Source: Butyrivibrio sp. AE3004
GTDB taxonomy: Bacteria; Bacillota; Clostridia; Lachnospirales; Lachnospiraceae
Length of the DNA: 64,000 nucleotides
NCBI RefSeq assembly: GCF_000703165.1
Contig: NZ_JNLQ01000002.1
Coordinates: 2,666,001-2,730,000, forward strand
Direction: 5' to 3'
Part shown: positions 1-64,000 of the stretch, piece by piece
Position numbering within the stretch: position 1 is the stretch's first letter
Layout of the letters: each line of letters opens with the position of its first letter
Program-made: the position numbers and the translations under genes
Notes under the pieces: model-generated
The model's input: the letters and a program-made list of their open reading frames with translations, nothing else
Databases searched by the model: none
Told to the model about the DNA's origin: nothing

Positions 1-2280
1 AGAAGCGTTGCCGTAACCGCTTACAAATTCGCCGTTAACATAAATGGCAAGTGATCTCTCTACCGTATGGTCGCGATTCATGTAAAAATACAGTTCACCA
101 TCCTTTGAAGGAGTCACAGAAAACTTAAATACATTGCCATTTTCCGTTTCTTCAGTATCACTTTGGGAAGCCTCCATCTTTGCCTCATAAAACATTTCGG
201 CATTTTGCCCTGTAAGGCCATCCCAAAGCATCTTCTGAACCCTGAACGGATCATTTTCCGCAGATATTTTTTCAAGCAGTTTTTTAACATTGTCTCCGGA
301 TGTCAACTCTGCGGGTAGCACCTGTGAATTCTCAGTTATCTCACCATCTGCTCCAATAAGGTACTTTATTCCCAAAACTGCATCTGCACACATTGTGTTA
401 TCAGCATCATACATCGTGTATAAACCGTTATCATTAAATCCAAGCTTATACATAAAAAGGCGGTTTTCAACCTTAAGCAGACTGTTATAAGTTGTCGTTC
501 CGTTGTAGTCAAAGTGCAGACTGTCATTCGGCGTTCTTGGTGAGAGACATTCTATACGGTAATCATTATCAGTATTATTATCATCTCCCACAGAAGCTAA
601 TGCCACGGTCTCGTCTTTTTCAAGCTCTCTAACCTTTTCAATTGCAGCCTCTGTCGCTTCGCACTTTGCCATATATCCTGATGCGCTCTCGGCATTCATG
701 GATGAATTCCTATATATACAGATGAAATTCATTGAAAAATCTGCCATAGCCAACATCAGTATAACCGGTATCGCTGCCATCCTTACAATTGATACTATTT
801 TATGATCATCAGAATGTTTATAACATATCCCACCAACTATCAGCATCTCAGCGAACACTAATAATGCACCGTTTATAAGCCATGCTTTATTGCCCATAAA
901 TCCCAGCTTTTGATAAAAAGCCACTGCAAGCAGCAAGAATGCCACAAATCCTGAAATAAGAGCAGTCTTTATAGTAACGCCGTCAAAATTTACGAGGCAC
1001 ATATACACCATCAAAAGACAGACAAAAGAAAAAATAAAGGAATATCTGTATAAATATCCGTAGGCCTCCGTTCCTCCGTGTGCCAGCGTGTTGAGAGGTT
1101 TTATGCAGAAGAACAGCGTAATAACTCCAAGAAAAGCTCCCATTGTCGCTCTCACAGAGCTTACAATCTTTTTGTTAAAGAAAAATAGAATACACGGAAT
1201 AACGAAAACAGTTCCAAAATAAATATTCGGAAGTCCGTTCATTATTTCCAGTGAATCATAGCTCATTGAAAACAGCTTGGGAATTATCACAAAAGGTGAT
1301 AAGCTTCTTCCTATCGCCTCGGAAGAAGGAAGAAAATCAGAAAAAGCATTCGCCATTGCACCGGAATGATCCTTATTACTACCCATAAGTGACATCACAG
1401 TAGGAACAAGAAACCACAAATCCAGTACAAGTCCCGAGATTGTAGAAATAATAAACTCAATAAACTTTCTTACATCCCCTCTTATTTCTTCTTTGTACTT
1501 TAATTTGCCAAGCAGCAAAAGAGTCACAAAAACACCAAGAAACATAAGTATCATAGCGGCAATATAATAATTTGCTACTGCCATAGCCATTACAGATATC
1601 ACATAAATAAGACGTCCCCGTTTCTCAGAACGCATCATTTTCAGGTACCCTACAAGCAAAACCGGCATCACAATAACCGCATCAAGCCACATGATATTTG
1701 TCATGTTAGCTATCATCCATGCGCTGAAAGAGAAGGCTACAGCTATTACAATATTGATAAATTCTAAACCAAATAGTGTATACTTTAGCCAAATTCCATT
1801 GCCATTACAATTTTCATATATTCCCCTGGCATTTCCTGAATCAGAGCCTCTCTTCTCTGCGGAAGAACCCAAAACCTTATTCTCATTTATTACCGGAAGA
1901 ATTCTTTCAACATATGAAAGAAATACTGACATAGTAGCTGACATTGCTCCTATCTTGAGCATTATCAGGAAAGTAACCGCAACCGCGTAATATTTATCAG
2001 GAATAAATATGAACATCAAAAGAAACGGACTTGTAAGATAATATGCCCAAATACCGAACATATCAGATCCCAGTCCGCAATTTTCAGAGTACAAAAAACC
2101 ATCTGCCCCATGCCATACATTATGGTAATAGGCAAAAAAGTCCACATACTGCTGCTTCATATCCTCATATAAAAATGTGTTATCTCCAAATGGTGCAATG
2201 TGCAGAAAAACACACAATGCCGTAAACAAACATGCAGCAGCAAGGAACGCTGCCGCATGTAACTGTACTGCTTTTTTCAT
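1..2280 (-). CDS. YfhO-family polytopic membrane protein (3' end beyond left edge)
   Basis: About 760 residues are visible, starting at the ATG whose complement is 2278-2280; the C-terminus lies outside the window. The N-terminus has a membrane segment followed by the stretch PFGDNTFLYEDMKQQYVDFF, which is characteristic of the YfhO family. About a dozen further hydrophobic segments follow up to roughly residue 520, then a soluble, probably extracytoplasmic tail (visible motif NDSLHFDYNGTTTYNSLL). YfhO proteins are GT-C-like membrane glycosyltransferases; the Bacillus member is implicated in glycosylating lipoteichoic acid. The gene lies 43 bases downstream of the beta-helix protein and is probably co-transcribed with it. 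The family call is strong; substrate and acceptor cannot be told from sequence. Confidence 0.85.
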   Translation of the reverse strand, partial: MKKAVQLHAAAFLAAACLFTALCVFLHIAPFGDNTFLYEDMKQQYVDFFAYYHNVWHGADGFLYSENCGLGSDMFGIWAYYLTSPFLLMFIFIPDKYYAVAVTFLIMLKIGAMSATMSVFLSYVERILPVINENKVLGSSAEKRGSDSGNARGIYENCNGNGIWLKYTLFGLEFINIVIAVAFSFSAWMIANMTNIMWLDAVIVMPVLLVGYLKMMRSEKRGRLIYVISVMAMAVANYYIAAMILMFLGVFVTLLLLGKLKYKEEIRGDVRKFIEFIISTISGLVLDLWFLVPTVMSLMGSNKDHSGAMANAFSDFLPSSEAIGRSLSPFVIIPKLFSMSYDSLEIMNGLPNIYFGTVFVIPCILFFFNKKIVSSVRATMGAFLGVITLFFCIKPLNTLAHGGTEAYGYLYRYSFIFSFVCLLMVYMCLVNFDGVTIKTALISGFVAFLLLAVAFYQKLGFMGNKAWLINGALLVFAEMLIVGGICYKHSDDHKIVSIVRMAAIPVILMLAMADFSMNFICIYRNSSMNAESASGYMAKCEATEAAIEKVRELEKDETVALASVGDDNNTDNDYRIECLSPRTPNDSLHFDYNGTTTYNSLLKVENRLFMYKLGFNDNGLYTMYDADNTMCADAVLGIKYLIGADGEITENSQVLPAELTSGDNVKKLLEKISAENDPFRVQKMLWDGLTGQNAEMFYEAKMEASQSDTEETENGNVFKFSVTPSKDGELYFYMNRDHTVERSLAIYVNGEFVSGYGNAS

Positions 2281-2323
2281 TTCCCCAAATAACTCCAAAA
2301 AACCCCTGGGCTTTACTTCTTTA

Positions 2324-5300
2324 TTACTTAACTTTAATCGTTATTGTAGACGATACTCCATTATAACTTGTAACCATTATTGTTGCCATACCTTTTTTTC
2401 TTGCGGTAACAAGTCCTGTAGATGATACCTTTGCGATCTTCTTGTTTAAGCTCTTAAACTTATACTTATCACAGTGTGATCCCTTATTTACCTTAGGGTT
2501 AAGCTGGTAGGTCGCACCTTTTTTCAAAGTCTTTTTCTTAGGAATTTTTACCTTTGTCGGCGCTTTTTTGACATTTGCAGTAAAGGTTACATTTACAGTG
2601 CCGTTGCCTCTTACCCAGGATGCGGTAATTCCGGTCTTACCCTTTTTGACCCCTTTAAGTTTTCCTGCTTTGGTAGTCTTGGCAACACTCTTTTTATCTG
2701 ATGAATATTCTCCTGCGACCCTGTTGCTAAGGTCATTTGTAAAAATAGAGAACTTGCTTGTTCTGGTACTTACTGCTTCACCTACACCAACGGTATAAGC
2801 ATCTACTTCACAATTTCCGTTGCAGCTTGCGGTATCATCCACATAAATACCAAAGGGGCAATCCATAGTCAGCTTGTTTCCTGACATATCATAAACTATT
2901 CCGCCATCCTTTACGGCAATGCTCGCATCTCTTTCACCTGAAAATGTGTTGCCGCTGATGTTTGAAGCTTCACTTCCTCCCCTTACAAGGATTCCGTATC
3001 TGCTCTGTCTAAGAGTGTTCCCGCTTAAGCTGTTGCCAGCAGAATAAACGGTATAAATGCCTGCATAGACATTATCCTCTGAAAAGCTGCTCCAGTCACT
3101 GTAACCGTTTATTACATTTCCGCTGACATCAAAACCGCTTACAGTATAAAGTCCCTGAGGGAATTCATCACCGCTGTAATCACTGTAATAACCTGAAAGC
3201 AACAGTCCAACCTTGGATGAAGCATCTCTGTCATTTCCGCCAAGTGTAATCTGATTACCTGTTATTGAAAAGTTGGCATTGTAGGAAAGGCAGTCTACAT
3301 TTTTGTTCTTTTTCTTAGTAGGTGCATGTGTATACCAGGTATATGTAGTTGTATCAACGCCTCTTCCGACATTTGTAAATACGTTGTTGCTTATTGTCGA
3401 ATCCTTCCAAAGCGTACACATTATTGCAGTATTTCTTATATCGTTAAAAGTACAACCGTTAACCTTTATCTTTTCGAAATAAAAGTCTCCTGTCAGGGCG
3501 CAGTGACTACCAAATCCCCTGTACAGATTGTTGAAAGTACAGCCGCTCACCTCAACATTTTCACACGGATAATCATCATCAACCGGGTCCATGACATAGG
3601 TCATTGCCCCTTCTTTCTGAACATCAATCTGAAAAGCTTCAAGTTCCCCCTCCGTATGTCTGTGATCTTTGAAGGTACAATTTTTAACCTTAACATTCTT
3701 GCAGGCTGCAATCTCAAGCATATGCGGTGATGCAGAGTCTTCAAAGGTAACATTCTCAATTGTAAGACCTGTCATATGAGCAAGCTTTATGAGACTTGTT
3801 GAGAGGTTGTTTCCTTCACCGTCAAAGCATCCGCCTGATATCACAATGTTCTGATAATCACTGTAGGCACCTTTACCGTCTTCAAGCTTCTGGGTTGTTA
3901 CCATTATGCCGTCATAGTCATTGATTATCGTCACTCCATCGAGCTGCAGCGTGGTATTGCTTCCCAGTCTCAGTGCTCTGCTTGTATCGCCTGTTTTATG
4001 ATATGTTCCTGCCGGCACTATTACCTTATAGTATTTTGAGGTATCTTTCTTTGTCACAGCCCAGGCTTTGTTCAATGCACCCTGAACCACATTTCTGAAA
4101 TCAGAATCCAGCTCGCTTTTCATTCCTGTCAGATCATAGGTAGTAAGGTTACCGGAAACCGATTCCTTATACGTATATTTAAGGACATTCACAATAGCAA
4201 ATTCAGAAAAAGAGTCTGTATCAAAATCCAGAGTGATATCCTGGTAATATTCCTTGTCCATCGGACTTGCCATAAGTTTCCTTGTTGTAAGAGTGCCCGG
4301 CTTTAATCCTAAAGTATTGGGATCAATGTCGTCCTCTGCCACGATGGTTTCCTCATCCCTGTCAACAGGAAGTGCTATAGCTGAATCCTCTCTCCAAACC
4401 TTTGCCTCAAGATCCGATATCTCATCCTCATGCAAATGGATCATTTTTATATCGGTGAAGCCTTCATAATTCTCCTGCTCGATAATACCTTCCTCAGATA
4501 GTCTGACATTTATATGTACATCCCCGTTCTGAGGCTCTACCTTTTCTCCGTCTTCGTCAAATATCTCAATATCAAAAATCCTGGAAGCAAGTATATCTTT
4601 TCCTGTCTTCTCTTCAATCTTTTCATTTATATTTGTGTCATCTACAGCCTTAACTTTTACCGATGAACCGTTCGGGATAATGTTTTCCTTAGCGCTTATT
4701 GTAAATAAATATCCGTCCGCCTCTGTCTCATATGAAAAAGGATCACTTACGAAATCTTCAGGTTCATCTGATGCATTTTTATCTAATCCTGCATTTCCAT
4801 CGGAAACTGCTGATTCAGCACTGCTTTCAACCTGAGCTTCATTATCGGTTTCCTTTGCATCGTTATCATTCAATGTCTTATTGTCATCTACTGTATTCTC
4901 AGTTTCATGACCATTTTCGCCATCCTGCGCCTCGTTTTCAGCACCATGCGCATTGTTTTTATTCTGTGTATTTTTATCCGAGCAATCATCCGTATTTTGA
5001 GCTGCTTCTTTTTCATCAATGTCTGTATTTACGACATCATTATGATTCTCATTCCCTGAGTTGTTCTGATCTTCGGCTTCCGAAACATTTTTATCATTCT
5101 CTGAATTACTCTCTGATTTACTCTCTGATTCATCCTCTGAATTCTGCTGTTTGTCAGCAGTCTCTGTATCATCGTTTATAACCTCTGATACCTGTTCTGT
5201 TACTGTCTGCTCATTACTTTCATTCCCGGCATCATTCGGATTATCATTCTTTTTCTCATTCTCTGTGCCATCCTCATGGACATTACTGTTTGTATTCTCT

Positions 5301-5428
5301 TCTGCATCAACGTGATCAGCTATTTCCGTATAGGAAGCACTTCCTGAATAATCAACTGCTCTCACATCCTGCCTCATAAAAGATGCAGCAAGAGCAATTT
5401 CAAGCAAAATTATCCCCGCTCTTTTCAT
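2324..5428 (-). CDS. Secreted beta-helix surface protein with acidic N-terminal region and C-terminal Ig-like domain
   Basis: 1034 residues. Residues 1-24 look like a signal peptide (cleavage near DVRA). Residues about 35-235 are a low-complexity spacer very rich in Asp, Glu, Asn and Ser. About 235-430 form a beta-rich module starting SDPFSYETEADGYLFTISAK, of a kind common in Firmicutes surface proteins. About 435-890 is a right-handed parallel beta-helix with repeated short rungs such as CKNVKVKNCTF and ENVEVSGCTFNN. The last 80 residues are a lysine-rich BIG_2-like domain. No LPXTG or S-layer motif was seen. The helix region is paralogous to the protein at 7038-8768 (shared ACKNV, NCTFKD and KDSTISNN segments). 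Beta-helices of this class bind or cleave polysaccharide, but no catalytic motif is recognisable, so the function is unknown. Confidence 0.8.
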   Translation of the reverse strand: MKRAGIILLEIALAASFMRQDVRAVDYSGSASYTEIADHVDAEENTNSNVHEDGTENEKKNDNPNDAGNESNEQTVTEQVSEVINDDTETADKQQNSEDESESKSESNSENDKNVSEAEDQNNSGNENHNDVVNTDIDEKEAAQNTDDCSDKNTQNKNNAHGAENEAQDGENGHETENTVDDNKTLNDNDAKETDNEAQVESSAESAVSDGNAGLDKNASDEPEDFVSDPFSYETEADGYLFTISAKENIIPNGSSVKVKAVDDTNINEKIEEKTGKDILASRIFDIEIFDEDGEKVEPQNGDVHINVRLSEEGIIEQENYEGFTDIKMIHLHEDEISDLEAKVWREDSAIALPVDRDEETIVAEDDIDPNTLGLKPGTLTTRKLMASPMDKEYYQDITLDFDTDSFSEFAIVNVLKYTYKESVSGNLTTYDLTGMKSELDSDFRNVVQGALNKAWAVTKKDTSKYYKVIVPAGTYHKTGDTSRALRLGSNTTLQLDGVTIINDYDGIMVTTQKLEDGKGAYSDYQNIVISGGCFDGEGNNLSTSLIKLAHMTGLTIENVTFEDSASPHMLEIAACKNVKVKNCTFKDHRHTEGELEAFQIDVQKEGAMTYVMDPVDDDYPCENVEVSGCTFNNLYRGFGSHCALTGDFYFEKIKVNGCTFNDIRNTAIMCTLWKDSTISNNVFTNVGRGVDTTTYTWYTHAPTKKKNKNVDCLSYNANFSITGNQITLGGNDRDASSKVGLLLSGYYSDYSGDEFPQGLYTVSGFDVSGNVINGYSDWSSFSEDNVYAGIYTVYSAGNSLSGNTLRQSRYGILVRGGSEASNISGNTFSGERDASIAVKDGGIVYDMSGNKLTMDCPFGIYVDDTASCNGNCEVDAYTVGVGEAVSTRTSKFSIFTNDLSNRVAGEYSSDKKSVAKTTKAGKLKGVKKGKTGITASWVRGNGTVNVTFTANVKKAPTKVKIPKKKTLKKGATYQLNPKVNKGSHCDKYKFKSLNKKIAKVSSTGLVTARKKGMATIMVTSYNGVSSTITIKVK

Positions 5429-5530
5429 TTTTCCTCCTCATTTTAAACTCATTTTTATCTGACTGAATAATGTCGGATGCCCCTTTTTAATGTTGTGTAA
5501 CGTAAGCGCAACAACAAAAAAGGCTCCTCT

Positions 5531-5566
5531 ATAAAAAATGCTGCCAACCATCTTCATGTTGGCAGC
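5531..5566 (-). terminator. Rho-independent terminator after the pyruvyl-transferase gene
   Basis: A perfect 9-bp stem (GCTGCCAAC / GTTGGCAGC) with a 9-base loop lies 17 bases past the stop codon. On the minus strand it is followed by ATTTTTTAT. It separates the gene starting at 6693 from the beta-helix gene starting at 5428, which should therefore have its own promoter in 5429-5530. Confidence 0.85.
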
Positions 5567-5583
5567 GTCATCTTTACTAAAAA

Positions 5584-6693
5584 TCAATCCTTCGGTGGAA
5601 GCTTCATTCCGAACTTCTCACGCAGCTTAATATATTTCTGAATAACACCTGAGCCGTGATACCAGATAAGTTCCCTAAGGTCTACATGTGATTCAAGGAA
5701 ATAGTTATGAAGAGTCTTCTTCATAGTCTCATTCTGCCACTTCATGACTTCTAATTCTGTGAATGTCGTACGAGTAAGCTCTGATGCCTTTCTCGTCTCC
5801 TTCTGAGCATTTTCAACAAATTCCTTAACAGCCTTAGTAAGGGATTCCCTGTACTGCAGATGTTCCGTAGGATTAGGCTCCGGATTACGCATCCATTCTA
5901 CAAAATCCCCTGCTATAACTCTGTCAGTAGTTGTTGACTTCATCCAATCCTTGTATGGTGAAAATCTGGGTGAATCATATGATTTTCTAACCAGAAGAAC
6001 CGGAGTCCCAAGCGCAAGGCAGGGAAGCGCACAGTGAAGACGCTTAGTCAGCACACACTTTGCGTTCTGATATATCTCCAGATAACTCTCTACTTCCTTC
6101 TTTCTCTCTTCCCAAGGCATGTCGGTTGAGGGTTCAGGTCTGGTAGCAGGTAAAACCTTCAGTTCAATCCCCAGTCCCTTTACCTGTTTTTGAACAGCTG
6201 CCAGGGCCTTTCTTCCAATATCCACACAAACAATGTATTCTTTCTCAGGCTTGGGAATATCGCGCCTTGGAAGTGTCAGCGTAACACATGCGGAAAAATA
6301 GTTTTCTATCCCGCGCTTACTGAGCTCTTCCATTGTATAAGGATCGCGGCATCCGATAGGCTCATATTTTTTCAGGTACTCTTTACCCGGGCCGCTCTCA
6401 AGATACTCAAAGTGGCATGGCATTCCTCGTCTGCGTCCTCTCTGAATGTCATCATAGTGGAAACCTATCCACATAGGATAAACATATTTTGACGGCGGCC
6501 AATTCCACTTGTGCCACATATACCATGCACTCATGATGGTAGCAACAGGCTCATCATCTTCAGCCACGAAGCTATCGAGTTCCTCAATATCCACCATATA
6601 ATCAACACTTGGTAAAAACAAACTAGCTGCATAGCTTTGCATGTCATCACCAATGTTCTTGGTTGTCCTTCTCCAAAGTACTCCGTATTTCAA
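5584..6693 (-). CDS. Polysaccharide pyruvyl transferase family protein
   Basis: 369 residues. The TTG at 6691-6693 is chosen because GGAGGAG lies 8 bases upstream; a longer frame back to 6753 has no ribosome site. The N-terminus KYGVLWRRTTKNIGDDMQS matches the opening of the polysaccharide pyruvyl transferase family (CsaB/PssM/WcaK type). The C-terminal half carries the donor-side motif TKRLHCALPCLALGTPVLLV. Members attach pyruvate ketals to sugars of wall polymers, often making SLH-domain ligands, but many homologues act on other glycans. The gene is monocistronic, sits between two paralogous secreted beta-helix genes and is bounded by a terminator, so a role in modifying their glycan ligand is possible (inference). 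Confidence 0.8.
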   Translation of the reverse strand: MKYGVLWRRTTKNIGDDMQSYAASLFLPSVDYMVDIEELDSFVAEDDEPVATIMSAWYMWHKWNWPPSKYVYPMWIGFHYDDIQRGRRRGMPCHFEYLESGPGKEYLKKYEPIGCRDPYTMEELSKRGIENYFSACVTLTLPRRDIPKPEKEYIVCVDIGRKALAAVQKQVKGLGIELKVLPATRPEPSTDMPWEERKKEVESYLEIYQNAKCVLTKRLHCALPCLALGTPVLLVRKSYDSPRFSPYKDWMKSTTTDRVIAGDFVEWMRNPEPNPTEHLQYRESLTKAVKEFVENAQKETRKASELTRTTFTELEVMKWQNETMKKTLHNYFLESHVDLRELIWYHGSGVIQKYIKLREKFGMKLPPKD

Positions 6694-7037
6694 TACTTTT
6701 TCTCCTCCGATTTTTAAAGAAAAGCTATCCGGACTGACATAAAAAAAGCACAATTTATTACTAAAAAATCAATTTCTTAAATGTGTTTTTTATAAAAAAG
6801 TTTTCTTAATAAACTATAAAAAACCTGGTCCGGACCTAATTATCAACTAACTTATTATATCGGATAAACGGCATAATTTCCACCCATTTAGTCCCTGTCA
6901 AACATTTATCAAACAATTATACCTAATCCAATCATATAGTCTATACAAAAATGCCAATAGACAGTTTTTTCAAATTTTAGTAATATTATGATTACACGGC
7001 AATGTCAATTTTTTTCTTTATGAAGGGGGTAAAAAAA
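6694..7037. promoter_or_regulatory. Divergent AT-rich intergenic region with a GGTCCGGACC palindrome
   Basis: 344 bases lie between two divergent TTG-initiated genes. The region is strongly AT-rich with oligo-T tracts at 6783-6815. A perfect 10-bp palindrome GGTCCGGACC lies at 6827-6836, and a related TCCGGA core recurs at 6729-6734, about 100 bases away. Such paired sites could be operators for a dimeric regulator (inference). No convincing promoter was picked for the minus-strand gene; a plus-strand promoter is listed separately. No small gene was seen. Confidence 0.4.
6958..6986 (+). promoter_or_regulatory. Sigma-A-like promoter for the 7038 beta-helix gene
   Basis: TAGACA (6958-6963), a 17-base spacer, then TAATAT (6981-6986), within very AT-rich DNA and about 50 bases before the chosen start codon. 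Match is 5/6 at -35 and 4/6 at -10. Confidence 0.5.
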
Positions 7038-8768
7038 TTGAAACGTAAAATAACATTATTATTATCTCTATTGCTAATTGAAGGATCTATTTTTAATACT
7101 ACACCCATCACAGGTAACGCACAGGAATTGGATGACAGTGTGCCTGCTATCGAGACTCAGACTCTTTCGGATAGTGCAACAGCTACCTCCGATTCCAGAA
7201 CAGTAAGTAATGTTGATGAACTTTATAAAGCCATTCAGGATAAAGTAGCTAACATTACGCTCAAGAACGGAACTTACAAATTAGGTAATGCACCTATTAA
7301 TCTCTATTCAGGACTGACACTTGATCTTGGCAACTCAACAGTGGAAAGAGACGGCGGAACATTAGTTTTTACATCAGCAAACGGTACAGGTGGTTATGAT
7401 GCCTACTCAAATATCACTGTAAAGAACGGCACCATCAAGAGGTCCGCAGGTTCTTCAGACACTGCAGGTCTTATGATCGTCGGACATTCAAGTAATGTAA
7501 CTCTCGACAATCTGATCTTTACTGATGCAAATAACGGACATATGCTTGAGTTTGCTGCCTGCAAGAATGTTACAGTAACAAACTGTACCTTCAAAGACGG
7601 CCATTATTCAAGCGCTGATGACAAAGGTGAATACGAAGCCTTCACCCTTGACGTAGCGACTCCGGGTAATTTTTCTATGGAGCCTCTCGATAGTAATGCT
7701 TGTGAAAATGTTACCGTTTCAGGCTGTACATTCTCCAATGTACGTCGCGCAATCGGTGGTCACAGAGTTGTTTCCGGTCACTTATTTGAAAAAATAACCA
7801 TTAAGGATTGCAAGTTCAATAACATTACGGGTACAGCTATAGAAGCAGTTGGCTTTAAGGACTCTACTATCAGCAACAACACTCTGTCACAGGTAGGCTT
7901 TGGTATTGACTGCAGACCTTCATCATCCAAGATTCTCAGTAACCCCGGAGCATATGCGGCAGGCAACACAATTTCAAATAACTCCATAGCACTTATGAAC
8001 TCTTCCGCAAAAACTACCTGTGGTGTAAGAATAAGTGGAAACGGCACAACAGTGCTCAGTGGATTTAAGGTTGAAAATATCACCGTTACCGGACCTCATG
8101 CTTACGCTGTTTACGCCGGATACGTTTCAGACAGTACTATTTCCGGAATCACTTCCTCCGGAGCAGCAACCAATGCAATTCGTGTTGAAAAATGTGACGC
8201 TGTTATTGTGGAAAAGAGCAAGATTGATAAGACCAAGAGCCATGGTATCGCTATTATTGATTCAAAATATGATATCATTTCCGAAAACACTATAAATAAT
8301 GCTAATGGCCATGGAATTGCTATCGAGTCCTCCCAAAATGATAGTATTGTCGGTAACACAATAGTAAAACCCAAAAAGAGCGGAATCAATTTAAACAAAA
8401 AATCTGTTGCCGAGCTTGTAGCCGAAAACACAGTTACCAAGCCAAAGACTTGTGGTATTAACCTTGAAGACAAAAAGAGTAAGATAACTATTACTTATGC
8501 AAACACTGTTAAAAAGGCCGGCCACCGTCCTTACGGCGGCAAAGGAACCTATGTTGCTGCAGATCAAGGCGTTGTAAATCTGAAAAAAGGTAAGGGATCA
8601 AAAATTTCCTTCTACGGAAAAGATGGTAAGGCTAAATTCAGTACAGATAATAAGAAAGTTGCTACCGTTGACAATGAAGGCAGAATCAAAGGTACCGGAA
8701 AAGGAACAACAATTATTACCGCAAAGAAAGGTAAATACTACGCAAAAGTGAAGGTTACGGTTAAATAA
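7038..8768 (+). CDS. Secreted beta-helix protein with C-terminal Ig-like domain
   Basis: 576 residues from the TTG at 7038-7040, chosen because GAAGGGGG lies 8 bases upstream and the signal peptide (KRKITLLLSLLLIEGS, cleavage near GNA) then begins at residue 2. ATGs at 7002 and 7020 have no comparable ribosome site. A right-handed parallel beta-helix spans roughly residues 60-490, with rungs such as SSNVTLDNLIF, CKNVTVTNCTF and ENVTVSGCTFSN. The last 70 residues form a BIG_2-like Ig domain (KVATVDNEGRIKGTGKGTT). It is a paralogue of the 2324-5428 protein but lacks the acidic spacer and the module after it. It is predicted secreted and probably binds or acts on a wall or environmental polysaccharide. 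No pectate-lyase or mannuronan-epimerase active-site motif was recognised. Confidence 0.8.
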   Translation: MKRKITLLLSLLLIEGSIFNTTPITGNAQELDDSVPAIETQTLSDSATATSDSRTVSNVDELYKAIQDKVANITLKNGTYKLGNAPINLYSGLTLDLGNSTVERDGGTLVFTSANGTGGYDAYSNITVKNGTIKRSAGSSDTAGLMIVGHSSNVTLDNLIFTDANNGHMLEFAACKNVTVTNCTFKDGHYSSADDKGEYEAFTLDVATPGNFSMEPLDSNACENVTVSGCTFSNVRRAIGGHRVVSGHLFEKITIKDCKFNNITGTAIEAVGFKDSTISNNTLSQVGFGIDCRPSSSKILSNPGAYAAGNTISNNSIALMNSSAKTTCGVRISGNGTTVLSGFKVENITVTGPHAYAVYAGYVSDSTISGITSSGAATNAIRVEKCDAVIVEKSKIDKTKSHGIAIIDSKYDIISENTINNANGHGIAIESSQNDSIVGNTIVKPKKSGINLNKKSVAELVAENTVTKPKTCGINLEDKKSKITITYANTVKKAGHRPYGGKGTYVAADQGVVNLKKGKGSKISFYGKDGKAKFSTDNKKVATVDNEGRIKGTGKGTTIITAKKGKYYAKVKVTVK

Positions 8769-8781
8769 ATTATAATAAATC

Positions 8782-8870
8782 GCCCCGGGATATATTTAAT
8801 TTCATCCTCGTTGCAAAAAACGCATAATCGGATGAAAGCAAATATATACTGGGGCCTTTATTTTTATTTA
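8782..8870 (+). terminator. Long imperfect hairpin terminator after the beta-helix gene
   Basis: Left arm 8782-8807 and right arm 8830-8855 pair at 22 of 26 positions (GCCCC...TTTCATCC with GGATGAAA...GGGGC). The right arm is followed by CTTTATTTTTATTTA. The loop contains the first copy of a 25-bp repeat. It lies 13 bases after the stop codon, between convergent genes. Confidence 0.75.
8810..8834 (+). repeat. 25-bp direct repeat, copy 1
   Basis: GTTGCAAAAAACGCATAATC followed by GGATG. It differs from copy 2 by a single A/G change and sits in the loop and right arm of the terminator hairpin after the 7038 gene. Confidence 0.8.
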
Positions 8871-8881
8871 TCTTATCCCGA

Positions 8882-8906
8882 GTTGCAAAGAACGCATAAT
8901 CGGATG
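8882..8906 (+). repeat. 25-bp direct repeat, copy 2
   Basis: GTTGCAAAGAACGCATAATC followed by GGATG, 72 bases after copy 1 and just beyond the stop of the convergent minus-strand gene at 8915. Around it, GAGTTGC and GCGACCTC can form a weak bulged stem, so it may contribute to minus-strand termination. Confidence 0.8.
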
Positions 8907-8914
8907 CGACCTCT

Positions 8915-11269
8915 TTATTCCTTGGTGCCGTGTAGTTTAGCATTTATGGTTCTGGGAAGCCATGTTACCTTCATTCCCACTTTGTAGGCAAAAGAATTCT
9001 TCATTCTGTCATATTTCTTATCCACATTTTCTTTACGGGTAAGAAGCTTGCTGTTAATCTTCTCCGCCCTTGCCTGTGAATCAGTCAGCATTTTCATGAA
9101 AATCGGTACCATATCGCCTTCTTTGATAGACTTATACAGTTCGTACTTTTCTTCTCTGTAAATGCAGGCTTTCATATCTTCGGGAGCTTCGAGTTTCTGA
9201 AAAGCTTCGTCTTTAAAATAGTTGAATGCTGTCTTGAAGTTATTTATATTCTGCTGTCCGACAAACGTACTTACAGTATACAGATAGCTGCCCAATGCTT
9301 TATTTATAAAGCTCCGCTTAACCTCATCATATATTCCCCTGCTGACCAAAAAGTCCTTTGTCTTTTCAAATGCTTTAAATACACACAAAGGAGATCTCTT
9401 GGGATCCGTTGTAGTTGAAATACTCTGTCCTGTTCTCCAATTTACAAGGTATTCATCAAGGAAGCATACTCTCTCGGCAAATGCCATACATGACATTGAG
9501 AAAAAGGCATCATTTGCTTTTTCAATGCTCTGAAACTCTATACCGTTCTCTCTTACAAAATCCACCCTGAAGAATTTATTCCATGGTACGTTTGTAGTCA
9601 CATTAATAATGCGCTCCGGTATCTCATGTCTGCTAAATACTTCCTCTTCAGGTAAAAAGGCTATACTGCTCTGAACATACATCTTCATTCCGGACTTGGT
9701 ATCATATTTGCAATGCCTGCAAATAACAATATCCGCCTTTTTGGCTTCAGCTCTGTCATAAAGATCCTCGATTGCCTGAGGTTCAAAGAAATCATCGGAA
9801 TCCCAAAATACAATGTATTTTCCCTTAGCTTCTCTAAGGCCCTTGTTTCTTGCCTCACCCGCATTGGAATGTTCCTGCTCTATAAGTCTGAATCTATTGT
9901 CTTTTTTGACAAATTTATTGATCTTTTTTACTGTATTATCAGTTGAGCCGTCATCGACAACAATTACTTCTATATCTTTGAAGGTCTGATTCGCAATAGA
10001 TGAAAGGCAGGTATCAATAAATTCCTCTGTATTATATGAAGGAACTACAACTGAGACTTCTACCTTGCCGCTGCTCTTGCGATACTTTGATATCTCTGTT
10101 CCAAAGAACTCTCTTATTACTTTATAGGTAGCATTTCCGTCACATGATGCCATGAATTTCTTTTTAAACTCATGTACCTTTTCTTTGTCAAAACGCTCGT
10201 CCACATGCTTGATGTAATCGATCATCTCTTCATTTGTGGAAACAACAGGTCCCGGAGTAAGCTCATCATAATCATAGTAGAAGCCTCTCCAGTCAAAGTA
10301 CTCATCAAGGTCAAATGCAAAGAAAATCATCGGTTTCTCAAAAAGAGAATACTCAAAAATAAGTGATGAATAATCCGAAATACATATATCTGAAGCACAG
10401 ATCAGATCTTCAATTGAAAGAGAATCCGTTACATCAAAAGCAAAATCGGAATACTCAGCCGGTATCTGTGGTCTTTCATGAGTGATCGGATGATGCTTAA
10501 ATAAAAGAACATAGTCATCATGGAAGTTATCATAAAACTTCTTAATATCCAGCTCGCTTGGTGAGAAAGCTCCCTTTGTTCTTCCTCTGAAGGTAGGCGC
10601 GTACAAAAGTATCTTTTTACCTTTGCTTGCAGGAACTGTCTTTAATACATTTTCCTTTGCATTTGCAATGAATTCAGGATCATAGAAGACATCGGTTCTG
10701 CTAAGTCCAAGAGGCTTTATGCAATCAGGATTAGCTTCTTTACCCATAGCCTCCACGTAAGCCCATGCAACTTCAGGGCTACTTACAGTAACAAGGTCAT
10801 ACTCGGGATGCGCAGGATATCTCTCTGCGTTCTTAGCTGTATCTCCGAAAATCTTATCGGCTGTACTTCTTCCGAATTTCTTGAAAGCGCCGCATCCATG
10901 CCAGGTATTCATGATATGCTGGCCTTCTCTTTTCTTAAGTCCGCCGCTTATATCTGATCCTTCATTCAGAATCAGATATTTGGATGTAGCCGCATCCTTA
11001 AGGAATGCAAAAATACGCTTATATTTATCTGTGCCTCTTGCAAAGCCCTGTCTGATGTAATGAACATTTACATCCAGATCATACTTGGTAGTAAGCTCCT
11101 TATGAAGAAGCTGATAATTATTCGACAGCTGCGGGAGTCTAAGTTCAAGGAAAGTAACCTTATCCTCTTTTATTGGCTTTCTGGAGCACAGCCAATAATA
11201 GAATTTGAAAATTACCTTTCTTGTAAGGAATCTGAAAGTGACACGATATATCTTATTAAAAAATTTCAT
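8915..11269 (-). CDS. CDP-glycerol glycerophosphotransferase / GT2 glycosyltransferase fusion (TagF-like)
   Basis: 784 residues with two enzyme domains. Residues 1 to about 395 match CDP-glycerol:poly(glycerophosphate) transferases (TagB/TagF): MNTWHGCGAFKKFG, YAPTFRGRTKG, LFKHHP and the signature ICISDYSSLIFEYSLFEKP are visible. From about residue 400 a GT2 (GT-A fold) domain begins with VSVVVPSYNTEEFIDTC, VVDDGSTDN and FWDSDDF, the last being the metal-binding DXD. The C-terminal tail is basic. It probably adds glycerol-phosphate (or another CDP-alditol unit) and a sugar to the same lipid-linked wall polymer at the inner membrane face. It overlaps the TagH-like gene by 4 bases (ATGA), and its N-terminal half is paralogous to 13102-14307. 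Confidence 0.88.
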   Translation of the reverse strand: MKFFNKIYRVTFRFLTRKVIFKFYYWLCSRKPIKEDKVTFLELRLPQLSNNYQLLHKELTTKYDLDVNVHYIRQGFARGTDKYKRIFAFLKDAATSKYLILNEGSDISGGLKKREGQHIMNTWHGCGAFKKFGRSTADKIFGDTAKNAERYPAHPEYDLVTVSSPEVAWAYVEAMGKEANPDCIKPLGLSRTDVFYDPEFIANAKENVLKTVPASKGKKILLYAPTFRGRTKGAFSPSELDIKKFYDNFHDDYVLLFKHHPITHERPQIPAEYSDFAFDVTDSLSIEDLICASDICISDYSSLIFEYSLFEKPMIFFAFDLDEYFDWRGFYYDYDELTPGPVVSTNEEMIDYIKHVDERFDKEKVHEFKKKFMASCDGNATYKVIREFFGTEISKYRKSSGKVEVSVVVPSYNTEEFIDTCLSSIANQTFKDIEVIVVDDGSTDNTVKKINKFVKKDNRFRLIEQEHSNAGEARNKGLREAKGKYIVFWDSDDFFEPQAIEDLYDRAEAKKADIVICRHCKYDTKSGMKMYVQSSIAFLPEEEVFSRHEIPERIINVTTNVPWNKFFRVDFVRENGIEFQSIEKANDAFFSMSCMAFAERVCFLDEYLVNWRTGQSISTTTDPKRSPLCVFKAFEKTKDFLVSRGIYDEVKRSFINKALGSYLYTVSTFVGQQNINNFKTAFNYFKDEAFQKLEAPEDMKACIYREEKYELYKSIKEGDMVPIFMKMLTDSQARAEKINSKLLTRKENVDKKYDRMKNSFAYKVGMKVTWLPRTINAKLHGTKE

Positions 11270-12225
11270 GATCTGTTTTCCTTTAGATATTTCTTATTGA
11301 GAGCCTCGGGACAATTCTTCTGTAAAATACCGATAGCCGCGGTAATAGCAGATGACTTCTCACCGCCCTCAAGAACCTCCTGAAGTCTTGCTGCTTCCTT
11401 CTTGCTTTCAGCTTCATGTCTTGCCTGCATTTTTATTCTGTAAGAACAAGCCATATCTGTTATATCCTGCTTATTCTTGGGAAGCACCTTAGTTTCAAGG
11501 AATTCTTCATAGGCATCAAGGTACAGATCCTTTTCATCAGTAAAAGCAATCTGATTGCCGTGATCGAGCCATAAAATCTTATTGCACAGCTCACGAACCT
11601 GATTAACAGAGTGAGAAACCAGGATTCCTGTCACATCCGATTCAAGGATCTCAAGCATCTTCTCCTTACTCTTTTTTCTGAAAGCACCATCACCTACACT
11701 CAGTACTTCATCAAGAATAATAATCTCCGGCTGACACTGACTTGCAATGGCAAAAGCAAGTCGGCTCTTCATTCCGCTTGATAACTGTTTAAAGGTATAG
11801 CTTTCAAATTTTTCAAGCTCTGCAAATTTTATAATATCATCATATTTTTCATCGATGAACTTTCTGGAATATCCAAGCATCGCACCGCGAAGATATGTAT
11901 TTTCCTTTATGGTCATCTCCGGATCAAATCCACTGGCAAGCTCAAGGAATGCGGCAATTCTGCCCTTGGTCGTAACCTTTCCCTCAGCAGGCTTCATAAT
12001 GCCTGTAATAGCCTTTAGTATTGTACTTTTACCGGCACCGTTTGTTCCGATAATTCCAAGCATATCACCCTTATTAAGCTCAAAAGTGACATGCTTATCT
12101 GCATAGAATTCTTTAACTTCAAACTTTCCGGAGAGATGTCTTACCACATACTCCTTAAGACCTATCGCCTTAAAATTCCCGGTTTTATAAATAACACTTA
12201 CGTTATCACACTTTACAACTGCCAT
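11266..12225 (-). CDS. Teichoic-acid/polysaccharide ABC exporter ATPase (TagH/Wzt-like)
   Basis: 319 residues. Walker A is GTNGAGKST at 60-68, the ABC signature LSSGMKSR at 148-155 and Walker B IIILDE at 168-173, followed by a D-loop (SVGD) and an H-loop (VSHS). The roughly 40-residue N-terminal lead and the long spacing before Walker A are typical of the TagH/Wzt/RfbB class that energises export of finished lipid-linked polymers. The C-terminal extension is only about 80 residues, shorter than Bacillus TagH and without an obvious carbohydrate-binding Wzt domain. GGAG lies 7 bases before the ATG. It forms the exporter with the permease just upstream (gap 45 bases) and is translationally coupled to the glycerophosphotransferase fusion downstream. 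Confidence 0.9.
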   Translation of the reverse strand: MAVVKCDNVSVIYKTGNFKAIGLKEYVVRHLSGKFEVKEFYADKHVTFELNKGDMLGIIGTNGAGKSTILKAITGIMKPAEGKVTTKGRIAAFLELASGFDPEMTIKENTYLRGAMLGYSRKFIDEKYDDIIKFAELEKFESYTFKQLSSGMKSRLAFAIASQCQPEIIILDEVLSVGDGAFRKKSKEKMLEILESDVTGILVSHSVNQVRELCNKILWLDHGNQIAFTDEKDLYLDAYEEFLETKVLPKNKQDITDMACSYRIKMQARHEAESKKEAARLQEVLEGGEKSSAITAAIGILQKNCPEALNKKYLKENRS

Positions 12226-12270
12226 ATCTTATCTCCAACTAAATCAAACAATCGATAATGATCTCAACTA

Positions 12271-13062
12271 TTATAAGTAGTAAATGAACTCATTGTTGTA
12301 CTTCTTATAAACCCATGAGCCTATAGCAAGATAGAAAAGTGCATAGAACAGGCACAACATATGATACTGAAGTGAAGGAATCGTCATATCGATTACAACC
12401 GTTCTGAAATACTTGATCATGACATACACAGGGTTAAACAAAAACAGATTCTGCGTAGCAGGACTATATCTGTCTACTCTGTAGAATATCGCAGAACAGT
12501 AGGTAAGCAGTGTCAAAAATACATCATACAGATACTTTATATCTCTAAAGAAAACATATAATGCCGACAGAATCATTCCTATTCCGATATTCATAATTGT
12601 CAGGCATATTACCGGGTATATCAGCATCAGCATTCTGGGACTGAAAATAATATGATCCAAAAAACAGAAGAAGAAATATACAGTAAGCGTCAGCGAGAAA
12701 TTAACCAGAGCCGACACATTCTTGGACAATAGGAACAGATACTTGGGAAGGTTTATTTTCTCAATTATCTTGGCATTCTTCAAAAGAGAATCCATTCCGT
12801 TCTTGGTAGCCTCTTTATAAAATGCCATAACCAGGTTACCGCTGAAAAGATAGGTGGTGTAATGAGGCGTATTTCTTCCAAAAAAAGATGTGAATACTAT
12901 CTTCATTACAAGCAATGTAAGAAGGGGTGAAAGTACGCTCCACGCCATACCAAGTGTTGTTCTCTTGTACTTTTGGGAAAAGTCTCTCTTTACAAGCTGA
13001 CTAAACAAAAACTTATATTCGTCTATTCTGTTACTCCATTTTTTTAATATATTACTTTTCAT
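12271..13062 (-). CDS. ABC-2 polysaccharide exporter permease (TagG/Wzm-like)
   Basis: 263 residues with six hydrophobic segments. The amphipathic N-terminus ends FSQKYKRTTLGMAWSVLSPL, the typical lead of ABC-2 exporters for teichoic acids and O-antigens. The family length (about 260-275) is matched. It forms the membrane channel for the ATPase encoded next and lies between the two CDP-glycerol transferase genes, so the exported substrate is probably the polyol-phosphate polymer they make. Confidence 0.9.
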   Translation of the reverse strand: MKSNILKKWSNRIDEYKFLFSQLVKRDFSQKYKRTTLGMAWSVLSPLLTLLVMKIVFTSFFGRNTPHYTTYLFSGNLVMAFYKEATKNGMDSLLKNAKIIEKINLPKYLFLLSKNVSALVNFSLTLTVYFFFCFLDHIIFSPRMLMLIYPVICLTIMNIGIGMILSALYVFFRDIKYLYDVFLTLLTYCSAIFYRVDRYSPATQNLFLFNPVYVMIKYFRTVVIDMTIPSLQYHMLCLFYALFYLAIGSWVYKKYNNEFIYYL

Positions 13063-13101
13063 TTCTTCGCCTTTTTAAATACCTTTATCTAAGGTATTCT
13101 G

Positions 13102-14307
13102 CTACTTTTCCTTTCTAAACTTCTCTATGTCACTGCCAAAGAACTCTCTGACAATACGATATGTAGCATGCCCATCGCAGGCACTCATAAATCTGTTTTT
13201 AAAATCACAGACTTTCTTTTTATATCCCGAATCCTCAAAGGATTTACTCAAGTGAATTATTTCCCGAACCAGCTCCTCATTGGTCTTACAGATAGGTCCC
13301 GGTGCCAGTTCCTCATAGTCATAATAAAATCCCCTGTTATCGAAGTACTCATCAAGGTCAAAAGCAAAAAACAGCATCGGCCTTTCAAACAGTGAGTATT
13401 CATACACAAGAGACGAATAATCGGAAATACATATATCAGCAGTACAAATAACGTCTTCGGTTGATATCTTCCCTGTAATATCGACTGCAAAGTCCCGATA
13501 CTCTCCAGGAATTATCGTTTTATTATGACAGATAGGATGGTTCTTTACCAGCAAAACATACTCATCCTTCAGGTTTTCGTAAAGCAGGCCTATATCAAGT
13601 TCCCCGGGTGCAAGAGCTGTTTTGGTTTCCCCTCTGAAGGTCGGTGCATACAAAATAACCTTTTTTCCACGCGCCATGGGAACCAGTCGGTACAGATTCT
13701 CAAAAGCCCTGTCAATGTAATCTCTCTTGAAAAATACATCTGTCCTGCTTACACCTATAGGCTTTATGCACTCTTTATTCTTCTCTTTTCCCATAGCCTC
13801 GGCATATGCCCAGATAACTTCGGGACTGCTCACTGTGACCATGTCATAATCGGGATGCCCCGGGTACAATCTCGCCTCAATACCTGAATCTCCGAATTCC
13901 TTATCAAGGGTACTTAAGCCAAACTTTTTAAATGCACCGCATCCATGCCAGGTACAGAGCATATGTGCATTTTTTCTTTTTCTCATTGAGCCGAATATAT
14001 CAGCCGCCTCGTTAAATATAATGTATTTAGCAGTAGCAGCATCCTTTAAAAAAGAAAATATGTAAGCATATTTCTCACGATTACCCACAAAACCGTGTCT
14101 GATAAAATGTGTCCTTATATCAAGATCATAGTTCGTATCAAGGTACTCATACAATTCCGTAAAACTGTTTGACAGCTTCGAAACCCTCAGCTCAACAAAT
14201 ACAACCTTATCTTCCTTAATGGGCTTTAACGTATTCAGATTGTAATACACGGGAAACACAATCTTCCTCGTTACAAATCTGAATGCCCTTTTTAAGATCA
14301 ACTTCAT
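13102..14307 (-). CDS. CDP-glycerol glycerophosphotransferase family protein (TagB/TagF-like)
   Basis: 401 residues. The ATG at 14305-14307 is chosen (GAAGG 5 bases upstream) over a TTG 12 bases earlier; it also aligns with the start of the paralogue. Motifs are CTWHGCGAFKKFG, YAPTFRGETK, LVKNHPICHN and ICISDYSSLVYEYSLFERP. It is collinear with the first 400 residues of 8915-11269 and stops exactly where that protein's GT2 domain begins. By analogy with TagB (primase) and TagF (polymerase), this stand-alone enzyme may add the first glycerol-phosphate unit (inference). It is the first gene of a four-gene minus-strand unit with the exporter. Confidence 0.88.
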   Translation of the reverse strand: MKLILKRAFRFVTRKIVFPVYYNLNTLKPIKEDKVVFVELRVSKLSNSFTELYEYLDTNYDLDIRTHFIRHGFVGNREKYAYIFSFLKDAATAKYIIFNEAADIFGSMRKRKNAHMLCTWHGCGAFKKFGLSTLDKEFGDSGIEARLYPGHPDYDMVTVSSPEVIWAYAEAMGKEKNKECIKPIGVSRTDVFFKRDYIDRAFENLYRLVPMARGKKVILYAPTFRGETKTALAPGELDIGLLYENLKDEYVLLVKNHPICHNKTIIPGEYRDFAVDITGKISTEDVICTADICISDYSSLVYEYSLFERPMLFFAFDLDEYFDNRGFYYDYEELAPGPICKTNEELVREIIHLSKSFEDSGYKKKVCDFKNRFMSACDGHATYRIVREFFGSDIEKFRKEK

Positions 14308-14437
14308 ATTTGCCTTCAATCAAAATCTTCATAGCAGCAATACTAGAAAGATTACTTATATTAATGCTTTATTTTTCAATTTGCAGCCAAGTTATTTTAT
14401 CAATATTTCTTATATAAGACAAGTCAGCAGAAATTAT

Positions 14438-14466
14438 GTGCAAAAAAGCCGGACTTCAATTATAAT
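14438..14466 (+). promoter_or_regulatory. Weak candidate promoter for the CgeB-like gene
   Basis: A perfect TATAAT lies at 14461-14466, 41 bases before the start codon. The hexamer 17 bases upstream (GTGCAA, 14438-14443) matches the -35 consensus poorly. Confidence 0.35.
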
Positions 14467-14507
14467 ATATTCCTGAAAATAAGCGAATTTACGGGTAATT
14501 AATTCAT

Positions 14508-16286
14508 ATGCAAAACTTAAGTAAAAAAACAGCAAAAATAAAAAGCGCCATAAACAGTCATATAGCAAGCTGTATCAGACCGGTGCAAAATACTATTACT
14601 GACTTAGGAGAAAAAAAGTTAAACATCGAACTTCCGGACACACAGCGTCCTTTAATGGCGCTTACTTTCCTTCCGGGTTCAGACATATCGGAAGATACTC
14701 TTTTTCGGATAAAATCCCGCCTATCAGGGCTTTTTGATTACAGTTTCATAACCTTTTCCGAAAAAAAGGTTTCTTTTAAAACTGTAAATGAGCGCATTCT
14801 TGAGGCAAAGGCAGATTATATCATTTTTCTTAATAACGTTTACGATATATCTAAGGCCTTTGATAAGATTCTGTTCTCCGTTTATAGTGGAAATGGATCT
14901 GCAGGTGCAGTAGGCGCACGAAGCTATTATTCCAAAAAATCCGGAAGGACAAATTCAGGACTTATAAAACAGCTTGGTCTATGCACTCAAAAACGTTTCG
15001 AAAAAGACGGTATTACACCCTATCTTTTGTTAAAAGAAAACAGAAACCGGAAAATTTTGTGGAGATCAAAAGCCTCAATACTTGAAGAAAGAATACCTTC
15101 TACCGATCTTTTGATGATGCCATTTAAAGAATTTGAAGAACATCATGGATTTTTTGAGATGTATGATACGGAATTTTCTCCCTATGCTCTTAGCGATATT
15201 TGCTTTTTATGTGAAGCAAAAGGATTAAAAAACTATCTAAGTGCCTCCTGCACGGCTTCCGTTTCTTTCAAAACGGAAAAGAAGAAAGATGCGAGGCTAC
15301 TGAACAGAAGGATATTCAGAAGCAGATGGTACAGATATATATCTTCAGAAAAACAGGCTTCTTCTGCTAACCTTGATGCAAACAGCATAGACATCTGCGG
15401 ACCGATGCCCGAAAATGAATCGGCCAAGTTCTGGGGAGATTACCACTATGCCCTTGCCATGAAGAAGTCCTTTGAAAAACAGGGTTTCAAGGTAAATATA
15501 CTTTCAAGGGAACACTGGTATGACTATACGAATTCCAAATATTCCATAGTGCTTCGCGGCACCAGACCTTACTACAGATCAGCAATTGATACCGGCAGGA
15601 TCATGATGTTCTGGGCCATCTCTCACCCCGCTGATATTACTCCGGAGGAGCTAAACCAGGCGGACCATGTATTTTTTGCTTCCGAAAAAATGCAGGAAGT
15701 CTTTGAGCCTAAGATTAAAACAGCCTCTTCTGTCCTTCCTCAATGCACGGATCCGGATGTAATGTTCTGTTCGGGAAGCTGCTCGCTCTCACCCGAGCTT
15801 CTTTTTGTAGGCAACAGCCGACATGTCTATCGAAGAATAATTAAGGATCTCATTCCTACAGAACACGACCTTCAGATATACGGACGTCACTGGGAAGATT
15901 TCCCGGAGGTTCAAAAGCATGTGGTTTCTGACTACATTGCCAACTCCGAGGTTTCGTCCGCTTATCACAACGCGGCAATATTGTTAAATGATCATTGGGA
16001 CGATATGCTGGAATACGGAATAATCTCAAACAGAATCTTCGACGCACTGTGCGCAGGCGCATTTGTAATAAGTGATAATGTTCCCGGCATTCATGAACTC
16101 CTCGGGGATGCAGTAGTTACCTATAATGACCGTGATGATCTGAAAAATAAAGTCGACTACTATCTTTCACATCCCGATGAGCGAAATGCCATTGCCTCCA
16201 TGGCGCAATCACTTGTAAAAGAAAAGCACAGCTTTGATGCACGTATTGCGGAAATAATAAAAGTGATGAGTCAGACGAAAGTCTGA
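14508..16286 (+). CDS. CgeB-like glycosyltransferase with divergent N-terminal GT-A-like domain
   Basis: 592 residues. The C-terminal half (about 290-585) matches CgeB-like GT-B transferases: MMFWAISHPADITPEEL, ADHVFFASEKM, LQIYGRHWEDFP and NRIFDALCAGAFVISDN followed by a glycine-proline-containing acceptor loop. The first 260 residues resemble a decayed GT2 fold (LEAKADYIIFLNNVYDI in place of a normal DXD region) and look catalytically doubtful. The ribosome site is poor (ACGGGT 10 bases upstream), so translation may be modest. It is the only plus-strand gene inside the polysaccharide locus, with its own promoter and terminator. It is predicted cytoplasmic; donor and acceptor are unknown. 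Confidence 0.75.
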   Translation: MQNLSKKTAKIKSAINSHIASCIRPVQNTITDLGEKKLNIELPDTQRPLMALTFLPGSDISEDTLFRIKSRLSGLFDYSFITFSEKKVSFKTVNERILEAKADYIIFLNNVYDISKAFDKILFSVYSGNGSAGAVGARSYYSKKSGRTNSGLIKQLGLCTQKRFEKDGITPYLLLKENRNRKILWRSKASILEERIPSTDLLMMPFKEFEEHHGFFEMYDTEFSPYALSDICFLCEAKGLKNYLSASCTASVSFKTEKKKDARLLNRRIFRSRWYRYISSEKQASSANLDANSIDICGPMPENESAKFWGDYHYALAMKKSFEKQGFKVNILSREHWYDYTNSKYSIVLRGTRPYYRSAIDTGRIMMFWAISHPADITPEELNQADHVFFASEKMQEVFEPKIKTASSVLPQCTDPDVMFCSGSCSLSPELLFVGNSRHVYRRIIKDLIPTEHDLQIYGRHWEDFPEVQKHVVSDYIANSEVSSAYHNAAILLNDHWDDMLEYGIISNRIFDALCAGAFVISDNVPGIHELLGDAVVTYNDRDDLKNKVDYYLSHPDERNAIASMAQSLVKEKHSFDARIAEIIKVMSQTKV

Positions 16287-16300
16287 TTCATCACTTTTTT
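16261..16300 (+). terminator. Rho-independent terminator overlapping the stop codon of the CgeB-like gene
   Basis: AAGTGATGAGTCAGAC and GTCTGATTCATCACTT form a 16-bp stem with one G-U wobble and a GAAA tetraloop, followed by four more T residues. The stop codon TGA lies inside the 3' arm, so the terminator is part of the coding end. Confidence 0.9.
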
Positions 16301-16361
16301 CTTACTTAATATGCAATATATCTGTTTTGTACTAAAACTCTATTGGTCGTAAGATTCTGTA

Positions 16362-16523
16362 CTAGTGTACTGACATGTCCATCTTTAATCAAATTGTGAA
16401 GTATATGGATTTATATGCTAGGATAAAAATCGCAGGCAATGCGGGCATTGGCAAGATTTTTGACAACGCATATAAATTCATAGACAAGCAATTTGGTTAA
16501 TTATGGATGTGTCAGTACACTAG
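16362..16523. repeat. 162-bp MITE-like near-palindrome with 21-bp terminal inverted repeats
   Basis: The ends CTAGTGTACTGACATGTCCAT (16362-16382) and its complement at 16503-16523 match at 19 of 21 positions. Similarity continues inwards on both arms (TTAA.CAAATTG, ATTTATATGC, AAAAATC) to the centre CAATGC-GG-GCATTG at 16437-16450, so the whole element can fold into one long hairpin. It has no coding capacity. Its right end encodes the last six residues and stop of the SDR gene at 16501-17580. The structure fits a non-autonomous transposable element or a palindromic RNA element; flanking T-runs could also make it a bidirectional terminator for the convergent genes. Confidence 0.8.
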
Positions 16524-17580
16524 CCCATCTCAGTATATCAATTGTCCTTGTAAGTCCCTTTTTAATATCATATTCAGCCTTCCAGCCGAGGGTCTTTATC
16601 TTAAAGGAATCAAGCATAGCCTTTGTTGCCTTGGAATAACCGGCAGCCTCTGTCTCATCCGGAAGCTCAAACACCACCTTTTTGCCCGCATATTCAGCTA
16701 CTATCTCCGCCATATCCTTAAGAGTTATGTCAGAGGCCGGATCTGCGATATTGTAGGCCTCTCCGTTCTTTCCAAAAAGGAGACAGTATAAGAGTGCTGA
16801 AACAGCATCGGCTACATAGCTGTAGGAATAAAGCTGATTACCCTTTGACTTAAGGACAATGTCCTCTTTATCCACACCCTTTTTGATAAACTGGGAAATC
16901 GCCTTGGTGTCAGACTTAAGCATTGAAGGGCCATAGGTTCTTGAAAGTCTGGCAATTACTATGTCCATATCCTTCTGCTTGATATATGCCTGGCACAGAG
17001 CCTCTCCTGCACGCTTACTCTCGGGATAACCCGCCCTTAAGGTATTGCAGTCGATATAACCCAGATAATCCTCTGAAAAGCGCTCCGTGTCGCCTTTATT
17101 CTCACCGTAAACTTCAACGGAGGATGCAAAAACAAAACGCTCAGCCTTTTTGCTGTCAGCAAGATCAAGCATATTCTTAAGACCGATAATGTTAGTGATA
17201 ATTGTTCCTATTGGGTCTGTAGAATACTGAAGAGGATGTGTATTACTTGCAAGATGAAGTATATAGTCTGCACTCACCTGCTTAAGCTCATCAGATATAT
17301 CATCGTTTACATCCTGTGCATAAGCCTCAAAGTATTCCGTATCACCGTCTAATCCAAATCTGTTGTAGATTCTCTCTTTACTTCTTCCGAGAGCAACAAC
17401 TTTCGTATTCTTGCCAATATGCTTGTTTCTGTAAAGTAGAGCATCTATCAAAAAGCTTCCTATAAGTCCGGTTGCTCCGGAGAGCATAACTGTTTTTCCG
17501 TCAAGCTTCTCCCAGGGAAGCTCAAGTGTTGCCACCTGCTTTATGTCATCTTTGTAAAGTTCGTTATCTAATAAATTCAT
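16501..17580 (-). CDS. NAD-dependent epimerase/dehydratase (extended SDR)
   Basis: 359 residues from the ATG at 17578-17580, with GAGG 6 bases upstream; ATG or TTG up to 12 bases earlier are possible. The Rossmann motif GATGLIGSF lies near residue 36 and the catalytic YPESK (YxxxK) near 185, with ASSVEVYGE between them; these define the extended SDR family of sugar-nucleotide epimerases and 4,6-dehydratases. It is the last gene of a cassette with an IspD-like cytidylyltransferase and a LicD transferase, so its substrate may be a nucleotide sugar or CDP-alditol used by LicD (inference). The final residues SVLTHP are encoded by the inverted repeat of the adjacent palindromic element, so the native C-terminus was probably replaced or trimmed. 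Confidence 0.85.
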   Translation of the reverse strand: MNLLDNELYKDDIKQVATLELPWEKLDGKTVMLSGATGLIGSFLIDALLYRNKHIGKNTKVVALGRSKERIYNRFGLDGDTEYFEAYAQDVNDDISDELKQVSADYILHLASNTHPLQYSTDPIGTIITNIIGLKNMLDLADSKKAERFVFASSVEVYGENKGDTERFSEDYLGYIDCNTLRAGYPESKRAGEALCQAYIKQKDMDIVIARLSRTYGPSMLKSDTKAISQFIKKGVDKEDIVLKSKGNQLYSYSYVADAVSALLYCLLFGKNGEAYNIADPASDITLKDMAEIVAEYAGKKVVFELPDETEAAGYSKATKAMLDSFKIKTLGWKAEYDIKKGLTRTIDILRWASVLTHP

Positions 17581-17594
17581 TTGCATCCTCAATA

Positions 17595-17650
17595 TCCCCT
17601 CACCCGTCAGTTTCGCGGACGCCTACCCCTCTAAGGAAAAGGCGGGATTA
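17595..17650. repeat. Possible decayed copy of a Clostridia-type intergenic repeat
   Basis: CCCCTCACCCGTCAG, then TTTCGCGGAC, then CCCCTCTAAGGAAAAGG resembles an intergenic repeat I recall from Clostridia (CCCCTC, GTCAG-TTCG-CTGAC, CCCCTCTAAGGGG). The central stem is degenerate here. It fills the gap between the IspD-like and SDR genes, and its complement supplies the GAGGGG just upstream of the SDR start. Confidence 0.4.
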
Positions 17651-17657
17651 TTATTTT

Positions 17658-18383
17658 TTATTTAAGCCAGTTATCCTTGTCAGACTTAAGGTATGCCTTG
17701 AACATCTCAAGGTCATCCTTTGTAGTAAGCTTGATATTCTTATCGGAGCCTGCTGCAAAATAGAGCTTTTCTCCAAGGTCAACCATCATTGTATTTGTAT
17801 AAGCACTGCCCTTGATGCCGATTTCTTTCTCAAAAGCTTCATGATATGCCCAGTCGAGCTTGCCGAATTTATATGCCTGAGGTGTTGAAACTCTTCTTAA
17901 TGTTTCTCTTGGAATATACTTCTTGGTAGTGCCTTCTTCCTCCTCGTTGACTACAAAGATCTGCTCATTGTAAGGAAGGGACGTAACAGCATTGCCATGC
18001 TTTTTGCAGACAACGATTACATCTGACAGAACCATCTCATCAACGAGAGGTCTGATACCGTCATGAATGATTATGATATCGTCATCATTTGCCTTACCCT
18101 CTAAGTTGAATACACCGTTTCTGATGGATTCCTGTCCGCTCTCGCCTCCGGCAACTATCCATTTAAGCTTTGTTATATTAAACTGCTTGGCATAAGCCCA
18201 GACCATATCCTGCCAACCATCTATGCACACAAGCTCAATAGCATCAATCTGTGGATGCTTCTGAAAGCCCTCCAGAGTATAGATAAGAACGGGCTTATCA
18301 TAGACATTTATAAACTGCTTTGGAATGTCCTGCTGCATACGATGTCCTGAACCACCTGCAATGATAATCGCTATATTTGCCAT
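17658..18383 (-). CDS. IspD/TarI-family cytidylyltransferase
   Basis: 241 residues, the family's usual length. The nucleotide-binding loop AGGSGHRM is at 9-16 and PKQF at 21-24; later come IIHDGIRPLVDE, RRVSTPQAYKF and NIKLTTKDDL. These enzymes couple CTP to a polyol or erythritol phosphate. Its place between LicD and SDR genes in a glycan locus favours a TarI-like role making a CDP-alditol (such as CDP-ribitol) over the MEP-pathway IspD role. That is inference: sequence alone does not separate the two reliably. GGAG lies 8 bases before the ATG. Confidence 0.85.
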   Translation of the reverse strand: MANIAIIIAGGSGHRMQQDIPKQFINVYDKPVLIYTLEGFQKHPQIDAIELVCIDGWQDMVWAYAKQFNITKLKWIVAGGESGQESIRNGVFNLEGKANDDDIIIIHDGIRPLVDEMVLSDVIVVCKKHGNAVTSLPYNEQIFVVNEEEEGTTKKYIPRETLRRVSTPQAYKFGKLDWAYHEAFEKEIGIKGSAYTNTMMVDLGEKLYFAAGSDKNIKLTTKDDLEMFKAYLKSDKDNWLK

Positions 18384-18425
18384 ATCTTGTTCTCCTTTTT
18401 CCTTATCTTCCTTTTTCCGATGCCA

Positions 18426-19349
18426 TCAATCCTTCCCAAATTTCAAGGCAACAGCCGAATGAATCTCTCTGTCCTCTTTTTTTGGAATCTGCATATAATT
18501 CGGTCCGTAAAGAATCTCCATGTACTTTTCCGTTCCCTTGGGAATTCTCACATCAACACCCTCAAAAACAGCTTTTCGGGATTTACACATATCCTCCCGT
18601 TTGTACATCTCTCCGAAATAATGCTTTCTGCCGCTTGGAATGCATACAAGCTGCGAGTTCTCCTGTTTGCAAAAGGAATACCAGTAAATAACTCTCTTTG
18701 CCATACTATCCAGGCTTCTCCATTTGAAAAGTCTGCCTATCTTCATCTTTTTTGCAAAGGCTGCCTTTAACACTTCATTAACCGATAAATATGGCCGAAG
18801 CGCTTTCCAATCCTCTGCAGTCTTCCTACAGGTAAGGATGTATCCAAGTGCCAGGCACAATCCTCCGTGAAGCTTTCGTTTAAGTCCACTGTCATAGGTG
18901 TTTTCAAGAACGAATATATCAATAAAAATACCTGTGTCCTTCATCGTAAGTTCATTAAAGGCTTTATAAACAGTACCCTTTTTCTTTATCTGAACATGGG
19001 TCATTCCATATCCCCTGCCAAACTCGGGTCCGCAAAGAACATACTTATCTCCCAGCCTTTCATTAAACACTCTTTTCAAATGTTCAAAGTCACGCCTGGG
19101 CATATTGATGTCTATATCATCATCCCATGGAATAAAGCCCTGATGCCTGATGGCTCCGAGAACAGAACCGCCGCTTAATGTATAGAATATATTTTCTTCT
19201 TCAAAAACTTTTATAAAGTCCTTCAGCATCTCCAGAAGAGTCTGCTGAAGTCTTTTTAACTGCTCATCATTTAATTCAAAGGTTCCGGGTGCCCCGCGAA
19301 AACCGGTCTTAAAGAAATGTCTCTTATCTCCCGAACCTATGGCTTTCAT
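18426..19349 (-). CDS. LicD-family phosphotransferase
   Basis: 307 residues from the ATG at 19347-19349; a GTG 9 bases earlier has no better ribosome site. The LicD core is clear: FYTLSGGSVLGAIRH followed by IPWDDDIDINMPRRDF, whose Asp cluster binds the metal and nucleotide. LicD proteins transfer phosphocholine or phospho-alditols from CDP donors to glycans; the human homologues fukutin and FKRP transfer ribitol-5-phosphate. Here the donor is plausibly made by the IspD-like enzyme encoded 42 bases downstream. No choline kinase or transporter is visible, which argues against phosphocholine. Confidence 0.88.
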   Translation of the reverse strand: MKAIGSGDKRHFFKTGFRGAPGTFELNDEQLKRLQQTLLEMLKDFIKVFEEENIFYTLSGGSVLGAIRHQGFIPWDDDIDINMPRRDFEHLKRVFNERLGDKYVLCGPEFGRGYGMTHVQIKKKGTVYKAFNELTMKDTGIFIDIFVLENTYDSGLKRKLHGGLCLALGYILTCRKTAEDWKALRPYLSVNEVLKAAFAKKMKIGRLFKWRSLDSMAKRVIYWYSFCKQENSQLVCIPSGRKHYFGEMYKREDMCKSRKAVFEGVDVRIPKGTEKYMEILYGPNYMQIPKKEDREIHSAVALKFGKD

Positions 19350-19387
19350 TTTTCCCACTTTTTTAAATTCCCACTAATTCTGTATGA

Positions 19388-20197
19388 TCAGAAGCTGTGA
19401 TCATATTTTTTATGAAAGAGCTTCGCTGCAAGGAATGCTCCTCCCTTTTTTAACCAGTTGACTGTCTCAATGTGTACACAGGACAGTTCCTGAATCTGGT
19501 ATCTGGGAATGGTTCCTGATGTGATCTGATAATCAAGCCACACGTTAAAAATGAGCTCTGCAATTCTTCCAATGTAGCGCCCCTGATATGCATTCAGGTT
19601 GTTTTGAGGACATCTGGATTCAACCTCTGAAAGTATGCTAAAAAGCCACTCACAGTATTTATCAAGGATATCCTTGCGCATTATCATCATATTAAACATA
19701 TGTCCTGAGGTCTGTGTCATAACCTTCTCAAATGATTCCACATACTCCGGATACATGTCCTTTATCACCTTACCTGTCTCATCAAGCTGCTCCACATAGT
19801 GGGTATGAGCATAATGTGACTGCAAGGTCTCTATATAATATTTTCTCTTTTTAGGTACTATAATACAATTCTTTGCCAGAAGACGCTTGATTTCTTCTCC
19901 GCCTATAATTCTGTTGAACGGATCCTCTTCACCCCTTGTCTCAGGTGAAGCAAAATATCTTCTGTAGTGAACTAAACCAATATAATCAGCCTTCAGATTC
20001 TTCCAAGCCCAGTAGAGGCCTGTAAGCTCACAATAGCTGCTGTTTTTCAGTGAAATATTGTCCCCCGTATTGTCCTTTTCATAAGGTGTGCTCGCAGCCT
20101 TCTTCATAGCCGCTCCCACCTGTAAAGGCATGTACACCGGATCACTTGGCATTCTGTATTTTTTTGTAGTTGCTATAATGATCTTAATATCGGGCAT
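19388..20197 (-). CDS. DUF4422 family putative glycosyltransferase
   Basis: 269 residues from the ATG at 20195-20197 (GAAGG 9 bases upstream). IKIIIATTKKYRMP at the start, DNTGDNISLKNSSYCELTGL and IGLVHYRRYF are hallmarks of DUF4422, found almost only in capsule and exopolysaccharide clusters and believed to be glycosyltransferases related to galactosyltransferases. It lies between a GT11 and LicD genes on one transcript. No signal peptide or membrane segment, so it acts in the cytoplasm. Sugar specificity is unknown. Confidence 0.82.
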   Translation of the reverse strand: MPDIKIIIATTKKYRMPSDPVYMPLQVGAAMKKAASTPYEKDNTGDNISLKNSSYCELTGLYWAWKNLKADYIGLVHYRRYFASPETRGEEDPFNRIIGGEEIKRLLAKNCIIVPKKRKYYIETLQSHYAHTHYVEQLDETGKVIKDMYPEYVESFEKVMTQTSGHMFNMMIMRKDILDKYCEWLFSILSEVESRCPQNNLNAYQGRYIGRIAELIFNVWLDYQITSGTIPRYQIQELSCVHIETVNWLKKGGAFLAAKLFHKKYDHSF

Positions 20198-20243
20198 CTG
20201 CCGCATCCTTCTTCATACAATAATCAATAACTAAATGTCTATT

Positions 20244-21158
20244 TTACCGCATTTTGCCATCTTTGTCCACGAGCACCCATGAAGGCCAGTATTCATGCAT
20301 AAGACTCGGGTCTACAGGCTGATTATTTCGCATCGTAAGTGTCCTTACAAGCTTCTTGTCTTTTCTGCGGTTAAGTCTGGCTCCCCAAAACGAAAATGTT
20401 GAATTGGCACAGATATTCCCCATGCAATGACTCATCAACTGGATATCCAGCAGTGAGTGCTTTCCTGTGTTGTGTTCAACAATCGTGTATCTTCCGGGAT
20501 CCGCATACTTCTGTCTTGCGTAATCAGGATCGTTTGTAAAAATATAAAAGTGCGTATCGGGATCAAGTGCCCTGAAATATTCCATTGCACTCTCATAATA
20601 CTCCTCAGTTGCAATATTACCGAAAAGAGCCGCATTTTCAGGATCAAGATAATCCCCTCTTCTGATGTGAACGCTTACACTGGGAATATTCTCCATCTCA
20701 TTCATAAGGTTCATATTTTTTATATTTATCTCAGGGTCGGGATGTGTAGGAAAAACAAACAAATCCTGAAGTTCTTCCATGATATCATCATAATATTTCT
20801 GGCATGCAAAGTATCCTTCTATATATTTATCCTTAAGCTCAAATATTTCGGGATGATACATGCAGCTCTCAGAAAATCTTTTGCTCGCAGAAGGAACCAG
20901 CTTTTCCATTACCTTCCTTGCAACGCCCCTATCAAGGAAATATGCCCTCTCTTCATCAGTGCAAACGGGAAGCGGCAGATTTGGGAAATAAGAAAGTTCT
21001 AAATCCCTCTTTGCAAGAACCCCGTCCTGGGTGGTCTTATTGAACCATGATGTATCAAGTTTTACATTCTTATCAGCACCGGCTTTTTTTAGTTTCCTGT
21101 ACATTGCGTACTGCTGCATCTGATTTCCCAGTCCGCCGGCAATCTGTATTATTAGCAT
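20244..21158 (-). CDS. GT11 alpha-1,2-fucosyltransferase family protein
   Basis: 304 residues. The N-terminal loop IIQIAGGLGNQMQQYAMYR and the donor-binding motif VSVHIRRGDYLDP (HxRRGDY) identify GT11. Later, MSHCMGNICANSTFSFWGA matches the family's third motif. Members transfer L-fucose from GDP-fucose to galactose. Its start overlaps the previous stop by one base (TAATG), with AAAGGAG upstream, so translation is coupled. A second GT11 lies at 30199-31068. No GDP-fucose synthesis gene is visible in the window. Confidence 0.9.
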   Translation of the reverse strand: MLIIQIAGGLGNQMQQYAMYRKLKKAGADKNVKLDTSWFNKTTQDGVLAKRDLELSYFPNLPLPVCTDEERAYFLDRGVARKVMEKLVPSASKRFSESCMYHPEIFELKDKYIEGYFACQKYYDDIMEELQDLFVFPTHPDPEINIKNMNLMNEMENIPSVSVHIRRGDYLDPENAALFGNIATEEYYESAMEYFRALDPDTHFYIFTNDPDYARQKYADPGRYTIVEHNTGKHSLLDIQLMSHCMGNICANSTFSFWGARLNRRKDKKLVRTLTMRNNQPVDPSLMHEYWPSWVLVDKDGKMR

Positions 21159-22369
21159 TAAACAAGCTCCTTTATAAGACGCGCGTTTTCTACAGCACGC
21201 TTTTTATATTCAGGCATTATCTCCTGTAATCTCTTTCTTATATCATCCTCGTTCTCAAGAATAAAGCGAAAGGCCTCTGCAAGGTCATCATCCGTCTCAA
21301 GCTTTTGAACGGGAACCACATATTTCTCATCTGTCCCGAAAAGATCCGTTGCAATCCCCCGTGACTTAACGGAATACCCTAAAACAAGGGTAGGTACGCA
21401 GGTTGAATAGGCTGCTATTGTGGAATGAGTCCTTGCGCCGATAAAAATTCTGCAGGCGCTTATTATGCCTTTTAATTCCTCAGCGGAAGCATCGCGCCCA
21501 AGAATAACCCTGCCTGTATCCTTGAATTCTTCATAAAGCTTCTGAAGCGGCTCTCTATCATCATTGCTCCTCCAGACCACATGCGGAATAAGAGCAACCT
21601 TTGCTCCCTCAATATTTTCAAGAATATACTTTATAAGATTTCTGTAATTGTTCATGGTTATTCCGGGTCTTGATTCTTTTCCCTGAACCATGGGACTTAC
21701 ATTTAATCCTATAGTATTGTCTTTGACAAACCCTTGAGGAAGTCCGCTTTTCTTAACAGGAAGTACAAAAGCAGGGTCCGGGCAGAGCTTTACCTTCTCA
21801 GCAGGTATTCCGCCCTTTAGCATTCCCTCGTAGGATATAGACTCTCTAACTGTTATAAGGTCAAACTTCATAAGATCGTCTTTAAGTGATGCAACCGTAT
21901 CCGGTTCAACAGAGCATCCCATAAGAACAGAGGACATACTCTTTTCCAAAAAAGCTTCATGCGCAAGCTTTAAGTCATTTACCATTTCGGGATAGCAGTA
22001 ATTGTCTCCGCCTATAGATACGGCAATCGGCCTTTTATATGAACCTGCTTTTTTCAGCACATCCTTAAACTGATATCTCAAAAAAGATACCGCATCACCG
22101 GTAAGTTTTCTGTAAACATAATACAAAATATGAGGAATAAGGTCATTTGCGATTATTCTCTCCTGAACAATCTCACACTCGTTCTTTTTTACCCTCTCTC
22201 CAAGTCCGTACATCATATCCTGCTCCCGGCTGTTGGAAATTATCACAGGGGGTATATAGTTTTCGTTTGCACATATGGAAGTCAGCGCCTCAAGGGTGGC
22301 ATCAGCTATTGCCTCACATCCATGATTGCCGCTTCCTGCGTGCATATAAAATAAAAGTTGTCGATCCAT
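21158..22369 (-). CDS. Polysaccharide pyruvyl transferase family protein (CsaB/WcaK-like)
   Basis: 403 residues from the ATG at 22367-22369 (GAGG 7 bases upstream, overlapping the end of the DUF6056 gene). The opening LLFYMHAGSGNHGCEAIADA and the C-terminal FIGARTHSTIAAYSTCVPTLVL motif are typical of the family. Weakly similar at most to the 5584-6693 protein, so it probably has a different acceptor. Expected to add a pyruvate ketal to a sugar of the repeat unit, giving it negative charge, although some members use other substrates. Confidence 0.83.
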   Translation of the reverse strand: MDRQLLFYMHAGSGNHGCEAIADATLEALTSICANENYIPPVIISNSREQDMMYGLGERVKKNECEIVQERIIANDLIPHILYYVYRKLTGDAVSFLRYQFKDVLKKAGSYKRPIAVSIGGDNYCYPEMVNDLKLAHEAFLEKSMSSVLMGCSVEPDTVASLKDDLMKFDLITVRESISYEGMLKGGIPAEKVKLCPDPAFVLPVKKSGLPQGFVKDNTIGLNVSPMVQGKESRPGITMNNYRNLIKYILENIEGAKVALIPHVVWRSNDDREPLQKLYEEFKDTGRVILGRDASAEELKGIISACRIFIGARTHSTIAAYSTCVPTLVLGYSVKSRGIATDLFGTDEKYVVPVQKLETDDDLAEAFRFILENEDDIRKRLQEIMPEYKKRAVENARLIKELV

Positions 22370-22371
22370 TA

Positions 22372-23757
22372 TCAATCCTCATCAAAGGCATCAGGGTCTA
22401 TTCCCGAAACTGTCTTAAAGCCATAGTAATTTGCTATCATCTGGTTGTTCCAATTTTGCCAATCCTCAGTGACGTCGCATTCAAAGGCTGCCGAATACCT
22501 GTTATCAAATTGCTCGTGAAGCATGGGAATCTCAACATCCTCAGCGCCTTCCTCTGCTTTTGATTCAAGATAATCAAAGCGTCTTGTCTCATCACGATAT
22601 ATTCTGGCGAGATTTGCCCCGTTTTCTATGTAAGAAAATGCCATGTAAATAAGCAGCGCAGCTACAGTTCCCAGCTTTAAAGTCTTTAGGATGACATGAC
22701 TGTCTTCTCCCCTGCTTCCCGTATTAATACATGCATAGCCCTGAACTATCGCCACCGTTAAAAATATCCCTGCTCCGAAATACGCCCTGACCTGAGGTGT
22801 TACCGTCAAAATGAGGCTGTATGCCGTTGCAAAAAATATAAATGTAAACAGTATCATTTCCTTAAGCGCTTCAAAGTTTCTGCCCTGCACCTTCAGGAAA
22901 ATAAAGATAACAGTAAGAACTATCAGCATGACCATAAACTCTTCCTTGAGCGTCAGCGTTATTTTTAAAAATCTTGCAGCAAGCGCCAAAATCCCCGTAT
23001 TGGATTCTTCCATATACTGAACTCTTATCTTATTTCCGGGTGCAAGTACCATTATTCCAAGTCCGAGCGCAGTACCTATGGCAGCAGAAATAGTCCATGT
23101 AAACACCTTTTTATAATAGGCAATAAGAATCAGCATCATAAGGAAAAGTCCGCCGCTGGTATTTTCATTGCACCATCCGGATACAACTCCCAGAAGAAAA
23201 AATCCCACGCATCTTACACCAGCATTTTTCCCCACATCCATAACTCCTGAGATACTGCTTCTGTATGCTCTTCTGTAGAGCGTGATCATTGTCATTACAA
23301 TCGTTGTTGTAAAAAGATAGTTACATGCTCCTGTTTCCCACAGAACTGTCTGCCCAAAGGATATCCCTGTCAGCCATATAAGAAGTACGGACAGAATGTA
23401 ATTTTTAACGTTATAATGAATATTTGTATCCGCATTTAAATATATAAGCAGAGTCAGTACCGTAAACACCGCCGACGAAATAAGATTAAAGAACACTCTT
23501 CCGCCAAAGGTATGCATATCAATAAACATGCATATTCTAAGCATTATATGAGCAACAGACCTACCGGTCCATGTCATATACTGGTTATGCTCCTGGGAAA
23601 ACAGTTCAAAAAAGTTCCCCGCACTCTGAACCTCCTTACCATAGGACAAGTCATCCATAAGCATGGGGGTAAGCATCTCATATATAAAAATTGTAATAAA
23701 GCATATTAAAACCGAAAACAGAAACAGTTTTTTTCTTGTGTTTTCTTCTTTTATCAT
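22372..23757 (-). CDS. DUF6056 family polytopic membrane protein
   Basis: 461 residues from the ATG at 23755-23757, which overlaps the preceding stop as ATGA; ATGs 12 and 48 bases earlier are alternatives. About 11 membrane segments. The first outside loop, LMDDLSYGKEV followed by HNQYMTWTGRSVAHIMLR, is the DUF6056 hallmark and has the early acidic pair seen in GT-C membrane glycosyltransferases. A cytoplasmic or exterior tail of about 70 residues ends the protein. Probably uses a polyprenyl-phosphate sugar donor to decorate the exported glycan (inference); no member's function is known to me. Confidence 0.75.
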   Translation of the reverse strand: MIKEENTRKKLFLFSVLICFITIFIYEMLTPMLMDDLSYGKEVQSAGNFFELFSQEHNQYMTWTGRSVAHIMLRICMFIDMHTFGGRVFFNLISSAVFTVLTLLIYLNADTNIHYNVKNYILSVLLIWLTGISFGQTVLWETGACNYLFTTTIVMTMITLYRRAYRSSISGVMDVGKNAGVRCVGFFLLGVVSGWCNENTSGGLFLMMLILIAYYKKVFTWTISAAIGTALGLGIMVLAPGNKIRVQYMEESNTGILALAARFLKITLTLKEEFMVMLIVLTVIFIFLKVQGRNFEALKEMILFTFIFFATAYSLILTVTPQVRAYFGAGIFLTVAIVQGYACINTGSRGEDSHVILKTLKLGTVAALLIYMAFSYIENGANLARIYRDETRRFDYLESKAEEGAEDVEIPMLHEQFDNRYSAAFECDVTEDWQNWNNQMIANYYGFKTVSGIDPDAFDED

Positions 23758-24794
23758 CTCTTTTTCCATTGTCCGTATAATTTGATGTAGAGTCCCGGGC
23801 TGCATGAAAATATTGCCACCTTTATCTTGTAGCCAAAAGAAAGGCGTCCGTAGGCACCGGCAACACCCATTGCCCTTTTTATCTCATCCTTTGCAAATAA
23901 AACAACCTTATCCTTCATGGCTCCGGAAAGAGCCCCGTCCCTATTTTCGCTCATATAATAGGATTTAGCAAATTTTGATACAACAAGAAGAGCTGCCATG
24001 GTCTTAATTACAGCAAACCTGACGTTTGCTTCAGAGGAAATCCCATGTTTCATTTTAGAGATACGCTCCTCTGCTATGTCCCAACACTTTATCTGGTCAA
24101 GATATGAGGGCTTAAACTGCGTAAGCATAGCACCACTGTCATTATAATTATATTTATATCCATCGCCCTCTATCAGGCTTATACATTTTCTGTCACATAC
24201 CTTTATCAGAGCATCCAGCAAAAAAAGCATGTCCTCCCCGATAGTTAAGCCCTCGGGAAATCTGATCTTCTTTCCATCATCAAGCAGTTCTCTTAAGAAA
24301 AGCTTTCCCCATACATGAGTATCTTCGGAAAGTATGCCGTCCTCTATGTATCTGTGCCCGGTAACAGGCTCAGCTGAGCTTATTTTTCCATCCATTATAA
24401 CAATTGATGAAGCGTTCCTTAGTGCCGACTCCAAAAGGTCTGAAATATAATGATCACCTACAAGATCATCAGCATCAACAAAAGCGATATATCGTCCACA
24501 GGAATTCTCTATTCCGATATTCCTTGCTTTTGATACACCGCCGTTTTTTACATGAAAAACCCTTAAATACTGGATATTATCACTTAATCTGTCGCAGATT
24601 TCTCCCGTAGAGTCGGTGGAACCGTCATCAACGATGACTATTTCCATTATATCACTGCAATCTGCTGCCATATCCTTTACATAATCGGATATTTTCTGAG
24701 CACACACTGACTTAACACAGTCCTCAATGTAATCCTGTGCCCGGTAAGCCGGTATTATAACACTGACCATAGGTTTTCCCATGATTGTATTCAT
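23754..24794 (-). CDS. GT2 family glycosyltransferase
   Basis: 346 residues. GT-A fold motifs are VSVIIPAYRAQDYIEDC, IVDDGSTDSTGE and the metal-binding AFVDADD, followed by GEDMLFLLDA (catalytic-base ED motif). The ATG overlaps the previous gene's stop as TAATG, with GGGGG 7 bases upstream. Cytoplasmic, adding one sugar to a lipid-linked repeat unit; specificity unknown. Confidence 0.88.
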   Translation of the reverse strand: MNTIMGKPMVSVIIPAYRAQDYIEDCVKSVCAQKISDYVKDMAADCSDIMEIVIVDDGSTDSTGEICDRLSDNIQYLRVFHVKNGGVSKARNIGIENSCGRYIAFVDADDLVGDHYISDLLESALRNASSIVIMDGKISSAEPVTGHRYIEDGILSEDTHVWGKLFLRELLDDGKKIRFPEGLTIGEDMLFLLDALIKVCDRKCISLIEGDGYKYNYNDSGAMLTQFKPSYLDQIKCWDIAEERISKMKHGISSEANVRFAVIKTMAALLVVSKFAKSYYMSENRDGALSGAMKDKVVLFAKDEIKRAMGVAGAYGRLSFGYKIKVAIFSCSPGLYIKLYGQWKKR

Positions 24795-25828
24795 TAATGT
24801 GCCCCCGCAGTTACTCTGTCAAAACTTTTTATGATCATCCGAAGTATCAGTATCACAAGCGCATTCGGATGCTTCATACCAAAATATACCAGTTTGTTGG
24901 ACTTCTCAGACACCGTAACAGGTGTCCTTCTTATTACGTCCGCAACTTCCCCCTCAGCGAATATGCTTCTTACTATCCCGGTAATCTTCGGAGTATCTAT
25001 CCGAAGTACATTCTTCATAACAACAAAAAGCAGTCTTACATATTCCCTGTCCATTTGCTGCTTAGCATTCGCTACACCCTTCTTTTCCATGATATCAAGG
25101 AAAACATGATAATCCAACTTAATATTTTCAAGAAGCCTCTTATCATATCCGTGAGCCATGGAATCGCCTACCGTCCTGTAGTGATAAAAGTAACCGCCCT
25201 TAACAATAGTAACCCTGTCTGCATCCAGAATGCACGGAAGCATGATATTGACGTCCTCTCCCATCCTTATATCAAAATTCAGATACTGAAGATTATCCAA
25301 TATCAGCTCACGGGTGATAAGCTTCATGCACCTGGACATTATTATTGGTCTGTTTTCTTCCCCGAGAAGCCTTGTCCTTATTTCGGAAAGTTTTTCCTTT
25401 TCATAAACTCCCGGTGCGATTGGGTGTGCAACTTTTCTTTTCTCGTTCTTTTTTTCGATTATATAGTTACTACTGATTATCTCTCTGATTCCCGGGTCAC
25501 CACTTACATATTTCAATAGTTTCTCAACCATATCCGTATCTACCCAGTCATCACCGTCAACAAAAAGAGCATAACGGCCTGTTGCAGCCTTTATGCCCTC
25601 ACTCCATGCAGACATCAGGCCACCGTTTTTCTTATGAATAACACGAATGCGCTCATCCTTTGCTGCATATTCATCGCAGAGCTTCTCACTTCCATCGCTC
25701 GCACCATCATCCACAAGAATAATCTCTATATCCTTATATGTTTGATTTATTACGCTTTCAATGCAGTCGACCAGATATTCCCTGATATTATAGACAGTAA
25801 TAATAACGCTGACCTCTCTGTTTGCCAT
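24794..25828 (-). CDS. GT2 family glycosyltransferase
   Basis: 344 residues. Motifs are VSVIITVYNIREYLVDC, LVDDGASDGSEKLCDE and LFVDGDDWVD; the downstream MGEDVNIMLP carries the putative catalytic acid. It starts 2 bases after the preceding stop with GGAG 10 bases upstream. Related to, but clearly distinct from, the neighbouring GT2. The C-terminal tail is hydrophobic and basic and may be membrane-associated. Confidence 0.88.
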   Translation of the reverse strand: MANREVSVIITVYNIREYLVDCIESVINQTYKDIEIILVDDGASDGSEKLCDEYAAKDERIRVIHKKNGGLMSAWSEGIKAATGRYALFVDGDDWVDTDMVEKLLKYVSGDPGIREIISSNYIIEKKNEKRKVAHPIAPGVYEKEKLSEIRTRLLGEENRPIIMSRCMKLITRELILDNLQYLNFDIRMGEDVNIMLPCILDADRVTIVKGGYFYHYRTVGDSMAHGYDKRLLENIKLDYHVFLDIMEKKGVANAKQQMDREYVRLLFVVMKNVLRIDTPKITGIVRSIFAEGEVADVIRRTPVTVSEKSNKLVYFGMKHPNALVILILRMIIKSFDRVTAGAH

Positions 25829-25830
25829 AT

Positions 25831-27240
25831 TTAGCGTGCTCCTCTGCCAAAAAGAACAACTCCTACAGTTTTAATAAGTATTCTCACGTCAAGTCCGAGT
25901 GACCAGTTATCGATATACTGAAGATCCAGCTTAACAACATCATCAAAGTCATCAATGTCGCTTCGGCCGCTAATCTGCCACATTCCGGTAAGTCCAGGTG
26001 TCATACTGATTCTTCTTCTGTAATACTGATTATACTTCTCGAACTCATCCTCCGTCGGTGGTCTTGTTCCTACAAGACTCATATCTCCCTTAAATATGTT
26101 CAGGAACTGCGGAAGCTCATCAATACTCGTCTTTCTGATAAATGCTCCCACCTTGGTGATTCTGGGATCATCCTTCATCTTGAACATAAGACCGTTCATC
26201 TCATTCTGATCTTCAAGCTTACGCTTTACTTCCTCCGCATCAGTTCTCATGCTTCGGAATTTATAAATCTTGAATCTTCTGCCGTTTCTTCCGATACGAA
26301 CCTGTGAAAAGAAAACAGGGCCGGGAGAATCAAGCTTGATAGCAAGTGCCACAAAGGGAGTAACTATTCCCGTAAATACGAGTCCGACAGCCGCACCTAT
26401 AATATCCATAAGCCTCTTGATCATAAGTGCTCTGTATCTCTCTGTTCCGTGAATATAAGAGATAACAGAATAGGTTGCAAGGTTGCCAACCGAAGTGCTT
26501 CCCGCAATGTTCGGGAGCTCAACGCAGTAATGAACCGTCACACCCATGTCACCAAAAGCTGCGATCGTCTCATTTAAAGCCTTCTGACTTATATTGGGAG
26601 TATAAATAAATATCTCATCAACAGGATAGGAGGTCACGGTATCGATAATATTGTCTCTGTTGGCAATAACCTTAACACCTCTTATCTCCTCGCCTGACAT
26701 ATCCTCGTCAAGGCATACAGCACCCTCAATTGAATAGTTGAACTCAAGTCTGTGCTGAAGATGTCTTATGGTAGGCATCATCATCTCTTTTTCCGAAACG
26801 ACAAGGAGTTTTATTGCAGCGTCTCCGTTTTGCCAGTGGTTTTTGAGAATAACCTTTACCAGTTGATGAAACGTCAGCATCAAAATCGCATTGATAATTA
26901 TAAAATAGAACATAACCAGACGGGAGAACTGCTCAGCCAGCTTAAGTATATAAGCGACAGCAATTGTACCAAGGATGAGTACCAGTTCAAATCTTGCTAC
27001 AGCAGTTCCCTCCTTCCAGATGGTCCTCTTTAAAAAACCTCTGTTGGAATCGATTGTGAATGTATATATCGTACATACCAGAATCATCAGAACGCAGATA
27101 TAAAAGTGCATGTATTTATCCTGCATATCCCTGAAGTTCCAGAATCTGATATACGTCGCGAGCACGAATGAAATAATTATGGATATAATGTCCACTATCC
27201 ATAACGTATAATTAACCAGATATTTTGTTTTTCCTTGCAC
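25831..27240 (-). CDS. Polytopic initiating phosphoglycosyl transferase (WbaP/EpsL-like)
   Basis: 469 residues from the GTG at 27238-27240, chosen because GGAGG lies 6 bases upstream; it overlaps the end of the polymerase gene by 29 bases. Four or five N-terminal membrane segments, a central Rossmann-like CoA-binding-type domain (about 120-260), then the catalytic C-terminus: KRLMDIIGAAVGL, DSPGPVFFSQVRIGRNGRRF, YKFRSMRTDAEE, TSIDELPQFLNIFKGDMSL and RPPTEDEFEKY. These match the WbaP/WcaJ class, which transfers hexose-1-phosphate (commonly Gal or Glc) to undecaprenyl phosphate. It therefore begins a repeat unit. A second, smaller initiating enzyme at 46408-47046 suggests a separate glycan. Confidence 0.9.
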   Translation of the reverse strand: MQGKTKYLVNYTLWIVDIISIIISFVLATYIRFWNFRDMQDKYMHFYICVLMILVCTIYTFTIDSNRGFLKRTIWKEGTAVARFELVLILGTIAVAYILKLAEQFSRLVMFYFIIINAILMLTFHQLVKVILKNHWQNGDAAIKLLVVSEKEMMMPTIRHLQHRLEFNYSIEGAVCLDEDMSGEEIRGVKVIANRDNIIDTVTSYPVDEIFIYTPNISQKALNETIAAFGDMGVTVHYCVELPNIAGSTSVGNLATYSVISYIHGTERYRALMIKRLMDIIGAAVGLVFTGIVTPFVALAIKLDSPGPVFFSQVRIGRNGRRFKIYKFRSMRTDAEEVKRKLEDQNEMNGLMFKMKDDPRITKVGAFIRKTSIDELPQFLNIFKGDMSLVGTRPPTEDEFEKYNQYYRRRISMTPGLTGMWQISGRSDIDDFDDVVKLDLQYIDNWSLGLDVRILIKTVGVVLFGRGAR

Positions 27241-28387
27241 TGTATTCCTCCCATCTGTCTGACAACAGATATACCCCGGCGATGGGAAGCAGATAATTTC
27301 TTCCAATAAAGGATGAAACGAAGCTTGCTTCAACCAGAGTAAATAAACTTACAGAGATTATCATGATCATAACTCCGTAATCTCTGTTCTGATATAGCCT
27401 GTATATCAGATAGATAATAACCATAAGGATAAGTATGGCAGGTATTATTCCATACCAGTAAAAAAGCCTGACCCATCCCATATCAAAAAAAGCATTCCCA
27501 CTAAACTCATCCCCCCACAGACTCCAAGTCTGCAATGAGCCCTTATGGGATTTTGTATCGTAATAAAGTGACTGAATCCGTCCTGTCAGGAGCCTGTCAA
27601 GCTTGTGATAAAACGGGTAATCATCATTTCTGGCATATTCGCTGATAGCCGCAGCCCATACAGAAAAAGAAATACATGCTCCCAAAGTCAGAATTCCGGC
27701 AATATAGAGAAGCTTTGTATTCTTCAGCGGCTCAAATTCATAGACAAGATAAGCAAGAACGATTGTAAAAATCGTAAGCGCCGTACCTGTCCTTGAATAT
27801 GTCAGAAAATATATAAGCACATTAAATACAAGTGCGGCTAACATTATAACATTTCTTCTTAATTTATCAAAATCTTTTATAAGATATATAAGCAGAACTG
27901 TTACTGAAAAAATGACGCTCTGCAGTGTGTTAGGGTGACCGAAGCCAAAGGTATATCTGACCTCATCCCCCACTTCTCTTCCGTAGTCATAAACAAGCTT
28001 TACATCTCCCGCAATCCCAAGCACGGAAGCTGCCACAATGACCACAAGTCCCGCCAGAGTGACGGCAAAAATATACTTAAGCATCTTCAAAAGATCAGCA
28101 TCCTTGCAGGCGATGACAAATAACGAAAATCTAAGCAGATCGTTATTCCCTGTCACCTTATAACCTATGACACTCACAATTCCCACTATGGCAATAACAA
28201 TCCACTGTTTCAAGGAATAATGCGTCAGCAAAAGAGCAAGTACGGTAAAAGCAAAGCTGATCCTGAAAATCTGCTTGGGGCTTGAAAGCGGAAGAGTACT
28301 CCTCTCGTATATCATCAGGAATAATTCTATCGTAAGCGCTGCATATAGAAATATATTACGTAGCTTGGTGATAAATGATTTTTCCAT
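27212..28387 (-). CDS. O-antigen/exopolysaccharide polymerase-like membrane protein (Wzy-like)
   Basis: 391 residues from the ATG at 28385-28387 (GGAG 10 bases upstream); an ATG 27 bases earlier is possible. About ten membrane segments and a large outer loop around residues 245-305 containing YPFYHKLDRLLTGRIQSLYY, which is the layout of Wzy-type polymerases and O-antigen ligases (PF04932-like). It overlaps both neighbours, the flippase (32 bases) and the initiating transferase (29 bases). The assignment rests on topology and context; such polymerases share little sequence. Confidence 0.7.
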   Translation of the reverse strand: MEKSFITKLRNIFLYAALTIELFLMIYERSTLPLSSPKQIFRISFAFTVLALLLTHYSLKQWIVIAIVGIVSVIGYKVTGNNDLLRFSLFVIACKDADLLKMLKYIFAVTLAGLVVIVAASVLGIAGDVKLVYDYGREVGDEVRYTFGFGHPNTLQSVIFSVTVLLIYLIKDFDKLRRNVIMLAALVFNVLIYFLTYSRTGTALTIFTIVLAYLVYEFEPLKNTKLLYIAGILTLGACISFSVWAAAISEYARNDDYPFYHKLDRLLTGRIQSLYYDTKSHKGSLQTWSLWGDEFSGNAFFDMGWVRLFYWYGIIPAILILMVIIYLIYRLYQNRDYGVMIMIISVSLFTLVEASFVSSFIGRNYLLPIAGVYLLSDRWEEYSARKNKISG

Positions 28388-30179
28388 CAAGTGTAGTCTC
28401 CACGATTTTTTCATCCCTTACTTCATAGATCATGTCACATTTCTCAATAGTGTTAAGTCTATGAGCAATGATTATCATCGTCTTCTTGCCGTGGAAGCTG
28501 TTTATTGCCTCCATGACTGCTGCCTCAGTCTCATTGTCAAGAGCACTGGTAGCCTCATCAAATACCAGTATCTCAGGATTGTGATAAAGAGCTCTTGCGA
28601 TACCAATTCTCTGTCTCTGACCACCGGAAAGTCTGACTCCCCGGTCACCGATCCTGGTATCAAGCCCCTCGGGAAGAGATCTTATGAAGTCAGCAAGCTG
28701 TGCTTCCTCACATACCTGCCATATTCTCTCTTCATCTATTTCATCTGCATCAATACCAAAAGCAATGTTATCTCTTATTGACTCATCTATAAGATAAATA
28801 CTTTGCGGAATATATCCTATCTGAGCAAGCCATGACTCATAATTACTGAAAATATTGGCTCCGTCGCAAAGGATTTCTCCGCTCTTAGCATGCAAAAGTC
28901 CAAGCAGGATATCAACTACAGTTGATTTACCTGCACCTGAAGATCCCATGATTCCGACAGATTTACCCTTGGGAACAACCATGTCCGCACCTGTGAAAAT
29001 GTTCTTCTCAGCATCCGGATATGCAAAGGTTATACCCTTAAGCTCTATCTTATCCTCAAGCTTTAATGCAGGGCCCGCAATCGCCATTCTCTCAGCAGCC
29101 ATCTTTTTATCTGACTTCATTGATTCTGTCAGATTGTCATATACAAAGTTAAGGCTCGGCTCCTCGTAAGCAATCTCGGTGATGTAAGTATTAATTCTGT
29201 AGGCACTTGGCATAAGTCTGACTGCTGCCACACCAAAAGCCATAAGCTGTGTTACAAGGAGCTTCGGATCTCCGCCCTCTGCAACATAGATCATGATAAA
29301 TCCGAAAACTGCTGCCATAAACACAGTCTCAATGATAGGTCTCGGAGTATTGTTTAATACGGTATACCTTACATCAGTAGCTGCACCCAGCTTACCTGAT
29401 TCATAGTAATTTCTTATGAAAAAGTCTTCTCTGTTAAGTACCTTAACCTCTTTAAGACCGTAAATAGCCTGAATTCTCCACTTCGCTATTCTTGAACTGA
29501 TGCTCTGATTTTTACGTCCAACTTCGTTCATCTTGGGCTTAATTATCTTGGTTATCGGAATAGTAATAACCACCAGAACAACAATTATAAGAAGTGCCAT
29601 CTTCCAGCTTGTATATATGAGGTAAAGTCCCAAAAATGTTGAAACCACAAGCTCTGTGCAAAGATTCAAAAGTGCCAGCATAAGTGAAAACATCTTCGGT
29701 ATATCGCCATCTGTTATACGAAATACTGTAGGTATATCCGCTCCGAGATAGTCTTCGTAAGGTCTGTTCAAAAACTCTCTCATAACACGGGAAATCATGT
29801 CATTTCTCGTTGTCGATATAAATCTGTTCTGTACATAAACAAGAACTACAAGATATATGTTCTTTACAACATATACAAAAATCAGAAGTCCCATGATAGC
29901 GCAAATTCTTTTGGTATCAGTATCTATCCCCATAGAATTTGCAATACCTGTGATAAGCGGAAACTTTGCCATTCCCTTTTGCAATGCCTCGGGATCAAGA
30001 ATTACGTCAAATACCGGCATAAGCATTCCGACACCCAGAGTCTCAAAAAGTCCTCCGAGAATGATCATGAAACCGAGAATGACAAGCTGTCTCTTCTGTC
30101 TTTTGTCAAAAATATAATTTATCTTAGTAAGGAGCTTTAAGCCTTCAGCCTTATTCTCCTTGGGATTACTCAAACTCAT
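28356..30179 (-). CDS. ABC transporter, lipid-linked oligosaccharide flippase (PglK/MsbA-like)
   Basis: 607 residues, one fused transmembrane-ATPase half-transporter. Six membrane segments occupy residues about 30-320. The ATPase has Walker A GSSGAGKST at 412-420, LSGGQ at 517-521 and LVFDEATSALD. The N-terminus KRQKRQLVILGFMIILGGLFE and overall layout resemble PglK, which flips undecaprenyl-PP-oligosaccharide. Its direct overlap with the Wzy-like polymerase and the absence of any Wzx in the window support a role in translocating the repeat units (inference). GGAA lies 6 bases before the ATG. Confidence 0.85.
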   Translation of the reverse strand: MSLSNPKENKAEGLKLLTKINYIFDKRQKRQLVILGFMIILGGLFETLGVGMLMPVFDVILDPEALQKGMAKFPLITGIANSMGIDTDTKRICAIMGLLIFVYVVKNIYLVVLVYVQNRFISTTRNDMISRVMREFLNRPYEDYLGADIPTVFRITDGDIPKMFSLMLALLNLCTELVVSTFLGLYLIYTSWKMALLIIVVLVVITIPITKIIKPKMNEVGRKNQSISSRIAKWRIQAIYGLKEVKVLNREDFFIRNYYESGKLGAATDVRYTVLNNTPRPIIETVFMAAVFGFIMIYVAEGGDPKLLVTQLMAFGVAAVRLMPSAYRINTYITEIAYEEPSLNFVYDNLTESMKSDKKMAAERMAIAGPALKLEDKIELKGITFAYPDAEKNIFTGADMVVPKGKSVGIMGSSGAGKSTVVDILLGLLHAKSGEILCDGANIFSNYESWLAQIGYIPQSIYLIDESIRDNIAFGIDADEIDEERIWQVCEEAQLADFIRSLPEGLDTRIGDRGVRLSGGQRQRIGIARALYHNPEILVFDEATSALDNETEAAVMEAINSFHGKKTMIIIAHRLNTIEKCDMIYEVRDEKIVETTLDGKIIYHQAT

Positions 30180-30198
30180 AAATCTTCCTTTAATCTAA

Positions 30199-31068
30199 TC
30201 AGATACGCGTCATGCGCTCAGTATATATATCATCCATAGGCTTATTATTTAGCCACTTTTTGGGCACAATAACAGTCTTGTCCGGCGAATCGTTCATCCA
30301 TGCACTCCACCAGCTGTAGCTGGAATTTGCAAGAATATGATGCTTGCAAAGGCTCATCAGCAGCATGTCTGCAGCGTCCTCATTCTCCTCACCCGTATCT
30401 ACAATACGGAATTTCTTTCCGGAAACATTCTCCTCGCACCACTCCTTATCAGCGGTAAACACATAGAAAATAGCACCGGGATGCTCAGCCACCATAAGGT
30501 CAATAGCTCTCTTATAGTAGTCCGTATCGCAGATGCCGCCATAGGTCTCTATTGCACCGGGAAGAAGATAATCACCTCTTCTGACATGAATGCTGACTGA
30601 TTCCGTCTCCCAAATTTGTCTGTAAAGCTCCCAGCTCTCCTCTTTCGTAAAGACTTCTCCGGGGTTTATCACAAACTCCTTGCGAAGCTGAGCTATTACA
30701 TTTTTATCACTGAAATATTTATCACTCTGGAAATATCCGTTAAGATATGCATCCTCCAGCTCGAATACCTTTGGATCAAAGATACCTGTCTTTTCCTCGT
30801 ATTCCTTAGTTCTACGTCCAAAAATCTTCCTTCGGATTCTGCTGAAGATATCCAAATATGAATCCGTGATATCAATAACCTCGGCATCTGAAGCCATGTC
30901 ATAGGTTATCCCGAACATATCCTCCAAAACCGGATCTCGCTGCGGATCATCACGAAAGCCGTAGAAATTATCGATTTTTACTTCCTTCCCCAACGCTTTC
31001 AGCTGAAGATACAGGGCATACTGAAACATCTGGTTACCCAGTCCGCCCATCATTCTGATTATTATCAT
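30199..31068 (-). CDS. GT11 alpha-1,2-fucosyltransferase family protein
   Basis: 289 residues. The opening IIIRMMGGLGNQMFQYALYL, the GDP-fucose motif VSIHVRRGDYLLPG and LANSSYSWWSAWMN are all GT11 signatures and closer to the family consensus than the copy at 20244-21158. Cytoplasmic; transfers L-fucose to a galactose of the repeat unit by family analogy. It starts 15 bases after the GT2 gene before it, consistent with one transcript. Confidence 0.92.
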   Translation of the reverse strand: MIIIRMMGGLGNQMFQYALYLQLKALGKEVKIDNFYGFRDDPQRDPVLEDMFGITYDMASDAEVIDITDSYLDIFSRIRRKIFGRRTKEYEEKTGIFDPKVFELEDAYLNGYFQSDKYFSDKNVIAQLRKEFVINPGEVFTKEESWELYRQIWETESVSIHVRRGDYLLPGAIETYGGICDTDYYKRAIDLMVAEHPGAIFYVFTADKEWCEENVSGKKFRIVDTGEENEDAADMLLMSLCKHHILANSSYSWWSAWMNDSPDKTVIVPKKWLNNKPMDDIYTERMTRI

Positions 31069-31083
31069 ACAACCCCCTGATTG

Positions 31084-32127
31084 TTACTTAACATAAAAAT
31101 GATCATAAATAAAACGATGCTCCAAAAACTTCTGCATACGCTTTTTAACCTTAGGATCAGCAATCCTGCAGCCAAAAATATTATCAAAATCATCCCGGCA
31201 TTTCTCAAGAGTTGCCGTTATGTCTTCAAGATATTTGCTCTTATCTCCCATCTTATCAAGCTTCGCCTCCGAATAATAGTCAAGAAGCCTCGTGTACATA
31301 AGATAGTCCTCAGTATATGCAAGGTCATCCCTTTCTATCCTTGAAAGATAATTTCTGACCGCTTTGCATGTCGGAATCCACTCTGAAAAAATGCAGAAAA
31401 ATCCCTCCTGAGCCTTTAAGCTGTCCTTTCTGTCTATTATATAATGATAAAGTGGGGTGTCAACGAACACCGCTTTTCCCACATCATTCATAATTTCAAG
31501 GGAAAAAAGCCTGTCCTCAAAAAACATGACAGCAGGAAATCTTTTTTCTTTCAGAAGACTTTTATGATAAAGCCTGTTCCATACCATATTTTTAAAGGGC
31601 AAACCTTCCTTATCTTCAATGCAGGCAGTTATCATATCATCACTCTTTACATAATATATATTGCCTGCCCGCATATCCTCGGTAAGAGGATGAATCTGTG
31701 CAGGCTCTACATCATTATTTGTATAATAATCGCATATGGCAAGCTTGCAGCTGGACTCTAAAATGGCACTCATCATATACTCGTATGCGTAGCTCTCCAC
31801 ATAATCATCGCCATCAAGAAAAGCTATATACTCTCCCTTTGCCATATCGATCGCATGATTTCTGGCAGTTCCGGGGCCAAGATTCGATTGGTGCACAACT
31901 CTTAGCCTTTTTTCCTGAGTCAGGTAGTAGTCGCAGATAGTCGCAGTCTTATCCCTTGAACCGTCATCTATGATCAGAATATCCAGGTTCGAGTAGGTCT
32001 GTGCCATGACAGATTCGATGCATCTGGATATATATCTTTCAACGTTATAACAGGTTATGGCTACCGTTATTAATGGCTGTTTTTCCTTTGGTATGCCGTT
32101 AAAGTAATAATGACTAAGATCTCCCAT
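31084..32127 (-). CDS. GT2 family glycosyltransferase
   Basis: 347 residues from the ATG at 32125-32127, chosen for GGAG 5 bases upstream over a TTG 18 bases earlier. Motifs are ITVAITCYNVERYISRC, LIIDDGSRDKTATICD and AFLDGDDYVE, then FFEDRLFSLE with the catalytic ED. It heads the segment after a 124-base gap, which could hold a promoter. Sugar specificity unknown. Confidence 0.88.
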   Translation of the reverse strand: MGDLSHYYFNGIPKEKQPLITVAITCYNVERYISRCIESVMAQTYSNLDILIIDDGSRDKTATICDYYLTQEKRLRVVHQSNLGPGTARNHAIDMAKGEYIAFLDGDDYVESYAYEYMMSAILESSCKLAICDYYTNNDVEPAQIHPLTEDMRAGNIYYVKSDDMITACIEDKEGLPFKNMVWNRLYHKSLLKEKRFPAVMFFEDRLFSLEIMNDVGKAVFVDTPLYHYIIDRKDSLKAQEGFFCIFSEWIPTCKAVRNYLSRIERDDLAYTEDYLMYTRLLDYYSEAKLDKMGDKSKYLEDITATLEKCRDDFDNIFGCRIADPKVKKRMQKFLEHRFIYDHFYVK

Positions 32128-32251
32128 ATATACTCCGTTTTTCAAAAAACATTACAATTGTACCTGTATAATTCCATAATCATATTTATGGATTTGTTAA
32201 CCTAAGTGTGTTTTCTCGTTCATCTTTAATCAATGAGACAGCGCACTATGG

Positions 32252-33361
32252 TCAGTCTACAAGACTGTTATAATCATAGTTTCCGAGAAGCAGTTTTTCT
32301 GTCATCAAGTAATCTATAGCATTTTCCTTAGTTATTCTGTCGGACGTTGTAAACATATCCGTCTCCTCATAACCGTTTTCATACATAATTATGGTATCAA
32401 GGATAAAACTGTTTACACCCGCATCATAATGCGCCTGATCTCTGTATCTTGAAAGATCAGCCGTAATGTCCGTATGCGTGGTAAAGCTGTAAATATGTAT
32501 ATTATCACATTCAAGCATCTGATTTATGGCCGCTTCCTTATAAGCAAGTATATTATCAAGCTGCCCTTCTTCATAGAGATTTCCCCAGTATACCATGGAA
32601 TATGGCGGAAAAAAGCATATAAACTTTGTCTCCGGATGCATTCTCGCAAGCGAAACCACATTCTGCTCAATGTTGTCATGAAGTGTTTTCATAGCCTCCG
32701 TGTCAGATCCCGGATATTCTATGGCTTCAGGCTCCTTAAATCTCTTTTTTCCCAAAAGGACATAGTCTTTACCATACTGATTATCATTATCGGTATAGCT
32801 GTAATCATCAAAGCTTGTAACGCCGGGTGTCTTTCCCTGCAGAGGTGATACAAGAGCAGGGATTGCATATCTTAAAAGAACATCCTTATTAAGCAAATAT
32901 TTCACATCATCTATCGGGTTGTCATTTGTTAGCCAGTAGGGATACTCTCCCATATCGTCCCTAAGCTCATCCTTATCTCTTACAAGAAGCGTGTAGTCAA
33001 GCGGTCTTAATATATATTCAGGATTATGTCCGCTCTCATAGGACACCTTCAGATTATCGTTGATTTCCTTGTAAGTCGCTCCGGAATAAACTACCTTTAC
33101 AGTCTTGCAATATAGTCCCTCTTCAAACTGACTTGCTTTAAAGTTCTCGCACATAGAGGTACCCGTAATAATTGCTTCGTAATCAAAATTCCTTGTTATT
33201 CCGTCATTTTGTGATCTCTGGTCATACAACTTGTAAAAGAGCTTCCCGTTCGGAGCTCTGTAATGGAAAAAAGGGTCCACAAAATACACCACCCCCGCTA
33301 TTAGGGCCAGTGTGGCAATCGTTAATATCAAAATAGCTTTAAACCACTTTTTTCCGGTCAT
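32252..33361 (-). CDS. SGNH-hydrolase-like, membrane-anchored acyl-transfer partner (AlgJ/DltD-like)
   Basis: 369 residues. A single N-terminal membrane anchor (about 7-28) and the pattern YFVDPFFHYRAP are typical of periplasmic SGNH proteins encoded beside MBOAT enzymes. The nucleophile motif is probably ITGTSMCENF (Ser in G-T-S) and the C-terminal Asp-His pair YRDQAHYDAG. It lies 65 bases downstream of the MBOAT gene. By analogy with AlgI/AlgJ and DltB/DltD, it would accept an acyl group moved across the membrane and pass it to the glycan. No Pfam family was recalled with certainty. Confidence 0.7.
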   Translation of the reverse strand: MTGKKWFKAILILTIATLALIAGVVYFVDPFFHYRAPNGKLFYKLYDQRSQNDGITRNFDYEAIITGTSMCENFKASQFEEGLYCKTVKVVYSGATYKEINDNLKVSYESGHNPEYILRPLDYTLLVRDKDELRDDMGEYPYWLTNDNPIDDVKYLLNKDVLLRYAIPALVSPLQGKTPGVTSFDDYSYTDNDNQYGKDYVLLGKKRFKEPEAIEYPGSDTEAMKTLHDNIEQNVVSLARMHPETKFICFFPPYSMVYWGNLYEEGQLDNILAYKEAAINQMLECDNIHIYSFTTHTDITADLSRYRDQAHYDAGVNSFILDTIIMYENGYEETDMFTTSDRITKENAIDYLMTEKLLLGNYDYNSLVD

Positions 33362-33426
33362 TAATAATCCTCAACGCAATAAATAAAAGATAAAACAAAC
33401 TGCTTCATTGCAATAGGTTATCGCAA

Positions 33427-34959
33427 TTAAAAATTAAAGTACAAGAAAGTTGAAATCGAACTCATTGACACAATGCAGGCGACAAGTATCACCCAGGTAA
33501 ACAAAAGTGATGCCGCATTTGTCTTATATTTTCTCTCATAATTATTCTCACAGCAAAGGCATACGACAAAAGCTGCAAGAAGGGCCAGTACACATCCTGT
33601 CATAAGCACATTATGATCAGAGCTTGGAAGGTGCAAAAACTCCAATACATACTTGAATTTAGGGATTCTGAAGCCCTCGATAAGGTCTGATCTGACATCC
33701 AGATTAACCACGAAAAATCTCTTTATTATCTGAACAAACTGTGTCACGCTCTCGCCTCTGAACATGATCCATGACACACACAAAAACTCAAAGGTCACAA
33801 ACCAGCTGACAGCTTTTATTATGCCTTTGAAAACAAATCCCAGAGGAAGCTTTCCAGCTGCCTCGACAGTTTTTACATATGCTCCGTGAGTCAGCTTGTT
33901 GATGCACTGCACGATTCCGTGAGAAATACCCCACAAAATAAAAGTCCAGTTTGCACCGTGCCATATTCCGCTCACCAGGAATACGATGAGAGTGTTTATG
34001 TAGGTCCTTACCTTGCCTTTTCTGTTGCCACCCAAAGGTATATAAACATAGGTCGTAAGGAATCTTGTCAGTGTAAGATGCCATCTCTTCCAGAATTCAG
34101 CTATTGATATAGCCTTAAAGGGCGAGTTGAAATTCATCGGAATATCGAAATTAAACATCGCACCCAGTCCAGTTGCCATATCGCTGTAACCGCTGAAATC
34201 AAAATAGAGCTGGAAGGCATAGGATGTCATAACAATGAAAATCTCAGGAATTGTCAGTGCGCCTTCACCCGCAGGTATAAGCGCAGCCTGAGCATAACCG
34301 TAATCCACAGCTTTTCCGAACATATCCGCAATAAGCATCTTTTTTCCAAGACCTCTGGTAAACATCATGATACCGCGGCTTAAATTATCAAAGTTTATGC
34401 TGTGTTTCTTCTTGTCTCTAAACTGAGGAATAAGCTCTGAGTGAAGTACGATCGGGCCTGCCACAAGCTGGGGAAAATACGATACAAACAGCGCATATTC
34501 AAGGAATGAGTAATCTCCCGTTTCTCCTCTGTATGCGTCAACCACAAAGGAAATCTGCTGGAATGTAAAAAAGCTTATTCCAAGAGGAAGAACAATATGC
34601 TTTAAATTGAAATCCGTCTTAAATACGGTGTTAACATTCTGTATGAAAAAATCGTAATACTTAAAGTAAAAAATCAGTCCAACGTTAAAAATGATTCCAA
34701 GTATTAAAATTGCTTTTTTCCTGCCATCTCCTGCGTTCTCCCCTGTCTTTTGCATTGCTTTTGACAAGGTGAAATTGACCGCAATACTGCTGCAGATTAT
34801 CAAAAGGTAATAGGGGTTAAAGTACCCGTAGAACCATAATGACATGGCAAGAAGCGAAAAGAGCGCCGTCTTCTGCCTTCCAACTTTATGAAACATAAAG
34901 TACATAATAAGCGAAAGCGGCAAAAAGCACAGTATGAAAATATATGAATTAAATTGCAT
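33427..34959 (-). CDS. MBOAT family O-acyltransferase (AlgI/DltB-like)
   Basis: 510 residues with about 11 membrane segments. Key motifs are PLGISFFTFQQISFVVDAYRG, the SIAEFWKRWHLTLTRFL segment and FLVSGIWHGANWTFILWG with the conserved active-site His. Length and motifs match AlgI, which moves acetyl groups across the membrane for exopolysaccharide O-acetylation. It starts 10 bases past the preceding GT4 stop, with GGAG 9 bases upstream. Together with the SGNH-like protein downstream, it should O-acylate the polymer outside the cell. Confidence 0.92.
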   Translation of the reverse strand: MQFNSYIFILCFLPLSLIMYFMFHKVGRQKTALFSLLAMSLWFYGYFNPYYLLIICSSIAVNFTLSKAMQKTGENAGDGRKKAILILGIIFNVGLIFYFKYYDFFIQNVNTVFKTDFNLKHIVLPLGISFFTFQQISFVVDAYRGETGDYSFLEYALFVSYFPQLVAGPIVLHSELIPQFRDKKKHSINFDNLSRGIMMFTRGLGKKMLIADMFGKAVDYGYAQAALIPAGEGALTIPEIFIVMTSYAFQLYFDFSGYSDMATGLGAMFNFDIPMNFNSPFKAISIAEFWKRWHLTLTRFLTTYVYIPLGGNRKGKVRTYINTLIVFLVSGIWHGANWTFILWGISHGIVQCINKLTHGAYVKTVEAAGKLPLGFVFKGIIKAVSWFVTFEFLCVSWIMFRGESVTQFVQIIKRFFVVNLDVRSDLIEGFRIPKFKYVLEFLHLPSSDHNVLMTGCVLALLAAFVVCLCCENNYERKYKTNAASLLFTWVILVACIVSMSSISTFLYFNF

Positions 34960-34969
34960 TCGCCGGCTC

Positions 34970-36223
34970 CTAAATCAGTTCTTCAAAAAATTGGCGCCAC
35001 ATCTCGTTGACATGGTCGGGATTATATTTCTCCCTGACATCAAGCGCTGATCCTCCAAGCTTTCTCGCAAAGCCGGGATCATCAATCAGCCTCTCAAGGG
35101 CATGGGCAATACTTGTAGCCATAGTAACATCTGAATCCATCGGTATAAGAATTCCGTTCTCATCATTGGTTATAAGGTCATTTGGACCACCACAGGGGCA
35201 ATCCGTGGAAATGCAGGCAAGTCCCAGTGACATAGCCTCAATAAGGGCATTTGGCATCCCCTCTGTTCTGGAGGTCAATACAAAAATCTCGGCATCACTT
35301 ATCCTATCCGCTATCTTATCGACACTCCCCATGAAAGTAACCTTACCATCGGCACCTTGTCCTGTTTCATCAAGCATATCCAGACTTCCGCAGAGCTTCA
35401 CCAGCGCCTTTTTTGTAGGTCCCTCTCCATAAATCATAAGTCTGTATTCCGGATGCTTTTTTATCACACCTGAAAAGGCATTTATAAGAATCTTCTGATT
35501 CTTGTTCTCATCAAGTCTTCCAACAGAAACTATTACCTTTTTTCTCTCTCCAAAGGGCACAACCTCATGATCTATAAATTCTTCGTTTACCGCATTTGGC
35601 AAAACCCGGCATTTTTCTCTTATTGCATCGTTAAAAAAGTCCATCGCACCGTTTGTCTGGACCACAACACCTGCTGCCTTTCTAAACAGAATCTTCATCG
35701 ATGTCTTAAGACCAAAGGTCGGATATTCCTCAGAGGGGGTTGCCCTTACGGAAACCACAACAGGTATATCAAGCCCTGATGCTGACTGAATTGCCATCAC
35801 ATTGTTTTTTCCAAGGAATGAAAGAATAAGGTCTGGCTTTATCCTCTCCCATATTCCTGTGAGCTTATCTATTCTTCTTCCGAAATTCTGGAATCTGTTA
35901 CCCTTTTCATATGGCATTAGTGCTGAAAAAACACGGTTTATTCCTACTGCTTTTCCGGCTTTTAAGTTTACAAAGCGCTCCTGCTCATCGGGATTAAGCA
36001 CCTTAGTAACATCCTTGCCCTCAGGCCCTTTAACCACCTTCCAGGTAGCGTCCGGCAGCTGATACTCATCATCCGACAGATAGGTCGTAACAAGCGTGAC
36101 TTTATATCCTATGCTGAAAAAATACTCAGCAAGGTTACACATAACACGCTCAGCTCCGCCTTTATTAAGGGAGCCTATGTACATTGCTATATGTTTTTTC
36201 TTAAGACTCGCTTTGTCAGTCAT
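34970..36223 (-). CDS. GT4 family glycosyltransferase
   Basis: 417 residues, GT-B fold. The N-terminal acceptor domain begins IAMYIGSLNKGGAERVMCNL. The C-terminal donor domain has VSVGRLDENKNQKILINAF, then LTSRTEGMPNALIEAMSLGL with the E-x7-E motif (EGMPNALIE). Most similar within the window to the GT4 at 38286-39389, which shares the CPCGGP/CPPGGP loop. Cytoplasmic and probably retaining; the donor is not predictable. Confidence 0.9.
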   Translation of the reverse strand: MTDKASLKKKHIAMYIGSLNKGGAERVMCNLAEYFFSIGYKVTLVTTYLSDDEYQLPDATWKVVKGPEGKDVTKVLNPDEQERFVNLKAGKAVGINRVFSALMPYEKGNRFQNFGRRIDKLTGIWERIKPDLILSFLGKNNVMAIQSASGLDIPVVVSVRATPSEEYPTFGLKTSMKILFRKAAGVVVQTNGAMDFFNDAIREKCRVLPNAVNEEFIDHEVVPFGERKKVIVSVGRLDENKNQKILINAFSGVIKKHPEYRLMIYGEGPTKKALVKLCGSLDMLDETGQGADGKVTFMGSVDKIADRISDAEIFVLTSRTEGMPNALIEAMSLGLACISTDCPCGGPNDLITNDENGILIPMDSDVTMATSIAHALERLIDDPGFARKLGGSALDVREKYNPDHVNEMWRQFFEELI

Positions 36224-36238
36224 AAAAACCTCATACGT

Positions 36239-38179
36239 TTACTTCATGTATTTCTCATACCATTGCTGGAAATTGAAGAAACTCCAGGACAGTTTTGAGA
36301 AATTCGCTCCTGTTGCGGGACCTCCATCACCCTTTTCAAGATAGTTCCTTATAAAGTGTGAGGTATACTCCGCATTGAAAACTTCCTGTCTCTTAAGGAA
36401 GTTCACATCACTGTAGTCAATCAGTTTGTCACGAAGAGGCCCCCTAAGCCATGCGTCCATGGGAACACCGAAGCCCTTCTTCGGTCTGTCAAGCAGCTCT
36501 CTTGGTATGTAATCATATGCAATATCCTTAAGGATATGCTTCTTATCGCCGTTCATAAATTTGTATTTATGCGGTATGGAGAAGCTGTACTCCATAACCT
36601 CTGTATCCATGATAGGACATCTGCACTCAAGCGAATACTTCATGGATGCCCTGTCCATTTTAACAAGAATATCCCCCGGAAGATAAGTGTCCATATCAAG
36701 AAGCATTCGCCTTATCTGCCAGTCAGAAACTCCGTAAGAGGATTCAATCGGATATTTGCATGGGTAAAGTCCGCTTTTGCCAAAATCGCCATTCAAATAA
36801 CGGTCTATTGAAATTCTCTCATCCATCTCCTCTTTGCCTGTGATAAACGCATGAGCAGACAAAATATAGCTGGGTGATGAAAACTGGGTTTTCGTCTCAG
36901 GATTCCTGTTATCAGCAACCACCTGAACTCTGAAGGGCATCTTCTTAAGAAGTTTTTCACTTCCAAAGTGAAACTGTCCCACTCCGTTTACTATAGCCCC
37001 GGGGATATCAAGTTTTTGTGCCTGAGCTACATTCTCATAAATATTATATCCGCAGAAAAACTCATCTCCGCCGTCTCCCGACAGAGCAACCGTAACCTTC
37101 TGCCTTGCAAGCTTGCAGACAAGCATTGTGGGTATCTCTGACTCATCCGCAAAAGGCTCATCATAATAAGCAGGAATGCTCTCAACAAGATCAAGCATTT
37201 CCGATTCATCAATATAAAGCTCTGTGTGATCGGTTCCCAGATGGTCTGCTACTTTCCTTGCAAACTCCGCCTCATTATACTCCGGAACGTTAAATCCGAT
37301 GCTGAAGGTCTTTACCGGTTCCTTGCTGTTTTCCTGTGCAAGAGCGGTTATAAGTGATGAATCATAGCCTCCGGATAAAAATGCACCAAGAGGCACATCC
37401 GCTATCATCCTGTCTGCAACGGATTTCTGAAGACGCTTTTTAAGACCGGACTTTGCTTCCTCGTAAGACTCCACCTGATTTGCGGCATTTTTCTTATAAG
37501 CGGTCTTTATGTCCCAGTACTTATACTTTGTGGTATTTCCGTTGTTGAAAATAATCATTTGCCCCGGTTCAACCTGATATACATTCTCAAAAATACTCTC
37601 CGGAGCATTTATATACTGCTGATAAAGATATCTCGGAATGATAGCCTTTCTGATTTCGGGCTTAAAGCCGGGACACTTCATTATTGGTTTAAGTTCAGAT
37701 CCAAACACCAGATTGACGTTATCGAGCCAGTAATAAAGCGGCTTTTTTCCTATTCTGTCACGAACAAGATAAACATCCTGTGTTTCTCTGTCATAAAGGG
37801 CTATTGCAAACATACCGTGAATGTGGTCTGCAAATTTGGCGCCCCACTTAAGATATCCCGCAAGAATAACCTCTGTATCACAGGTAGATTTAAAGGGATA
37901 ACCTTTCAGTTCTTCTTTAAGTTCAAGAAAGTTATATATCTCTCCGTTAAAAACGACAGAAATCCTGCCATCTTCCGTAGACATGGGCTGATGCCCAAGG
38001 GGCGAAAGATCCAGGATTGAAAGTCGTCTCTGTGCAAATCCTATCACGTATCCGTCTTTACCGGGATAAAGCTCAACACCATTATCATCAGGCCCCCTGT
38101 GAATCATGGTGTCATTCATGGCTGTAAGCTCATCCTCAGTTATTCTGTTTCTGGATATATATCCGCAAATTCCGCACAT
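36239..38179 (-). CDS. asnB: Glutamine-hydrolysing asparagine synthase family amidotransferase
   Basis: 646 residues. After removal of Met, Cys2 (MCGICGYIS) is the glutaminase nucleophile, followed by MIHRGPDDNG and the glutaminase-channel motif SVVFNGEIYNF. The synthetase half has the PP-loop FLSGGYDSSLITALA and the later DMDTYLPGDILVKMDRASM. Either it makes asparagine, or, given its position between GT4 genes and near a UDP-HexNAc dehydrogenase, it amidates the carboxyl of a sugar acid such as GalNAcA, as WbpS-like paralogues are proposed to do. The sequence does not decide. AAAGGAG lies 6 bases before the ATG. Confidence 0.9.
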   Translation of the reverse strand: MCGICGYISRNRITEDELTAMNDTMIHRGPDDNGVELYPGKDGYVIGFAQRRLSILDLSPLGHQPMSTEDGRISVVFNGEIYNFLELKEELKGYPFKSTCDTEVILAGYLKWGAKFADHIHGMFAIALYDRETQDVYLVRDRIGKKPLYYWLDNVNLVFGSELKPIMKCPGFKPEIRKAIIPRYLYQQYINAPESIFENVYQVEPGQMIIFNNGNTTKYKYWDIKTAYKKNAANQVESYEEAKSGLKKRLQKSVADRMIADVPLGAFLSGGYDSSLITALAQENSKEPVKTFSIGFNVPEYNEAEFARKVADHLGTDHTELYIDESEMLDLVESIPAYYDEPFADESEIPTMLVCKLARQKVTVALSGDGGDEFFCGYNIYENVAQAQKLDIPGAIVNGVGQFHFGSEKLLKKMPFRVQVVADNRNPETKTQFSSPSYILSAHAFITGKEEMDERISIDRYLNGDFGKSGLYPCKYPIESSYGVSDWQIRRMLLDMDTYLPGDILVKMDRASMKYSLECRCPIMDTEVMEYSFSIPHKYKFMNGDKKHILKDIAYDYIPRELLDRPKKGFGVPMDAWLRGPLRDKLIDYSDVNFLKRQEVFNAEYTSHFIRNYLEKGDGGPATGANFSKLSWSFFNFQQWYEKYMK

Positions 38180-38285
38180 AGGCTGCTCCTTTTCCGGTTA
38201 GTATTGTATTAAGCGTCATTTTGAAGGAGAAAGGCTTCTTGATAATGTATGATGTTATGGACAAAATTTAGTTTTACCATTGCCA

Positions 38286-39389
38286 TCATCGAATCGGAAT
38301 GACCTCCTCAAGGAATTCCTTCCACTGCTCATACACAGTCTCGGAGTTTGCTATATCATACACCTTGGCTGCTTCAATGCCAAAGCGTTTTGCCATTTCC
38401 TTATCTTCAATCAGACGGCAGATTCTGTCCGCAAGAGCATCTGCATCTCCCACCGGCACAAGAAATCCGTTTTCGCCGTCCCTGATAACAGTTCTTGGTC
38501 CTCCGGGAGGACAATCAGTAGAAACAACAGGCATTCCCATAGCCATTGCTTCAAGCAGAGAGTTGGGAAATCCCTCGTAATCAGAGCTGTAGGCATATAC
38601 CTCACCCTTTGGTATTTCCGCATCTATATGACTGCAGGGGCCCATCAAAAAGATGAATTCCTCCGCATTATTATCCGCTATCTTCTTTTCAAGCTTCTCC
38701 TTAGTTCCGTCCTCTGAGCCGCCACCGTAGATTCTAAGCACATAATCAGGATGTCTCTCATGAACCTTTAAAAAGGCATCACACAGCATCAGCTGGTTTT
38801 TAAAATCCACAAGCCTCGCATGATGGACCACTGCCTTATCCGGAGTCAAAGGATGAGCTACTCCGTGGTATTTTGCATTTATGGGGTTAAGTATTACCCT
38901 TGAATTATCCTGCAAATAAGGCTTAAAGAAAGCTTTTTGCTCATCTGTCTGGAAAACACAGCCTGCTGCCCTTGGGAAGAGCCACTTTATCTGTATCTTG
39001 TCGGAAAATGCGTCATAATTTCCCACAGGATTTATGCGAACGGATATCACCGTAGGTGTGTTTGTCTTTTTGCTTGCCATAAGAGCTCTGTAATTGGCTC
39101 TGTGGGCAAAGGCCACGAGAACATCGGGTCTGAACTCGTCAAGGAATTCTTCGAGGTACTTTACCCTTAACAGGAACTTCTGAACTCGTCCCTTTTTCTC
39201 ATCGCCCTCTCTAAGCCCCACATGTATTCTTCTTATTCTGGCATCGAGTGTGAATTCATTTTCATCAAACCACTCTGTTGCTATATATACTTTATACCCC
39301 GACCTGGCAAACTGATTTGCAAGGTTACTTACAACTCTCTCAGCTCCGCCCTGTCCAAGGCTGTTCAAATGAAATGCAATTTTCTTCAT
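38286..39389 (-). CDS. GT4 family glycosyltransferase
   Basis: 367 residues. It opens KKIAFHLNSLGQGGAERVVSN and has AYSSDYEGFPNSLLEAMAMG in the donor domain, with VSTDCPPGGPRTVI after it. GT-B fold, cytoplasmic. No strong ribosome site precedes its ATG (GATATAACT), so it may depend on translation of the gene before it, 34 bases away. Resembles 34970-36223 and may be an ancient duplicate. Confidence 0.9.
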   Translation of the reverse strand: MKKIAFHLNSLGQGGAERVVSNLANQFARSGYKVYIATEWFDENEFTLDARIRRIHVGLREGDEKKGRVQKFLLRVKYLEEFLDEFRPDVLVAFAHRANYRALMASKKTNTPTVISVRINPVGNYDAFSDKIQIKWLFPRAAGCVFQTDEQKAFFKPYLQDNSRVILNPINAKYHGVAHPLTPDKAVVHHARLVDFKNQLMLCDAFLKVHERHPDYVLRIYGGGSEDGTKEKLEKKIADNNAEEFIFLMGPCSHIDAEIPKGEVYAYSSDYEGFPNSLLEAMAMGMPVVSTDCPPGGPRTVIRDGENGFLVPVGDADALADRICRLIEDKEMAKRFGIEAAKVYDIANSETVYEQWKEFLEEVIPIR

Positions 39390-39423
39390 AGTTATATCAT
39401 TTTATCGCACAACCGGGTTGTTA

Positions 39424-40656
39424 TCAAACCTTATCAAGAATTCTGTGCAGGTCCTCCGCATATTTCTTGGGGTCATAGGACAAAGCTCTCTCATAGGCCT
39501 TTGTGCCATAGCTCTTCATTTTTTCTTCATCAGAGATCATCCTTAAAATTCCCTCCGCAAGAAGCTTATCACCTTCAGTGATATTTGAGGCATTAAGATC
39601 CGTGCGTGCATCCATATCGGGAACAATGATTCCAAACTCTCCCTCTATTATCTTACCGGTGGATGAGCCGTCAGGTCTCTTTGCAATCAGCTCCTTATAT
39701 TCCTTCTCATTTAGAAGAATTTCCCTGGGCCCCGTCTTGCAGTCTGCTGCCACACAGGGTTTCCCCAGAGCCATAGCCTCAAGGATCGCATTCGGAAATC
39801 CTTCATGGTTTGAGCTTAAAACATACAGGTCTGCCGAATCAACAAACGGGAAAGGATTCTTCTGTAGTCCGGGGAAAAATACCTTTTTCCCGACTCCAAG
39901 GTCATCAGCAAGCTTTTTAAGCCCGCTAAAATCACCCGTCCCGACAATCATAAGTCTGGCCTTAGGATACTGCCTTGCAACTATTGAAAAGGCTTTTATC
40001 AGATGCCAGAATCCCTTTATATAATCCTGTCTGCCAACCGAAATCATGGTAAACGCGTCGTCACTTAAATTATCAGCAACCTTTCCGCCACCAAAGATAT
40101 CCTCTGCAGCCAAAAAGTTTTTCTTTTCCTTTGCTTTTTCACGAATCATGGCAACATCAAGAGGATTGTAAATATAACTGCTCTTTTCATAATTGTAATC
40201 GCGAAGAAGCTCTCTCATGATTTCCTTCGAGCAGGAGAGCACCTGATCCGCTTTCTTACAAAAAAGTCTGACCTCTTTCTTATTCTCCATATCCGTTGAG
40301 CATCTAAGTCCCGTCAGAACCTTTGCCCTGTTGCCATATTGCGACAGAACATTTACATAGTTTGCGCTTGAGCCAAAGCTGTAGGAAATGTCTATGTTAT
40401 GGCTTTTCTTATAACTACTGACCTTCCTTACTCTTCTAAGAACATTTATCACCTTACCTGCTTTTCCGAATTTCCTGGTTGCAGGCACATTGATATTCAC
40501 AACATCAAGTCCTGTGACATCGTAGTTAATATCCTTATCTGAAAAGATCAGGATTGTTACCCTATAATATTTTTGCATTAACCTTGCCGTAGCAACACAG
40601 ACTCTCTCGAACCCGCCCTGATGCAGCATAGGTACCATTAGTAAAAGACGCTTCAT
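39424..40656 (-). CDS. GT4 family glycosyltransferase
   Basis: 410 residues. The N-terminal loop is LLMVPMLHQGGFERVCVATA, the donor domain ISVGRQDYIKGFWHLIKAF, and the E-x7-E motif lies in LSSNHEGFPNAILEAMALG. A loop of about 20 residues near 325 is inserted after CKTGPREILLNEKEY. Start and previous stop overlap by 4 bases (ATGA), so it is translationally coupled to the GT4 before it. Sugar specificity unknown. Confidence 0.9.
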   Translation of the reverse strand: MKRLLLMVPMLHQGGFERVCVATARLMQKYYRVTILIFSDKDINYDVTGLDVVNINVPATRKFGKAGKVINVLRRVRKVSSYKKSHNIDISYSFGSSANYVNVLSQYGNRAKVLTGLRCSTDMENKKEVRLFCKKADQVLSCSKEIMRELLRDYNYEKSSYIYNPLDVAMIREKAKEKKNFLAAEDIFGGGKVADNLSDDAFTMISVGRQDYIKGFWHLIKAFSIVARQYPKARLMIVGTGDFSGLKKLADDLGVGKKVFFPGLQKNPFPFVDSADLYVLSSNHEGFPNAILEAMALGKPCVAADCKTGPREILLNEKEYKELIAKRPDGSSTGKIIEGEFGIIVPDMDARTDLNASNITEGDKLLAEGILRMISDEEKMKSYGTKAYERALSYDPKKYAEDLHRILDKV

Positions 40657-41933
40657 TCAAATTTCCCTGTAAGATAAAACTGTTGCATAATCTGTGCCTG
40701 AGTACGCACATCAAAACCTGCATCCTTTATCATCTCATTGATGCGCTCAGAGGAAGCCTCTCTGTCACCGATAGGAAGAAGCTCCTCATCCTCTGCAGTG
40801 CTCTCTTCATAATCACGGAGCATCAGATCATTGAGGATTTTTCTCGCCCATACCGCAGGAAATTCCTCTATACTCATCCTGCTGACAAGAGGTGTGATAT
40901 CAACCTCCGGCGTTATACTGTCTGAAATAAGGCACTGAAGTCCCGCAGACTGCGCTTCAACCACAGTTCCCGGAAGCCCTTCATACCTTGACGGAAACAG
41001 GAAATAATCCATAGCCTGATAATACTCATTTGCATTGGATTTATTGCCGCAAAAGATAACGTGCTTCTCAATATGAAGATCAACCGCAAGCTGCTTCATC
41101 GTATCCATAAGAGATCCCTCTCCCAGCATAAGAAGACGTATTCTCATCCCGTGAAGCATATTGAAGGAATTTGAGTCATCATGATTCAGAATTCTTAAAA
41201 ACTCCGCAAAAACCTTAAGCAGATATTCATGATTTTTAGCATAATGAAATCTTCCCACATGCCCTATGACAATTGCGTTTGATAATCCAAGCTCCTGCCT
41301 TATTCTGTTTCTGATCTCCGGATTGTATGTAAATCTTCTAAGATCTATGGCATTGGGAATTATTCTGACCTGTCCTTCATCTGTCATCGTATCTCCGAAA
41401 ACAGATCTTGCAGCATTCTCAGTACATGCAAACCTAAGATCGCAGGTCTCTGTCTTTGCCAAAGGACTTCTGATTATTCTGGTCACAACACCCTTAATTC
41501 CGGGATCAACTCCGGCGCTCCTTGCGTGAGCAATAGTCGTTCCTATTCCGCAGGTCTTGGCTATAGGAAGATAAATTGAAGCGGTACTTGTCATATGTCC
41601 CTGCACCATCTTCCACTCGCCTCTGTGCTGCATAAAAAACATGCGGATGGCATTTCTGTAATCCCTGGCATTTGTTCCGTGAAATCTCGGTATAGCATAA
41701 ATATTTCCGCCAAGTTTTTTTACGGTAGCATCAAAATAATCCGGTTCCCTGACCGCCATAAGTTCATCGGATGTAGGGCATTTTTTACCTGTAGCCTCCG
41801 GATTTGCATGCACCAAAAAATCGAACTGCACACGTTCTCTGTCAATATGTCTGTACAGATCCATGATGCGGCTCTCAGCTCCTCCAAGTCCAAGTGTTCC
41901 AAAAACATGCAATATTCTAATCGGTTTAGCCAT
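40653..41933 (-). CDS. GT4 family glycosyltransferase
   Basis: 426 residues from the ATG at 41931-41933, chosen over a GTG 9 bases earlier because AGGTGG lies 5 bases upstream. It opens PIRILHVFGTLGLGGAESRIM, has IGHVGRFHYAKNHEYLLKVF, and then FPSRYEGLPGTVVEAQSAGL. This is the EpsF/CapM-like branch common in Firmicutes exopolysaccharide loci. It begins 2 bases after the deacetylase-like gene. Confidence 0.9.
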   Translation of the reverse strand: MAKPIRILHVFGTLGLGGAESRIMDLYRHIDRERVQFDFLVHANPEATGKKCPTSDELMAVREPDYFDATVKKLGGNIYAIPRFHGTNARDYRNAIRMFFMQHRGEWKMVQGHMTSTASIYLPIAKTCGIGTTIAHARSAGVDPGIKGVVTRIIRSPLAKTETCDLRFACTENAARSVFGDTMTDEGQVRIIPNAIDLRRFTYNPEIRNRIRQELGLSNAIVIGHVGRFHYAKNHEYLLKVFAEFLRILNHDDSNSFNMLHGMRIRLLMLGEGSLMDTMKQLAVDLHIEKHVIFCGNKSNANEYYQAMDYFLFPSRYEGLPGTVVEAQSAGLQCLISDSITPEVDITPLVSRMSIEEFPAVWARKILNDLMLRDYEESTAEDEELLPIGDREASSERINEMIKDAGFDVRTQAQIMQQFYLTGKFE

Positions 41934-41935
41934 TG

Positions 41936-42736
41936 TTACCACCTTTTATGCACGGCGATATATTTAAAGCGTGCCATCAGATATTCTTTGATTCCCTGAA
42001 GCTCTGATGCTTCCACAGGCTCCTTCATAAGCCAGTCATCCCAGCTCACTACCTTGCCCGATTCGAATACCTTCTCGTAATACGCAAAATCATCCCCATT
42101 TAATGTGTTCGTATGAATAACGAAAGTCGTATAACCCTCACTCTCATCCTTCAGCACCTGATCTTTTCTGAAGGATATAGGATAAAAAGTAAGATCAAAC
42201 CTTCTGTAAGCCTGTTTGCCAAAGCCGTCCGTCACTCTCCTGAAGCCGTTCTCCGCAAGGGCCTTCAAGGTATTTTTGTCATAGCTGTGACTTGGTGCCA
42301 TAAAAAAGTCTGTTGCTATGCCGTGACTTCCAAGTATCTCTTTACCCTCAGCTATCATTCTGCTCTGTTTTCCCGGATCGATCCCCGCAAATTCAGACTG
42401 CTTGTTGAGCGGAAGAAGGCCTCCCTTCTTCGTCGTGTAAACATGATGAAGACCATGCATGGCAATTATCCAGCCTTCTGTCTGAAGATTTCTCACAAGA
42501 TGCCAGAAGGGATAATCCTTCTCTTTTATCTTATCATCCACATCGAAAACTTTGTTCCTTTGTGTGATATTGTCCTTTTCTTCATCCTCGTGTGCTTCCA
42601 GCTTTGGATCTCTGTTTTCCGGAACAACACCAATAAGAGGCCTTATATGATATTCATCCAAAAGCCTCTTGAATCGTCTGAACTTCCCCATATCCATTCC
42701 CGGAGAAATGTCATCTAATCTGATTACTATCTTCAT
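41936..42736 (-). CDS. Polysaccharide deacetylase-like protein (DUF2334/NodB superfamily)
   Basis: 266 residues. MKIVIRLDDISPGMD carries the paired metal-binding aspartates (8-9), WIIAMHGLHHVYTT the histidine pair, and FFMAPSHSYDKNTLKAL the next strand motif of the superfamily. No signal peptide or membrane anchor, so unlike secreted PgdA enzymes it should act in the cytoplasm, perhaps on a lipid-linked N-acetyl sugar or nucleotide sugar. Its ribosome site is weak and partly inside a hairpin (42745-42767), which may limit its translation. Confidence 0.8.
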   Translation of the reverse strand: MKIVIRLDDISPGMDMGKFRRFKRLLDEYHIRPLIGVVPENRDPKLEAHEDEEKDNITQRNKVFDVDDKIKEKDYPFWHLVRNLQTEGWIIAMHGLHHVYTTKKGGLLPLNKQSEFAGIDPGKQSRMIAEGKEILGSHGIATDFFMAPSHSYDKNTLKALAENGFRRVTDGFGKQAYRRFDLTFYPISFRKDQVLKDESEGYTTFVIHTNTLNGDDFAYYEKVFESGKVVSWDDWLMKEPVEASELQGIKEYLMARFKYIAVHKRW

Positions 42737-42744
42737 ACAACAAC

Positions 42745-42767
42745 GCCGCCACTTTTACGGTGACGGC
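42745..42767 (-). promoter_or_regulatory. GC-rich hairpin just upstream of the deacetylase-like gene
   Basis: GCCGTCAC-CGTAAAA-GTGGCGGC forms an 8-bp stem (one G-U) on the transcript. It ends 8 bases before the ATG, with GTTGTTGT after it. The 3' arm covers the only G-rich stretch that could serve as a ribosome site. It could be a weak terminator, a processing site or a translation brake; a U-run is lacking. Confidence 0.5.
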
Positions 42768-42836
42768 ATCCCCCTGGTTTTATAGCTATAATTTATCTTT
42801 AAATGCTCAGCATTTCGATAAGAAATACCACTTTTA

Positions 42837-44153
42837 TTACAATCTCCAATAGCTGAACTCTGAACTGTCGAAACTGTTCTTATCGTAAATTCCCTTAACG
42901 TCAAGGAATACTCTCTTCTTATGTTCAGGATTATACCACTTTTTAATCTCATCTGTTGTAATTCCAAGGAACTCCTCATGTGCAACCGCCATGATAACAG
43001 CATCCATATTCTTTACAGCATCCATACTGTCAAAGGTAATGCCATAAAGTCTCTTAGCTTCAGCGCTGTCAGCCTCGGGATCCACTACCACAGGATCGAT
43101 TCCGTATTCCTTAAGTTCATTGTATATATCAATAACTTTAGTATTACGTGTATCCGGGCAGTTCTCCTTGAAGGTGAATCCAAGGATTGCAACCTTCGCG
43201 TTCTTTACGTTAAGGTCCTGTGCAATAAGGTTCTTCACACATGACTCTGCGATATATTTACCCATATCATCGTTTATACGGCGGCCTGAAAGGATGATCT
43301 GGCTGTGATAACCAAGCTCCTCAGCCTTATATGTAAGATAATAGGGATCAACTCCTATGCAGTGTCCTCCTACAAGACCTGGTCTGAAATTCAGGAAATT
43401 CCACTTTGTTCCTGCTGCTTCAAGCACGCTCTTGGTGTCAATTCCCATCTTGTGGAAGATCATTGAAAGTTCGTTCATGAAGGCAATGTTGATATCTCTC
43501 TGGCTGTTCTCGATAACCTTTGCAGCCTCTGCGACCTTAATGCTGTCAGCTTCATGAACACCTGCAAGAGCAACAAGCTTATATACGTTTGCAACTTCCT
43601 CAAGTGTCTCCTTGTCCATACCGGATACGATCTTTACGATCGTCTCAAGCCTGTGTACCTTATCACCGGGGTTGATACGCTCAGGTGAATATCCAACCTT
43701 GAAATCAACGCCGCACTTAAGTCCTGATTCAGCCTCAAGAATCGGAACACAGATATCCTCTGTAACTCCCGGGTAAACAGTAGACTCATATACAACTATT
43801 GAACCCTTTGTAAGATATTTTCCCAGAGTTCTGCTGGCACTCTCAACAGGAGTAAGATCCGGTGTGTGGTCATTGTTAACCGGAGTGGGAACTGCCACGA
43901 TATGGAATCTGCACTCCTTAAGCTTCTCAGGATCAGCCGTGAATTCAACCGCTGTCTCCTTAATAGCGTCATCTCCCACTTCTCTTGTAGGATCGATTCC
44001 GTTTTTATAAAGCGCAACCTTCTCAGCATTGAAGTCATATCCTACAACTTTAATCTTCTTTGCAAAGGCAACCGCAATCGGCATACCTACATATCCAAGT
44101 CCTACTAATGAAAGTTTTTCTTCTCCTGCAAGGAGCTTTTTATACAAACTCAT
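42837..44153 (-). CDS. UDP-HexNAc 6-dehydrogenase (WbpA/TviB-like nucleotide-sugar dehydrogenase)
   Basis: 438 residues, the usual family length. The N-terminal NAD loop is LVGLGYVGMPIAVAFAKK; VYESTVYPGVTEDICVP and YSPERINPGDKVHRL follow. The catalytic Cys is in VGGHCIGVDPYYLTYK. The PGDKVHRLETIVKIVSG stretch is typical of WbpA/TviB enzymes, which oxidise UDP-GlcNAc (or UDP-GalNAc) to the uronic acid, rather than of UDP-glucose dehydrogenase. It would supply an N-acetyl-hexosaminuronic acid for the repeat unit. AGAGGTTGGATAA precedes the ATG. The 135-base gap upstream could hold a promoter but none is clear. Confidence 0.88.
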   Translation of the reverse strand: MSLYKKLLAGEEKLSLVGLGYVGMPIAVAFAKKIKVVGYDFNAEKVALYKNGIDPTREVGDDAIKETAVEFTADPEKLKECRFHIVAVPTPVNNDHTPDLTPVESASRTLGKYLTKGSIVVYESTVYPGVTEDICVPILEAESGLKCGVDFKVGYSPERINPGDKVHRLETIVKIVSGMDKETLEEVANVYKLVALAGVHEADSIKVAEAAKVIENSQRDINIAFMNELSMIFHKMGIDTKSVLEAAGTKWNFLNFRPGLVGGHCIGVDPYYLTYKAEELGYHSQIILSGRRINDDMGKYIAESCVKNLIAQDLNVKNAKVAILGFTFKENCPDTRNTKVIDIYNELKEYGIDPVVVDPEADSAEAKRLYGITFDSMDAVKNMDAVIMAVAHEEFLGITTDEIKKWYNPEHKKRVFLDVKGIYDKNSFDSSEFSYWRL

Positions 44154-44288
44154 TTATCCAACCTCTTTATTTTATTATTTAGCAGTATTTAGTATTCTAT
44201 ATAAATGTCTTCCACAACCTATTATACTATGTATGTCAACTTAAGGACTTTTCGTAATAAACACTTATTACTTATAATACTTATCACT

Positions 44289-45392
44289 TTAAGAACTTAT
44301 TTTCTTAAGTTCTTTCTTGTACGCATCAATAACTATCTGCCTGTCAAAATATTTCTCTATATAATCACGTGCACATCTTCCCATATGACGACGCTCATCT
44401 TCAGTTAGCGAGAGCATCTTCTTAATTGAAGAAACCAGTGAATCCGCGCTCTTAGCATCAAATGTAAAGCCGCTCTTTCCCGGATCAAGAGCCTCTATGC
44501 AGCCGTGGATATTCGAACACAAAAGAGGTCTTCCGCAGGCAGCTGCTTCCAGAAGAACGTTTGACATTCCCTCATGATATGAAGGATGCACGATCACATG
44601 ACTCTTTGCCATAACCGGCTCAACAGTATCCAAATGTCCGTGATAGGATAGCCTTCCTTTTTCCTCAAGAGCCTTTATCTGTGGCTCATAAACTGCTCTC
44701 TCGTCCTCCTCGAACTCTCCCACAAGATCAAAGTGCACGTTCTCATACTCCCCGGAAATCCTGTCTGCAGCTTCAAGGTACTCGGCGATTCCCTTATCCT
44801 TCATGACCCTTATTACCGCAAGAAAATGAATTCCCTCAGCCTCATCCGGATATTCATGAAAAGGATGGTCATTTAAATTTACACCCGACCCCGGCAAAAG
44901 GCCGCTGTTTTTCCTCGCAACGCCTCTGTCCTGCATGAACTTTCTGTTTCTCTCGTTCTGGAAAAAGACCTTATTTGCGCGGGATGTAGCGGTTTTGTAT
45001 AAACCTATCAGAACCTTGCTCATCATTCCGCCGTTTTCAATAGCTACTCCAAGTCCTGTAATATTACAAATGTAGGGTGTTCTTGTAAGCTTGCAGGCAA
45101 GTCCCCCGTATATATTGGGCTTTATAGTATATGTAAGAACAACCTGCGGCTTTTCTCTTCTTATCATTTTTCTGTAACCCTTAAAAAGTCCATAGTCCTG
45201 CACCGGGTTACTTCCGTGCCTCGAAAGAGGTGTTTCTATAATTCTAGTACAATATTCTCTTAGCTTTACACAGTTCTCATCCGGAGGAACAGAGATCAAA
45301 ACCTCATGTCCCGCATCCAGAAATGACTTTAAAAGCTCTTTTCTGAAAAGCCAAAGACCATTGGCATAATTTGACAGTATCAGTATTTTCAT
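44289..45392 (-). CDS. GT4 family glycosyltransferase (PglA-like)
   Basis: 367 residues. It opens MKILILSNYANGLWLFRKEL and has YTIKPNIYGGLACK, ICNITGLGVAIENGG and the donor motif HPSYHEGMSNVLLEAAACG. These fit the GT4 branch that adds the second sugar onto an undecaprenyl-PP-linked HexNAc and is encoded beside PglC-like transferases. That is exactly its context here: PglC-like, ATP-grasp, then this gene. It overlaps the ATP-grasp stop by 4 bases. Confidence 0.9.
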   Translation of the reverse strand: MKILILSNYANGLWLFRKELLKSFLDAGHEVLISVPPDENCVKLREYCTRIIETPLSRHGSNPVQDYGLFKGYRKMIRREKPQVVLTYTIKPNIYGGLACKLTRTPYICNITGLGVAIENGGMMSKVLIGLYKTATSRANKVFFQNERNRKFMQDRGVARKNSGLLPGSGVNLNDHPFHEYPDEAEGIHFLAVIRVMKDKGIAEYLEAADRISGEYENVHFDLVGEFEEDERAVYEPQIKALEEKGRLSYHGHLDTVEPVMAKSHVIVHPSYHEGMSNVLLEAAACGRPLLCSNIHGCIEALDPGKSGFTFDAKSADSLVSSIKKMLSLTEDERRHMGRCARDYIEKYFDRQIVIDAYKKELKKISS

Positions 45393-46387
45393 TGTATTTC
45401 CTTCATCCTGCCTTCAAGGTCTTCAAGCTTTTCGATAACAACGCTGTCATACATAAGCATGCAGACATTCTCTTCGTACTGTCCGATGATAGATTCATTA
45501 GCCTTCTTCTCAACAACATTTCTGTATATTAATGAAGGGAAATCGACTCCCGCACCATAAGCATGCAGATATGCTCCGCCAAAACGCGGATTTATCTCTG
45601 AAAGATAATACTGCCCGTCCTTATAGAAAAGGTCCATATCGAGAGGTCCATTGAATTTAAAGACCTTCATCGCATTTTTCACAAATTCAAACAGTGCATC
45701 GTCCTTGAAGGAAATAGTCTTGTTCGCACCACCTATAGTTGTTGAAATCTTCTTTTTGGAAAAAATCGCAACAGGCTCATGTGTAAAGGTGTCTACGTAA
45801 ACATCGGCATCCATGTCCTTGCCATCCATAAACTGCTGTATTATGAGCTCGGGACTTCTTGCCGTCAGCTCTTCAAGGAGTTCCAGACTCTCTACTTTTC
45901 TTGCTCCGACACTTCCGCTTCCTGTTCTCGGCTTAACAAACACAGGAAAATCAATCTTTCCCATATCATAGCTCTTCTTGAAATCAGAAAATGTACAAAA
46001 GGTAAGAACTGTTGGAATCCCTTTTTCGGTTAAATACTTGAACATCTCATATTTATCAAAGCAAAGATCGGCAGTTTCCTTGTAGGGTGCAAGAACCTCA
46101 ACTCCCAGCGCTGCAAATTCAGCCCTGTAATCTGCGAGGATTGAAATCTCGGGATCGATAAGAGTTGTGATCGCATCTATCTTTTCATTTTTACATATCT
46201 CAAGGATTGTCGGTATATATCTGACATCCGAAATAAGAGGCACTCTGTAAACCACATCCGCAAAAGCAGGTGCAGGTGCATACGGACTGTTATCCGTAAC
46301 TACAATCTTTATTTTATCTCCCAGTGTCTGTCTGAAATCTTTTAATAATTCACAGCGTCTTCCAACGCTGGTAAAGAGTATATTCAT
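45389..46387 (-). CDS. ATP-grasp ligase (carbamoyl-phosphate-synthase-like)
   Basis: 332 residues. It begins MNILFTSVGRRCELLKDF (pre-ATP-grasp Rossmann domain). The ATP-grasp core has PVFVKPRTGSGSVGARK, IIQQFMDGKDMDADVYVD and YLSEINPRFGGAY with the metal-binding Glu/Asn pair. Such proteins recur between initiating transferases and the first GT4 in surface-glycan loci. They ligate a carboxylate to an amine or make a carbamoyl-type intermediate, perhaps attaching an amino acid to a sugar. The reaction is unknown for this branch. GGAG lies 8 bases before the ATG. Confidence 0.85.
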   Translation of the reverse strand: MNILFTSVGRRCELLKDFRQTLGDKIKIVVTDNSPYAPAPAFADVVYRVPLISDVRYIPTILEICKNEKIDAITTLIDPEISILADYRAEFAALGVEVLAPYKETADLCFDKYEMFKYLTEKGIPTVLTFCTFSDFKKSYDMGKIDFPVFVKPRTGSGSVGARKVESLELLEELTARSPELIIQQFMDGKDMDADVYVDTFTHEPVAIFSKKKISTTIGGANKTISFKDDALFEFVKNAMKVFKFNGPLDMDLFYKDGQYYLSEINPRFGGAYLHAYGAGVDFPSLIYRNVVEKKANESIIGQYEENVCMLMYDSVVIEKLEDLEGRMKEIQ

Positions 46388-46407
46388 GGCTATTTCTCCT
46401 CTTTTTA

Positions 46408-47046
46408 TTATTTTTCAGGAGTGCCTTTGAAGGCCTCCATGGTAGCATCAGTTTTGCTGTTAACATCATCGTGCTTAAAAACAACCGCTACCGTCTTAAA
46501 TACTATCTTGAGGTCAAAAAGGAATGACAAATGATCAACATAGTATACGTCTTTCTCAAATCTATCCTCCCAGCTAAGAAGGTTTCGTCCGTTCACCTGC
46601 GCCCATCCCGTAAGTCCCGGTCTTACTTCATGTCTTCTCTTCTGCTCTGCATTATAAAGAGGAAGATACTTAACAAGAAGTGGTCTTGGTCCCACAAAGC
46701 TCATATCACCCTTAAGGATGTTTATAAACTCCGGAAGCTCATCAAGACTTGTGGCACGAAGCTTTTTACCAAACTCAGGCAGTCTGTCCTCATCCGGAAG
46801 AAGATTTCCGTTTTCATCCTTTTTATCAGTCATTGTCCTGAATTTATAAAGGTTGAAAACCTTCTCATCCTTGCCGGGTCTTGGCTGTCTGAATATAACC
46901 GGGCTTCCGAGCTTAAACCTTACAAGTATCGCCAGTATAAGGTACAACCAGCTAAAACACACAAGTACGATCAGTGACAGTACAATGTCTATCAGTCTTT
47001 TAATGCACAGGGCATATATTCCCTGTTTTTTCTTTTTATTTCTCAT
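46408..47046 (-). CDS. Monotopic phosphoglycosyl transferase (PglC-like sugar transferase)
   Basis: 212 residues. A single N-terminal re-entrant segment (KRLIDIVLSLIVLVCFSW) precedes GSPVIFRQPRPGKDEKVF, NLYKFRTMTDKKDENGN, TSLDELPEFINILKGDMSF and RPGLTGWAQVNGRN. It lacks the extra membrane domain of WbaP and matches small PglC-type enzymes, which load a HexNAc- or diNAcBac-phosphate onto undecaprenyl phosphate. It is the first gene of the 30-kb minus-strand run and so starts one glycan assembly line. Confidence 0.92.
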   Translation of the reverse strand: MRNKKKKQGIYALCIKRLIDIVLSLIVLVCFSWLYLILAILVRFKLGSPVIFRQPRPGKDEKVFNLYKFRTMTDKKDENGNLLPDEDRLPEFGKKLRATSLDELPEFINILKGDMSFVGPRPLLVKYLPLYNAEQKRRHEVRPGLTGWAQVNGRNLLSWEDRFEKDVYYVDHLSFLFDLKIVFKTVAVVFKHDDVNSKTDATMEAFKGTPEK

Positions 47047-47169
47047 TTTTCTTTAATCCCAATTGTTGTTTTTTGACTCATTATCAGTCAGGAACTGTGG
47101 CACATTTACATACAGATTTAAGATTATCCCGGTAGCTTAATACACGATTTAAAATATGCTAAATCCACC

Positions 47170-47198
47170 GTATTATTTAGTAATTTCTTAATTGCCAA
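47170..47198 (-). promoter_or_regulatory. Promoter for the polysaccharide run starting with the PglC-like gene
   Basis: On the minus strand TTGGCA (47193-47198), a 17-base spacer and TAATAC (47170-47175), 124 bases before the ATG. Its -35 box overlaps that of the divergent promoter listed next. Hexamer matches are 5/6 at -35 and 4/6 at -10. Confidence 0.5.
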
Positions 47199-47221
47199 GC
47201 TTCATTCCAATAATGTATTAT
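47192..47221 (+). promoter_or_regulatory. Promoter for the YitT gene
   Basis: TTGCCA (47192-47197), an 18-base spacer and TATTAT (47216-47221), 55 bases before the ATG. The shared -35 region TTGCCAA serves both directions. Confidence 0.5.
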
Positions 47222-47275
47222 AACCTATAGAAGTTTTATTTCAAATAATCGTTTTGCAGGGAGTCTTTTAATCAT

Positions 47276-48136
47276 ATGAAGCTAGATTTTAAACGTGGCA
47301 GCATCAGACTTGTGGTAGTTCTATTTGCTGCTTTTTTGATGGCACTTAATATCCAGACCTTCGTAAACGCAGGTGGATTATATCCCGGGGGAGCTCAGGG
47401 AATTACTATCATTATCCAGCGTATTGCGCTCAAATATTTCAACACTCAAATCCCCTACACTCCCATCAACATTGCGCTCAATATTATTCCTATTTACATC
47501 GGTTTTCGTTATATTGGTAAAAAATTTACGCTATATTCTATGATCATGGTTCTTACCAATGGTTTTTTTGTTGACCTTATTCCAACCCATGTAATAACCC
47601 ATGATCCTCTTCTTATATCCGTTTTCGGAGGAATTTTAGCAGGTGTTTCCCTTTCCATCTGTCTTGAGGTTGATGCCACAAGCGGTGGCACTGATTTCAT
47701 TTCAATCTTCCTTTCACAGAGAAAAGGTATAGATGCCTTTCCCATAATCCTTGCGGGAAACTGCGTAATCCTCACGGTTGCGGGCTTCCTCTTTGGTTGG
47801 GACAAAGCTCTTTACTCTATTATTTTCCAGTATGTATCCACACAGGTTCTCCACATAATGTACAGGACCTATCAGCAGCAGACTCTTTTCATTATCACCG
47901 ATAAGCCTGCGGAAGTGTGCGATATTATTTTCAAAGTAAGTAATCACGGTGCGACACTTATGCATGGTGAAGGCTCTTTTGAACACAACAACAAAATGGT
48001 CGTTTATTCGGTTGTAAGCGCTTCAGATACCAGAAAACTAATTCCCGCAATAAAAGAAGTTGATGAAAATGCTTTCATCAACTCCATTCGTACAGACCGC
48101 GTTCAGGGTAACTTCTACTTCAAACCCAGAGACTGA
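47276..48136 (+). CDS. YitT family membrane protein (DUF161 + DUF2179)
   Basis: 286 residues. Five or six membrane segments in the first 200 residues include ALNIQTFVNAGGLYPGGAQG and LEVDATSGGTDFISIFLS, hallmarks of YitT. The C-terminal DUF2179 domain has MHGEGSFEHNNKMVVYSVVS. Some members are linked to peptide or nucleoside handling or to spore and stress phenotypes, but no transport substrate is established. It has its own promoter, divergent from the polysaccharide run. Confidence 0.9.
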   Translation: MKLDFKRGSIRLVVVLFAAFLMALNIQTFVNAGGLYPGGAQGITIIIQRIALKYFNTQIPYTPINIALNIIPIYIGFRYIGKKFTLYSMIMVLTNGFFVDLIPTHVITHDPLLISVFGGILAGVSLSICLEVDATSGGTDFISIFLSQRKGIDAFPIILAGNCVILTVAGFLFGWDKALYSIIFQYVSTQVLHIMYRTYQQQTLFIITDKPAEVCDIIFKVSNHGATLMHGEGSFEHNNKMVVYSVVSASDTRKLIPAIKEVDENAFINSIRTDRVQGNFYFKPRD

Positions 48137-48197
48137 TCTTCTTTTTTACTTTAAACACTTCACAAATCGTGTATCAACACATTATCTGAGAACACTC

Positions 48198-49856
48198 TTA
48201 CTTTGACGCAAGCTCAAGTGCTTCATCAATGTGAGCTGCAAAGTTCTCACGTCCAACCTTATCCACAAATCCATCCTTTTTCATGGTTCTCATAGGCTGC
48301 TCATTAACATGTGAGAAGATGAGGCGAACACCCTTCTTCTTGCAATCCTCATGAAGCATTTCAAGTGCTCTCATGGCTGTAGCATCAAGAGCAGGCACAC
48401 TTCTCATTCTGATAACAAGGCACTTTGTAAATTCCTTGGTAGTGATGTTTGCAAGAGCATCTGCATCACCAAAGAACATGGGACCGTTTATCTCATATAC
48501 ACGAACGTGCTTGGGTACAATCTTAAGATCAATACTGTCAGGATCATGCTTGTTCAGATCATCGTCGTCGGGGTCAACATAAGTCCAGCTGCGAACCGAT
48601 GACTCCTCGCTCATTCTCTTCATAAAAAGGAGACATGCAAGAACCATACCAACTTCGATTGCAACAACAAGGTCAAATACTACAGTGAGTACAAAAGTAG
48701 TAACAAGAACAATAATGTCACTCTTGGGAGCAGTCTTGCAAAGATGTGTAAAAGGTCTCCACTGACACATATTATAAGCAACCTGGAACAGAATCGCTGC
48801 TATTGTAGGCATAGGAATAAGTGCTGCATAAGGCATAAGAACCACAAGCACAAGCAAAAGAACAATTGAATGAACTATACCTGCGATAGGTGTTCTTCCT
48901 CCGTTTTTAATGTTAGCGGCAGTTCTCGCAATAGCACCTGTTGCGGGGATACCACCAAATAAAACAGAGCCGATGTTACCGCATCCCTGAGCTATAAGCT
49001 CCATGTTTGATCTGTGGTGTGAACCTATCATTCCGTCAGCTACAACAGCTGAAAGAAGTGATTCGATCGCTGCAAGAATTGCAATAGTAAAGCCGTTTGA
49101 GAAGGATCCTCTCACAAGCTTCCAGCTAAATACCGGAGCGTGGAATTTGGGAAGACCACCGTTTATTGTATAAAGGTCACCAATGGTGTTTACCTTAAGT
49201 CCCACTACCTTTACCATGATGATTCCCACGATTACGGCAATGAGTGATGCAGGAATCTTCTCAAAAAACTTAGGCCAGATAATGAGTACTGCCAGACAAA
49301 CGACACCGACAATAACCGCCTGATAATTTATGGTCGAAATATTCTGAATAATAGCTTCTACCTTCTCGGTAGTTTCGATTGTCACGGTTCCCTTGGGGTA
49401 TGTCAGTCCGAGGAAGTCCTTTATCTGTCCCACAAGTATTGTAACCGCAATGCCGGCCGTAAAGCCTGTTGTAATTGTATAAGGAATAAACTTGATAAGT
49501 GTTCCGAGTCTTAAAAGTCCCATTACAATAAGAAGAACACCGGCGATGATGGTCGCCATCATAAGTCCTTCCATTCCGTCCTTTGCAACGATACCTGCCA
49601 CGATTGTTGCAAACGCTGCCGTAGGACCTGCTATCTGAACTCTGCTTCCACCCAGGAATGAAATGATAAATCCTGCAACAATTGCTGTGTAAAGACCTTC
49701 CTCCGGTCCAACCCCGGACGCAAGTGCAAGCGCAATTGACAGCGGAAGTGCAATGATCGCTACAATAATACCCGAAATAACGTCAGTAGTAAATTGTTTT
49801 GCCGTATACTTTTTTATTACGGAAAAAAGCATCGGCTTAATTTTGTCCTTTTTCAT
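48198..49856 (-). CDS. SulP family anion permease with STAS domain
   Basis: 552 residues. The SulP signature spans ALPLSIALALASGVGPEEGL at residues about 37-56, with PTAAFATIVAGI and IGSVLFGGIPATGAIARTA later, across 10-12 membrane segments. The last 110 residues form a STAS domain (VRVYEINGPMFFGDADAL ... SVPALDATAMRALEMLHED). Members exchange sulfate, bicarbonate or dicarboxylates; the substrate is not fixed by sequence. GGGAG lies 8 bases before the ATG. It converges on the YitT gene, and the 61-base gap shows no strong terminator. Confidence 0.92.
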   Translation of the reverse strand: MKKDKIKPMLFSVIKKYTAKQFTTDVISGIIVAIIALPLSIALALASGVGPEEGLYTAIVAGFIISFLGGSRVQIAGPTAAFATIVAGIVAKDGMEGLMMATIIAGVLLIVMGLLRLGTLIKFIPYTITTGFTAGIAVTILVGQIKDFLGLTYPKGTVTIETTEKVEAIIQNISTINYQAVIVGVVCLAVLIIWPKFFEKIPASLIAVIVGIIMVKVVGLKVNTIGDLYTINGGLPKFHAPVFSWKLVRGSFSNGFTIAILAAIESLLSAVVADGMIGSHHRSNMELIAQGCGNIGSVLFGGIPATGAIARTAANIKNGGRTPIAGIVHSIVLLLVLVVLMPYAALIPMPTIAAILFQVAYNMCQWRPFTHLCKTAPKSDIIVLVTTFVLTVVFDLVVAIEVGMVLACLLFMKRMSEESSVRSWTYVDPDDDDLNKHDPDSIDLKIVPKHVRVYEINGPMFFGDADALANITTKEFTKCLVIRMRSVPALDATAMRALEMLHEDCKKKGVRLIFSHVNEQPMRTMKKDGFVDKVGRENFAAHIDEALELASK

Positions 49857-49933
49857 AATAAATCTCCCATAAAATCATATTTACAAAAAAACCGACAAAA
49901 ATTATATCACAATTTTTTTACCGACAAAATTAT

Positions 49934-50923
49934 TCATTTGTAGAATTCTTGAAGCTTATTGAGCTCTTCCTTGTACGCTTTTACCACAGAAGCGGGTGCG
50001 GTTATTTTTACAATCGTCCCAAGTCCAAACAGCCAGCCAAAGAATTGCTCACTGACTGCAACCTCTGTCCGCACATCAGACCATCCCTTCTTCTTTGATG
50101 GCTTTATTGAAATATCTTTTCCGAATCTGTCCAAAAGGATACCCACCGCCTCGTCTTTTACGGTGAGTGTCACAACTGTTCCTTCACCGCCAAACATTCC
50201 AAAAACTCTGTTCGTGTACGCCGCAAGGTCAAATGCCTTAAAGTGCTCTTTTCCTTCACGCTTCTCATCAAGAATGGCAATCTTATCCATCTTATCCACA
50301 CGATAGTGCTTTATCTTACCACTCTCCGCATCAAAGGCTATAAGATAGTAGTTATCATCATTCCAGGTAAGGCGCCAGGGGCTTATGATATAGGTCTCAT
50401 TTTTCTTTGGAACCAGCTTCTTTTCAGTATTCCAGGTCATGTATTTAAAGCTGATCTTCTTATTCTGAGCTATGGCATTATGAATTTCATCAACAGTGTA
50501 ATATATGCTCTCATTCATTGTCTTTACACGACCCTGAACAGAAAGCTGTCTTTCAAGCTGGCTTGCCTCATAGGTGCTTGCAAGCGTAGTCAGTTTCTTT
50601 ATTAAAGTATTTGATTTTTTCTCCGTTATGAATTTGAAGGACTGAATGGCATCAACCAGAAGCTTTAATTCCGCAAGTTCAAAACGCCTGCTGCCAATGT
50701 GATAAACAAAATATTTACCGGCCTTTTCACCGACAACGTCAAGACCGATTTCATTAAGCGCCTCTATATCCGTATAAATACTCTTTCTGTCGGCAGTAAC
50801 ACCATACTGCTCCAGACAATCAAGAATATCGGGCATAGTAAGCCCATGCTCATCATCAGTTTCTTCCAATAATATTTTTGCAAGATAATATAATTTCAGC
50901 TTCTGATTTGTTCCTTTTGGCAT
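49934..50923 (-). CDS. WYL-domain transcriptional regulator (HTH_11-WYL)
   Basis: 329 residues from the ATG at 50921-50923, with GAGGAGG 5 bases upstream; longer in-frame starts lack a ribosome site. The N-terminal winged helix is QKLKLYYLAKILLEE ... RKSIYTDIEALNEIG. The WYL ligand domain (about 155-240) includes KKISFKYMTWN, YIISPWRLTWNDDNYYLIAF and HYRVDKMDKI, followed by the WCX C-terminal extension. WYL regulators sense nucleotides or metabolites. It ends 77 bases upstream of the SulP gene and might regulate it (inference). Confidence 0.9.
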   Translation of the reverse strand: MPKGTNQKLKLYYLAKILLEETDDEHGLTMPDILDCLEQYGVTADRKSIYTDIEALNEIGLDVVGEKAGKYFVYHIGSRRFELAELKLLVDAIQSFKFITEKKSNTLIKKLTTLASTYEASQLERQLSVQGRVKTMNESIYYTVDEIHNAIAQNKKISFKYMTWNTEKKLVPKKNETYIISPWRLTWNDDNYYLIAFDAESGKIKHYRVDKMDKIAILDEKREGKEHFKAFDLAAYTNRVFGMFGGEGTVVTLTVKDEAVGILLDRFGKDISIKPSKKKGWSDVRTEVAVSEQFFGWLFGLGTIVKITAPASVVKAYKEELNKLQEFYK

Positions 50924-51035
50924 GGCAGTCCTCCTCATAATTATTCTCTTTTTATAGTAAACTTTTGTGTGATTTTTAGCAACACTCACTGAATACGTAA
51001 AATAACCCTGCAACCATTATTTTCATATATAAACA

Positions 51036-51073
51036 GAACCTCAAAGTCAGATTTTTATCCGACCTCGAGGTTC
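51036..51073 (-). terminator. Hairpin terminator after ddh
   Basis: On the minus strand GAACCTC / GAGGTTC encloses an inner stem GTCGGAT-AAAAA-TCTGAC. It is followed by TGTTTATATATG. It lies 57 bases past the ddh stop and before the WYL gene. Confidence 0.65.
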
Positions 51074-51129
51074 CAAAAGTCATATATTTTTCTTCTGTTT
51101 CAAAGAAAGAGCCATGCGGTTAATATTTA

Positions 51130-52116
51130 TCAGAGAAGGTGTGCTCTAAGCTCTTCGCCGCTCTTATCTGAAAGGTATGCAGGCGGAATGTCCAGCATTG
51201 TCTTGCAGCCTGTCTGTCCCTCCTTCTGCATACGGAAAGCAGCCCTTGCTACAGCAACAAGTACGCTTGTTGTGAATTCCGGATTGGAATCAAGCTTTAA
51301 GCTGTACTCGATGATGTGGTTGTGCTCCTTGTCAGCTCCAGTCTTGCCGCTTCTGAATACAAAGCCGCCGTGAGCCATGCCGCTGTGGTTCTTAAGAAGC
51401 TCCTCTTCGCTGATAAAGTGAACTGTTGTGTCATAGTCAGCAAAGTAATTGGGCATCTCCTTGATTTCCTTTTCAACCTTGGCTGCGTCAGCGCCATCCT
51501 CAAGAACAACGAAGCATTCTCTTGTGTGCTTTTCTCTGGTTGTAAGTTCAGGATTCTTACCGCTTCTTACTGCCTCAAGTGCACTTTCCACAGGAATTGT
51601 GTACTGCTTTGCATTTTTTACGCCTTCAATTCTTCTGATAGCATCGGAATGTCCCTGAGATACACCCTTTCCCCAGAAGGTATAATCATTTCCGTCAGGA
51701 AGAATAGCATTTGAATAAACTCTCGCAAGTGAGAACATTCCGGGATCCCAGCCGCAGGAAATAACAGCGACTTTGCCTGCTGCCTTAGCCTTGTCATCAA
51801 CATTTGCAAAGTGCTCAGGGATTCTTGCGTGAGTATCAAAGCTGTCAACAACATTGAAAAGTTTTGCGTACTTGGGTGTCTGCTTCGGAAGATCTGTTGC
51901 GCTTCCGCCGCAAAGGATCATAACATCTATCTTGTCCTTCCAGTCCTCAACTTCATTAACGGAAACTACAGGAACTCCCTCAGTCTTTATAGATAATGAA
52001 GCGGGGGCTCTTCTTGTGAAAACGGCAACAAGCTCCATATCCGGTGCTGCTTTAACTGCAAGCTCAACTCCCTTTCCAAGATTTCCATAGCCCAGTATTC
52101 CGATTCTAGTACTCAT
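51130..52116 (-). CDS. ddh: meso-diaminopimelate D-dehydrogenase
   Basis: 328 residues, matching the family (320-330). The NADP loop is IGILGYGNLGKGVELAVK, with AVFTRRAP at the 2'-phosphate site. Substrate motifs ILCGGSATDLP, NVVDSFDTHARIPEHF, SCGWDPGMFSLARV and FWGKGVSQGHSDAIRRI are diagnostic of Ddh. It catalyses one-step reductive amination of tetrahydrodipicolinate to meso-DAP for lysine and peptidoglycan. Monocistronic by spacing, with GGAGG 5 bases before the ATG and a terminator behind. Confidence 0.95.
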   Translation of the reverse strand: MSTRIGILGYGNLGKGVELAVKAAPDMELVAVFTRRAPASLSIKTEGVPVVSVNEVEDWKDKIDVMILCGGSATDLPKQTPKYAKLFNVVDSFDTHARIPEHFANVDDKAKAAGKVAVISCGWDPGMFSLARVYSNAILPDGNDYTFWGKGVSQGHSDAIRRIEGVKNAKQYTIPVESALEAVRSGKNPELTTREKHTRECFVVLEDGADAAKVEKEIKEMPNYFADYDTTVHFISEEELLKNHSGMAHGGFVFRSGKTGADKEHNHIIEYSLKLDSNPEFTTSVLVAVARAAFRMQKEGQTGCKTMLDIPPAYLSDKSGEELRAHLL

Positions 52117-52244
52117 AATTCCTCCTTCTTTCTGCCATCCCCGTCCGTAGATGACAAGTCCGTTTCTAAACTCTTATAAAGCGCATTATACGCTCTTTTA
52201 CCCATAAAAATCTACAGTTTTAATTATCTTCTTCCCAATTCAAT

Positions 52245-52285
52245 AAAATACCCTCCTGCTCATCATTTAAAGCAAGAGGGTATTT
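52245..52285 (-). terminator. Rho-independent terminator after the beta-mannosidase gene
   Basis: AAATACCCTCTTGC and GCAGGAGGGTATTT pair over about 14 bp (one G-U) with a short AT loop, ending in TTTT. It lies 13 bases past the mannosidase stop. Confidence 0.85.
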
Positions 52286-52297
52286 AACTATTTTATA

Positions 52298-54796
52298 TCA
52301 TCTTATGTCATAAACACTTCTAAGTCTCAGCTTTGAAGTATCACCGGAAATCACATCCACTGTAGCCTCCCCGGCATTCATATCAAAATAGTTGTCTGTC
52401 AAGATCAGATCCTCATTTTCGTTTAGGATTTCAACCCCGCGAGCATAAGCATCAGCCTTGACAGTGATTTTTCCATCATGAACAGTTGCAGTAAGCTTAG
52501 GATCCTGATATTTAAAATACTTGGGCATTGTAAAGATAACCGTACCGGAAGAAACAACCTTACCGTCCACCTCTGCCTCATAGCTCACATATTGGCTGAA
52601 TCTGTCAGCATCTGCAAAATCAACCTTCTCAGTCCAGGTACTTGTAAGAGCAGGAACATTTAAAGTACTGCTATCTTCACGAATAACCTTTCCCGAAGCA
52701 TCTCGCAGCGCCCATCTAACGATAGCAGTAATATCCTTCCTGGTCTCGTTTGCCACATTGAATACCGCTTCCTGCTTAACCTCTCTGGGCAGCCAGTTAA
52801 GCGGAATTCCGCAGGTCATCTCGCCCTCTTCCTGACAGGATACCAGGATTGGTGCAAAGAATCTCTTTTCAGCATAATGCAAAGCCTTAAGCCTTCCGCA
52901 ATAATCAACACTTGCCCAGGATGCTACCGGCCAGCAGTCGTTAAACTGCCATACAACAGCGCCCATGCAGCGTCCACGATTTCTTCTAAAGTGTTCCACC
53001 CCATATCTTATAGCATCAGCCTGAAGCATCTGGGATGCGTAGATAACAGTGCTAAAATCATTCGGATACAGATAGGTCTGCTGCATATAATTCATTATCT
53101 TTCCGTTAGCAGCTCCGTTTCTCTGATGTCTCTCCATGATATAAGAGAATACATTTTTATCGGCAGGGTCATCGGTGAAGCTCTCAACAGTCTTCTCTGC
53201 AGGGAAGGACTGGAATCCGAATTCCGAAAGGAATCTGAAATAGAACTTTCTGTACTCGGAGAAGGGCTGATTTCCGTGCCATACCTCCCAGTAATGAACG
53301 TCTCCCCTGTTTTCATCATTAGGCTCATCAAAACATCCGCCTGAAGAAGGTGATGCCGGCCAGTAATAAACATCAGGAGCATACTCCTTCATCATGTTTG
53401 GAATTATATACTCATACATGATGGTATAGTCGCGTTTCTCTGATTTCTTGGATACCCAGACGCCGTAATCCACGAACATCTCCATCTCATTGTTTCCGCA
53501 CATAAGTCCAAGTGAAGCATGATGACGTATTCTCTTTAAATTATCCTCAAACTCAGCTGTAATATTATCCTCAAAATCAGGTGTAAGATCATAAACACCG
53601 CAGGCAAACATGAAGTCCTGCCATACAAGTATTCCGTACTCATCGCAGATGTCAAAGAACCAGTCATCCGGATAGTATCCGCCGCCCCATACTCTTATTG
53701 AGTTATAGTTTGCAAAAACAGCCTTATCAAGAAGCTTTCTTGTCACTTCGGGATTAACTCTTCCCAGAAGATGATCTTCCGGAATGTAATCAGCACCCAT
53801 AGCAAATACCTTAACACCGTTTACAACAAAGCAGAATTCATTCCCCCACTCGTCTTTTTCAGTACTTACTGTACATGTGCGAAGACCGATTTTTCTCTCC
53901 CACACATCAAGCTCATTACCCTTTTCATCTGTGAGAACAACCTTCACATCATATAAAGGCTGCTTTCCATAACCATTTGGCCACCAGAGTTTCGGATTTT
54001 CTATTTTAATATCATCCAGAGTTTCTTCATTATATTCACATACCTTTCCGTCAGGATCGGTGATCCTTATCTTTACATTAAGTTCAAATTCCGAATTATC
54101 ACCACAAGAGCATGAGTATTCCTCATCCACATCGATAATCTCAAATTCGAAATCAAGCCCAACTGTTCCGCTCTCGTTTCCATCCTTATCAATCTTCACA
54201 TTTTCATGGTCCTGTCTTATAAGAACAGAGTCAAACCTCGCCTTGTTGAAGCAAAGAAGTGAAACAGGTCTGAAAATTCCCGCATCCGGAAGATGAGCGC
54301 CCCAGTCCCAGCCAAACATGCAGTGAGCTTTTCTAAGATGCACAAAGCCCTGCATGGCGTCTTCACTTCCCTTTGTGGGAGCCTTCTCATAAGCATCCTT
54401 AATATATTTTGTCGGAGAGTTAAAATACACTCTCAGTTCATTTTCATCCTCAAGCTCATCCTTGATATCGAATTCCCAGATTCTGTGCATGTTGTAGGTA
54501 CTGCCCAGTTTCTTTCCGTTCAGGTAGATATCGGTGAGCGTATCAAGTCCGTCAAAATGAAGAAAAATATTATCATAGTCATCAGCATCAGACGGCTTTT
54601 TGAAGGTGCATATATACTCATAGTCATCATCCATAAGCTTAAGTGCCTTATCTTCATTGTCCTTCCAAAAGGGATCTTCCATCTCCCCTTCTCTTAGAAG
54701 GTCTGTATAAACCGTCCCCGGTACAACCGCATTTATGAACTTGTCATCAACAATTTTGTGGAGCTTCCAATTTTGATTAAGTAATATTCTTTCCAT
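52298..54796 (-). CDS. GH2 beta-mannosidase
   Basis: 832 residues from the ATG at 54794-54796 (AAGGAA upstream). The N-terminal sugar-binding jelly-roll has AVVPGTVYTDLLREGEMEDP and MHRIWEFDIKDEL. The TIM barrel contains GGGYYPDDWFFDICDEYGI, typical of beta-mannosidases rather than beta-galactosidases. The acid/base is in MCGNNEMEMF (GNNE) and the nucleophile in FLSEFGFQSFPAEKT. No signal peptide, so it hydrolyses imported beta-mannosides or manno-oligosaccharides in the cytoplasm. It sits just downstream of an Opp-type importer operon but behind that operon's terminator, so it probably has its own promoter. Confidence 0.93.
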   Translation of the reverse strand: MERILLNQNWKLHKIVDDKFINAVVPGTVYTDLLREGEMEDPFWKDNEDKALKLMDDDYEYICTFKKPSDADDYDNIFLHFDGLDTLTDIYLNGKKLGSTYNMHRIWEFDIKDELEDENELRVYFNSPTKYIKDAYEKAPTKGSEDAMQGFVHLRKAHCMFGWDWGAHLPDAGIFRPVSLLCFNKARFDSVLIRQDHENVKIDKDGNESGTVGLDFEFEIIDVDEEYSCSCGDNSEFELNVKIRITDPDGKVCEYNEETLDDIKIENPKLWWPNGYGKQPLYDVKVVLTDEKGNELDVWERKIGLRTCTVSTEKDEWGNEFCFVVNGVKVFAMGADYIPEDHLLGRVNPEVTRKLLDKAVFANYNSIRVWGGGYYPDDWFFDICDEYGILVWQDFMFACGVYDLTPDFEDNITAEFEDNLKRIRHHASLGLMCGNNEMEMFVDYGVWVSKKSEKRDYTIMYEYIIPNMMKEYAPDVYYWPASPSSGGCFDEPNDENRGDVHYWEVWHGNQPFSEYRKFYFRFLSEFGFQSFPAEKTVESFTDDPADKNVFSYIMERHQRNGAANGKIMNYMQQTYLYPNDFSTVIYASQMLQADAIRYGVEHFRRNRGRCMGAVVWQFNDCWPVASWASVDYCGRLKALHYAEKRFFAPILVSCQEEGEMTCGIPLNWLPREVKQEAVFNVANETRKDITAIVRWALRDASGKVIREDSSTLNVPALTSTWTEKVDFADADRFSQYVSYEAEVDGKVVSSGTVIFTMPKYFKYQDPKLTATVHDGKITVKADAYARGVEILNENEDLILTDNYFDMNAGEATVDVISGDTSKLRLRSVYDIR

Positions 54797-54883
54797 GCTC
54801 AATTCCTTCTCTTTTTTGTTTTTCTCTTTACAGTGTGAATTATTTAAATGCTACCCCATATAAAAAATAAAAATACTCTTTAT

Positions 54884-54911
54884 ATTATATAACTGTTTTT
54901 ATATAGAGTAA
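54884..54911 (-). promoter_or_regulatory. Candidate promoter for the beta-mannosidase gene
   Basis: On the minus strand, TTACTC (54906-54911), a 16-base spacer and a perfect TATAAT (54884-54889), 88 bases before the start and after the importer operon's terminator. Confidence 0.35.
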
Positions 54912-54924
54912 TTTCCTTATTTAA

Positions 54925-54971
54925 TAAAAAAAGCTTCCACCAAATGATATTTTCCATATGGTGAAAGCTTT
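54925..54971 (-). terminator. Rho-independent terminator of the Opp-type importer operon
   Basis: AAAGCTTTCACCA and TGGTGGAAGCTTT pair over 12-13 bp, followed by TTTTTT on the minus strand. It lies 44 bases past the last ATPase gene. Confidence 0.88.
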
Positions 54972-55014
54972 ATAAGATAACAAACACTTCGTTAACCTTT
55001 GTGTGTTAACTCCT

Positions 55015-55881
55015 TTAATTTACAACTGTATCAAGATCCCACTTCTCATAGATCTTAGGTACGTCACTGATAAGTCTCTTTGTATAATCAGCCTGAGGAT
55101 TGATGATAACCTCCTCAGCAGAACCCGATTCAACAAATTTACCATGCTCCATGATATAAACCTTATCTGAGATGTAATAAGCAAGTCCGATATCGTGTGT
55201 GATGAAAATGATAGTCATGTTTATCTCATCACGAAGCTTTAAGAGCATATCAAGGATTGTAGCTCTTGAGCAGGCATCGATCATGGATGTAGGCTCGTCG
55301 GCCATAAGGATCTTCGGCTTCAACAGGAAGATACGCGCGATCATAAGTCTCTGCATCTGTCCGCCCGAAAGCTCGAAAGGATACTTGTTTGTAAGTTCTG
55401 CATACTTTAAGTTTACGAAGCTGCAGGCCTCAGTTTTCATCTGTATCTTCTGCTCCTCAGGGAGATTTTTGAAACCTCTCATGTTTAAGCAGTCATCCAA
55501 AACCGCATCTATTTTATAGAAGATATTGTAGGATGAGAACGGATCCTGGAAAATAGGCTGTATATTTTTCCAATATTCCTTTTTCTTGGCATTTGTGCTT
55601 ATATCACGGGGTTTTCCCTGATATTCGATTGTTCCTTCGGTTGTACTGATAAGACCGAGAAGCATCTTAGAAAGAGTTGTCTTTCCGCTTCCTGACTCAC
55701 CAACGATTGAAATAATCTCGCCTTCGTTGAAATCGAAATCAACATGATCAACTGCCACTGTCTGAACTTTACCTACGCCAAACACCTTGGTAAGTCCCCT
55801 ACCAGAGAGGCAAGGCTTCGGAGCCGGCTTTTTGTTATCAGTCGAATTCTGTTTCTGGCTCTGGTTTTGATTCGTTGCCAT
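55015..55881 (-). CDS. Oligopeptide/oligosaccharide ABC importer ATPase (OppF-like)
   Basis: 288 residues. A Gln/Asn/Lys-rich lead of about 25 residues precedes the ATPase: Walker [29 protein letters not shown], Walker [17 protein letters not shown] and H-loop FITHD. It lacks the usual long OppF C-terminal region. The gene overlaps its neighbour by 44 bases in another frame, yet GGGAGG 9 bases before its ATG is strong, so the overlap looks real. Together with the OppD-like subunit it energises uptake. Confidence 0.9.
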
Positions 55882-56881
55882 TTGAATATACCTCCCTAAG
55901 TTTTCTTACTGACATCAGGCAGCGATAGCATCTGCCGTTTTCAAATTCCTTTTCATCCGGTGCCATAGCGGTACATGTAGGAACCGCATATTTACATCTG
56001 GGTGCAAATCTGCATCCCTTCGGAGGATTCTTAAGGTTCGGAGGTGTTCCGGGCAGTGCTGTAAGATTGTGTGCCTTCATACCTTCCTCAGGAACGATGA
56101 TTGATCCCATAAGACCCTTAGCATAAGGATGAATCGGGTCGAATACCATCTCCTTTGCTGTTCCCAGTTCTACGAACTGACCTGCATACATTACTGCTAT
56201 GTCATCCGTTACGTTGTACAGAAGAGGAAGCTCATGTGTGATGAAAATCATGGACTTGATGTAGCCCTTTTCCATAAGCTGTCTCATCATTCTGATAACC
56301 ATCTTCTGAGATGTAACGTCAAGAGCTGATGAAGGCTCATCCGCAATAAGTACCTTAGGTGAAAGGATCGTGGATATAGCAATAACGGTACGCTGTTTCA
56401 TACCACCTGAAAGCTCAACCGCATGCTTTTCAAGAACTTCCTCCGGAAGACCGAGCTCTGCGAAACGCTCTCTTGCCATATCGTAGATTTCCTTTTTGGT
56501 CATCTTGATTCCGTGAGCATGGATAACATCCTCAATGAAACGGATGATCTTCTGTGTAGGGTTCAGAGCATTCATAGCAGCCTGAGGAATGTATGCGATC
56601 TCGTTACCAAGAATCTTTCTACGCACATCATCCGGCTTCATATTAGAAATTGTCTGACCGTCTACGATTATATCTCCGCTTATATAATGAAGCGGTGCGA
56701 AATAATATCCCATAAGAGAAAGTGCAAGTGTTGATTTACCACATCCGGATTCTCCGGCAATACCAAGTGATTTACCCTCTTCTACCTTAAGAGAAACACC
56801 ATCAACCGCATACACATCCTCATGGAATCTGGTTATATATTTAGTTTTGAGGTTTTTTACCTCAAGCATTACTTTTCCCAT
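55838..56881 (-). CDS. Oligopeptide/oligosaccharide ABC importer ATPase (OppD-like)
   Basis: 347 residues from the ATG at 56879-56881, with AAAGG and AAGG upstream. Walker A is [18 protein letters not shown], the signature [14 protein letters not shown] and Walker [17 protein letters not shown]. The C-terminal oligopeptide-transporter domain has [15 protein letters not shown] and GRCYRC, whose cysteines resemble the iron-sulfur ligands seen in some OppD/DppD proteins. The last 14 codons overlap the OppF-like gene. Confidence 0.92.
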
Positions 56882-56900
56882 AACTAACCTTTTCCTTTCA

Positions 56901-58145
56901 TCAATCACGAAGCTGCGGGTTGAATACCTGATCCATTCCGGTGTTCATAAGGTTAAGTGAGAATGAAATCAGAGCTATCAAAATTACTACCGGGAAGTAT
57001 GCCCACCATGAGCCGTTTAAGTGTGCTGAGTACTGCATTGCCCACTGCATCATAAGTCCCAGTGTAGCTGTCTTTGTTGTTGCAGGTCCAAGTCCTATCA
57101 TTGAGAGCTGTGCTTCTGCAAGAATTCCTGAGGAAATCTGAAGGATCATAGCCATAACAACATAGGATGCAATGTAAGGAAGGATATCTGTAAAGATGAT
57201 CCTGAACATGCTGTGACCTGAAAGCTTTGACAGGTTAACGTGATCGCGGTTTCTAAGTGATATTACCTGTGAACGAACTGAACGTGTTGTCCAGGGCCAT
57301 GATGTAATACCGATGATTATACCAACCATTGCAATACCTCTTGCCTTATCACCTACTGAATAGGAAATGAGGATCAGGATTACGAAGGAAGGAATAACCG
57401 TAAACAGGTTTGTGATGAAAATGATAATATTATCAGCAAGTCCGCCCATATATCCTGCAAGAAGTCCAAGTAAAAGACCAATTGCAGTAGCGATAAGTCC
57501 TGCGAGAAGACCAATCTTTAAGGAAGACTTTGTAGCTGCAACAAGCTCTGTAAGAACGTCACGACCAAAGTTATCTGTTCCGAGCAGGAAGGTCTTTGTG
57601 GATACATCCTTCATATTTATATAATCTGTATCCTTAATAACCTTGCTCTGCTGAAGATTACCCTCTTCATCCTTTTCAGCTATGATGACACCCGAATCCT
57701 TCATTGCAGCTGTAATCTGGCTGTCTAATCTTCTGAGTGCTTTTCTCTTAGCTGTTGTAAGTCCCTTATACTTTGTATTCGGGTCATAATTTGCTTTCCA
57801 CTGTTCTACAAGTGACTCAGCATTTGTTACATCAATTTCCGACTCTGCAACGCCTGCCTGCTTGATAAGGAAATCCTGAATACTTGCTCTTGTGTCTACA
57901 TCGAGTACCATCTCAAGCTTTGAAAACTGCTTTGGTACCTGCAATGTATAGGTTTTTTCAAGTGCTGCCTCCTCAACCGATACGTAGGTACCCGGTTTAA
58001 AGAAGTTACCCTGACCTATCATCTGCAGCGGATCAGCAGTTACAAATATTGGATAGATCAGAACTGTAAGCAGTATGAACATAAATATAAAGAAGCCTAA
58101 CAGGAATTTTCCGGAATGGAAAACTTGTTTTATTGTATTTTTCAT
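56901..58145 (-). CDS. ABC importer permease (OppC-like) with enlarged outer loop
   Basis: 414 residues, about 110 more than E. coli OppC. TM1 is at 14-33. The next 150 residues are a hydrophilic extracytoplasmic insert (from about 38 to 185, charged and with no repeats). The standard OppC sequence then resumes with [20 protein letters not shown], followed by five membrane segments and the EAA loop region ([18 protein letters not shown]). The insert could contact the substrate-binding lipoprotein or the cell wall. It starts 14 bases after the OppB-like gene, with GGAGGG upstream. Confidence 0.9.
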
Positions 58146-58159
58146 TTTTCATTCCCTCC

Positions 58160-59164
58160 TTAATCCTGCTGGTTAGCCTTAACTCGAGGATCGATAACAC
58201 CGTAGAGGAGTTCGACCGCAAGGTTGGCGATAAGTACCATGATTGTGATGATTAGTGTACAAGCTGAAAGCAGCGGATAATCCTGACCGTTTACAGCTGA
58301 AAGAAGTGTCATGCCAAGTCCGGGATAGGAGAATACCATCTCTGCAACAAGAGCACCACCCATCATTGTTCCGAGTGAAAGTGCAAGACCTGTGATCTGA
58401 GGAAGCATCGCGTTTCTGAACACATAGCCTACAATCTTACTGTCCTTGATACCAAGGAATCTTGAGTATTTTACGTAATCCGCATTTAACTCATATATTG
58501 ACATTGATCGCATACCGATCGCCTGACCGCCGATCGTGATAAGAACGATTGACCAGAAAGGAAGCTGGTAGTGCGCGATAATCGATTTCATAAATGTCCA
58601 GCTCATATTCGGGATAAGATCATATCCGTAACCACCTGAGGAAGGAGCAATCTTAAGTTTAATTGCAAACAGATAAAGAAGAACTGTTGCCATACCGAAT
58701 GCCGGGATATTTCCAATAAAGAGGAAGATAGGAAGGATTACCTTATCAAAAGCACCTTTGATATAAGCGGCAATCGCTCCGAGAATGTTTCCGAGGATCC
58801 ATCCAACAATAATTGCGGGAAGCTGTAAGCAAACTGTCCACCATACAGCATTTGCGATTATATCGGAAACAGGTCTGGGATACTGGCTGAAGGAAACACC
58901 GAAGTCACCCTTAAGCGCGTTTCCAAGCCACATGAAGAACTGTTTGTACATCGGCTCATTGATACCGAATTTTGTAGCATAATCATTTAAAACCTTCTGG
59001 ATAGCCGTTGAATCCGTCATACCACTTACTGCCTTTGATGCTATAGCGGAAACAGGATTTCCTGGCATCAGACGCGGCAGAATGAAGTTGAGGATTACGG
59101 CAAAGATCAGAGTCAGAAAATACCAGAACAGTTTCTGACCGTAATATTTTTTATAGCCTTTCAA
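58160..59164 (-). CDS. ABC importer permease (OppB-like)
   Basis: 334 residues. The TTG at 59162-59164 is chosen because GGGAGG lies 9 bases upstream, a leader almost identical to that of the OppF-like gene. TM1 is followed by [20 protein letters not shown], the OppB motif, then about five more membrane segments and an EAA loop ([19 protein letters not shown]). It pairs with the OppC-like subunit. Confidence 0.9.
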
Positions 59165-59244
59165 TTTGAAATACCTCCCTTCTGCAAATTTGCGCCGGTT
59201 AACTACTACTTTTATGTTGTTTTCACCCTATTTTAAAGCGCAAA

Positions 59245-59305
59245 AGGGGCTGTCGTTCCTGACAGCTCGCCTTTATCGGCGATTTTGCCAATAACGGCAG
59301 CCCCC
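59245..59305 (-). promoter_or_regulatory. Large intergenic hairpin between the binding-protein and permease genes
   Basis: GGGGCTGCCGTT and AACGACAGCCCC form a 12-bp outer stem with one G-U, followed by TTTTG on the transcript. Inside it, TCGCC-GATAAA-GGCGA is a second stem; GCTGTC and GACAGC form an alternative one. Located 34 bases after the lipoprotein gene, it probably stabilises that gene's mRNA and partly terminates transcription, so that the binding protein is made in excess. Confidence 0.7.
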
Positions 59306-59338
59306 AACACTTTAAATTACTTATTAAAAATCTGCTTA

Positions 59339-61291
59339 TTATTCAACAAGCTCAAGCTCGTAAAGAGCTGCAATACCATAACCATCTGTGCAGTCTGTCG
59401 GAGGAATATTTCTTCCGTCATCAGCTGCAGGATAGTTTGTCCATACAGACTCGTTAACTGCGTAGAACAGTGTAGGACGATACATAAGAGCAACTGCAGG
59501 GCACTCATCAAGAAGGATTCTTGAAAGCTCTGTGTAGTACTCTTTAAGCTTAGCTTCGTCTGTCTCAGCCGGTAAAGCTTCGAGGATCTTCTCAGCGTCA
59601 TCGTTCATGTAGTGACCAAAGTTACCACTCCAGTTAGATGCAAGCTTTGCATACTCTTCTGAGAAGTAGAACATTCCCTTTGAGTAAGGGTTCATAACAC
59701 CTGCGCCGGGTGTTGACCACATGCAGATATCGAAGTTGCAGGTTGTCATATCATCATAGAATGAAGAAGCTTCAGGGAAGTATGTCTGGATATCAATACC
59801 AATCTTCTCACCTGCTGCTGCAACGATTTCCATTGAAGCGTTCCAGTCTGACCATCCTGTAGGGCACTCAGCCTTGAAGGAAAGGTTCTTGCCGTTGTAC
59901 TCACGGATTCCATCTCCATCAGTATCCTTGATACCTGCTTCGTCAAGAAGTGCATTAGCGCCGTCAACGTCTGCGTTCTTCCACTGAAGATCTGCAATAG
60001 CATCGAAATCTACATATTTTCTCTCGCCGTCTGTAGGTCCTACAACTGATCTCGGATACTCGTCAAATGTAGGTGACTGGCCTGACATAGCGGATGCAAT
60101 GATCTGCTCATAGTCAACTGCCATAGCAATTGCACGACGAACTTCTTTCTGGTCAAGTCCTTCTCTCTCTGTGTTGAAGAACATTGAAGGCATTACTTCG
60201 CATGCGCCATAAGGTGCATCATCGAGCCATGTGGAAATCGGAAGCTGATCCTCTAACCAAAGGTTCTGAACATCTGTGATGAACTGCTGACATACGTCAA
60301 CTTCGCCCTGTGAAAGAGCAACCTGTCCGGCTGCATTGTCCTTATAAATTGTATGAGCGATATACTTCGGAACTGGAAGTTTGCCCCACATTGAAGATGC
60401 CTGTCCCCAATAATTATCATCTCTCTGAAGAACAGCCTTCTGATCGTTAGAGATATAAGGAGCATAAGGACCTGTATGTACAAGATCTTCCATTGTATCC
60501 TGCTTAACCTTATCAGCATCCTCGCCGTTTCTCTCTTCTACAGTCTGCAGATAAGCTTTCTGCATCATGTACATTGTGTTCAGCATTGATGTAACCTTAA
60601 GAGGGTTAATAGCCTTGCCGCCTTCAACCTTAGCCTTGATAAGTACTGTTGCATCATCTACAGCTTCTACTGAATCGATGTATGTAGAGAAGTCAGCACC
60701 CTGTGAAGACTGATACTTAACATGTGTATCATATGTGTACGCTACATCTTCAGCTGTAAAAGCAGAACCATCGCTCCACTTTGCGTCAGTATTAAGCTTT
60801 ACTGTAAGTTCTGTCTGATCATCATTCCATTCGTACTCTGATCCAAGAAGGGGATAGAGCTTACCGTCAAGAGCGTTGAACATGAAAAGTGTCTCATAAA
60901 CAAGTTCACGGGCAGATTCATTAGCTGAAAGTGCAAGACCGTTGTTTGAGTTTGCTGACATAGGATTCCAGTCATTGATTGTTCCCCACTGCTGACCAGC
61001 CTCGTAAAGAGTCTCGTTTCTGGGTGTTGATTCACCGTCTGCAGCAGCTGTATCTTCAGTTGCTTCCTCAGTTGTCTCTTCTTCAGCAGCCTCTTCTGTA
61101 GTTTCTTCAGCTGCTTCTTCTGTTTTCTCCTCAGCTGCAGGAGCTTCTTCTGTTGTAGAAGTTTCCTCTGTTGCTGCCGGAGCCTCTGTTGTTGTACCAC
61201 TGTTTGATCCGTCGCCACATCCTGCAAGCATGGAAAGTGATAATGCGGATACGCACAGAAGTGACATTACCTTCTGTAAGTTCTTTTTCAT
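59339..61291 (-). CDS. ABC importer substrate-binding lipoprotein (SBP_bac_5 family)
   Basis: 650 residues. The lipobox LSMLAGC puts the lipidated Cys at residue 25. Residues about 30-90 are a Thr/Glu/Ala-rich linker to the wall. The SBP_bac_5 body begins RNETLYEAGQQWGTINDWNP and has NTDAKWSDGSAFTAEDVAYT and EVRRAIAMAVDYEQI, the family's hallmarks. Members bind peptides or, in several bacteria, oligosaccharides. The nearby beta-mannosidase suggests beta-manno-oligosaccharides (inference). GGGAGG lies 7 bases before the ATG; it is the first gene of the importer operon. Confidence 0.92.
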   Translation of the reverse strand: MKKNLQKVMSLLCVSALSLSMLAGCGDGSNSGTTTEAPAATEETSTTEEAPAAEEKTEEAAEETTEEAAEEETTEEATEDTAAADGESTPRNETLYEAGQQWGTINDWNPMSANSNNGLALSANESARELVYETLFMFNALDGKLYPLLGSEYEWNDDQTELTVKLNTDAKWSDGSAFTAEDVAYTYDTHVKYQSSQGADFSTYIDSVEAVDDATVLIKAKVEGGKAINPLKVTSMLNTMYMMQKAYLQTVEERNGEDADKVKQDTMEDLVHTGPYAPYISNDQKAVLQRDDNYWGQASSMWGKLPVPKYIAHTIYKDNAAGQVALSQGEVDVCQQFITDVQNLWLEDQLPISTWLDDAPYGACEVMPSMFFNTEREGLDQKEVRRAIAMAVDYEQIIASAMSGQSPTFDEYPRSVVGPTDGERKYVDFDAIADLQWKNADVDGANALLDEAGIKDTDGDGIREYNGKNLSFKAECPTGWSDWNASMEIVAAAGEKIGIDIQTYFPEASSFYDDMTTCNFDICMWSTPGAGVMNPYSKGMFYFSEEYAKLASNWSGNFGHYMNDDAEKILEALPAETDEAKLKEYYTELSRILLDECPAVALMYRPTLFYAVNESVWTNYPAADDGRNIPPTDCTDGYGIAALYELELVE

Positions 61292-61352
61292 AACTTACCT
61301 CCCTTTCGTTTTGTCGTTTGAGTTGTAACTCATAATTTGATAATAGAATTTT

Positions 61353-61381
61353 AATAAAATGTTCATAATTGTTTATATCAA
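61353..61381 (-). promoter_or_regulatory. Candidate promoter of the importer operon
   Basis: On the minus strand, TTGATA (61376-61381), a 17-base spacer and TTTATT (61353-61358), about 62 bases before the ATG. The -10 box is weak (4/6), as expected of a promoter that needs an activator. Confidence 0.4.
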
Positions 61382-61407
61382 AAATTCCACATCCATAAAA
61401 AAATATC

Positions 61408-61466
61408 CACTTTTGTTCACTTTTCACATTTAATCGTAATTTAACTAGATATATTGTGTCACTTTT
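61408..61466 (+). promoter_or_regulatory. Phased CACTTTT repeats, possible AraC-type operator
   Basis: CACTTTT occurs at 61408-61414, 61418-61424 (exactly 10 bases apart) and 61460-61466. The first two lie upstream of the importer -35 box, on the same face of the helix, as AraC-family half-sites often do. Confidence 0.4.
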
Positions 61467-61617
61467 AACAATGAAAACTTGCGTTGTTCACAAAAATTGC
61501 TCAATTAATTTGTTTTTTCTTTCATATTAATGTAAACTTTTATTGGTATTTTTCTTACTAATTTATGAATGATTTGGGAGCGTTTGGGACGTTTTGAGGG
61601 GACAAGGTAGATTTTTT

Positions 61618-62868
61618 ATGCAGACAAACACATCTTTGGTGAAATGGAGGTTGGAGAGTTATTATCAGGAAAAGAAGATTCCCATCTGGTTTTTCGACCA
61701 GAATCTTGATGTAGCTTTTACCAACTTTTCTACTGCTGCAATTCTGAACCTTTTTGAGTGTGTGCGCCCTCTTGCGAGGAATTTTTTGCTTGCACATTCT
61801 ATAGAAGGTTATCATCTGAATCTGGACAATCCTTATGTAATGTACTTCGAATTTTCATATGCAACCGGCAAACATAATGCATATACAATGATTATCGGCC
61901 CGGTTCTTACGATCAATCCCACGGAAAAAGTATGGCCCGAGCTCAATTTCAGCGGTAATCTGTTTGCAGAGCAAAAACGTATATTATCTCGCGCTCTTCC
62001 CGTGATGGATGTTGAGGATTTTAAGCTGGAGATAACCAATTTCCTAAAACAGGTAATAGAAGTGGCTCCGCCTACCTTTGAAACAGAGAGCATTTCTGCT
62101 GTCATCGAAAAATATTCACAGGATACCAATGAATTCGATAACGATGCGGTAGATGCAGACAAGATCGACATCTCCGATATTGCTGAAATCTGCAGACTCG
62201 AGGACCTTTTCCAGGTATATGTTTCCAATGGAAATACATATCAGTTGTATTCCATGTTCAAGGACGAGCATGCCTCTGAAGTATTGTTTCCCAACAAAGC
62301 CTCGGTACAGGCCTGCAAGGTAAGAGCAGCAGAACTCCTTACCCTGGCAAGGATCGCATCCCATGAAAGCGGCAATGATAGCGTCTCCTGTTACAGCCGC
62401 TTTCAGAAATTTTCAGCAAAGCTAATTAATGCAAAAAGCTATGAAAACATATCACGGATTGTGGAAAGATGTGCTATCGAATACGCCCGCAACACACATG
62501 ATATGAACAAATATACAAGTGATTCGTATTCACCCATGACCAACAAATGCATCCAGCGCATAATCGAGCGTCTGCCCGATAAGATAAGCCTTGACGAACT
62601 TGCAAAGGAGCTTCACATTTCAGCGAAATATCTTTCTGCACTGTTCAATAAGGAAACAGGCTCTTCCATCACTGATTTCATGCAGGATCTAAGAGTAAGT
62701 GAAGCTAAGCATCTGTTATCAAACACTGAGCTTTCATATCTTGAAATAAGTACACTCTTAAACTTCAGCTCACAGAGCTATTTTAACTGTATCTTCAAGA
62801 AAAAGACGGGAGTTACTCCCAAGGAATATAGAGAGCAGGCACTTCAAAAAAGTGCAATAAGCAATTAA
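61618..62868 (+). CDS. AraC-family transcriptional regulator
   Basis: 416 residues from the ATG at 61618 (AAGG 10 bases upstream); a TTG 24 bases earlier is less likely. The C-terminal 105 residues form the double helix-turn-helix: ISLDELAKELHISAKYLSAL, then LEISTLLNFSSQSYFNCIF and GVTPKEYREQ. The 300-residue N-terminal part is not a cupin arm of the usual kind; it resembles the signal domains of AraC regulators that serve ABC sugar or peptide importers. Divergent from the importer operon, it probably activates it. Confidence 0.9.
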   Translation: MQTNTSLVKWRLESYYQEKKIPIWFFDQNLDVAFTNFSTAAILNLFECVRPLARNFLLAHSIEGYHLNLDNPYVMYFEFSYATGKHNAYTMIIGPVLTINPTEKVWPELNFSGNLFAEQKRILSRALPVMDVEDFKLEITNFLKQVIEVAPPTFETESISAVIEKYSQDTNEFDNDAVDADKIDISDIAEICRLEDLFQVYVSNGNTYQLYSMFKDEHASEVLFPNKASVQACKVRAAELLTLARIASHESGNDSVSCYSRFQKFSAKLINAKSYENISRIVERCAIEYARNTHDMNKYTSDSYSPMTNKCIQRIIERLPDKISLDELAKELHISAKYLSALFNKETGSSITDFMQDLRVSEAKHLLSNTELSYLEISTLLNFSSQSYFNCIFKKKTGVTPKEYREQALQKSAISN

Positions 62869-62890
62869 AACGCCTTTCCATTAGCCTGAA

Positions 62891-62923
62891 ACGGTCCGCA
62901 ACCTCTAAGAGGCTGCGGACCGT
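62891..62923. terminator. Bidirectional hairpin between convergent genes
   Basis: ACGGTCCGCA and TGCGGACCGT form a perfect 10-bp stem, with CCTCT/AGAGG inside and AGCC/GGCT outside. Only short T-runs follow (ATTTTAA on plus). It probably ends transcription from both the AraC and PPK2 genes. Confidence 0.65.
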
Positions 62924-62929
62924 AACGGG

Positions 62930-64000
62930 CTATTTTAATGCCTTCTTTATCTCTTCTATAACAATCTGCAATGCTTTAATTCTGGCATACTTCTTGTCAA
63001 CAGACTCAAGCACATGCCATGGAGCAAAAGTAGTGCTGGTCTTGGCAATCATTTCATCAATTGCGACCTCATATTGATCCCACTTCTCCCGGTTTCTCCA
63101 GTCTTCATCGTTAATCTTCCACTGCTTCTCCGGAGTATTTTGCCTGTCTGTAAAACGTGACAACTGCGTATCCTTATCAATCTGAACCCAGAACTTTATA
63201 ATTACTGCTCCCCAGTCGGAAAGCTCCTTCTCGAATTCATTTATCTCATTGTAGGCTCTCTGCCAGTCATTTTCAGAACAGAACCCCTCAAGGCGCTCAA
63301 CCATTACACGACCGTACCAGGTTCTGTCAAAAATAGTAATATGACCGGTCTTAGGAAGCCTTGTCCAGAATCTCCAAAGATAATGCCTTGCCTTCTCATG
63401 CGGCTCAGGGCTTGCGATAGGCTCAACCACGTAATCTCTCGGATCAAGAGCCGCTGTTACCCTCTTTATGTTTCCGCCCTTTCCTGCAGCATCCCAGCCC
63501 TCATAGGCGATAATAACAGGAATCTTCTTTCTGTAAACCTTCTTACCAAGCTCCCTGAGTTCCTTCTGAAGAGCCTTAAGCTGAATCTTATACTCCTCAT
63601 CCGTAAGGAACTTGTCGCTTAGCGTAATATCCGAAAGCTTCGGCAATTTTTCCATAGGAAAAGTATTCTGCAAAATAGGGACATTTAGCGAATGGTTCTT
63701 TAAAGCAGTATCTATGCCCTGATTAAGGTACTGCAATACCTGAAGTTCTGCATACTTTTTATCTCTCGCATCTATAATATACCAGGGTGCCCTTGACTGG
63801 TTGGTGTCATTTAAGTATCTGTCATAGACTTCACGAATATCATCATACTTCTTATTCTGCTTAATATCAGCATCCGTAACGCGCCAGCTGGTATCCTTGC
63901 TGCTAAGGAGGCTTTCAAGGCGCTCCTTCTGCTCCTTCTTGGATATATTCATGAAAAACTTCACCACAAGGTACCCATTGTCGCAAAGCTGCCTCTCAAT
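62930..64000 (-). CDS. Tandem-domain PPK2 polyphosphate kinase / polyphosphate:AMP phosphotransferase (5' end beyond right edge)
   Basis: 357 codons are visible; the frame stays open through the right edge (ERQLCDNGYLVVKFFMNI lies upstream of an internal GTG), so the N-terminus is missing. The tail of the first PPK2 domain ends around NDTNQSRAPWYIIDARD. The second has Walker A IAYEGWDAAGKGGNIKRV and the lid/Walker B segment FDRTWYGRVMVERLEGF. Two-domain PPK2 proteins (about 500 residues) usually phosphorylate AMP to ADP with polyphosphate. Convergent with the AraC gene. Confidence 0.9.
   Translation of the reverse strand: MERQLCDNGYLVVKFFMNISKKEQKERLESLLSSKDTSWRVTDADIKQNKKYDDIREVYDRYLNDTNQSRAPWYIIDARDKKYAELQVLQYLNQGIDTALKNHSLNVPILQNTFPMEKLPKLSDITLSDKFLTDEEYKIQLKALQKELRELGKKVYRKKIPVIIAYEGWDAAGKGGNIKRVTAALDPRDYVVEPIASPEPHEKARHYLWRFWTRLPKTGHITIFDRTWYGRVMVERLEGFCSENDWQRAYNEINEFEKELSDWGAVIIKFWVQIDKDTQLSRFTDRQNTPEKQWKINDEDWRNREKWDQYEVAIDEMIAKTSTTFAPWHVLESVDKKYARIKALQIVIEEIKKALK

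Follow-up and report, generated by a model that had tools for sequence, protein, structure and literature searches.

A palindromic IS630-type MITE in the tail of a Butyrivibrio SDR gene and its probable place in an order-wide family with a common folding core under differing ends

Between two convergent genes of Butyrivibrio sp. AE3004 lies a 162-bp palindrome that runs into the 3′ end of an SDR gene, which raises the questions of what this element is, how it came to supply the last codons of its neighbor, and whether its interior carries anything beyond the ends by which such elements move. We analyzed the 64,000-nucleotide stretch that contains it (the window) together with related loci from other genomes. 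We are confident that the feature in the window is an IS630-type MITE inserted into the SDR tail. The account as a whole, namely a MITE mobilized by an IS630-type transposase into the SDR tail that belongs to an order-wide palindrome family with differing ends and a selected core fold, we regard as very probable. The features on which the argument rests are as follows.

14508..16286, + strand: convergent gene with a C-terminal glycosyltransferase-like domain (PF13524)
16259..16298, + strand: terminator-like hairpin and T tract of the + strand gene, outside the element (consensus match)
16362..16523, no strand assigned: palindromic MITE of 162 bp with CTAG at each end
16362..16395, + strand: left terminal repeat, 34 bp long and with 91% identity to the left end of the IS630-like element L033:509-1792
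16363..16364, no strand assigned: presumed TA target duplication, left copy, within CTAG
16398..16489, + strand: conserved folding core as matched by covariance model R1 (16396-16491 as matched by R2; both models are described below)
16437..16450, + strand: apical stem-loop CAATG-CGGG-CATTG, whose stem covaries across genera
16492..16523, − strand: right terminal repeat, 32 bp long and with 87.5% identity to the right end of L033:509-1792
16521..16522, no strand assigned: presumed TA target duplication, right copy
16501..17592, − strand: SDR gene (Pfam Epimerase), with its final residues and stop inside the element

Insertion into the tail of the SDR gene

A sequence-only reading of this locus had described a palindrome at 16362-16523 that folds back on its center, and both statements hold: CTAG is found at both ends, the terminal 21-mers agree at 19 of 21 positions, and the center is the stem-loop CAATG-CGGG-CATTG. 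Folded as single-stranded DNA together with 22 bp of flanking sequence at either end, the element reaches −45.4 kcal/mol, where shuffled sequences average −17.0 (z −10.4; 0 of 200 shuffles equally stable), and its predicted RNA fold is strong on either strand (−79.0 kcal/mol for the + strand and −59.9 for the − strand). It is short, lacks a transposase ORF and is bounded by terminal inverted repeats, the features by which a MITE is recognized.

The same reading held that the element encodes the last six residues and the stop of the SDR ORF, which is correct as to the residues read from it (SVLTHP and the stop) and overstated by one as to what is new. Joining the window flanks at one TA gives an SDR tail of ILRWAS-TESYDQ* where ILRWAS-VLTHP* is observed, and since the joined empty site also yields the serine, the new residues are strictly five (VLTHP) plus the stop. 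The palindrome would have entered a CTAG in the 3′ tail of the SDR gene, presumably duplicating TA, and would in this way have changed the last five residues of the protein. VLTHP occurs in 0 of 12 SDR orthologues, which end 5-10 residues past a conserved TID (TLS or TIS in two), compared with 11 residues past this motif in the window protein and 12 in the joined empty site. Because VLTHP is absent from the orthologues and their tails vary, the tail that was replaced was itself non-conserved. The proposal that a native C-terminus was replaced is thus upheld in the replacement and not in the implied constancy of what was lost; comparison of the sequences supports an insertion that altered the C-terminus, and this rewriting of the last codons by a transposon is probably harmless.

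In a relative (G014) the same glycosyltransferase-like and SDR genes converge with 78 bp between them, and the element is missing. Aligned to G014, the joined window sequence spans the junction in 818 columns with 71.6% identity; the alignment is weak in the non-coding part, which is too diverged, so that at base level the TA duplication stays presumed. Elements of this kind lie in gene tails fairly often: across the 43 related elements described below, an ORF of at least 60 codons stops 4-35 bp inside the element at 11 of 86 ends, and survivorship may explain such ORFs. In two 54-bp elements (L035 and L178), a long ORF ends at the TAG of the element, which serves as its stop codon.

It had also been suggested that the element terminates both convergent genes. 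A consensus scan for a G+C-rich hairpin followed by a T tract finds no terminator-like site inside it, and the + strand gene has such a site of its own at 16259-16298; on these grounds a terminator role is not supported. A broader version, in which the convergent pair has come to use the element as a bidirectional terminator or 3′ stabilizer, is in keeping with its position between the two genes and its strong RNA fold on both strands, but is opposed by the outcome of the same scan, by the separate site of the + strand gene and by the retention of the gene pair without the element in G014. We consider it highly improbable.

Copies, terminal repeats and IS630 relatives

The host genome (4.47 Mb, 6 contigs) contains one full copy of the element and, on another contig, one 79-bp copy that keeps both ends and has lost the middle, its 34- and 50-bp pieces being 100% identical to the window copy. 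The search for further host copies that the sequence-only reading proposed therefore has a positive outcome, and the pattern that it named as evidence against itself, a single copy together with orthologues sharing the C-terminus, is contradicted on both counts by the copies and the orthologue tails. An end-pattern search of the host genome returned four exact ends, all from the full and 79-bp copies, and ten further sites with two mismatches, no more than were returned by a reversed control pattern. From C1:285285 onward in the host (L034:1587-1650), the CTAG of the 79-bp copy is followed by sequence that by eye resembles the left end CTAGTGTGGCTGTTTTTATATTTCTCGACTATATTGC of the L262 type (89% over 56 bp).

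Matches were found in 20 of 79 Butyrivibrio genomes, the host included; in this search and in that with the G068 copy described below, no more than 10 candidates in each genome were scored, and copy numbers are lower bounds. The strict end pattern found 27 stretches in a named genome collection, 25 from Butyrivibrio and two on contigs of one 'uncultured Clostridia' MAG, and had no exact match in a viral contig collection searched for viral carriage. The retrieved loci contain 43 distinct paired elements, distributed as one of 51 bp, 19 of 54 bp, three of 79 bp, one of 96 bp, 18 of 159-168 bp and one of 188 bp. Among the 18, L077 differs from the others in its end type, and 17 near-full copies from other Butyrivibrio genomes were aligned.

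The 19 elements of 54 bp are almost terminal repeats alone (L035, L036, L038, L039, L040, L178, L191, L193, L195, L197, L198, L203, L207, L215, L219, L220, L223, L224 and L225). Ten solo 'half' elements of 76-87 bp (L028, L118, L120, L121, L122, L123, L029, L027, L030 and L032) consist of one terminal repeat and the interior to about the center of the palindrome, followed by unrelated DNA; in 8 of the 10, TA lies at most 2 bases from the break, a count made by eye without a chance comparison. These half elements may be mobile through a cryptic inner end or may be products of cleavage at the hairpin tip.

The most direct link to a transposon comes from a sister species (G066), which carries a 1284-bp IS630-family element whose ends are the same as those of the window element. 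The second ORF of this IS scores 131.4 bits against NF033545 (cut-off 100) and the first 41.5, below the cut-off; the transposase of the related IS also matches PF13358. The window element and the IS have 14 identical bases at each end with left/right polarity kept, and terminal repeats and CTAG ends are common to the window element and the IS in L033; unlike the IS630-family insertion sequences, the window element encodes no transposase. A protein search of the host assembly with the related IS630 transposase did not find a cognate enzyme, and its sole match, at 35% identity, is at C2:1279956, outside the window. As a candidate helper, this host protein was rejected, being distant and surrounded by repeats that differ by eye. 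The earlier statement that no transposase lies nearby thus holds for the element's own kind across the whole assembly, and the proposed search for an IS with the same ends succeeded in the sister species and not, as to the enzyme, in the host. The MITE reading is borne out by the copies, the same-ended IS630 element, the CTAG ends and the G014 gene pair without the element; the 162-bp palindrome is a non-autonomous MITE, which would be mobilized in trans by an IS630-family transposase.

The element family prefers CTAG targets. Six near-identical copies in one genome of another genus occupy six different sites, each between CTAGs. At L014 (from the element at 1501-1664 onward), a MITE stands in tandem with an IS copy and one CTAG belongs to both, as if element ends served as fresh targets. 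A single CTAG is likewise common to an IS copy in L077 and a MITE whose ends are of another type: a 164-bp palindrome (L077:267-430) with ends CTAGTGTTTTGTCT lies in the CTAG at the end of the IS630 copy, and ends similar to CTAGTGTTTTGTCT are present on the IS of L059 and L069. A helper IS was also sought in other genera, where a pattern search of four genomes gave ends only, 13 in all. With one transposase as query, tblastn (E ≤ 1e-4) found no IS630 protein in the loci numbered L299 and upward, which come mainly from other genera. This result and the lack of a cognate enzyme in the host count against the account as a whole.

A folding core under differing terminal repeats

A search with the G068 copy matched elements of G045, G043 and G061 in the interior only. 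Twelve measured members of a second Butyrivibrio family are palindromes of 159-161 bp with ends TTAGGAACTGTAGC, and in G045 there are 140 ends of this type at up to one mismatch, compared with 15 for a reversed control pattern. The consensus sequences of the two Butyrivibrio families agree at 68 of 98 interior positions and at 30 of 66 positions in the ends.

Two covariance models, both of which leave out the terminal repeats and include the window copy of the core in their training sets, were used to follow the interior further. R1 represents the interior of about 95 bp alone and was built from 22 Butyrivibrio sequences; R2 is broader and was trained partly on R1 matches. The E-values are rough. 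R1 matches 49 of 397 genomes of the host's family, the host included (46 of 334 genera), and R2 matches 64 of 392 genomes of the host's order (31 of 173 genera, under eight family labels). Over 238 kb comprising the window and Butyrivibrio contigs, all 25 R2 matches at E ≤ 10 fall inside elements. Two further sites were observed in the host genome: a core with poorly matching ends at C2:497140-497237 (L339) and a weaker R1 match at C2:2104431-2104519 (E 4e-4).

We examined the flanks of 65 core matches (49 + 16, a subset of all R1 and R2 matches; 11 of the 49 are in the R1 training set). Flanking inverted repeats exceed the best of 1300 shuffled flanks in 58 of the 65, and in 47 of 54 after the R1 training sequences are removed, and the repeat sequences differ from one match to another. 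The remaining seven of the 65 (L301, L343, L319, L323, L339, L367 and L368) lack clear terminal repeats, which speaks against the account. In 32 of 49 related elements, TA and a matching 14-mer are present on both sides. At least six end types were counted by eye, among them CTAGTGTACTGAC, TTAGGAACTGTAGC, CTAGTACATCGTTTCG, CTAGTACAACGAAAATT, TATTACTCCGGCGG and TAAGGGTTTGTAAAGG, and the newly found R2 match at L262:1702-1800 is bounded by good terminal repeats that represent yet another type.

In these alignments and searches, conservation reaches further in the interior than in the ends, a property beyond what the sequence-only reading could see. The window element would be placed in a family of palindromes of about 160 bp that extends across the host's bacterial family and order, whose members have a common folding core and different terminal repeats; the ends would have been exchanged, each set serving whatever transposase is present.

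Strand asymmetry of the core and competing explanations

In the 18 full Butyrivibrio copies, 96.3% of pairs over 55 arm pairs are standard, and 17 pairs have changed on both sides. None of 500 shuffles reaches either value and slid controls pair at 33-38%, though the observed figures are favored because the structure was derived from the same alignment. The + strand RNA is predicted to be more stable than the − strand in all 18 copies, by 23.6 kcal/mol on average and by 0.3 at the smallest. In an alignment of 49 cores, pairs were picked by Watson-Crick agreement only, a choice that favors neither strand. Its 36 pairs comprise 1492 Watson-Crick, 113 GU, 26 AC and 131 other cells, with at least two Watson-Crick types in 28 of the 36; GU exceeds AC in 17 pair columns and AC exceeds GU in 5, with 14 ties. 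Counted as events on a tree, changes from Watson-Crick to GU number 49.3 and those to AC 19.9 (binomial p 0.0006). With columns as the unit the asymmetry is moderate (p 0.003 for 49 elements and 0.012 for 32, the smaller set dropping 17 of the 49: extra copies of one genome, nine Butyrivibrio copies and the host L339). A simple arm alignment of the 49 cores gives more GU than AC in 33, less in 8 and ties in 8, and the + strand RNA is the more stable in 48 of 49. Unpaired columns of the + strand are purine-rich (1213 of 1605 bases). Mutational strand bias is absent from paired columns (A→G plus C→T 103.6, T→C plus G→A 100.8) and from unpaired columns (44.8 and 55.8, respectively). Covarying stems and an excess of GU over AC without such a bias suggest selection on a strand-specific fold.

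The family might instead be an ordinary MITE family in which old shared ancestry, horizontal transfer and arm-to-arm conversion account for the similarity, with no selected fold. The elements are multicopy and look selfish, palindromes could become homogenized without selection, and in the second Butyrivibrio family a simple arm alignment gives no GU excess (GU 30, AC 48). Conversion predicts equal GU and AC, however, where 113 and 26 cells and 49.3 and 19.9 events are observed; a mutational strand bias is absent; and agreement of the interior at 68 of 98 positions against 30 of 66 in the ends is the opposite of what an end-dependent parasite alone would produce. We think an ordinary family of this kind possible, with considerable doubt. 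Against it stands the reading of the core as a selected, strand-specific fold, of RNA or single-stranded DNA, under changing ends, which is supported but not proven; the fold on the window + strand would have been kept by selection on the folded single strand. The stronger statement that this fold is the lasting unit, surviving across the order by swapping terminal repeats to suit the transposases available, is plausible but falls somewhat short of an even chance. As to function, our leading guess is that the core helps the element to propagate itself, because the core is kept in multicopy elements across families.

Which nucleic acid would be folded is a further choice. The folded + strand may act as single-stranded DNA, as integron attC sites and REP elements do, for example in replication-linked transposition, rather than as RNA. 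G-T is tolerated better than A-C in DNA hairpins too, and the element is mobile DNA. IS630-type DDE transposases act on double-stranded ends, which speaks against this alternative, and we judge it rather unlikely. The flanking genes bear on both forms. Where the flanking genes are co-directional, the minus strand outnumbers the + strand by 31 cases to 12 (p 0.005; ORFs of at least 100 aa by simple calling, 62 of 75 elements), and with this preponderance read-through mRNA would usually carry the less stable strand. Selection on read-through mRNA, also considered, is weakened by this bias, which may reflect the cost of a stable hairpin in mRNA or the direction of replication; a one-sided gene direction reflecting fork direction would suit single-stranded DNA.

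The usual definition of a MITE rests on its ends and treats the interior as expendable. In this family the interior is conserved across genera and families, the ends vary, and the fold bears signs of strand-specific selection. If this is true, the family offers a testable case of a transposon parasite that carries a functional folded nucleic acid, in an element present in many Butyrivibrio relatives and without an Rfam match. At the window itself, it provides a neat small case of a transposon rewriting the final codons of a gene.

Several known elements are similar in kind, as described in the parts of the cited papers drawn on here. RUP, a 107-bp pneumococcal MITE with IS630-Spn1-like ends, has a tightly folded RNA structure with paired terminal repeats, is over-represented between convergent genes, and is found in pneumococcus, less often in S. 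mitis and rarely in other streptococci (PMC3049150). The window family resembles it as a MITE with IS630-type ends, a fold and a convergent-gene setting, a likeness of kind only; unlike RUP, it has one core with at least six end types over an order-wide set. BOX and SPRITE, also of pneumococcus, are likewise small repeats for which an RNA structure is predicted and which share some features of MITEs, but BOX is modular and SPRITE terminator-like, and neither is described there with a common core under exchanged ends (PMC3049150). Rickettsia palindromic elements are palindromes of about 150 bp situated in frame within genes (PMC10969869), as the window element is, except that the latter gives the SDR just a short C-terminal tail and stop. 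MRSC motifs such as MRSC-65-2 resemble the core in having a single long covarying stem and many copies, and are thought to be selfish, with RNA versus DNA undecided (PMC11109978). MRSC-65-2 differs from the core in its UYCCGG repeats, and the 250 such mobile or repeat candidates of PMC11109978 may include the present family; no published description of it appeared among the titles and beginnings of abstracts of the papers listed.

Searches of Rfam gave no match for the window element (E up to 1), nor for the core elements in a set of 12 loci (E up to 5). Adjoining a core element and outside it, L309:1705-1831 has a sub-threshold match to RF01699 (Clostridiales-1 sRNA), at E 0.00019 and 35.9 of 48 bits.
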